Counted from the stretch's first letter, positions 1-38,327 are shown. The stretch is 38,327 nt of DNA from Bacteroidota bacterium (GCA_021783875.1 JAJXTM010000003.1:1-38327), one strand, 5' to 3'. Numbers and translations: made by a program. The notes: generated by a model from the sequence alone, not told the origin.

Positions 1-399
1 AGAAGTAACGTTATAGCTTACCCTAGAATAAGGAACTAGACCCATAGCTATACCAATTCCATAGGAACTGCTAACTGGAAAAGCCAAAGTAAAGCCCCTG
101 AACTCAGCTTTGCCGGAGTAGGCATTTTGAGAATTACTACTTTGCATAAGACCAGTATAATCAACTCCGATTTCAAAGCGTGTTTTATTTATCCTCATCC
201 ATGAAGCTGGATTTAAAGTATTAACAAAATCGGGGACAGCATCTGCATTGCCTAATTGCCCCATTCCTAAGCCTCTTGCAGAATATGAATAAACCATATC
301 ACCAATTCCCAATTTTGAATAAATTGAATTATTCTGAGAAAATATATTTATTGAAAACAGAAAAATTACCGAAATAATTATTTTTATGTATTTGGTCAT
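1..399 (-). CDS. Outer-membrane beta-barrel type protein, N-terminal part (truncated by window edge)
   Basis: Reverse-strand ATG at 397-399 opens a frame running off the window start: MTKYIKIIISVIFLFSINIFSQNNSIYSKLGIGDMVYSYSARGLGMGQLGNADAVPDFVNTLNPASW...; signal peptide followed by an OMP-like 'G(L)GMG...NPAS' stretch. Confidence 0.6.
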   Translation of the reverse strand, partial: MTKYIKIIISVIFLFSINIFSQNNSIYSKLGIGDMVYSYSARGLGMGQLGNADAVPDFVNTLNPASWMRINKTRFEIGVDYTGLMQSSNSQNAYSGKAEFRGFTLAFPVSSSYGIGIAMGLVPYSRVSYNVTS

Positions 400-401
400 A
401 T

Positions 402-1589
402 TTACTTTCTTAATGAATAGGTTATTCTTAAATGAGGACGAGACTGAAAGTTAGCTGCATTACTTCCTTTTAATGCATATAGCTCTAATCCTAACAAATT
501 TCCGTCTGCTTCAAGTATTAAACCTTGATTAGAATTAGTAGAGACCCAATGTTGAACAATAGCTGCAATATTTCCGAAATATTGACCGCTGCTTAACGGA
601 AGAAGTTGTCCGTAATAATTAGTAGAAGATGAATCAATAAGTGCAGAAGCACTGTCTTTTAGCATAGAAGCGACCAAAGTATTGTAAAACGTATTTCCAA
701 ATAATTGATTAGAAGAATCTGGTGTCAGTATTAAATCAGCATGATTAATTACTGCATTAGATGGAATTTTTGAAAGATCAAACCATAATTTTGAATTTAC
801 TTCTAGACCTGCCTGTACGACTATATCCTCAGAATTGACTTTTGGAAGACTTCCGCTGATAACACTTACATCCTGTGCTGGATATAAAGTTACGGTATCA
901 ATATAAGCGCCGGTTTTTTGGATTACCATTTGCAGATTTATCTGCGGAGTATTTGAAGTCGAATTGGAAAAACCGATAATTTTCTGAGAGTTTGATGTAG
1001 GTAATAAATAAATCCCATAAATAGTTGAATCAACTGAATCTGCTGCTGCAATTGCCCACTGAGTCGTAAGAGTATTTGAAAGTTTAAATGTGGTTAAAGA
1101 ATCAGTAACATTTCTATTAGAGCTTAAGTCCGTGGGAGTATAATTCAAAGATGACAAATTATCTGCGGTATAGTTAGCAACTGTCCATGAATTATTAATT
1201 TGATAAACATTAAAATCAAGATTGGCAGTACTGTCACCATAAAAATATCCGCTAGGGAATGTGACTAAAGAGCTTATCACTTGAGCAGTATTTGCTTTAA
1301 GCGCTTGGTTGATCGAATCTGGCAAAGTAATCAAGAATTTTATAAGTATTGAACCTTGAACATTATTTTTTTTGCCCAAAAACAAATAAGAAGAAATTGA
1401 TAAGGGAATACTTTGTTTAAAGTATGAAGAGGTTTGTTTTAAGGAATCAGTAACGGAATCTAAAGTTTTAACACTTTGGAAATCTCCGTTTAGAAGATCG
1501 GATCCGATTGCAGTAGGATTTTGACTGCAAGAGAAAAAAAATACCGAGAACACCCCTACAATAATAAAAAGAGCTTTTTGTTTGAACAA
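402..1589 (-). CDS. DUF4270-like lipoprotein
   Basis: Lipobox FFSC near N-terminus followed by 'PTAIGSDLL', typical of DUF4270-type lipoproteins; downstream of glgA. Confidence 0.6.
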   Translation of the reverse strand: MFKQKALFIIVGVFSVFFFSCSQNPTAIGSDLLNGDFQSVKTLDSVTDSLKQTSSYFKQSIPLSISSYLFLGKKNNVQGSILIKFLITLPDSINQALKANTAQVISSLVTFPSGYFYGDSTANLDFNVYQINNSWTVANYTADNLSSLNYTPTDLSSNRNVTDSLTTFKLSNTLTTQWAIAAADSVDSTIYGIYLLPTSNSQKIIGFSNSTSNTPQINLQMVIQKTGAYIDTVTLYPAQDVSVISGSLPKVNSEDIVVQAGLEVNSKLWFDLSKIPSNAVINHADLILTPDSSNQLFGNTFYNTLVASMLKDSASALIDSSSTNYYGQLLPLSSGQYFGNIAAIVQHWVSTNSNQGLILEADGNLLGLELYALKGSNAANFQSRPHLRITYSLRK

Positions 1590-2165
1590 TTATTTATCTC
1601 CGATAAAATCTTTATGAATAAAGGTAGAAACTTCTTGTATATTTTCGGCTACAAAAGTCGCAAATATATTTTGTTTTTTCAAGATAGAAAAACTTTCTGC
1701 ACCAAAACCGGTTTTTACAAGGATAGTTTTTAAACCAGCATTAATTCCGCACTGAATATCAGTTATCATATCGCCAACGAAGTAGGATTTACTCAAATCT
1801 AAATTAAATTTTTCAGCTGCTTTGAATACCATCTCAGCAGAAGGTTTTCTGCAGGAGCATTCAGATTCACTGCTGAAATCAGGATGGGCTGGACAATAAT
1901 AGAATGCATCAATTTTCACGTTAAATTCAGAAAGCAATTCATTTATCTTGTCATTAACAGAATTAACCATTTCCTTAGTTAGAATACCTCTAGCTATTCC
2001 GGATTGATTAGAAATTACAATTAGCTTTAGATTAAGGATATTTTTTAAAAATGCTAGTGCCTCGCCAATTCCCGGATATAATTTAACTTCATTCGGGTTG
2101 CCCAGATAACCGGGATCCTCATTAATGGTTCCATCTCGATCTAAAAAGACAGCGGCATTCAGCAT
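1590..2165 (-). CDS. gmhB: D-glycero-D-manno-heptose 1,7-bisphosphate phosphatase-like HAD phosphatase
   Basis: FLDRDGTINEDPGYLGNP..., SNQSGIARG, CSCRKPSAEM (zinc/Cys motif), VGDMITDI; HAD motifs in GmhB arrangement. Confidence 0.85.
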   Translation of the reverse strand: MLNAAVFLDRDGTINEDPGYLGNPNEVKLYPGIGEALAFLKNILNLKLIVISNQSGIARGILTKEMVNSVNDKINELLSEFNVKIDAFYYCPAHPDFSSESECSCRKPSAEMVFKAAEKFNLDLSKSYFVGDMITDIQCGINAGLKTILVKTGFGAESFSILKKQNIFATFVAENIQEVSTFIHKDFIGDK

Positions 2166-3659
2166 CTATTCGTGGTTCAGCATTTTTCTGTATAAATCAA
2201 TATATTTTTTGGCTGAAGCATTCCATGTAAAGTCACTCTTCATACCGTTGCGCATTATCTTAAGCCAAACTTTTTTATCTTCAAAAAGCTTTAGAGCTCT
2301 TTTAACTTCTTTTAGAAAGGCATCAGCTTCATATTGCTTAAATACCAGACCATTCCCCTCTTCTGTTTTTTCATTATATTTAATAACCGTATCAGCCAAG
2401 CCGCCAGTTTCTCTAACAAGAGGGACGGTTCCATAAGCAAGGCTATACATTTGGTTAAGCCCGCATGGTTCATATCTTGAGGGCATAAGGAAAACATCCG
2501 AACCGCCTTCGATTAAATGAGCCAGTTCATCATTGAAACCAATATAGCAAGCGAATTTTGAAGGATATTTTTTGCTCATTTTGTCAAAGAAATTATGAAA
2601 TTTTTTATCCCCTGTTCCTAACAAAATTAACTGAAGATTCAATTTCATAAGTTCAGGGAATGCTTCTGACAGCAAATCATATCCTTTTGCGGCATATAAT
2701 CTTGATATCATGCCGAAAACAGGTATCTTTTCATCGTATTGGAATCCAAACTTTCTTGTGAGTTCTATTTTATTTTCTTCTTTGAGTTCCAGTGATTTAG
2801 CGGAATATTTTTTAATTAAGAACTTATCTTTTTCGGGATTCCAAACTTTTGGATCAATACCATTAATTATTCCGTACAAATCATTTTTTCTTTTAGCCAG
2901 GACATTTTTCAAACCGGCGCCCAATTCATCATCAGTTCTTATTTCATTTGAATATGTTTCACTTACCGTATTAATTACATCGGAGTATAATAGACCTGAT
3001 TTCATAAAATTTATTTTACCATAAATTTCCAGACCTTTTTCTGAATTTAATTCTTCAGGCAGGCCAGTTTTATGGAAAGAGGATTTCGGGAATTCTCCTT
3101 GATAAGCTAAATTATGTATTGTAAATAAAGTCTTGAAAGCGGTAAAAAGCGGATTATCTTTAAAAATTGTTTTAAGATAGGCAGGAACCAAACCACCTTG
3201 CCAATCATTGGAATGGATTATATCAGGAATCCAGCCGAGTTTGGATATTAGTTCAAATACCGCTCGGGCTAAAAGTATAAATCTTTCATCATTATCAGGG
3301 TAATCATTACCATTAATTGGATCCACATAGAGACTATTCCGGCTTCCAAAATATTCCTGATTATCCAAGAAATAAATTTGCACACGAATTTTTTGACCCG
3401 GCAAAAAACAAGATTGTAAAGAATAAACTACATCCTTTCCGCCGATATCCAAATGCAAATCTTTAAGTCTAACAACCTCATGAATTTTATATTTTCTTGT
3501 ATCAACTGCACCGTATTTGGGAACGATAATCCTAACTTCATGTCCCATTTCGGAAAGCATCTGAGGCAAAGCTGCTGAAACGTCAGCCAAACCACCGGTT
3601 TTCATGAAAGGAACTACTTCTGAGGTTACGAACAGGATTTTAAGTTTTTTTACTGACAT
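2166..3659 (-). CDS. glgA: Glycogen synthase
   Basis: VTSEVVPFMKTGGLADVSAALP (KTGGL), FTIHNLAYQGEF, NGIDPKVWNPEKD, PSRYEPCGLNQMYSLAYGTVPLVRETGGLADTV; about 497 aa. Confidence 0.95.
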   Translation of the reverse strand: MSVKKLKILFVTSEVVPFMKTGGLADVSAALPQMLSEMGHEVRIIVPKYGAVDTRKYKIHEVVRLKDLHLDIGGKDVVYSLQSCFLPGQKIRVQIYFLDNQEYFGSRNSLYVDPINGNDYPDNDERFILLARAVFELISKLGWIPDIIHSNDWQGGLVPAYLKTIFKDNPLFTAFKTLFTIHNLAYQGEFPKSSFHKTGLPEELNSEKGLEIYGKINFMKSGLLYSDVINTVSETYSNEIRTDDELGAGLKNVLAKRKNDLYGIINGIDPKVWNPEKDKFLIKKYSAKSLELKEENKIELTRKFGFQYDEKIPVFGMISRLYAAKGYDLLSEAFPELMKLNLQLILLGTGDKKFHNFFDKMSKKYPSKFACYIGFNDELAHLIEGGSDVFLMPSRYEPCGLNQMYSLAYGTVPLVRETGGLADTVIKYNEKTEEGNGLVFKQYEADAFLKEVKRALKLFEDKKVWLKIMRNGMKSDFTWNASAKKYIDLYRKMLNHE

Positions 3660-3824
3660 TTGGTAATTTATTATTTTGTTGCGGCAAATTTACTAAATAT
3701 ATTCTTTTTAAACAACATTTTGCAGTTTTGAGAGACTTTTGAATTTATTTGATGAACTAATTTATTTTCATGAATCTTTAGATTCAATTATATTAGAATA
3801 AAAAAAAATATTAATAAATAAAAA

Positions 3825-4364
3825 ATGAAAATGCCTAAATATTTAAAAAAACTCACTATTATTCTATTTTTCCCAGTCATATTTATATCCTGCGGAACCT
3901 CAATTGCAACAAGGTATCAAGAAGAGTCATCAAAAAGCGAGGCTAGGAAAGTTGATACTTTAAGGGTAAAGTATGCGGAAAACTTTGACTTAACAAATTA
4001 TAGGACAAAAATAGAATTACCAGCAATTAAAACTGACTCCGCAAGGAATAAAAATCCAATCTGGTTTAATTATAAATCTAAACCAGATACTTCAACTTTA
4101 AGAACTGTTGCAAAGACAGAAGAGGGATATAGGGTATTAGCATATACGAGTGATAACCTTAATGATGCTGACAGTATGAGAACTGATATTAGCACAAAAA
4201 CCGGTAGAAATGATATATATATAATTTTCGACCCGCCTTTTTATAAAGTGCAAGCAGGAGATTTTACAAACATGACAGATGCAAAGAATCTTAGTTTTCA
4301 ATTTAAGCAATTAGGATATGATGAATCAAGAGTCATCAGCAGTAAGATTAATATTTACAAATAA
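3825..4364 (+). CDS. SPOR-domain-like lipoprotein
   Basis: Lipobox 'IFISCGTS'; C-terminal 'FYKVQAGDFTNMTDAKNLSFQFKQLGYDESRVIS' resembles SPOR domain. Confidence 0.65.
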   Translation: MKMPKYLKKLTIILFFPVIFISCGTSIATRYQEESSKSEARKVDTLRVKYAENFDLTNYRTKIELPAIKTDSARNKNPIWFNYKSKPDTSTLRTVAKTEEGYRVLAYTSDNLNDADSMRTDISTKTGRNDIYIIFDPPFYKVQAGDFTNMTDAKNLSFQFKQLGYDESRVISSKINIYK

Positions 4365-4373
4365 CTTTTAATA

Positions 4374-5624
4374 ATGAAAAAAATCTTTACCAATGCGGGA
4401 CAAATTGTCACTGTAAATACCAATGGTAAGAATTATAAACGGGGTAATTCGCTGTCTGAAATACATTCTTTGACTGAACATTCCATTATAGTGGATAAAG
4501 GGAAGATTTTAGATTTTATTCCAAATCAATCGCTTCATAAAGTTTCAGGTTATCAAGAGATTAATTTAGGGGGAAAAATAATTCTTCCCGGATTAATTGA
4601 ATGCCACACACATTCGGTATATAGCGGATCACGCTCAAATGAATTCAGGGAAAAGTTAAACGGGAAAAGTTATGAAGAAATTTCAAAAAGCGGCGGCGGT
4701 ATTAATCATACGGTTAGATCGGTTCGGGAGACATCAATTAATCAGCTATTGAGTCAGGCAAAATCGAGAATCGAATATTTTATTTCTCAAGGTATAACCA
4801 CCTTAGAAATTAAAAGCGGATACGGACTGGATTTTAATAATGAAATTAAAATTTTAGAAGTAATTAAAGCATTAAACAATATTTTCCCAATTGATATCGT
4901 TCCTACCTTTTTAGGTGCTCATACAATTCCCTTAGAATATTCAAATCGGAGAGCTGAATATATTTCATCAGTTACAACGCAAATGATACCATACATTGCA
5001 AAAAACAAGTTAGCTGAGTTTTGTGATTGTTTTTGTGAAATTACCGCCTTTTCCGCAGATGAAACTGATGAGATTTTTACTTCTGCAATAAAACATGGAT
5101 TAAATATTAAATTGCACACCGATCAGTTTAATTCAATTGGAGGGATAAATACCGCAATAAAGAATAATTCAGTAAGCATTGACCATCTAGAAGCTATTAA
5201 AGCAGAAGATATTTTAAGAGTGGCAGGTTCTGAAACTGTGTGCGTTCTACTGCCAGGATCCTCATTTTATCTTAATCGTGAATATGCACCTGCTAGAAAA
5301 CTTATTGAATCAAATGCGATAATCGCTATTTCGACAGATTTTAATCCCGGCTCTTCGAATATTGCTGACTTAAATTTAATTATGAGTATTGCAGCAATAA
5401 AAATGGGTATGACAATAGAAGAAATTATATCTGCTGTAACAATTAATCCTGCAAAAGCATTAAACAGAAATTTAAAAGTGGGCAGTCTTGAAATTAATAA
5501 GGATGCTGATTTCGCTATATTTAATGCAGAAGATTATGCAGAAATTGTTTATTCAGTGGGTAAGAACTTAAATGTTATGACTGTTAAGAACGGAAATATC
5601 ATTTATAATTCATATATAAATTGA
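4374..5624 (+). CDS. hutI: Imidazolonepropionase
   Basis: LPGLIECHTHSVYSGSRSNEF, KSGYGLDFNNEIKILEVI, LHTDQFNSIGG, ISTDFNPGSS; amidohydrolase fold typical of HutI. Confidence 0.92.
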   Translation: MKKIFTNAGQIVTVNTNGKNYKRGNSLSEIHSLTEHSIIVDKGKILDFIPNQSLHKVSGYQEINLGGKIILPGLIECHTHSVYSGSRSNEFREKLNGKSYEEISKSGGGINHTVRSVRETSINQLLSQAKSRIEYFISQGITTLEIKSGYGLDFNNEIKILEVIKALNNIFPIDIVPTFLGAHTIPLEYSNRRAEYISSVTTQMIPYIAKNKLAEFCDCFCEITAFSADETDEIFTSAIKHGLNIKLHTDQFNSIGGINTAIKNNSVSIDHLEAIKAEDILRVAGSETVCVLLPGSSFYLNREYAPARKLIESNAIIAISTDFNPGSSNIADLNLIMSIAAIKMGMTIEEIISAVTINPAKALNRNLKVGSLEINKDADFAIFNAEDYAEIVYSVGKNLNVMTVKNGNIIYNSYIN

Positions 5625-5649
5625 GGTGCCATGTAATCAGGCACCTCAA
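5621..5649. terminator. Probable bidirectional terminator hairpin between convergent hutI and cydB
   Basis: Perfect 10-bp inverted repeat TTGAGGTGCC-(atgtaatca)-GGCACCTCAA; located between convergent gene ends. Confidence 0.6.
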
Positions 5650-5663
5650 GACAATTTATATAA

Positions 5664-6680
5664 TTAATAACTCTCTTTATTCAGTTCAACCTTTCCCTTG
5701 AAAACACGATAGATGAAAATTGTATAGGCAATAACTATAGGCATTCCAATTAATGCAATAATCAGCATAGTTTTTAACGTAAGTTGAGAAGACGAAGCAT
5801 TATAAATTGTCAAACTGTAATCTAGATTTAAATTTGAAGGGACAAGTCGAGGGAATAAGCTTATAGCCGCTAAACCAATCATTGTTGCAATCAGCAATGA
5901 AGATGAAATGAATGCTTTAAAATATTGTCTACTGTTGATAAATACTGGAATAAGGATTAAAGAGCCAAGCATAATAATAAAAGAAATCCAGAATAGTAGA
6001 TTATTTAGAATTTCATTAAATAAAAAGGGAGCTTCAAAAAAAGTATAGAAAGAAGCAACAGCATAAATCAAAGTAAAAATAATCCATATTTTATTTAGCA
6101 GTGATAAAATTTTATTTCTAATTATCTCATCTGTTTTTAGGGTAAGATAAATTGCTCCATGCAATGCAAATAAAGCAAGACTTAATAAACCGACAATAAT
6201 TGAATAAGGGTTTAATAACCCTAAAAAAGATCCGAGATATTGTCCCTGGTTATCGATAGGAAGTCCGCGTAAAATATTTCCAAAAGCAACACCAAATAAT
6301 ATCGAAGGCAGCAAGCTTCCAATGCCGAAAAGAGTATCCCACAATTTTTTCCATTGTTCGGAAGCAACCTTATTTCTGAACTCAAAAGAAACAGCGCGAA
6401 AAATAAGAGAAGCTAACAGCAGCATAAATGCGATATAGAATCCGCTAAATACAGTAGCATAGACGATAGGGAAAGCAGCAAAAAGAGCTCCACCGCCGGT
6501 AAGCAGCCATACTTCATTGCCATCCCAAACCGGACCGATAGAATTCATATAAATTCTTTTTTCTTTATCATCTTTTACAAAAAGTGAAAGAACGCCAACG
6601 CCTAAATCGAATCCATCGAGGATAGCATAGCCCATGATTAAGACGCCAACCAATAAAAACCATGTTATATTAAGATCCAT
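5664..6680 (-). CDS. cydB: Cytochrome bd ubiquinol oxidase subunit II
   Basis: FLLVGVLIMGYAILDGFDLGVGVL, NSIGPVWDGNEVWLLTGGGALFAAFP; directly downstream of cydA. Confidence 0.95.
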   Translation of the reverse strand: MDLNITWFLLVGVLIMGYAILDGFDLGVGVLSLFVKDDKEKRIYMNSIGPVWDGNEVWLLTGGGALFAAFPIVYATVFSGFYIAFMLLLASLIFRAVSFEFRNKVASEQWKKLWDTLFGIGSLLPSILFGVAFGNILRGLPIDNQGQYLGSFLGLLNPYSIIVGLLSLALFALHGAIYLTLKTDEIIRNKILSLLNKIWIIFTLIYAVASFYTFFEAPFLFNEILNNLLFWISFIIMLGSLILIPVFINSRQYFKAFISSSLLIATMIGLAAISLFPRLVPSNLNLDYSLTIYNASSSQLTLKTMLIIALIGMPIVIAYTIFIYRVFKGKVELNKESY

Positions 6681-8014
6681 TATTTTAACTCCTCCTTTGC
6701 TAAATTTCCTTCAGGGCCATGTTTAACCTCTTTAACAAAAATATATAGATAAAGAGAACCAATAAACAAATAAATAAGCGCAAAAAGAATTATTGAGAAA
6801 ATCACATCACCAGCCGGAACAGATGCAGAAGCAGCATCTTTAGTGCGCATAATATTATATACTATCCACGGTTGTCTTCCGACTTCAGCGGCAATCCATC
6901 CCAACTCGCAAGCTATCACCGGGAAAGGAATGGCCCACACAAATATTCGAAGCAGGAATTTATTATCCCACAATTTTTTTTTCCACAAATAATATGTCCC
7001 TACTAAAGTCAGTAGAATAAACAGCATGCCTAAAACGACCATATTATGATAAGATACAAAAGTTATAAAAAGAGGCGGAAGATCTTCTTTTTTAAATTGG
7101 TCAATGCCCAAGACCTTTGCATTAAAATCACCGAAGGCAAGCCAGCTAAGTAGTCTCGGAACTTCAACTTTAGCTTTTAATTCCGGAGGAGGCATAACAG
7201 GGACGGCAAATACAGCCATAGGAGCGCCCGTTTGTGTAGAATATAAACCTTGAATTGCGGCAAATTTAGCTGGCTGTTCTTGTGCAACTTCCCTGCCACT
7301 TTCATGACCAAATGGGAATAGTTCAAGAAGTGAAACAATTAATCCAAAAATAACAGCTATTTTCATAGATTTTTTTGCTATGTCCGACTCTTTTCCTTTT
7401 AGAATTAAATATGATGATATACCCGCAACCATAAATGCACCAGTTATTAGTGCAGCATCAACAGTATGAAGGAATCTGATAACAGTAGAAGGATTAAAAA
7501 CAGCAGCCCAAAAATTGGTAAGCTGAGCCTTTCCATTGGCTATAATATAACCTGCTGGAGTTTGCATCCATGAAACGGCTACTATAATCCAGAAAGCGCT
7601 AATTGTTGATCCGATTGCGACCATATAAATTGAAAATAGATGAACATTTTTTGATACCTTATTTCTTCCGAAAAGATAAAGACCCAGGAATCCGGATTCA
7701 AGGAAGAATGCAAATACGCCTTCGGCAGCCAAAGGAGCACCAAAAATATCTCCAACAAACTTTGAATATCCAGCCCAGTTTGTTCCGAATTGGAATTCCA
7801 TTACGATACCCGTAGCAACGCCCACAGCAAAGGTAAGAGCAAGTATTTTACTAAAGAACTTCCCTAAAATGACATAAACTTCATCTTTATTTTTATAGCC
7901 GATACTTTCGATAATAACCAGCATCCAAGCTAAACCAATAGAAATAGGTGGAAATAAGAAATGAAATCCTATAGTCAAGGCAAATTGAATTCTTGATAAT
8001 AAAACAACGTCCAT
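6680..8014 (-). CDS. cydA: Cytochrome bd ubiquinol oxidase subunit I
   Basis: MDVVLLSRIQFALTIGFHFLFPPISIGLAW, GRQPWIVYNIMRTKDAAS (GRxPW). The ORF track extends to 8164 but the conserved N-terminus starts at the internal ATG at 8012-8014, preceded by AGAAAGGAAT (SD-like). Confidence 0.93.
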   Translation of the reverse strand: MDVVLLSRIQFALTIGFHFLFPPISIGLAWMLVIIESIGYKNKDEVYVILGKFFSKILALTFAVGVATGIVMEFQFGTNWAGYSKFVGDIFGAPLAAEGVFAFFLESGFLGLYLFGRNKVSKNVHLFSIYMVAIGSTISAFWIIVAVSWMQTPAGYIIANGKAQLTNFWAAVFNPSTVIRFLHTVDAALITGAFMVAGISSYLILKGKESDIAKKSMKIAVIFGLIVSLLELFPFGHESGREVAQEQPAKFAAIQGLYSTQTGAPMAVFAVPVMPPPELKAKVEVPRLLSWLAFGDFNAKVLGIDQFKKEDLPPLFITFVSYHNMVVLGMLFILLTLVGTYYLWKKKLWDNKFLLRIFVWAIPFPVIACELGWIAAEVGRQPWIVYNIMRTKDAASASVPAGDVIFSIILFALIYLFIGSLYLYIFVKEVKHGPEGNLAKEELK

Positions 8015-8191
8015 AATACTATTCCTTTCTATAAAATTATCCTTATATTTTATGTCAATTTTTATTCCACATAATATTTTTAAGACTAATAAAAATAAAC
8101 CATTTTGAGATAAACATTTTAAATTTTTCTTATTAATTGTAGAAATTGAAGAATGGATTCTCATTTAAGAGATAGGTTTAATGAGAAAAGA

Positions 8192-9115
8192 TTAAAGAGA
8201 ATTTCTTTCCCAGAAAATTTTATCTTTATAACCCTGGATCGTTTTATCCGAATCAGCTAAAAGCAGCCTTTTTTCCGAGAGGCAAGCGAAATCATTATCT
8301 AATTCGATACCGAGGTAAATTCTATTTAATTTTTTTGATACAACCGAGGTTGTACCTGAGCCAAGAAAAGGATCAAAGACAAAATCGCCTTCATTACTTG
8401 AAGCAAGAATAATCTTAGCTAATAATTTCTCTGGTTTTTGTGTAGGATGATCAGTATTTTCGGGCATAGACCAGAAAGGAACAGTTAAATCAGTCCAAAT
8501 ATTAGAAGGATGCGTTAACCTATAGTTTCCAATTTTTGATTCTTCCCAGTCTTTCGGCTGACCATTTATTTTATAAGGAGCAATTACTTTCTTTTTTAAC
8601 TTAACATCATCTAGATTAAATGTAAAGCTATCACTTACCGTAAAATACCATATATCTTCCGAGTTATTCTTCCAATTTTTAGTAGAGCCTCTTCCCTTTT
8701 CTCTTTCCCAAATAATTCTGTTCCGTACCTTAAAATATTTTTCACCGGCTTGCTGAATAGCGCTTGAAGAACGATAATCTCCGCAAATATATATAGATGC
8801 TGTACTTTTCAATGTTCTAACAATTTTTGAGAGCCAGGAATCTATCCAATCAATGTAATCTTTAGTTGATAATTCTTTAAATACATTGGAGTTAAATGTT
8901 TTATTCATATTATATGGAGGGTCAATAAATAAAAGGTCAACAAATGAATCAGGAAGGCAAGCAAGAGATAGTAGTAGATCTTGATTTATTGTTTTATTAG
9001 TTAACGAAGGAATAGAGGTTTTATTAGTAAGAGAAATTAAATTTTTAGAAAATTTTTCTTTTTCTGATTCAGATAATGTTAGAGTTTTATTCCTTGGTGC
9101 ACGAATTTTTTCCAT
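8192..9115 (-). CDS. Site-specific DNA methyltransferase (N6-adenine/N4-cytosine class)
   Basis: DLLFIDPPYNMNK (DPPY motif IV) followed by C-terminal DFVFDPFLGSGTTSVVSKKLNRIYLGIELD (motif I FxGxG) and HPTQKPEKLL; DPPY precedes FxGxG as in beta-class MTases. Confidence 0.9.
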   Translation of the reverse strand: MEKIRAPRNKTLTLSESEKEKFSKNLISLTNKTSIPSLTNKTINQDLLLSLACLPDSFVDLLFIDPPYNMNKTFNSNVFKELSTKDYIDWIDSWLSKIVRTLKSTASIYICGDYRSSSAIQQAGEKYFKVRNRIIWEREKGRGSTKNWKNNSEDIWYFTVSDSFTFNLDDVKLKKKVIAPYKINGQPKDWEESKIGNYRLTHPSNIWTDLTVPFWSMPENTDHPTQKPEKLLAKIILASSNEGDFVFDPFLGSGTTSVVSKKLNRIYLGIELDNDFACLSEKRLLLADSDKTIQGYKDKIFWERNSL

Positions 9116-9263
9116 ATTTAAAAATAATAAAATTATTTGAACTAATCAGAGACAAACAATGTGGGATATAGTGATACTTAGTCCCTTTTGCTAAAATGAG
9201 ACATCATGAATAAAGCTCAGGTATTTTCAATTATGAGTAGCAGAATAAATGTCTAAATAATAG

Positions 9264-9283
9264 TTCCCCGCTTTCGCGGGGAA
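9264..9283. repeat. CCCGC-GAAA-GCGGG hairpin (REP-like element or terminator)
   Basis: Perfect 8-bp inverted repeat TTCCCCGC-TTTC-GCGGGGAA; minus-strand loop is GAAA; 34 bp downstream of amtB stop; same core as 24716-24733. Confidence 0.6.
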
Positions 9284-9316
9284 AATCTAAGATTATAAGA
9301 AATTATAGATAAATGC

Positions 9317-10627
9317 TCAGAATGAATAACCGCTTTCGCCGTGTTGACTTATATCAAGTCCGTCAAGTTCATCTTCACCATTTACTCTGATACCCATAGT
9401 TTTATCTAAAACTTTTAGAATAATCCAGGAGACCGTAAACGAGTAAGCAATGGCGGCTAGGACACTTACAGCCTGGACACCAAGAAGGTTTAAATTACCA
9501 TAGAATAAGCCATTAGCACCGGCAGGATTGATAGCTTTTGAAGCAAATAGACCCACCATTAATGCGCCAAAAGTACCGCCAACGCCATGAACTCCGACAG
9601 CATCAAGTGAATCATCATATCCAAGTTTATTTTTAAAACCGACGGCATAATAACAAAGGATACCCACAGCTAAACCGATAATAAGAGCTGCAAGAGGCCC
9701 AACAAAACCGGATGCAGGCGTAATAGCCACCAAACCGGCAACAGCACCGGAAGCAGCCCCAAGAACGGTCGGCTGTCCCCTATGAATCCATTCAGTAATC
9801 AACCATGACATAGTGGCAGCTGCCGCTGCGATATGAGTAGCTACAAAAGCTGAAGTAGCAAGCGAGCCGGACGATAAAGCGCTTCCGGCATTAAAACCGA
9901 ACCATCCGAACCATAATAAAGCAGCACCGGTAAGAGTCATCGTCAAATTATTCGGTTTAGTAATTTCGTCATGATGAACTTTTCGTTTGCCCACCATTAT
10001 TGCAGCAACGAGAGCCGCAGTTCCTGAGCTAATATGAACGACAAGACCGCCGGCAAAATCCAGAGCGCCCATGTTTCTAATCCATCCGCCAGTGCCCCAA
10101 ACCCAATGAGCAATCGGAGCATATACAAAAGTAGACCATAAAAGTACAAACATTAGGTACGTTTTAAACTTAAACCTCTCGGCAAATGCACCGGAAATAA
10201 GAGCCGGAGTAATAACTGCAAACATCATTTGGAACATCATAAAGGCCTGATGCGGAACAGTTGCAGCGTAATCGGGGTCAGGAGTAAGTCCGACACTATT
10301 TAGTCCAGCCCAGCTTAAGCTTCCAATAAAGTGACCGACATCCGGACCGAAGGCAAGACTATATCCAATTAGCACCCATTGAATAGAAACAACACCGAGT
10401 GCAATAAAACTTTGCATAATAGTGCCTAGTACATTTTTTCGCCTAACCATACCGCCATAGAACAGTGCGAGACCAGGAGTCATCAGCATCACTAATGCAG
10501 TAGAGATTAAAAGCCAGGCAGTATCTCCTTTATCTACAGTATTTACAACAGCAGAATTAGCGGCAAAAACAGTGCTCATTCCTGCGGTTAAGATTAGTAA
10601 TAATAGGATTACCCTAAAAATCTTCAT
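9317..10627 (-). CDS. amtB: Ammonium transporter
   Basis: MTPGLALFYGGMVRRKNVL, WVWGTGGWIRNMGALDFAGGLVVHISSGTAALVAA, DSLDAVGVHGVGGTFGALMVGLFA. Confidence 0.96.
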   Translation of the reverse strand: MKIFRVILLLLILTAGMSTVFAANSAVVNTVDKGDTAWLLISTALVMLMTPGLALFYGGMVRRKNVLGTIMQSFIALGVVSIQWVLIGYSLAFGPDVGHFIGSLSWAGLNSVGLTPDPDYAATVPHQAFMMFQMMFAVITPALISGAFAERFKFKTYLMFVLLWSTFVYAPIAHWVWGTGGWIRNMGALDFAGGLVVHISSGTAALVAAIMVGKRKVHHDEITKPNNLTMTLTGAALLWFGWFGFNAGSALSSGSLATSAFVATHIAAAAATMSWLITEWIHRGQPTVLGAASGAVAGLVAITPASGFVGPLAALIIGLAVGILCYYAVGFKNKLGYDDSLDAVGVHGVGGTFGALMVGLFASKAINPAGANGLFYGNLNLLGVQAVSVLAAIAYSFTVSWIILKVLDKTMGIRVNGEDELDGLDISQHGESGYSF

Positions 10628-10666
10628 CGTTTATTCTCCGATTAAAAGTTAATAATTAATTATAAA

Positions 10667-11005
10667 TTAAAGAGCATCTTCTCCGGTTTCTTCCGTTCTT
10701 ACTCGGATAGTTTCTTCGACAGAAAGAATAAATATTTTGCCGTCTCCTACTTCCCCGGTTTTCGAAGCAGACAAAATTATGGATATCGCTTTTTCAGTCA
10801 GGTTGTCAGGGCAGACCAATTCAATTTTAATTTTTGGGACAAATTCAATTTTATATTCGGTACCTCTATAAATTTCCCTATGTCCTTTTTGTCTACCATA
10901 TCCTTTTACCTCGGTAACGGTAATACCTCTGAATCCTGCTTCCTGCAGATCATGGTGAACATCGTCAAGTTTATGTGGTCGTATAATTGCGACTATCATT
11001 TTCAT
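10667..11005 (-). CDS. glnK: Nitrogen regulatory protein P-II
   Basis: MKMIVAIIRPHKLDDV...GFRGITVTEVKGYGRQKGHREIYRGTEY (T-loop Tyr), VGDGKIFILSVEETIRVRTEETGEDAL; adjacent to amtB. Confidence 0.95.
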   Translation of the reverse strand: MKMIVAIIRPHKLDDVHHDLQEAGFRGITVTEVKGYGRQKGHREIYRGTEYKIEFVPKIKIELVCPDNLTEKAISIILSASKTGEVGDGKIFILSVEETIRVRTEETGEDAL

Positions 11006-11123
11006 TTTATACCTCTTGATTTTTTGATAAAGTTAACCCATTAACGGGTATTTGAAATATAATAATAAACGAATAAGAGTTCCCTTCTTTTACGGGAATA
11101 AGATATCAATATTGTCTAAATAA

Positions 11124-11900
11124 TTAATAATTAATTAAAATCCTTGGTCGTTTATTAAGCCATTCTAATTTAATTTGACGTTCATAAAAATCGGATAAAT
11201 TATGTCCGGAAAGGACATCTTCGGTTTTGCCGGATGAGTGGATACTGCCTTGTTTTAATAACATTGTATGATTAAAAACTGACAATATTTCTTCTAAGTG
11301 ATGAGACACATATAAAAGAGTAGGTGCGTTTTGCGCGATGCTGATTAATTCAATTAAAGCTAAAAAGCTTTCTCTTGCAAAGATATCAAGACCAGTACAA
11401 GGCTCGTCTAAAATCAGCAATTTCGGAGAACCCATTAAAGCACGAGCAAGTAATATCTTTTGTTTTTCACCCTGGGATAAAGAATAATAAATTCTATTAT
11501 TTAGATTAGATGATCCAAATTTATCTAATAAATCTTCAGCTCTATCATAATCAGATTTTTCTGCTTTATCATAAAGTCCAATACTAGCGAATTTACCGCT
11601 AATGATTATATCATTGACAGATTCACATGAATAAAAATTTTCTAATAAAGAAGAGCTGACCCATCCGATTGATTTTCTCAATTCCCGGAGATCCGATGAA
11701 CCAAATTTTTCCCCGAGGACAGTCACATCGCCTTCAGACGGAAGCAGATAAGCACTTATGATTTTCAATAAAGATGTTTTACCTGAGCCGTTAAGACCGA
11801 CAATTGACCAATGTTCACCGGGTTGAATAGTCCAGTTAATATTTTTAAGGATATAAGATGAATCTCGTTTCCAGGAAACATTTTTCAAATGAGCAATCAA
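11124..11900 (-). CDS. ABC transporter ATP-binding protein
   Basis: Walker A GLNGSGKTSLL, signature LSQGEKQKILLARAL, Walker B LLILDEP; no permease gene adjacent. Confidence 0.88.
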   Translation of the reverse strand: MIAHLKNVSWKRDSSYILKNINWTIQPGEHWSIVGLNGSGKTSLLKIISAYLLPSEGDVTVLGEKFGSSDLRELRKSIGWVSSSLLENFYSCESVNDIIISGKFASIGLYDKAEKSDYDRAEDLLDKFGSSNLNNRIYYSLSQGEKQKILLARALMGSPKLLILDEPCTGLDIFARESFLALIELISIAQNAPTLLYVSHHLEEILSVFNHTMLLKQGSIHSSGKTEDVLSGHNLSDFYERQIKLEWLNKRPRILINY

Positions 11901-12074
11901 GAATTACCTATTAGATAGTTAAATTTATAAAATTAAAGTGTAAAGTTAAAATTTGAAATAGTTAAGTTCAATATTTAGAGAACTATTGAATATAAAATTA
12001 ATTTTATTTAATTAAGGAAAGTTAAGGCGAAGGATACGTGATATTGCGAGTATGAAATAAAGTAATGATAATAA

Positions 12075-12809
12075 TTAAATTACTATGCTTATTAGAAAAG
12101 TAAGCAGCATTCCTAAAATCGTAAGTCCAATTAATTTGAATGAACTGCGGTCGCTATGTGCTTCGGGAAGAATATCACTTGCGCCAATATAGACTAAAAA
12201 TCCTCCAAAAAATCCCAGATAAAGGGCTAATAAGAAGTTAGGTATGTGAATAATTAAAGTAAAAACCGCTCCAAAGACGGGGGCGATTGCATCGCCTAAC
12301 AGAAAGATTTTAGTTTTCTTAGTTGAATTTTTATGCATAAGCATTAAAGAGACAGTATTCATTCCATCTGTGAAATCATGCGAGATAATTGCTAAACCTA
12401 CTAAAATCCCTACTGCAGTTCCCAATTGAAAGCCCATGCCAATACCAATTCCGTCAATAAAGCTATGACCAATTAAAGCGATTGCAGAAAGCATTCCTAC
12501 TTGTGGGTGTTTATGATTTGCATATTCATCTTCGTGCGCATGATGGATTAGAATAGATTTCTCAAGAATATGCAGAATAATAAATCCGGCGGCAAATGCC
12601 ATCATTATAGGAGTAGGATTAAGATTTTTTTCTTTTACTTGGGTAATGATTTCTGGAAGGATATCAAAACTGAAAACACCAATTAATACACCGGCGGTAA
12701 AGGCCATAATCAGGTGTATTTTATCTCTGAATTTCATAGAGAATAATCCCCCGGACAGAGTGGAGATAAAAGTTGCAATAGAAAACAAAATTAAAGCGGT
12801 ATAATTCAT
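12075..12809 (-). CDS. ZIP family metal transporter
   Basis: Multi-TM protein with His-rich loop 'HHAHEDEYANHKH' and TM motifs GHSFIDGIGIGMGF / SHDFTDGMNTVSLML. Confidence 0.85.
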   Translation of the reverse strand: MNYTALILFSIATFISTLSGGLFSMKFRDKIHLIMAFTAGVLIGVFSFDILPEIITQVKEKNLNPTPIMMAFAAGFIILHILEKSILIHHAHEDEYANHKHPQVGMLSAIALIGHSFIDGIGIGMGFQLGTAVGILVGLAIISHDFTDGMNTVSLMLMHKNSTKKTKIFLLGDAIAPVFGAVFTLIIHIPNFLLALYLGFFGGFLVYIGASDILPEAHSDRSSFKLIGLTILGMLLTFLISIVI

Positions 12810-12869
12810 TAATTTCCTTTTATGACATTCAGTTAATTAGATAAATTTTTTCTATTTCGGATTCATAAA

Positions 12870-14366
12870 TCAAAACAAAACCAATGTTATTATAGAATGA
12901 GCCGGGCTTTTTGTCTTTACAGCACTTTGTTCAATCCAGGTATTAAAATCCAATGATTTATCTGTATTATTCATGATCACTACTGCAATTTTACCATCAG
13001 TATTTTCAAAAGCTGTTGCCATCAGATCGTCGGAATTAGACGAACAGACAATACGCCTGGCGCCGGGGCGAATAAATTTAGAAAAATGGCCCAGATAGTA
13101 GAAGGAGCTCATATAGGTCAACTCTCCAGTTTTTGTATTACAAATAATAGGAGCCATACAAAAATTATCAGTATGATTAGGACCGCCTGTTTGATCGAGG
13201 ATAACATTCCAAGCTGTCCAGCCCTCAGCCCAATTATTCAGATCCATAATCATAGATTTCCCGTATATTTCTCCCCATTTCCATTCCTTAACACTATCAG
13301 CATAAAAGTTAGATTCAGATCCTTCGGTAAATAACAGATGTTTATTAGGAAAGGCATCGTGGACTAGTCTGACATTATCAAAATGATCTCCGACATACCA
13401 ATGGAATCCAGTTCCCCAGACATATTTAACAGCTTCTGGGTCTTCGTAAACTGTTGCTGCGCGTTGATACATAATTCCTCGGTTGTGGTCCCAAATCATT
13501 AATTTCAGATTTGACAGCCCTGATTTATGAAGTACTGGTCCGAGATAGTTTTTGACAAAATCTCTTTCTTCATCGGCAGTATAAATACAAGATTCCCATC
13601 TTTGCACAGCCATAGGTTCATTTTGGACTGTCATACCCCAAATTGACAATCCGATTTTATGGTATGTTTTAATAAACTTTGCCAGATAATCAGCCCAGGT
13701 TTTATAATATTCAGGTTTTAATTTTCCACCATGAAGCATATCATTATTAGTTTTCATCCAGGCTGGAGGGCTCCATGGAGATGCGAACAAAGTAAAATCA
13801 TTATCTGCTTCTTTGATAGCAGCTTTGATAAAAGGGATTTTGTATGCCATATCATGGGCGATTGAAAAATCTTTCAGAGAAGTGTCCCCTGCTGTCTCAT
13901 CATAGGTGTAACTTGAACTAGAGAAATCGCAGCTATTGATATTTGTCCTGCCAAGCGAAAAGCCATTGCCGCTATCTTTACTAAAAAGGGCGGATATGAT
14001 TTCATTTTGTTTATTTAATGGTAATTTATAAAACGTTTCTGCAGAGGCATCGGTTAAAGCTCCGCCAATGCCAATAATAGATTGGAATTTTTTAGTCCTA
14101 TCAAGGATTATAGTTGGAAAGCTTTCTTCGGGCTGTTCAAAAGGTTCAAAGGAAAGAGTACCTTGTTTTGTAATTCTATCTTTTGAGTCTTTAGCAGTAA
14201 GGTATTCAACCGCCGCAGTAATTTTTTTAATCGATTTATGATTTTTTTTGCTATTCAAAGATTTTTGGTTTGCCATTAGGGCGAAACATATAAATAAGGA
14301 AAAGATTAATATAAATTTTAATTTTATTTCTAAGCGGGATAAATTAATGCTCATTAGAATCTCCAT
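12870..14366 (-). CDS. Glycoside hydrolase family 30 (glucosylceramidase-like), secreted
   Basis: SIIGIGGALTDASAETFYKLP, FASPWSPPAWMKTN, TVQNEPMAVQRWESCIYTADEERDFV (acid/base E), LLFTEGSESNF (nucleophile E), GWTAWNVILDQTGGPNH; N-terminal signal segment. Confidence 0.9.
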   Translation of the reverse strand: MEILMSINLSRLEIKLKFILIFSLFICFALMANQKSLNSKKNHKSIKKITAAVEYLTAKDSKDRITKQGTLSFEPFEQPEESFPTIILDRTKKFQSIIGIGGALTDASAETFYKLPLNKQNEIISALFSKDSGNGFSLGRTNINSCDFSSSSYTYDETAGDTSLKDFSIAHDMAYKIPFIKAAIKEADNDFTLFASPWSPPAWMKTNNDMLHGGKLKPEYYKTWADYLAKFIKTYHKIGLSIWGMTVQNEPMAVQRWESCIYTADEERDFVKNYLGPVLHKSGLSNLKLMIWDHNRGIMYQRAATVYEDPEAVKYVWGTGFHWYVGDHFDNVRLVHDAFPNKHLLFTEGSESNFYADSVKEWKWGEIYGKSMIMDLNNWAEGWTAWNVILDQTGGPNHTDNFCMAPIICNTKTGELTYMSSFYYLGHFSKFIRPGARRIVCSSNSDDLMATAFENTDGKIAVVIMNNTDKSLDFNTWIEQSAVKTKSPAHSIITLVLF

Positions 14367-14499
14367 TTATAATGATTTGTAAAAAATAATAATAAATTCT
14401 TTAAAATAATATGATTAGTATGATAAAAGCTGATTTTATTAAGAAATTAAATTCTAATTTCCCCATAAAGCATTTGATTTCAGCCGCATAAATTAATTT

Positions 14500-14922
14500 T
14501 TAATCTATCTTAACCATATAAATAATTCCGGGCATACAGTCGCTTGAAGACCACTTTCCTTCAAGAATCTTAGTGGCAGAATTAATTTCCAAAGAACCCT
14601 TTTTTATGCACCAAAAATACCCTGGGCGAGCATTTTGGCTTATAATATCTAATTCTTTAAAAAATAGAGTATCATTTTTTATAGTTCCTTTTACTTTCAT
14701 ATCGGCAAAAAAAGGGCTGTCAGGTATTTTGATTCTTGATGTGCCTATAACAATAGAATCCTTCTGTCGCAGGTTAAAATACATTGTATAGCCATCTTCG
14801 CCTCTGGGTCCATTTTGCTGGATCATTTTCCCCTGCCATCGACCGGAAAAGTTAAGTTCTTGAGCACATCCTATTATAAAAATAAGTAATGAAAATAAAA
14901 GAAATAATAATTTTATTTTCAT
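14500..14922 (-). CDS. Hypothetical lipoprotein
   Basis: Lipobox FIIGCAQ; beta-rich 'FSGRWQGKMIQ...' body. Confidence 0.55.
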   Translation of the reverse strand: MKIKLLFLLFSLLIFIIGCAQELNFSGRWQGKMIQQNGPRGEDGYTMYFNLRQKDSIVIGTSRIKIPDSPFFADMKVKGTIKNDTLFFKELDIISQNARPGYFWCIKKGSLEINSATKILEGKWSSSDCMPGIIYMVKID

Positions 14923-14969
14923 ATTAGTTTCCTTTCTATTAATAACATTACTTAAAAATTCAGGAACAA

Positions 14970-15452
14970 TTAAGTATTTTCTCCCGGATCATCAGCAGAA
15001 GGTCCATAGATTGAAGGTACTTTCCCGCCTGCAAGACGAATATAGACAGACATTTGTCCGCGATGGTGAATTTGATCAAACAGCATCATCATCATAAATT
15101 CATCCGCAATAATTTTCCTGCCTGCGAAATTAATTTCTTTATTCAATTCGGACTCGGGCAGCGCTTCTAATTTTGAAACTATGTCAGAAGTTTCTTTTTC
15201 AAAATCTTCAACTAATATTTTTACACTATCAGGAGAATAAGTTTTATAAATTGAGTTATCAATGTGTTCACCAAAAACTAAAGATTTCATTAAAAACATT
15301 TCGAAAATGCAAGTTGACAAAAGTTTTCTTACATTTGATGATCTTTCATGCGGAGTAAAGTCTAACTTATTCTCGGGAAAGGCGCGCATTACTTTAAGAG
15401 TAGTTGCGAACTCACGTTTTAACAATTTTGATAATTCAGTTTTCGTAACCAT
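14970..15452 (-). CDS. DinB family protein
   Basis: FPENKLDFTPHERSSNVRKL ... FDQIHHRGQMSVYIRLAGGKVPSIYGPSADD, typical DinB/DUF664 His pattern. Confidence 0.85.
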   Translation of the reverse strand: MVTKTELSKLLKREFATTLKVMRAFPENKLDFTPHERSSNVRKLLSTCIFEMFLMKSLVFGEHIDNSIYKTYSPDSVKILVEDFEKETSDIVSKLEALPESELNKEINFAGRKIIADEFMMMMLFDQIHHRGQMSVYIRLAGGKVPSIYGPSADDPGENT

Positions 15453-15665
15453 TCGTTTTCCTTCAGATATTAATTAAAGTACTTTTAAGCTATTAAAAAT
15501 ACTAATACTAAGCAATAATGCAAATTAAGACTAAATAAATATTCATAATAATTTGTGTTATGAATAACTTTGCCAATATTTCATTGGTACAATTGATGCA
15601 ATTTTAATTGCAGTCAGCCAAACTTTAGGGACATAACTATTTTAATGTCTTAATTTATCTTCCAT

Positions 15666-17084
15666 TTATTTGATATTTTTTTCAGCTTTAAAAATAGTCC
15701 AAGGTTCCGATGGGCGATCAAATAATAGACCTTTCATCCAATCATACTGAGGATGTTCATTCAGAAATTTTTTTGCATTAAAAGCTGTACCGCAGGCAGC
15801 TCCCCAGCGAGCAGCAAAGGACATTTGTTTCGCCATTTTAGAATCAACAACTTTCCCGTCAAGAGTTCCGGAAGGATCATAGGGTTTATCAAGACCGGAA
15901 TATTGCGGATCGAGGTCCCAATGGGCACATAATGTTCTGGAGCTTGGCTTTTCTTTATTTAAATACGTATCATAATGATCGGCTTCCAATTTTTCAGCAA
16001 GATTAACATCAATTTTACCGGCATATTTTTTCATCAGTTGATTCCAGCGGACACGTCTGGCAACAGAGGAAAGCTTAATATTCGTTTCACTGCTTTTAGT
16101 TTCAAAGCGCAAAATATTTAGATCTTCTGCAACATTAGATCCGAATAAGTATCCATCTTTCTTTTTTTCAAAGCCGACATATTTTAGACCAAGTTCAAGC
16201 CGGGCAATTTCGTTAGTTTTAATATCTCCGAGCAGCCATGCATTTGCATAGCCGCCGTTATTTCCCTTTTTCATCATATCGCACCACTCATCAATTGAAT
16301 TTGCATATTGAGTTGCGTGCCGCATTCTTGAAAATTCCGGAATGCCGTTAGCATCAAACGGATAAAAGCCGCCGATTGTAGTTTCAGATCCGACGAGCCC
16401 GGCATCAGTTATAAAGAAATCCGTACCGCTATGAATAAAGCCGGCGTTAGCTTGCATCATAATATGGTGGCCATGTTCAGGAACAATATCTAAAATAATA
16501 TTACATGGCGGATGCCAATAATCGTCCATTGTATTATGACCAAGTACAATTCCGCCGTCTTTGGTCATGCTTCCCGTTGCAATGAACGAGCTGCATGATT
16601 CTTTTTTAGGATCAGGAGAATTTATCTTCAGTGAATCTTTTACAGATGGGAACCAATAAGACATTAATTCAATATAACCATTGTAAGCAACTAATTCATT
16701 AAGACTAATAGTATCGCCCGCCGCTTCCATACCTTCATCAATCCCTTTAATTTCCTCAATATTTTCCGAATCGACTTTTGGAGTAAGGATCTCACCAGCT
16801 TTATTAACAAGCCAAGACCAATTTATTCCCGTTTGATATTTCCATCCCGCGCTTAATGTATGTATAGATTTTTTAATTTCTTTCTCTAAAAGGTAGCCAT
16901 GCTGAAATCCCCTTTCCTCAGGGGTTCCTTCAATGTGGACAAAAGTCCAACCGTTTTTTTCATACTTGTAAGCTTTAGCAAGCCATGATTTTTGTTCCGG
17001 TGAAAAATGGTTTGTTGTTTTTGCAATAAGTAGAAAAGGGAGAAATGAGATTATTAAATAAAATAGCAAGTAACGGAATTTCAT
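15666..17084 (-). CDS. C45 / phospholipase B-like Ntn-hydrolase family protein, secreted
   Basis: VHIEGTPEERGFQHGYLLEKEI, CSSFIATGSMTKDGGIVLGHNTMDDYW (Cys164 as candidate autoprocessed nucleophile), LCAHWDLDPQYSGL; N-terminal signal peptide. Confidence 0.75.
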   Translation of the reverse strand: MKFRYLLFYLIISFLPFLLIAKTTNHFSPEQKSWLAKAYKYEKNGWTFVHIEGTPEERGFQHGYLLEKEIKKSIHTLSAGWKYQTGINWSWLVNKAGEILTPKVDSENIEEIKGIDEGMEAAGDTISLNELVAYNGYIELMSYWFPSVKDSLKINSPDPKKESCSSFIATGSMTKDGGIVLGHNTMDDYWHPPCNIILDIVPEHGHHIMMQANAGFIHSGTDFFITDAGLVGSETTIGGFYPFDANGIPEFSRMRHATQYANSIDEWCDMMKKGNNGGYANAWLLGDIKTNEIARLELGLKYVGFEKKKDGYLFGSNVAEDLNILRFETKSSETNIKLSSVARRVRWNQLMKKYAGKIDVNLAEKLEADHYDTYLNKEKPSSRTLCAHWDLDPQYSGLDKPYDPSGTLDGKVVDSKMAKQMSFAARWGAACGTAFNAKKFLNEHPQYDWMKGLLFDRPSEPWTIFKAEKNIK

Positions 17085-17305
17085 TGAATCCTCCGGGGAA
17101 TAATCAATAAATTAAAAAGTCTTTCATATAATATACATTATAGAAAATCAATCTTCCAAATAGGTAAATTTATCTTCCAAGTAAACTGCAGGACAATAAA
17201 AGAAAATAAATGTTATCAAAATTATTCCCGGTGGACTTTTCAGCGAATGAATTTAAGAATATAATTTTTATATTAGTTAATTTCGAGTATTCGTGCTTGC
17301 CAGTT

Positions 17306-19414
17306 CTACTTTAATAAAATTAGTTTTTTAGTTTGAGTAAAATTACCGGCTTGCAGTCGATAGTAATATACGCCGCTTGTTAAATTTGAACCATTAAAAT
17401 TGACAGAATAACGCCCGACAGGTTTTTCTTCATTCACTAAGGTTGCTACTTCCCTTCCGAGTTCATCAAATACTTTTATTGTTACAAGTCCGGACTTGGG
17501 GATTTCATAATTTATTGTTGTTGTCGGATTAAATGGGTTTGGGTAGTTTTGGTATAGCGAAATATTTAGAGGTAAATTATTTTTTGTATCGTTAACACCT
17601 GTTATCATTTCTGTTAAAGGACGCATCCAAACACCTCCGCCGATAATACCTGCAAAAAGATAAGAACCTGAAACAGATAATGATTGGACTGGAAGATTTG
17701 AGAACCCTGAGTCAACCGAAGACCAACTTGTACCGTTGTCTGTAGATAAGAAGATCCCGTTATTGTAGGTACCAGCAAACAGGTCAGCGCCGTACACTGC
17801 AAAAGAAATTACTGCGTTAATTTGCAAACCGGAATTAAGTGCCGTCCAAGTTATCCCTTTATCGGTAGATCGGAAAATACTGTTAGTGGTTCCAGCAAAA
17901 ATATTCATTCCGTCGACTTCAAGTGTCGTAATATTTGGATTTGTTAACCCATTATTCGCTGCAGTCCAGGTTGTTCCATTGTCAGAAGATCGAAAGACAC
18001 CTTTAGATTGGGTACCAGCAAAAATAACTGTATCTATAGCATTCGGGATAATTGCCAACGAACCAACAACGGTATCTGTTAAACCATTATTAACCTGTGT
18101 CCAACTTTTACCAAAATCAGAAGTTAAATAAACACCAGCATCGCAACCAACGAAGTAATCAGTCTCCGATGCATTTTTATGATTAATAGCAAACGCTCTA
18201 GTAGAAATAGGTTTGTTAGTATAACTATTAAATTGCCAATTTGCACCATCATCAGAAGAAATAAAAACTCCGCCGCTTGAGCCGGTTCCGGCAAAAATAT
18301 ATGTCCCATCCACAGCCAACGCATTAACCCAAAAGTCCCAAAGCCCTGAATTTATTTGCGCCCAAGTCCCACCATTATTAGATGTTTTGAACATTCCGCA
18401 AGCGCCTGTACCTGCAAAGAGACTATTTCCTTTAATACACATAGCTCCAACAGCAAGATAATAGCCAAGACCATTATTAGCAAAATTCCAATTTGCTCCT
18501 CCATTAGTTGAAAGGAAAACGCCGCTATTTGTCCCGGCTAAAATTTCAGAACTGTCGGAAGCAATGGAATATACATAAAGGTTTGACAAGCCATTATTAA
18601 TTGGGGTCCAATGCAATCCGTTATCCGATGTCACATAAATCCCTCCTCCGCTTGTTCCTGCATAGACGGTTGAATCTTTTACGGAAAATGTAATAACAGC
18701 AATATTCGTTAAGTTATTACTTCTATCACTCCAGGTTCCTCCGTTGTCTGTTGAGACAAAGACACCTCCGGAGGTACCGGCATAAATATTTCCATTATCT
18801 GCGCACATCGAAATAATGTTCAGACTGTTTAATCCTGAATTAACAGAAGTCCAGTTCGTATCGTTCGCAGTAGATCGAAAAATTCCACTTCCAAGAGTTC
18901 CGGCAAATATTGCTGTATCGTTAACTGCAAAAGCAAAAATATTTGATCCGCCGAATTTGAATCCGACTTGAGTCCAGGTTGATCCGTAGTTAGTTGAAGT
19001 AAACATATTGCCAAAGTCACATCCCGCATAGCTACGTGATCCCATTAGAGCTAAATTACGAACAGTGAAATCAAATATACCGGGATTTAAGGAAGACCAG
19101 CTTGAGCCGTTATCGGTTGATTTAAAGACGCCGGCATTTGTGGCAGCATAGATATAATTATTACTAATAAAAAGAGAGAGAATTACATTATTTGTTAAAC
19201 CATTATTCGCTTGAACCCAGCTAGCGGAGTTATCTGTAGACTTGTATATACCGCCGCCAAAGGTTCCTGCAAAAATAGTAGCTCCGTTAAATGCAATACA
19301 GGTAACATCTGCGCCTTTAGGTCCGCTTGTTTGAATCCATTGAGCATTTATTCCATGAAATGATAAAACGATGATAATTATTGATAATAGTAGAAGTTGG
19401 GGCGTTATCTTCAT
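17306..19414 (-). CDS. Secreted BNR/beta-propeller repeat protein with C-terminal T9SS sorting domain
   Basis: About 14 tandem units of about 40-45 aa of form '(I/L)FAGT..GGIF(R/K)STDNG..W...N(N/S)GL'; C-terminus YQNYPNPFNPTTTINYEIPKSGLVTIKVFDELGREVATLVNE...YYYRLQAGNFTQTKKLILLK. Confidence 0.9.
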   Translation of the reverse strand: MKITPQLLLLSIIIIVLSFHGINAQWIQTSGPKGADVTCIAFNGATIFAGTFGGGIYKSTDNSASWVQANNGLTNNVILSLFISNNYIYAATNAGVFKSTDNGSSWSSLNPGIFDFTVRNLALMGSRSYAGCDFGNMFTSTNYGSTWTQVGFKFGGSNIFAFAVNDTAIFAGTLGSGIFRSTANDTNWTSVNSGLNSLNIISMCADNGNIYAGTSGGVFVSTDNGGTWSDRSNNLTNIAVITFSVKDSTVYAGTSGGGIYVTSDNGLHWTPINNGLSNLYVYSIASDSSEILAGTNSGVFLSTNGGANWNFANNGLGYYLAVGAMCIKGNSLFAGTGACGMFKTSNNGGTWAQINSGLWDFWVNALAVDGTYIFAGTGSSGGVFISSDDGANWQFNSYTNKPISTRAFAINHKNASETDYFVGCDAGVYLTSDFGKSWTQVNNGLTDTVVGSLAIIPNAIDTVIFAGTQSKGVFRSSDNGTTWTAANNGLTNPNITTLEVDGMNIFAGTTNSIFRSTDKGITWTALNSGLQINAVISFAVYGADLFAGTYNNGIFLSTDNGTSWSSVDSGFSNLPVQSLSVSGSYLFAGIIGGGVWMRPLTEMITGVNDTKNNLPLNISLYQNYPNPFNPTTTINYEIPKSGLVTIKVFDELGREVATLVNEEKPVGRYSVNFNGSNLTSGVYYYRLQAGNFTQTKKLILLK

Positions 19415-19764
19415 AATATTTCTCCCTAAATAAAAAAATAATGTATAATAATTTTAATGTATTAATATTATAAAATATTTTATTTGTAAACAATATGGAA
19501 TTTGGCATTCCCAAATTGGAAATAGTGAGGATGAAAAAAATTATAATTTTAAATAAATATAAAATTAATTAATTTGGTGTATGTGATTTTTAAAATTAGT
19601 TTATAATATCGCATAGTAATAAGAATTAAAGGAATCAGAAAAGAGAAATCAGGGGATACGCATTAATAGGAATTAAGCAAATATATATTTTCAATTATTT
19701 TATTTCTCTTAAAAGAAAGAAATTTTGAGAAATCTGATTCTGAAGTAGCCGGAATTATCTCCGA

Positions 19765-20001
19765 ATGAAGACTATTGCCTTCGGTGTAATTGACGGTGTA
19801 ACCCTAAAAGCGGCCAATAAGTTAAGGGCGTTTGAAATGCTCGGGAAATATCTTGGGATGTTTAGCAAAATGAATAAAGAACCAATAAAATATCAAAAAG
19901 TCCGACTTTTTTATGAAGATAGAACGGGAGGGAAACTATTAAATAATGTAATAGAAGTAGATAGTATTGATGAAATCAGGTCGCGATTTGCTTCACGATA
20001 A
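19765..20001 (+). pseudogene. Terminase-small-subunit-like fragment (possible prophage remnant)
   Basis: 78-aa ORF with 'DGVTLKAANKLRAFEMLGKYLGMFSK', resembling the C-terminal 'KLKALELLGKHLGMF' region of Terminase_2 small subunits; in-frame TGA shortly upstream; no other phage genes nearby. Confidence 0.5.
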
Positions 20002-20046
20002 TTTTGGACACTTCATTTTTTGATAACTATTAATTTCAAAATAAAG

Positions 20047-20067
20047 GAGCCGTTATAATTACGGCTC
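20047..20067. terminator. Probable terminator hairpin
   Basis: Inverted repeat GAGCCGT-(tataatt)-ACGGCTC between convergent 19765-20001(+) and 20099-21157(-); minus-strand downstream CTTTATTTT. Confidence 0.55.
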
Positions 20068-20098
20068 AAATTAAAATCAACTATTAAACTCTAAATGT

Positions 20099-21157
20099 CT
20101 AAAAATTAAATCCCAGACCGGCGCTTACGGAATTGTATTTTGCGATGCTGTAATCAACATTGAGATTTATTATTGCTAGTCCAAAGGAAGCTCCGAGCGT
20201 TAGCCTGGTTGAGTTTTCGCCGTTAACATTAAATGCTATATTCACTTGCTGAGGTCCTGCAGGTGAATCAATATTTTGATTGTAATTTACGGAAATAGTT
20301 GAACTTTCGAATCCGATTCCTGCGTAAGGAGTTACATTTAGGATACCCGTGCCGAACATTTTACTTGCATTTAAATTAATCATAGTTGCATTGCTGCTGA
20401 AAATACTTCCAACTTTCATATTTTGAGTGAAAAATCCAATCGAGAAATCAACCGGAAGTGCGAGATTTAGCCAAGCTGCAGGATTGTGCTGAATTCCGAA
20501 ACCGAAGTAACTGAAATTTCCAAGATTAGAGTTCAACTGGATACTAGGAAGGAATCTAAAAGAAACAGAGGTTCCATAAACTGTCCCTATAGTTAATTGA
20601 GGTGCACCCATTGGCAAGATAGGTATATTGCCAAGAAGCCCATTAACTGCAGTTACTATATTTTGAGTTGGTATAGAATATTGGGTTCCATTATATGAAA
20701 AAGTTTGACCCGGAAAGTTAACTGCTACAAATTGATTTTTATCTCCGACAATGGTAGGCCCAGAAATTCCGACAGTAAAATCCTGGCTGATGATTTGATT
20801 CTCTATATATTGTCTTGCAGCAGGATTAGAAACAGATTGAGTTAATGTAGCTGCTTGGGTGTTATTAAACCTAAATGCTGCTGAAGTAGAAAAAGTCTGG
20901 TTTTGATTTGAAAAAAAAGTTCCCATTGCAACAATTTTAAATTCAATATCTAAACCCAAAAGTTTAGAACTTGTAACGCGGTCGACCCAGCCGGAATTTA
21001 GATCAGCCCCAAAGCCGGATACTACCGGTGCTACGTAAGCCTGAGCAGCACCGGAAGAAAGGTGCGATAAGGTTGAGCTTAAATCATTCTGGGCTTTAAG
21101 TGATGAAGAAATAACAAGCGAGAAAAGAAGAAAAAGATAAAGTGAAGCTTTTTTCAT
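20099..21157 (-). CDS. DUF6588-like outer-membrane protein
   Basis: Signal peptide; 'LSSGAAQAYVAPVVSGFGADLNSGWVDRVTSSKLLGLDIEFKIVAMGTFF'; beta-barrel-like C-terminus ending in F. Confidence 0.65.
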   Translation of the reverse strand: MKKASLYLFLLFSLVISSSLKAQNDLSSTLSHLSSGAAQAYVAPVVSGFGADLNSGWVDRVTSSKLLGLDIEFKIVAMGTFFSNQNQTFSTSAAFRFNNTQAATLTQSVSNPAARQYIENQIISQDFTVGISGPTIVGDKNQFVAVNFPGQTFSYNGTQYSIPTQNIVTAVNGLLGNIPILPMGAPQLTIGTVYGTSVSFRFLPSIQLNSNLGNFSYFGFGIQHNPAAWLNLALPVDFSIGFFTQNMKVGSIFSSNATMINLNASKMFGTGILNVTPYAGIGFESSTISVNYNQNIDSPAGPQQVNIAFNVNGENSTRLTLGASFGLAIINLNVDYSIAKYNSVSAGLGFNF

Positions 21158-21425
21158 GATAACTTTCCTTAATGATTATTAATTGGTAGATTTAATTTAC
21201 CAATGATAAATATAATAATGAAATCAATCAGGAAAATGTGACAATGAATAAATATAATTAAACAATAATTTTTATTTCATTTGGAATAGTTTTTTGATTC
21301 TGAAAAATTTCCGGACTACAAGTATTGAATTGGTTATAGTAATATTTGTGTAAATATTTAGACTTTGAAACATCTTGTTTCAGTTTATATATTTGGTTTT
21401 ATATTTTTATTTAGATAATTAAAAA

Positions 21426-22064
21426 TTGCTAAGGATTTTTATGAAAAGATTATTCTCAATTTCTTTATTTTCTTTGTTATCAATAATTTTTGTAAATACA
21501 ACTAATGCACAGTTAGTTAAAATAGGAGTCGGAGGCGGCACAACCATCTTCCAGAGTCCTGCGATGTTTACTAATAACTTTAGTCTGGTTAATGGAGATG
21601 TTCTTGCTTTCGGGTTTAAGAATGCTTATCATCTGGGTGTCGAAGCCAAATTTAATATACCAATGCTGCCTATTACTCCAGTAGCTTTTATAGATTACCA
21701 TATTTTGAAAGGCAGCGGTTCTAATGATTCTCTCGGGTTTTCTACTTCCATGAATATTTTTACTATTGGAGCTGAGGCAGAATATTCCTTTATTCCCCTG
21801 CCTTTTGTTCATCCTTATCTTTCGATTAATATAACTGAAAATAATTTGGGGCAGGTTGAGACTCAAGCTTCAAACGGGGCTTCAATTGTAAATATACCGT
21901 CCAAGAGCAGGATAGGCGCAGGAGCGGGAATCGGAGCCGAGGTTACTATTCCACCTGTTAATTTTGACATAAGCTTGAAGTATAATACTTTTAATTTAGT
22001 TGGTAAAGCAAGCGGAGAGCAAAGTATTAATTCACTTAACCTTTCGTTAGAATTGTTGTTCTGA
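21426..22064 (+). CDS. Outer-membrane beta-barrel protein
   Basis: Signal peptide (...IIFVNTTNAQ), alternating strands, terminal aromatic F. Confidence 0.65.
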   Translation: MLRIFMKRLFSISLFSLLSIIFVNTTNAQLVKIGVGGGTTIFQSPAMFTNNFSLVNGDVLAFGFKNAYHLGVEAKFNIPMLPITPVAFIDYHILKGSGSNDSLGFSTSMNIFTIGAEAEYSFIPLPFVHPYLSINITENNLGQVETQASNGASIVNIPSKSRIGAGAGIGAEVTIPPVNFDISLKYNTFNLVGKASGEQSINSLNLSLELLF

Positions 22065-22110
22065 AAAATTACATATGCCTATCATTCTGGAAAGACATTG
22101 TCCTTTAGTG

Positions 22111-23586
22111 TCACAAAAGGTTAATTAAATCATTAAATATTTCAACCATGGCTTGGGTGTCCATTTTGCAGTAGTTTAATAAATTGTTTCTTATTTCTTC
22201 TATCTTAAATAGATCTGATTCGTAATATAGGCTTTCGAATGCGGAAGATGCTGTGCCTCCTTCTTTTATTCCGAGATCATCATATTTCAATTCCGGAATT
22301 AGTGCTGGCAGGACTTTTTTTATTGAATAAGAGCCTTTCATTGCTGGTTTATAATAATATCTTTTTTGAAATGGGATCATTAAATCGACTATCCTTGAAA
22401 TTCTTTCCTCTATTTCATAGGCGAATTCAGGAAAATCTTTGGCTATTTCTTTCAAGCGAGATATTTCAAATGATTTATTGTAAACTAGAATTGTCCCAAT
22501 GTCCTTTGTATCTTTGAGTAATTTAGTAATAAATTCATCTCGAGGATCGCCGTTTGCTTCCGCTAAAAATTCATGATGCTCGAGTCTACTGCCGGATTTC
22601 TTTTGAAAATGAAGCGAATACTGGAATGGGATCTGCTGATATGGTCTTGCATTATTAAACAACGGTACTGCCGGCATGAATGTTTCAAAGTCCATAAAAT
22701 ATATTGGATATTTTATCGTGTTTAAGAATTGTTTAATTTCTTTCATCTTAATTATGGTTTTGTTGGATATATGAGATTCAACCTGCATCCGCTGATTATC
22801 ATTTAAATCATTAGCTTCCGGAATATCTTCGAGGTTGACTATTCCATTATTATAAAATTCAAATTTCTTTTTAATATTTAAGTTTGCAATGTCAAAGACG
22901 GAATAATCAGGAACATTTTCCCAACAATGGCTAAAAAAACTGCAAGCATAAGGATCAAAGCATTGAGTTCCGATTGGTATCCCCAGAATATTTTTTCTCA
23001 GTAATACTTCTTTTAACCGAGATGTTTCCTTTTCAATAAATTCCTGTTTAGGAATAATTAGGTTCATTACACTTTCAATATTAAAAAGTGAATGAATATC
23101 CAGTTCTCCCGATCTTACATATTGGTTATTGATATAAATAATCGAAATGTCTTCGATTTCGATAGAGGAATTTGAAAGGACATAATATTGAACGGCTGCA
23201 TCAATTAGATAGGTATCCGATATTGAAGTGGAACTTTTTACTTCATAGATTTTCCATTTATTTCCGATTTTAACAATAATATCGCTAATTACTAATATGC
23301 CGTCAAATAGGAAAGCAGCTTCGTAAATAACCTCAGTATTTTCATCTATAAGTTTGCTTGTTTTATTTATTGCAGCATCCGACTTTTTTGGATCATCCGT
23401 TGCGATTTTTCCTCCGGGAAATAATTCTTGCGCCAGGACTCCGACGTCAGTGCCCCGCTTGAATACTGCTTGAAGATTTTCGCTTACTTTATCCATCCAG
23501 TCATAATGATATTTATAAAGGAACAGCTGCTTCTCGCATTGAATGCCTTTAATAAATGATGATTTGCTTAGTAAATGCTTTCCCAT
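22111..23586 (-). CDS. DUF2779 domain protein: Cas4-like PD-(D/E)XK plus DEDD exonuclease-like
   Basis: N-term GIQCEKQLFLYKY, VISDIIVKIGNKWKIYEVKSST (D-x(n)-ExK), GTQCFDPYACSFFSHCW (Cys cluster), then YFMDFETFMPAVPLF, LVYNKSFEISRLKEIA, NYCKMDTQAMVEI (DEDD-like). Confidence 0.8.
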   Translation of the reverse strand: MGKHLLSKSSFIKGIQCEKQLFLYKYHYDWMDKVSENLQAVFKRGTDVGVLAQELFPGGKIATDDPKKSDAAINKTSKLIDENTEVIYEAAFLFDGILVISDIIVKIGNKWKIYEVKSSTSISDTYLIDAAVQYYVLSNSSIEIEDISIIYINNQYVRSGELDIHSLFNIESVMNLIIPKQEFIEKETSRLKEVLLRKNILGIPIGTQCFDPYACSFFSHCWENVPDYSVFDIANLNIKKKFEFYNNGIVNLEDIPEANDLNDNQRMQVESHISNKTIIKMKEIKQFLNTIKYPIYFMDFETFMPAVPLFNNARPYQQIPFQYSLHFQKKSGSRLEHHEFLAEANGDPRDEFITKLLKDTKDIGTILVYNKSFEISRLKEIAKDFPEFAYEIEERISRIVDLMIPFQKRYYYKPAMKGSYSIKKVLPALIPELKYDDLGIKEGGTASSAFESLYYESDLFKIEEIRNNLLNYCKMDTQAMVEIFNDLINLL

Positions 23587-23588
23587 AA

Positions 23589-24665
23589 TTAATTTTGAAC
23601 GGTGAAACCGGATTTTTCGATTAAAAATTTAGCCTTCATAGCTATTTGTTCTGAATCAAATGAGATTCTAAAAGTACCTCCCGTACCTTCACGAATTTTA
23701 AGAAGTTCGATATCCTTAATATTTATTCCTTCATTGAACAATAATGTAGTTAGATTACTAAGCACTCCCGGTTTATCGCTTACAAATACGTAAATATCAT
23801 ATAAAGGGTTTATAAAACCCTTATTGTTCTTAGGTATTTCATCGCGTTTAATTCTTGCAGATTCAAAAGATTTTTCTATAAATTTTAAATCGCCGGACTT
23901 AATTGCATTTTCTATGGCACCGAGTCTTTCTTTTATTGTTTTGATAGAGAAAATAATATTTTTACTATTGAGATCAATGACGGATTCCCATATATCAAAC
24001 TTGCTTGATGCAATGCGAGTCATGTCTCTGAAACCTCCTGCGGAAAAGTCAAGATAGTTTATTTTTCCTTCTTCTTCGGGAAGTGAATTTACCAATGCGA
24101 TAGAAAGAAGCTGTGGTAGATGGCTAACCATGGATACAATTTTATCATGAAGTTTTGGATCGATAAACTTTATTCGAGCGCCAAGCAAATCAATAATTTT
24201 CAACAAAGGTCCTGACTCATTTTTTAATGTATCCGACAGAATGTAAATGGAGTTTTGGAATAGCAAAGGATCTGAGTTTTCGAATCCACCCTGCTCTTTG
24301 CCGGTCATTGGATGCCCGCCAATGTATTTCCCTTTACTTTTTAACTTCTTCCATTTTTTTTCAAAAACATATTTTACTCCGGATACATCAGTAATTATTG
24401 AATTTGATTTTATGAGCGGAGCAAGAATATTTAAAGCTTTTAGAGATATGCTGGTAGGTAGGCATAGAAAAATAATGTCAGCGTTGGCTGCTTCTTCAAT
24501 AGAATTTAATTCCCTATCGATTAAATTGGACTTCTTTGCTGATAATAGGACATCTTTTTTATCGAAGGCATTGATTATATAGTCTGAAGAAGTATTCTTT
24601 AGAGATTTTGCAATTGAGCCGCCTATTAGTCCGAGACCGATAATTGATATTTTATTCGAAATCAA
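23589..24665 (-). CDS. tyrA: Prephenate dehydrogenase with C-terminal ACT-like domain
   Basis: ISIIGLGLIGGSIAKSL, GGHPMTGKEQGGFENSDPLLFQNS, AGGFRDMTRIASS; C-term YVFVSDKPGVLSNLTTLLFNEGINIKDIELLKIREG. Confidence 0.92.
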   Translation of the reverse strand: MISNKISIIGLGLIGGSIAKSLKNTSSDYIINAFDKKDVLLSAKKSNLIDRELNSIEEAANADIIFLCLPTSISLKALNILAPLIKSNSIITDVSGVKYVFEKKWKKLKSKGKYIGGHPMTGKEQGGFENSDPLLFQNSIYILSDTLKNESGPLLKIIDLLGARIKFIDPKLHDKIVSMVSHLPQLLSIALVNSLPEEEGKINYLDFSAGGFRDMTRIASSKFDIWESVIDLNSKNIIFSIKTIKERLGAIENAIKSGDLKFIEKSFESARIKRDEIPKNNKGFINPLYDIYVFVSDKPGVLSNLTTLLFNEGINIKDIELLKIREGTGGTFRISFDSEQIAMKAKFLIEKSGFTVQN

Positions 24666-24715
24666 TTTTTGTTTCTTAATGTTTATTGCTTAACTAATAA
24701 ATTAGAAAAAATTGA

Positions 24716-24733
24716 TACCCGCTTTCGCGGGTA
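24716..24733. terminator. CCCGC-GAAA-GCGGG hairpin in the aroF-tyrA gap; terminator-like on the minus strand
   Basis: Perfect 7-bp inverted repeat TACCCGC-TTTC-GCGGGTA; on minus strand the loop is GAAA and it is followed by TCAATTTTTT; same core as 9264-9283. Confidence 0.6.
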
Positions 24734-24760
24734 AGAAATAATATTTTTATATATTCACTT

Positions 24761-25774
24761 TTACATTTTTCTGCTGATTACTTCAGCTATTGATTTAACT
24801 TGTTTCATCAAGTCAATATATTGTTCTGGTAAAAGGGCTTGAGGTCCGTCTGATAAAGCTTTTTCCGGGTCATTGTGGATTTCAACCATTAGACCATCTG
24901 CACCGGCAGCTACAGCGGCTCTTGCCATAGGAAGCACTTTATCACGCAGTCCGGTAGCATGTGAAGGATCGGCTATTACCGGTAAATGACTTCTTTTATG
25001 AACTACTGGAATTGCGGAAAGATCAAATGTATTTCTTGTTGAAGTTTCAAATGTGCGTATGCCTCTTTCGCAAAGCATCACTTCCTTATTTCCATTGGAC
25101 AATATATATTCGGCAGACATCAGCCAATCTTCAACAGTCGCAGACAGCCCTCGTTTAAGCATTATAGGAGTAGAAGTTTTCCCCAAGTCACGAAGCAATG
25201 AGAAATTCTGCATATTACGAGCACCGACCTGAAAAATATCCGTATATTCTTCAATCAATTTAATTTGAGCAGATTCCATAACTTCAGTAATAACCAGAAG
25301 ATTATATTTATCAGCAGCTTTTCTCAAGAGCTTTAAACCTTCTTCTCCGAGTCCTTGAAATGAATAAGGAGAGGTTCTAGGCTTAAATGCACCGCCGCGA
25401 AGTATTTTAGCACCTGAATTTGCTACGATTTCGGCAATAGTAAATATTTGATCTTCATTTTCAACTGAACAAGGACCAGCCATCATAACGACTTCGTCCC
25501 CGCCAATTACAACATTTTTAATTTTAATTTCGGTATTCTCTTTTTTAAAGCTTCGGCTAGCTAGTTTAAATGGTTCTGTAATGCGATATACTTCAGCTAC
25601 GCCATCAAGGATTTTAACTTTGCGAGTATCAAAGTCAGGTTTAACTCCAATTGCACCTAAAATAATTTGTTCAACACCTGTAGAAGTATGTACTGCAAAT
25701 CCGAAATCTTCCAGATGTTTTATTACGTTTTCTATTTGTTTATCGGAAACATTTTTTTCAAGAACTACTACCAC
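24761..25774 (-). CDS. aroF: 3-deoxy-7-phosphoheptulonate synthase (DAHP synthase, type I beta with N-terminal regulatory domain)
   Basis: [81 protein letters not shown]; ferredoxin-like N-terminus. Confidence 0.95.
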
Positions 25775-25785
25775 ATTAACTCCTT

Positions 25786-26424
25786 CTATTTATGAAATTT
25801 TTTTTCGCCAGCTTCAATTGCTACATCCAAATGATCTTCTTTCCGAGGAATAGCACACGAATATGTTGGTGTATAAGCGCAGTATGGATTGTATGCCATA
25901 TTAAAGTCAATAGTATAAATATAATTAGGGTCACGGCTTAAATCAAAATCTAGATATCGCCCTACACCATAGGTTTCATCTCCCGAAGTTTTATCGGTAA
26001 ACCATATTGTATAATAATTTATACTGTTACCGGATTTACCTTGATAGACGTTGAGTTTAATATTTTTATTATCAATATTAAATTTAACATAAGCAAAGCG
26101 AACAATCTGCCGAGCCTCTCCTTTAGTTCCAAAAACTGTTACCGTATCTCTTTTATCATAAAGATATAACTTGCTATAAAAGACATAATCGGGATTTACA
26201 TCATAATAATTAAGCGGATGAAATGAAACATTCTTATCGCGTTGGAATGGAGAATCGGGATCACTCTTCATATAATCATTTTTTTCCTGTCGCAATTTGT
26301 TAACACCGTTTATGTAAAACAGCTGCTGCTCAGTGTATTTTTTTTCACAGGAATTTAAAAGCAGCCCGAATGTAAATATAAAAAGTATTAGATATAAATA
26401 TTTTATTGTTTTTACTTTAAACAT
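25786..26424 (-). CDS. DUF1684 family lipoprotein
   Basis: Lipobox LLNSCEKK; YGVGRYLDFDL..., DFNMAYNPYCAYTPTYSCAIPRKEDHLDVAIEAGEKKF characteristic of DUF1684. Confidence 0.88.
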   Translation of the reverse strand: MFKVKTIKYLYLILFIFTFGLLLNSCEKKYTEQQLFYINGVNKLRQEKNDYMKSDPDSPFQRDKNVSFHPLNYYDVNPDYVFYSKLYLYDKRDTVTVFGTKGEARQIVRFAYVKFNIDNKNIKLNVYQGKSGNSINYYTIWFTDKTSGDETYGVGRYLDFDLSRDPNYIYTIDFNMAYNPYCAYTPTYSCAIPRKEDHLDVAIEAGEKKFHK

Positions 26425-29029
26425 TATCTTTTACCCTTTTCTTTAAATCGCTTAATTTATTGAGTGCCTCAATGGGAGTAAGGTTATTGAGTTCAATATC
26501 GTCAATCTCTTTTCTGAACTTATCATCTCTAAATTCAAACAAGCTAATTTGTGAACCATCTTCTTCCTTCAGCTTTTTCAATCTTTCTTTTCTCACTTCA
26601 TAAGGAGTTAGTTCTTTGCTTTCCAAATTTTGGAGAATTTCCTTAGCTCTATTAGTTACAAACTGAGGCAGACCAGCCATTTGAGCGACCTGGATTCCGT
26701 AACTATGGTCCGCACCACCGGAGCTTACTTTATGCAAAAATATTACTTTATCATCTATTTCTCTTACTTCAACTTTAAAATTTCTTATGCGTGGGAATAT
26801 TTCAGCCATTTCATTTAGTTCATGGTAATGAGTAGCGAACAAAGTTTTAGCACGCACATTTGGGTTTTCATGCAGAAATTCCGTAATTGCCCATGCAATA
26901 GAAATTCCGTCAAAAGTGCTTGTTCCCCTTCCTATTTCATCAAGTAGAATTAAGCTTTTGGAAGTAGCATTATTTAGAATATTTGCTGCTTCCTGCATTT
27001 CAACAAGGAAGGTACTTTCTCCCGCTGAGATATTATCACTCGCCCCGACGCGGGTAAATATTCTGTCGACTAGTCCTATTATTGCTTTTTTAGCGGGAAC
27101 AAAGGAGCCAATTTGCGCAAGAAGAACTATAAGACCAATTTGTCGAAGAAAGACTGACTTCCCAGCCATATTAGGACCGGTTAAAATTATGATTTGATTT
27201 TTTTCATCATCTAGAGAGCAGTTATTAACACTAAATTTTTCTCCCGGAGGTAAAATCCTTTCAATGACAGGATGCCTTCCATCAGTGATTTCAATTGAAT
27301 GATTTTCATTTATTTCCGGTTTTACATAATTATTTTGCTCAGCAATTTCTGCAAAGGAGAGATAACAATCCAAAGTGGCAATCATTTTAGCATTTTGCTG
27401 AATTGAATCGACATGATGAGCTACAATAAGCCTTATTTCATTAAATAGTTGAGACTCAAGTTCATATATTTTTTCTTCGGCATTTAAGATTTTATCTTCA
27501 TAATCTTTCAAATCCGGAGTAATATATCTTTCAGAATTAACCAGAGTTTGTTTTCGTATGTAATCAGTTGGAACTTTATCTTTATTAGCTTGACTAATTT
27601 CGATATAATATCCAAAAACTCTATTATAGCTTACTTTAAGAGAAGAAATACCACTTCTTTCTCTTTCAGTTTTTTGAAGATTAGCAATCCAATCTTTTCC
27701 GTTAAGAGAAATGTTCCTTAATTCGTCAAGTTCAGCGCTAAAGCCATGTTTAATTACTCCGCCTTCGGCTAAGTTTAAAGGCGGGAAATCGATGATAGCT
27801 TTTTCAATTTTCTGCACCAAGCCTTCAAGCGGAGATAAATTATTTTGTATAAAAATTAATGATTTTGCCGTTACTGATTCAAGCAGGCTTTTTAGAGCCG
27901 GAATTTTAGTCAAGGAAGATTTAAGGGCAACCAGTTCGCGGGGATTTGCCCTTCCGGTGCAGATTTTAGATACTAATCTTTCAAGATCGCCTATTTCTTT
28001 TAACTCATTCAGAAGATTTTTCCGAAGAGTTTTATTCAGATAAAGATTTTCTACTGCATTCTGTCTTATCTGAATCTGTTCTAATTTTCTTAAAGGTGCA
28101 GATACCCATTTTTTTAATAATCTGCCGCCCATAGCTGTTTCGGTGTTATCGAGGATTGAAATTAATGAACCTTCCCTGTTGCCGTCCTGCATTGAAAAAG
28201 TAATTTCTAAATTTCGTTTTGTAGAATAATCCAGCGCCATAAAGTCAGACGGATTATATTCGGAGATTTTATTAAGATGAGACAAATTTTGTTTTTGAGT
28301 TTCCTGCAAGTAGTTCAATACGGAACCTGCAGCGGTAATACCCGCAATAAGATTATCAATACCAAAACCTTTTAGGTTTACGGTTTTAAACTGCATAACT
28401 AAAAGTTCTTTTGCGTAATCGTAATTAAAGATCCAGTCATCAACTTTTGTCAGTCTGATGGTCGGATTGATTTTTTGAATGGTTTGAGAAAGCCAATCTT
28501 TATCTTTCTTTTGAATAATAATTTCGGAAGGAGATATAGTTTCGACTTGCTGATTGATATTTTCAGTTGGGATTTCATAGGCAAAAAATTCACCGGTAGA
28601 AATATCGCAAAAAGAAATTCCGGTAATAGTATCTTTAACGCAAAGACTAAGCAAATAATTATTTTTTTTATGATCTAAAAGTTTATCGGAGAAAGCAACA
28701 CCCGGAGTAATAACTTCAATAACCTCACGTTTAACAATTCCCTTTGCGAATTTAGGATTTTCCATTTGCTCGCAGACAGCCACACGGTAACCAGCGCGAA
28801 CCAGTTTTGGAAGATAAGTATCGAGGGCATGATGAGGAAAACCGGCAAGTGGTACTTCCCCGGCAGCGCCGTTAGCTCGTTTAGTGAGAGTAATTCCCAA
28901 AACTTTTGAAGCTATTTTCGCATCATCTTCAAAAGTTTCAAAGAAATCGCCCATCCGGAAGAGTAAAATAGTATCCGGATTAGCTGATTTTATCTTACTA
29001 TATTGTAACATTAATGGTGTTTGTTGCAT
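26417..29029 (-). CDS. mutS: DNA mismatch repair protein MutS
   Basis: TPLMLQYSKIKSANPDTILLFRMGDFFETFEDDA, GPNMAGKSVFLRQIGLIVLLAQIGSFVPA, LLDEIGRGTSTFDG, FATHYHEL; 870 aa. Confidence 0.98.
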   Translation of the reverse strand: MQQTPLMLQYSKIKSANPDTILLFRMGDFFETFEDDAKIASKVLGITLTKRANGAAGEVPLAGFPHHALDTYLPKLVRAGYRVAVCEQMENPKFAKGIVKREVIEVITPGVAFSDKLLDHKKNNYLLSLCVKDTITGISFCDISTGEFFAYEIPTENINQQVETISPSEIIIQKKDKDWLSQTIQKINPTIRLTKVDDWIFNYDYAKELLVMQFKTVNLKGFGIDNLIAGITAAGSVLNYLQETQKQNLSHLNKISEYNPSDFMALDYSTKRNLEITFSMQDGNREGSLISILDNTETAMGGRLLKKWVSAPLRKLEQIQIRQNAVENLYLNKTLRKNLLNELKEIGDLERLVSKICTGRANPRELVALKSSLTKIPALKSLLESVTAKSLIFIQNNLSPLEGLVQKIEKAIIDFPPLNLAEGGVIKHGFSAELDELRNISLNGKDWIANLQKTERERSGISSLKVSYNRVFGYYIEISQANKDKVPTDYIRKQTLVNSERYITPDLKDYEDKILNAEEKIYELESQLFNEIRLIVAHHVDSIQQNAKMIATLDCYLSFAEIAEQNNYVKPEINENHSIEITDGRHPVIERILPPGEKFSVNNCSLDDEKNQIIILTGPNMAGKSVFLRQIGLIVLLAQIGSFVPAKKAIIGLVDRIFTRVGASDNISAGESTFLVEMQEAANILNNATSKSLILLDEIGRGTSTFDGISIAWAITEFLHENPNVRAKTLFATHYHELNEMAEIFPRIRNFKVEVREIDDKVIFLHKVSSGGADHSYGIQVAQMAGLPQFVTNRAKEILQNLESKELTPYEVRKERLKKLKEEDGSQISLFEFRDDKFRKEIDDIELNNLTPIEALNKLSDLKKRVKDNV

Positions 29030-29353
29030 AGCATTAAATTAAGGTGTTTAAAATACCTTAATATGGAAAGAATATCAATTTTGAAATATTTTTATTATCG
29101 GGTCGAAACGTATTAACGAATACATCAGCGAATCTAAAGCCGGTTATATTCAAATAAAAAGAACTTAACAAAGTTTTATTATTTTCATTCACTTTTGATA
29201 TAAGTTTAAAAAAATGTCCAATTATAAATATAATTTTTCTATTCTTCCATTTATTTCAAATGTTCACAAAAAGATTTCTTTTGGGGATAGAAATATTGAA
29301 TATAATTACAAATAATTAGTTATTAGAATTAAGTATTTTACTCATGTTATAGG

Positions 29354-30166
29354 TTGAAAAGAGTATTTAATTTTTTATATTTGTACTTAAGAAGAAGTTA
29401 TTACAATTTCTATTTTATCCATAATCCAAAAGAGATAAACAAATTGAGAGAAGAATATCATAAATGGCATTCACAGTATTTTGAACGTGAATTTGAAATG
29501 CTTGTTTTTGGTCATGACGGTTATCCAATAATATTATTTCCTACTTCAAAAGGAAGATTTTATGAAAATAAGGATTTCGGATTAGTAGGCAGTGCAGAAA
29601 GTCTTCTAAATGATGGAAAAATTAAGATATATTGCCCGGATAGCGTCGATGCGGAAAGCTGGTATAACTATTCAATAAGTCCTGCTGATAGGGTTAAATC
29701 TCATACTGGTTATGAAAATGTTATTTTATATGATGTTGTTGAATTTGCCAAACATGAAACCGGTAGACAGAAGGTTGGATTAGCAGGGTGCAGTTTCGGA
29801 GGATATCATGCGGCTAATTTAGCATTCAGATATCCTGGAAAATTCGGGTACGTTTTCAGCATGGGCGGCAGTTTTGATATTAAGCAATTTTTAGCAGGTT
29901 ATTACGATGACAATTGTTATTTCAATAATCCTCCGGACTATTTGCCAAATTTAGAAGACAACTGGTTTCTTGATAGGATTAAGGAAATGGGTATTATACT
30001 AGGAACTGGAGAATGGGATATGTGTCTCGATGAAAATAAAAGACTTTCTAACATTCTTAATGAGAAAGGGATTAGCCATTGGCTTGATATCAGGCGGGAT
30101 GCTGGACATGATTGGCAATGGTGGAGAGAAATGTTTCCGGAATATTTAGGAAAAATTAAGGAGTAA
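29354..30166 (+). CDS. Esterase (alpha/beta hydrolase)
   Basis: EEYHKWHSQYFEREFEMLVFGHDGYPIILFPTSKGRFYE, VGLAGCSFGGYHAANLAFRYPG (GxSxG), GEWD, AGHDWQWW (His). ORF start is TTG at 29354; an alternative TTG at 29444 is possible. Confidence 0.85.
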   Translation: MKRVFNFLYLYLRRSYYNFYFIHNPKEINKLREEYHKWHSQYFEREFEMLVFGHDGYPIILFPTSKGRFYENKDFGLVGSAESLLNDGKIKIYCPDSVDAESWYNYSISPADRVKSHTGYENVILYDVVEFAKHETGRQKVGLAGCSFGGYHAANLAFRYPGKFGYVFSMGGSFDIKQFLAGYYDDNCYFNNPPDYLPNLEDNWFLDRIKEMGIILGTGEWDMCLDENKRLSNILNEKGISHWLDIRRDAGHDWQWWREMFPEYLGKIKE

Positions 30167-30168
30167 CT

Positions 30169-31122
30169 TTGAAGAAAATCGGGATATTATTTGGTCAAGA
30201 GAATACTTTCCCACAGGCATTTGTGGATAGAGTTAATTCAAAAAAGGATTCTTCCGTTTCTGCGGATTTTGTCAAAATTGATAAAGTGATTCAAGGTGAA
30301 GAATGCGGATATGATGTCATTATTGACAGAATTTCGCAGGATGTTCCCTTTTATAGAGGATACTTAAAAAATGCTTCATTAAACGGAACCGCTGTTATTA
30401 ATAATCCGTTTTGGTGGAGTGCCGATGAAAAATTTTTTAATAATGCATTGGCTACAAAATTAAAAGTTGCTGTGCCTAAAACTGTTTTGCTTCCTTCTAA
30501 CCAACATCCTCCCGATACAACTTCAAATTCATTTAGGAATCTTACATATCCCTTAGATTGGGAAGGAATTTTTTCTTATGTAGGGTTTCCTGCTTATTTC
30601 AAGCCATTTTCCGGTGGAGGATGGAAAAATGTTTATAAACTTAATAATTCAGATGAGTTTTATAAAGCATATAATGAAACCGGTCAGCTAGTCATGATGC
30701 TTCAGGAAGAAATTATATTCACGGATTATTTTCGCTGTTATTGCATTGACAGAAAAGATGTTCACATAATGCAATATGATCCTAGGCAGCCGCATCATTT
30801 AAGATACGTTAAAGGATCTTTGGAGACTGAAAAAAAATTATTAGAGAAAATTGAAGCGGGTGTATTAGAGTTAAATAAGGGACTTGGTTACGATTTTAAT
30901 ACTGTTGAGTTTGCAGTGCGAGACGGAATACCTTATGCAATCGATTTCTGCAACCCAGCTCCGGATGCTGACCTAAATTCAGTTGGCGAAGATAATTTTG
31001 AATGGATTGTTGAAAGCTCCTCTAATATGGCAATAAGAAGAGCCCACAATCATATTCCCAGTAGAAATAATCTTACTTGGGGTAGTTTTATAAATTCATT
31101 TGTAAAAAACGAAACATTATAG
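30169..31122 (+). CDS. ATP-grasp domain protein (RimK-like amidoligase)
   Basis: MKKIGILFGQENTFPQAFVD; PAYFKPFSGGGWKNVYKL (Gly-rich ATP loop), VEFAVRDGIPYAIDFCNPAPDADL (metal-binding D/N); TTG start 2 nt after the esterase stop. Confidence 0.8.
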   Translation: MKKIGILFGQENTFPQAFVDRVNSKKDSSVSADFVKIDKVIQGEECGYDVIIDRISQDVPFYRGYLKNASLNGTAVINNPFWWSADEKFFNNALATKLKVAVPKTVLLPSNQHPPDTTSNSFRNLTYPLDWEGIFSYVGFPAYFKPFSGGGWKNVYKLNNSDEFYKAYNETGQLVMMLQEEIIFTDYFRCYCIDRKDVHIMQYDPRQPHHLRYVKGSLETEKKLLEKIEAGVLELNKGLGYDFNTVEFAVRDGIPYAIDFCNPAPDADLNSVGEDNFEWIVESSSNMAIRRAHNHIPSRNNLTWGSFINSFVKNETL

Positions 31123-31131
31123 GGAAAACAA

Positions 31132-32229
31132 TTGTTTACTTTAGGGATTGAAGAAGAGTTTCAAATTATAGATCCTGACACCCGTGAATTAAAATCGCAT
31201 ATTCAGCAGATACTTGAAGACGGTAAATCTATACTTGCCGAAAATGTGAAAGCAGAGATGCATCAATCTGTCGTTGAAATGGGCACTGGAATTTGCGGCG
31301 ATATTATGCACGCTAGACGAGAGGTGACAGAATTAAGGACTAACCTTTCACGCTTGGCAAAAAAAAACAACTTAAAAATTGCAGCGTCGGGTACACATCC
31401 ATTTTCTCATTGGAAAGATCAAAAAATTACTGATCATCCAAGATATCAAGAAATTGTCTCAGATATGCAGCAAGTGGCAAGAGCAAATTTAATATTCGGA
31501 CTTCATGTACATGTAGGGTTAGATGACAGGGAATCTGCTATACACATTATGAATTCGGCAAGATATTTTTTACCGCATATTTTCGCACTTTCTACCAATT
31601 CGCCTTTTTGGTTAGGAAGAAACACCGGTTTTAAATCCTATCGAAGTAAAGTGTTTGATCGGTTTCCCCGGACAGGTATACCAGATCATTTCGGAAGTGT
31701 TGCCGAATATGATAATTATATCAATTTGCTTGTTAAAACAAAATGTATTGATAATGCAAAAAAAGTTTGGTGGGATATTAGAGTTCATCCGTTTTTCGAT
31801 ACTCTTGAATTTAGGATTTGCGACATACCGATGAGGGTAGATGAAACAATAGCTATTGCGGCTCTTTGCCAGGCTTTAGTGTTCAAACTTTACAAATTGA
31901 TGAAACAGAATCTAGGATTTAGACTTTACCGTAGGTTACTAATTGCAGAGAATAAATGGCGTGCTGCGCGTTACGGCATTACCGGTAAATTAATTGACTT
32001 TGGTAAACAAGAGGAAGTAGATTTTAGTGAATTATCTAAGGAATTAATTGAATTTGTTGATGATGTAGTGGATGAGTTAGGTTCAAGAAATGAAATAAAT
32101 TATATCAATACTATAATGCAAAACGGCACCGGAGCAGATAGACAGCTTAAGGTTTGGGATGAGACTCAGGATTTAAGAAAAGTTGTTGACTATATTATTG
32201 AAGAAACTCAATTTGGATTGTCTATATAG
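31132..32229 (+). CDS. Carboxylate-amine ligase, GCS2/YbdK family
   Basis: MFTLGIEEEFQIIDPDTRELKSHI, EMHQSVVEMGTGICGDIMHARREV, GLHVHVGLDDRESAIHIMN, VWWDIRVHPFFDTLEFRICDIPMRVDE; TTG start with in-frame TAG 3 codons upstream. Confidence 0.92.
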   Translation: MFTLGIEEEFQIIDPDTRELKSHIQQILEDGKSILAENVKAEMHQSVVEMGTGICGDIMHARREVTELRTNLSRLAKKNNLKIAASGTHPFSHWKDQKITDHPRYQEIVSDMQQVARANLIFGLHVHVGLDDRESAIHIMNSARYFLPHIFALSTNSPFWLGRNTGFKSYRSKVFDRFPRTGIPDHFGSVAEYDNYINLLVKTKCIDNAKKVWWDIRVHPFFDTLEFRICDIPMRVDETIAIAALCQALVFKLYKLMKQNLGFRLYRRLLIAENKWRAARYGITGKLIDFGKQEEVDFSELSKELIEFVDDVVDELGSRNEINYINTIMQNGTGADRQLKVWDETQDLRKVVDYIIEETQFGLSI

Positions 32230-32242
32230 AATTAAGTATTAT

Positions 32243-33073
32243 ATGAAAAAAAAAGAAACCAGGATAGCTATTATTGATCTTTATAACAATGAAGAAAACG
32301 AAGGAATTAGGTGTTTAAGAGAAATTGCCGGAGATCTGAACTTGAATCAATTTCAAATTCCTGTAAGTCACCGTGTATATGAAACTCGATATAAAGATGA
32401 GGTTCCTGAAATCGATTATGATATATTTATTTCCTCAGGCGGACCAGGAAGTCCATTTGAGGGGATTAATCAGAAATGGGAAAGTGATTATTTCTCTTTA
32501 ATTGAGAAAATATGGGATCATAATCAAACTAATCCCGAAAGAAAGAAATATATTTTTTTTATTTGCCATTCTTTCCAAATGATGGCAAGGTATTTTAAAT
32601 TCGCTGAAGTAAATGAACGTTATGAAAAATCCTTTGGGGTTTTTCCCTTTCGAAGAACAAGTAAAGGTAAAAGCGATCTGATTTTTGAAAATTTACCGGA
32701 TCCATTTTACGCGGCTGATTTCAGAAAGTATCAAGTTGTACAGAAAAATCATAAAATTATGGACGACTTAGAAGCTAATATTTTGGCTTTGGAGATTGAT
32801 GATGGAATACATGAAAGCGCATTAATGGCTGTCAGAATTTCAGATGAGATTGTCGGGACGCAATTTCACCCGGAAGCCGATCCAAACAGTATGATGTATC
32901 ATTTAATACAGGAAGAAAGAAAGAAATTCATAATAGATAAATTCGGCGAAGCAAAATACCGGGAAATGGTGTCTAATTTAGAGGATCCTGATAAAATTAA
33001 ATTAACAAGGAGTACAGTCCTCCCTGCCTTTTTAATTTCGGCATTAGAAAAATTAAATTTTATAAAAATATAA
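32243..33073 (+). CDS. Class I glutamine amidotransferase-like protein
   Basis: ISSGGPGSPFEG, IFFICHSFQMMARYF (nucleophile Cys), GTQFHPEADPNS (catalytic H-x-E). Start placed at ATG 32243 (MKKKETRIAIIDLY); ORF track start 32183 lies inside the upstream CDS. Confidence 0.85.
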   Translation: MKKKETRIAIIDLYNNEENEGIRCLREIAGDLNLNQFQIPVSHRVYETRYKDEVPEIDYDIFISSGGPGSPFEGINQKWESDYFSLIEKIWDHNQTNPERKKYIFFICHSFQMMARYFKFAEVNERYEKSFGVFPFRRTSKGKSDLIFENLPDPFYAADFRKYQVVQKNHKIMDDLEANILALEIDDGIHESALMAVRISDEIVGTQFHPEADPNSMMYHLIQEERKKFIIDKFGEAKYREMVSNLEDPDKIKLTRSTVLPAFLISALEKLNFIKI

Positions 33074-33096
33074 ATTTCATTGGGCAAAGAGAAAAT

Positions 33097-34284
33097 ATGA
33101 ATTCAAAATTAAGAGATAGGTTCAATTCAGAATTTACTGAAAATAATTATAAACTTTTTCTTGATGACGTTAACTCAATTTTAAAATTTCCTGCTGATTT
33201 TAGAATTGCGGAAACCCCGCTGTTTTTAACAGAATCATTGTCAATTGATTTAATCAATTACTCACATGAAATTGTAAATCAATTAATGACTGAAGAATTT
33301 ATTGAACATTCAAAAAATGCAGTACCTAAAAAATTATTTGTTCCCAATGAAAAGGATCATCCTGAGTTTCTTCAAATTGACTTCGCTGTATCTATTGATG
33401 ATGATGGGAAGTATATTCCCCGCTTAATAGAGCTTCAGGGCTTTCCTTCTCTTTACGGATTTCAGTATTTTTTAGACAAAACGATGAGAAAGCATTTTAA
33501 AATTCCAAAGAATTATTCTACTTTTTTTAACGGAATTGATTCAAAATCATATGTCGATATTTTAAATGATTTGATAATAGGTAAAAGTGATCCAGAAAAT
33601 ATAATTCTTATGGATATAAATCCCGAGAAGCAAAAGACAAGAATTGATTTTGCTGCCACAGAGAAATTATTGGGAATTAAAAGTGTATGTATTTCAAAAA
33701 TTATTCAGAAGAATAATAAACTTTTCTATCAAGAACATGGTAAAGAAATTCCAATTGAAAAAATTTATAACAGAGTAATATTTGATGAATTAATTAGAGG
33801 GAAGCATAAAGTTAATATAGATTTCACTAAAGATTTGAATGTTGATTGGGTTGGTCACCCCAATTGGTTTTTCAGAATCAGCAAACACACACTTCCCTTT
33901 CTATCAGGAGACTTTGTACCTGAATGCTACTTTTTAAGCGATCTTGATGAATATCCGGTTGATTTGGAAAATTTTGTGTTGAAACCTCTTTATTCTTTTG
34001 CCGGTCATGGAGTTGAATTAGATGTTACACCTGAAATTCTTGATAATATTGATGACAAATCAAATTATATTCTGCAGGCAAAAGTCAATTATGCACCTCT
34101 AATAAAAACTCCCGGTGACGAATTTGCAAAAGCTGAAATAAGGTTAATGTTTGTTTGGGAAGATATCCCGGTCTTAGTTAATAATTTGGTAAGAATAAGC
34201 AAAGGTAAGATGATGGGAGTCGACTATAATAAAAATAAAACCTGGGTTGGATCGAGTCTTGCATACCATCCACCTGTTTTTTAA
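33097..34284 (+). CDS. Putative circularly permuted ATP-grasp protein
   Basis: N-terminal 'PRLIELQGFPSLYGFQ' (acidic/N-like metal motif) precedes C-terminal 'FVLKPLYSFAGHGVEL' (K-P-x(n)-G-x-G ATP loop) and 'AEIRLMFVW'; motif order as in glutathionylspermidine-synthase-type folds. Confidence 0.55.
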   Translation: MNSKLRDRFNSEFTENNYKLFLDDVNSILKFPADFRIAETPLFLTESLSIDLINYSHEIVNQLMTEEFIEHSKNAVPKKLFVPNEKDHPEFLQIDFAVSIDDDGKYIPRLIELQGFPSLYGFQYFLDKTMRKHFKIPKNYSTFFNGIDSKSYVDILNDLIIGKSDPENIILMDINPEKQKTRIDFAATEKLLGIKSVCISKIIQKNNKLFYQEHGKEIPIEKIYNRVIFDELIRGKHKVNIDFTKDLNVDWVGHPNWFFRISKHTLPFLSGDFVPECYFLSDLDEYPVDLENFVLKPLYSFAGHGVELDVTPEILDNIDDKSNYILQAKVNYAPLIKTPGDEFAKAEIRLMFVWEDIPVLVNNLVRISKGKMMGVDYNKNKTWVGSSLAYHPPVF

Positions 34285-34289
34285 GCAAT

Positions 34290-37200
34290 ATGAATAAAAG
34301 TAAACATTTTTCTTGCGGCAATAAAGAAAAGATCATTTTTGATTTCCATGTATCAAATCATGCCCGGAACAAGTATAAAATTGAAGAATCACTTTTTTCA
34401 ATAAGCGGAGATTTAATCATTGCGAATTTTAATGTTGCCAGAATTATTTCCGGAAAAATTAATGACATTCGAAAATCACAATCGAACAGTCAATTGACCA
34501 CTGCTGGACAATTAAATGCTCTTGGATTGATCCATGAAATTTTCCATTATCTGATTCGCTTATATGAAGAAAATGAAAATCCGGGAGTTTTTTCTAGAGG
34601 ATTAAAATTTCTTGCACAGAATATCGGCAAAGAAAATCTTGATTCTATTTTGCTAACATTCACAAAAGAATTTTCTCCATTACCGGTATTTCAAAGAAAG
34701 ATTTCAGCACAGGAATATTTGGAAAAATCGACAGGGACAAAACAGAATAAAGAAATTATTCTTGAAGAATTAATTTTACTTTATCTTGAAAATTCTAATC
34801 AAGCAACGCCTGCACTGGAAGAACTTTACTCGAATAAACCGTTAAAAGAAAAGACCGTTTATCAGATTTTTATTGAAAAATTGGAATATTTTTTCTTATT
34901 AGAAAAATCATTCGGAAAGGAAAATCTTTCGCTAATAACTTTTCTTAAAAAGCCTTTGCTTGAAAGCCCTTATAATATTGAAGGACAATTAGAATACATA
35001 AGAGAAAATTGGAGTCTATTAATTAAGGACTTATTTTTAGATCGTCTTTTAAGAGGGAAAGATTTGATAACAGAGGATATTAGACTTTTTCTGCGGCACG
35101 GATCCTACGAAAAACCAACACCGCCAGTACCTACTTATGAGTTTGACAGCGATTATTTTCAGGCTCTTAAATTAAAATTAGATACCGGAGAAACATTATC
35201 GGATATTGAAAATCATTATTATCATTCCGAGATTGAAAAATTCACCCAGGACTTAGACTGGATGCCTAAGGTGGTAATGATTGCAAAGAACATTTATGTA
35301 TGGATGGATCAGCTATCAAAAAAATTCAAAAGGCAAATTTCAAGGTTGGATGAAATACCAGATGAAGAATTAGACTTATTGTCGAAATGGAATTTTACTA
35401 GTTTATGGCTAATTGGAATATGGGAAAGAAGTAGCGCTTCTCGAAAAATAAAACAACTTACCGGAAATCCAGATGCCGCTCCATCAGCATATTCATTGTT
35501 TGATTATGTAATTGCTGGCGAGCTAGGCGGTGAAGAAGCATTTCAAAACTTAAAACATCGTGCGGCATTAAGAGGGATTCGCCTGGCAAGTGATATGGTT
35601 CCGAATCATACCGGTATTTATTCAAAATGGATAATTGAAAAACCTAATTTTTTTATTCAGACAGATTATCCACCATTCCCAAATTATACATTTTATAGTC
35701 CGAACCTCTCTGATGACCCTAGAGTAGAAATAAGGATAGAAGACAGATATTATTCACGTGAAGATGCCGCAGTAGTATTTCAGAGAAAAGATAACCAAAC
35801 TGGTTCAATAAAGTATATTTATCACGGTAATGATGGAACTCATATGCCGTGGAATGATACGGCGCAATTAAATCTCTTGAACCCCGAAGTAAGAGAATCA
35901 CTTATACAAACTATTATACACGTAGCCAAAAAATTTCCAATTATTCGTTTTGATGCTGCTATGACATTAGCTAAAAAACATTATCAAAGACTATGGTTTC
36001 CCCAATCAGGAACCGGGGGAGCAATTCCATCGCGCTCGGATTATTCAATGACTAGGAGTGGATTTGATGAGGCTATGCCGGATGAATTCTGGCGGGAAGT
36101 TGTAGATAGAATAAATAAGGAATTACCAAGTACACTTCTGCTTGCGGAAGCATTCTGGCTTATGGAAGGATATTTTGTACGGACTCTGGGTATGCACAGA
36201 GTATACAATAGCGCATTTATGCACATGTTAATGAAAGAAGAAAATGATAAATATCGTGAGCTAATTAAGAATACTATGGATTTTAATCCTGAAATTCTGA
36301 AACGCTATGTTAATTTTATGAGCAATCCTGATGAAGAGACCGCTGTAAATCAATTCGGCAAGGGAGATAAATATTTCGGCGTTGCAATGTTAATGATTAC
36401 TCTTCCCGGACTTCCGATGTTTGCTCATGGACAGATAGAAGGATTTGCCGAGAAGTACGGAATGGAATATAAACGGGCATATTTGAATGAGTATTCCGAT
36501 TATAATTTAATTAGCAGACATGAATCAGAATTATTTCCTTTAATGGAGAAAAGATATTTATTTAGTCAGGTAACCGATTTTGAATTTTACGATTTTATAA
36601 ATGATTCAGGATTAATTAATGAAAATGTATTTGCTTTTACAAACCGATCCGGAGAAGAAAAGGTACTAATTGTTTATAATAATGCTTATACACAATGCAG
36701 CGGGAAAATATATTTATCGGTCATAAAAAAATTCAATGATGATTCTAATCCTTATGCCAAAAGAATTAAAAAGATTTCAGATGCACTTCATTTAAATTCA
36801 GGCCCATCCTATTATTATATATGCAAAGAGCAAAGAACCGGAATGGAATATTTATTATCCGGTAAAGAAATTTCTGAAGAAGGGATTTATTTCTCTTTGT
36901 CAGGATATGAGTATAAGGTTTTAATCAATTTTGAAATCGTTTTTGATAAATACGGCGATTATTCCAGAATGTATCAGATTATAAAAGGAGTGGGAATCCC
37001 ATCAATCAATCAAAGATTATATGAAATGAAGCTAGCTCCTCTTCATGAATCATTGAATTATTTATTTTCGAAAGAAATTTTTCATGAATTAGCAGGATTT
37101 ACATTCAATACAAAAATATTAGTAAAAAAAGATTTGGAATTCGGTTTAGGATTACTCCCTGAATTAAGAGAAAATACTGCAAATTTGGTACATGAATTAA

Positions 37201-38003
37201 ATTCTGTTTATAAATTAAAAATTAACTATGAAACAGTAATTGGATATCTTCAGAGTGATTTAATTAATTTGAACCGACGATATATAGATTTAAGGAACTA
37301 TATTACAATACCACTAATTAACAATAATTTTTTCAAAGATTTCAAATCTGTCAACAAAGAAATTGAATTCCTTTTCATTTATATTTTCTTAAGTAGAATT
37401 CAAAAGACAATTAAGCAGGAATCTGCTGAGGTAGAATTTTTTGAGAATCTAATGTTAAGAAAAGCTTTAATTGATATTTTTAAAGATTTAGGACATAATG
37501 TGGATAGCATTTTTGAAGAAGTATCTTTAATGCAGTCATTGCTTTCCAAATATAGCTTAATCAAAAAAATATCTTTTATTGAACCGGGGAATGAACATAT
37601 TCTTATATCGGAATTGATAGATAATAAGGAGTTAATAGATTTTCTATTATTGAACGAATTTGATAAAATCATTTATTTTAATAAAGAACGCTTTGAAATT
37701 ATTATACAATGGATATTCCTTCTTTCCCTTTTAGAAAGCGAAAATGCCATTATTTCTAAGAAGGATGCTAAGGCAGAAAAGAAATCAAAATCAATTAAGG
37801 ATAAGGCTATAAATTTATCTAATACGTTTGAATTCCTGCTAAAGAAATCTGCAGAATCCGGTTATAGGTTAAATACTTTTAAAGAATTAATAGCTCCAAA
37901 AGAAATTGATACAAAACATAAAACAAAGAATAAAGATGCAGAGGTTTTAGGTGATTCAAGCAATCCGAGAAGAAAGAAAAATAAAGATGATAAAATCGGA
38001 TAA
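34290..38003 (+). CDS. Large (1237 aa) GH13 alpha-amylase-like protein with long unassigned N- and C-terminal regions
   Basis: GH13 regions: ASDMVPNHTG (I), IIRFDAAMTLA (II, D555), LLAEAFW (III, E620), FMSNPDEETA (IV-like, D681); (beta/alpha)8-like core about aa 320-800; flanks unassigned; Lys-rich tail. Confidence 0.8.
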   Translation: MNKSKHFSCGNKEKIIFDFHVSNHARNKYKIEESLFSISGDLIIANFNVARIISGKINDIRKSQSNSQLTTAGQLNALGLIHEIFHYLIRLYEENENPGVFSRGLKFLAQNIGKENLDSILLTFTKEFSPLPVFQRKISAQEYLEKSTGTKQNKEIILEELILLYLENSNQATPALEELYSNKPLKEKTVYQIFIEKLEYFFLLEKSFGKENLSLITFLKKPLLESPYNIEGQLEYIRENWSLLIKDLFLDRLLRGKDLITEDIRLFLRHGSYEKPTPPVPTYEFDSDYFQALKLKLDTGETLSDIENHYYHSEIEKFTQDLDWMPKVVMIAKNIYVWMDQLSKKFKRQISRLDEIPDEELDLLSKWNFTSLWLIGIWERSSASRKIKQLTGNPDAAPSAYSLFDYVIAGELGGEEAFQNLKHRAALRGIRLASDMVPNHTGIYSKWIIEKPNFFIQTDYPPFPNYTFYSPNLSDDPRVEIRIEDRYYSREDAAVVFQRKDNQTGSIKYIYHGNDGTHMPWNDTAQLNLLNPEVRESLIQTIIHVAKKFPIIRFDAAMTLAKKHYQRLWFPQSGTGGAIPSRSDYSMTRSGFDEAMPDEFWREVVDRINKELPSTLLLAEAFWLMEGYFVRTLGMHRVYNSAFMHMLMKEENDKYRELIKNTMDFNPEILKRYVNFMSNPDEETAVNQFGKGDKYFGVAMLMITLPGLPMFAHGQIEGFAEKYGMEYKRAYLNEYSDYNLISRHESELFPLMEKRYLFSQVTDFEFYDFINDSGLINENVFAFTNRSGEEKVLIVYNNAYTQCSGKIYLSVIKKFNDDSNPYAKRIKKISDALHLNSGPSYYYICKEQRTGMEYLLSGKEISEEGIYFSLSGYEYKVLINFEIVFDKYGDYSRMYQIIKGVGIPSINQRLYEMKLAPLHESLNYLFSKEIFHELAGFTFNTKILVKKDLEFGLGLLPELRENTANLVHELNSVYKLKINYETVIGYLQSDLINLNRRYIDLRNYITIPLINNNFFKDFKSVNKEIEFLFIYIFLSRIQKTIKQESAEVEFFENLMLRKALIDIFKDLGHNVDSIFEEVSLMQSLLSKYSLIKKISFIEPGNEHILISELIDNKELIDFLLLNEFDKIIYFNKERFEIIIQWIFLLSLLESENAIISKKDAKAEKKSKSIKDKAINLSNTFEFLLKKSAESGYRLNTFKELIAPKEIDTKHKTKNKDAEVLGDSSNPRRKKNKDDKIG

Positions 38004-38012
38004 CTTCTTTAT

Positions 38013-38327
38013 TTAGGTTGAAAGATATTTTTTTATTGCATCTGCGCAATTTTCTCCGTCAATTGCGGATGAAACAATACCTCCTGCATATCCGGCGCCT
38101 TCAGCACATGGGAATAGTCCTCTCACCTGAGTATGCATCAAAGTAATTTTATCCCTAGGGATTTTAACCGGTGAGCTGGTACGGCTTTCAACAGCCAAAA
38201 TTTGTGCTTCGTCAGTATAGTAACCTTTCATTTTCTGATCGAAGATTTTCATTGCCCTTTGAAGTGATTTTGTAATAAAGTCAGGCAAAACTTCATGAAG
38301 AGGAGTTGAAATTATACCGGGAATATA
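38013..38327 (-). CDS. FAD-dependent dehydrogenase (COG2509-like), C-terminal part, truncated by window edge
   Basis: YIPGIISTPLHEVLPDFITKSLQRAMKIFDQ...VESRTSSPVKIPRD...LFPCAEGAGYAGGIVSSAIDG; frame is open to the window end, so the ORF-track 'M' is an internal TTG. Confidence 0.8.
   Translation of the reverse strand, partial: YIPGIISTPLHEVLPDFITKSLQRAMKIFDQKMKGYYTDEAQILAVESRTSSPVKIPRDKITLMHTQVRGLFPCAEGAGYAGGIVSSAIDGENCADAIKKYLST

Follow-up and report, generated by a model that had tools for sequence, protein, structure and literature searches.

The first five genes of a six-gene run on the plus strand of a Bacteroidota genome (GCA_021783875.1 JAJXTM010000003.1:1-38327; this 38,327-nucleotide stretch is referred to here as the window) rather likely constitute a conserved three-ligase module (approximately 29444–34284) that makes a small soluble compound of peptide or amide type, with the sixth gene, which encodes a GH13 protein, lying outside the pathway. 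We designate the genes EST, ATPG, YBDK, GAT and CPAG (genes 1–5, the cassette) and GH13 (gene 6). The best reading of the locus is a patchily distributed amidoligase cassette, which in the window's family is flanked by mutS and a core GH13 gene.

ORF calling on the window placed six tightly spaced plus-strand reading frames between 29354 and 38003, with gaps of 2, 9, 13, 23 and 5 bp between consecutive frames, reproducing the coordinates and spacing given in a preliminary description of this DNA. The ORF positions also agree with its statement that the run diverges from mutS and converges with the next gene. The mutS gene (26417–29029, minus strand) is the divergent upstream flank that marks the cassette site and is separated from EST by an intergenic region at 29030–29443, while an open-ended frame at 38013–38327 is convergent with GH13. 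The EST frame was first read from a TTG at 29354 (29354–30166); because homologues begin at a conserved (V/L)KEEYHKW stretch, the TTG at 29444 (240 aa) is probably the better choice of start. For GAT the start was taken as the ATG at 32243, as a mechanical TTG start at 32183 would overlap YBDK. The best upstream consensus match in the mutS/EST intergenic region is a −35/−10-like site at 29205–29234. Sigma-70-type matches between 28900 and 38327 numbered 55, compared with a shuffle mean of 45.9 (sd 6.4), and are uninformative alone because they are about as frequent in shuffles. An Rfam search of the window returned no RNA family match, and hence no known RNA regulators.

On the basis of family matches, the cassette combines three ligases with two hydrolases. 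EST (29444–30166, plus strand, about 240 aa) is a predicted alpha/beta-hydrolase matching the Pfam Esterase family (PF00756, E 7e-8) and, weakly, an enterochelin esterase model. In its aligned family the GxSxG nucleophile Ser147 stands at the expected place along with Asp222 and His252, and the N-terminus is conserved. ATPG (30169–31122, plus strand, 317 aa) is a putative Ddl/RimK-like ATP-grasp ligase that gave no Pfam match and no NCBIfam match over cut-off; it scored 16.8 bits against the curated RimK model, below the cut-off of 143.4 (E 0.0034), and its profile distantly matches D-Ala-D-Ala ligase (E 0.0014). The ATPG family is strongly conserved, with a mean column identity of 73% over 30 sequences. 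YBDK (31132–32229, plus strand, 365 aa) matches the GCS2 family PF04107 at 218 bits and the crystal structures of YbdK (1r8g and 1tt4), and is assigned by curated models to the YbdK-type carboxylate-amine ligases (PRK13515, 555 bits against a cut-off of 371; TIGR02050, 304 bits against 176). GAT (32243–33073, plus strand, 276 aa) matches PF00117 (E 5e-10) with an invariant Cys108, His209, Glu211 triad, which by sequence places this predicted hydrolase in the class I glutamine amidotransferase superfamily; comparison with Pfam and NCBIfam gave no match to a gamma-glutamyl hydrolase family. Judged from the alignments, genes 1–5 retain the residues that working amide ligases and hydrolases should have.

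CPAG (33097–34284, plus strand, 395 aa) showed no Pfam or NCBIfam family at E ≤ 0.01, and its profile matched YgiC weakly (E 0.018). An AlphaFold2 model of the protein reached a mean pLDDT of 93.6, and in Foldseek all 28 hits with E ≤ 0.001 were glutathione synthetase (GSS), GSS-like effectors, glutathionylspermidine synthetase (GspS), YgiC/YjfC or Cp1B, with a best E of 1e-13, TM scores of 0.42–0.63 by query length and an identity to the matched structures of only 8–17%. According to this model, CPAG has the ATP-grasp fold of eukaryotic GSS, GspS and YgiC. Cp1B and YgiC are GSS-fold enzymes that act on small molecules or peptides (PMC12568646). The domain calls previously made for genes 1, 3, 4 and 6 agree with the family matches, and the ATP-grasp calls for genes 2 and 5 are supported by profile and fold evidence without a Pfam match. 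The earlier label of CPAG as ATP-grasp-like holds and can now be narrowed to a GSS/GspS/YgiC-type fold.

Genes 1–5 were found together well beyond this genome. The neighbourhoods of CPAG homologues repeat the EST-ATPG-YBDK-GAT-CPAG order in other families of the phylum. Among 297 Bacteroidota genomes, CPAG was present in 92 (a count that leaves out two fragmentary low-scoring matches of 94), ATPG in 108 and both in 89 (Fisher p 2e-52, a kind of value that is inflated by the shared ancestry of the genomes). In the same set, a close YBDK homologue occurs in 87 genomes, every one of which also carries CPAG, and ATPG accompanies GAT in 69 of 70. Among the relatives of the window's genome, the co-occurrence count gave 46 genomes with CPAG, 46 with ATPG and 45 with both; CPAG is present in 47 of the 97 relatives, and half of them lack the cassette. 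Some genomes assembled as a single contig, G135 and G149 among them, carry ATPG, YBDK and CPAG at widely separated positions, which supports a functional link and not a positional one alone. A five-gene order that recurs, together with co-occurrence of unlinked parts, is more than chance would give. Because order is conserved and co-occurrence is tight even when the genes are unlinked, genes 1–5 are, by this comparative evidence, a real functional module and a widely shared bacterial enzyme set.

In their tree, CPAG sequences cluster mostly according to family, a pattern compatible with descent that was mainly vertical and with frequent losses. Plasmid carriage of the cassette was rejected, as a tblastn search of PLSDB with ATPG gave no hit. 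Sixteen further genomes were reached through the loci, including seven of Aminicenantes/Asgard archaea, and ATPG was present in only one of them (that of locus L064).

The cassette varies between lineages. An M29-type protein lies between YBDK and CPAG in loci L131–L133, L137, L150, L153, L163 and L164, the Pfam match to M29 having been run on the L153 protein. An M29 aminopeptidase holds the GAT slot in loci of families f5, f10, f14 and f16, and GAT was not found in the sampled genomes of M29 type from these four families. Overall, GAT is missing from 37 of the 92 CPAG genomes, and an M29 stand-in is known for only some of these. Genomes with ATPG and without CPAG carry a circularly permuted ATP-grasp-like protein between ATPG and GAT; in families f26, f29, f31 and f45, a protein of approximately 452 aa comes next after ATPG, with GAT behind it. 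Of four such proteins that were tested, three match CP_ATPgrasp_2 or CP_ATPgrasp_1, though not every match reaches the cut-off. Several loci differ in other ways. An amidohydrolase-3 gene precedes CPAG in family f7, L122 encodes CPAG as a fusion with a sodium-solute symporter, an M17 aminopeptidase and a third ATP-grasp gene lie upstream of the cassette in L109, an amidase gene occurs among related loci, and L067 retains EST alone of the cassette.

Both the order of the ligations and their chemistry are suggested by the enzyme families, and the product would be a gamma-glutamyl-type peptide or amide. YBDK would couple an amine or amino acid to glutamate, or to an acid like it, through the gamma-carboxyl; ATPG would add a second residue; and CPAG would cap the chain by attaching an amino acid or amine at its C-terminal carboxylate. 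GAT, or the M29 aminopeptidase elsewhere, would hydrolyse an amide and so trim or recycle the compound, and EST would remove an ester or thioester group. The preliminary description had proposed that the ligases build a peptide-like product that the hydrolases trim; this stands as the best reading of genes 1–5, which behave as a module and keep their catalytic residues, whereas the part it gave to GH13 is not supported. Operons of ATP-grasp and GCS2 amidoligases were reportedly surveyed by Iyer and colleagues in 2009, and the cassette is likewise a small operon of several amide ligases with a GATase and a hydrolase. A text search of the literature, whose scope excluded the 2009 survey, found no paper with this gene set.

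Genes 1–5 could alternatively make a cofactor resembling glutathione or glutathionylspermidine, which we consider unlikely. Here YBDK would form a gamma-glutamyl dipeptide, ATPG would extend it, CPAG would add an amino acid or polyamine as a cap, EST would act like an S-acyl-thiol hydrolase, and GAT, M29 or M17 would recycle the product. The cassette shares GCS2-family and GSS/GspS-fold ligases with glutathione and glutathionylspermidine synthesis (GCS, eukaryotic-type GSS, GspS, YgiC/YjfC), and the union of a GCS-type and a GSS/GspS-fold ligase in one module, as well as the M29 and M17 peptidases and the amidase in related loci, speak for such a route. However, the cassette has an additional Ddl/RimK-like ligase, a class I GATase and an esterase, CPAG is only distantly related in sequence to the matched structures, and relatives of the host already possess a bacillithiol synthase. 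BshC, this synthase, was detected in 90 of the 97 relatives, including 77 of 79 good genomes, with no match in the window's own assembly, which is 80% complete. This suggests that the main thiol of these genomes is bacillithiol and probably already available, and the near-universal BshC weakens the reading of the cassette as a main-thiol pathway. The absence of the cassette from half of the relatives also speaks against the cofactor route. Polyamine capping was searched for by the carboxynorspermidine route alone and rejected for that route, since carboxynorspermidine decarboxylase (nspC) was over cut-off in 0 of 97 genomes.

It is rather improbable that the genes serve the uptake and breakdown of amines or peptides by gamma-glutamylation. 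In the PuuA-PuuD route of putrescine utilisation, a glutamate tag is put on by a ligase and subsequently taken off by a class I GATase-fold hydrolase, and the cassette likewise pairs a ligase with a hydrolase of this fold. The symporter fused to CPAG in L122 and the amidohydrolase-3, amidase, M17 and M29 genes of related loci would also fit a catabolic role. The cassette differs, however, in using another ligase family and in having no oxidase or aldehyde dehydrogenase by Pfam; moreover, the match of GAT is to PF00117 and to no gamma-glutamyl hydrolase family, and three ligases exceed the need of such a route.

Post-translational tagging, in which the RimK-like and YbdK-like ligases would attach residues to proteins or to a small peptide carrier, is a doubtful explanation. 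Amidoligases are known to tag proteins, and ATPG weakly matches the RimK family. Against this, no conserved small carrier gene was found in the cassette of the compared loci among ORFs of at least approximately 70 aa, and the substrates of characterised GSS-fold enzymes are small molecules or peptides. A role in anti-phage defence was rejected, with no PADLOC model matched.

The operon had previously been described as one six-gene pathway in which GH13 supplies or accepts a sugar moiety on the peptide product. The part concerning genes 1–5 stands, while the membership of GH13 falls, and its participation is very improbable. Gene 6 (34290–38003, plus strand, 1237 aa) matches PF00128, and its predicted structure recovers the GH13 core fold at lower confidence (pLDDT 75). 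The catalytic residues Asp555, Glu620 and Asp681 are invariant in the alignment of relatives and the expected motifs are present, so that the predicted fold and Asp-Glu-Asp motifs identify it, at family level and not to a specific subfamily, as a GH13 member. No PDB relative was found by single-sequence search. The protein shares its fold and expected catalytic motifs with GH13 alpha-amylases encoded near glgC-glgA, but is distinguished by its length, by an N-terminal region that is long and helical and by a C-terminal region that varies.

In the window, GH13 follows CPAG after 5 bp on the same strand, and in 19 of the 32 genomes of the window's family no more than about 1 kb separates CPAG from a GH13 gene downstream of it in the same orientation; these two observations favour a six-gene pathway. 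Co-transcription of GH13 with the cassette in this family is therefore possible, and a functional link between the two would be at most possible and confined to the same family. The distribution of GH13 argues otherwise. Of the 97 relatives, 95 carry it, among them every one of the 79 good genomes; it is mostly single copy and occurs with or without the cassette. Across the 297 genomes of the phylum, GH13 and CPAG occur together in 28, CPAG only in 64 and GH13 only in 88, with no positive association (one-sided p 0.99), and in family f24 none of the 63 genomes with GH13 carries CPAG. Several loci read GH13-glgC-glgA. In L073 and L075, mutS and GH13 are adjacent with gaps of 234 and 120 bp, the cassette is absent, and the genomes have no ATPG; such cassette-free loci indicate that the cassette's site is bounded by mutS and a resident GH13. 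Membership of GH13 in the pathway was rejected on these distributions and cassette-free loci, and the sugar-transfer step is unsupported, GH13 being independent of the cassette in distribution. GH13 is an older core gene of the order, probably acting in alpha-glucan metabolism, that resides beside the cassette, may be co-transcribed with it and probably has no part in its pathway.

Setting GH13 apart from the five-gene module defines for experimenters the five genes to be expressed and the gene to be omitted. We tentatively suggest that many Bacteroidota families may make a gamma-glutamyl-type cofactor or osmolyte not yet described, by a three-ligase route that includes ATPG and CPAG and with an exchangeable GAT or M29 hydrolase for turnover. 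A five-gene set conserved in numerous families of a major phylum, in which ATPG and CPAG match no curated family, points to a common, yet undescribed metabolite.

A starch/glycogen synthase-type gene (window 2169-3659) lies about 30 kb from the gene for the 1237-aa GH13 protein, on the same contig. Relatives of the GH13 protein are carried by Lokiarchaeota and Hodarchaeota MAGs (loci L090-L097), with 40-49% identity over the best segment, and a phosphoglucomutase-type gene adjoins the relative in some of these archaeal loci. Elsewhere in the window, shikimate-pathway genes for prephenate dehydrogenase (23592-24665) and DAHP synthase (24764-25774) adjoin the gene for a DUF2779 protein (22114-23586).

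In two genomes of family f7, the homologue of gene 2, a Ddl/RimK-like ATP-grasp ligase, is followed on the same strand by an aromatic amino acid lyase gene (L167:10324-11682, scoring above the histidine ammonia-lyase cut-off, and L168:10289-11728). Finally, the gene 5 ligase CPAG, of glutathione synthetase/GspS/YgiC fold, and a sodium-solute symporter domain form a single 867-aa fusion at one locus (L122:7637-10237), a domain arrangement hinting that the substrate may be imported or the product exported.
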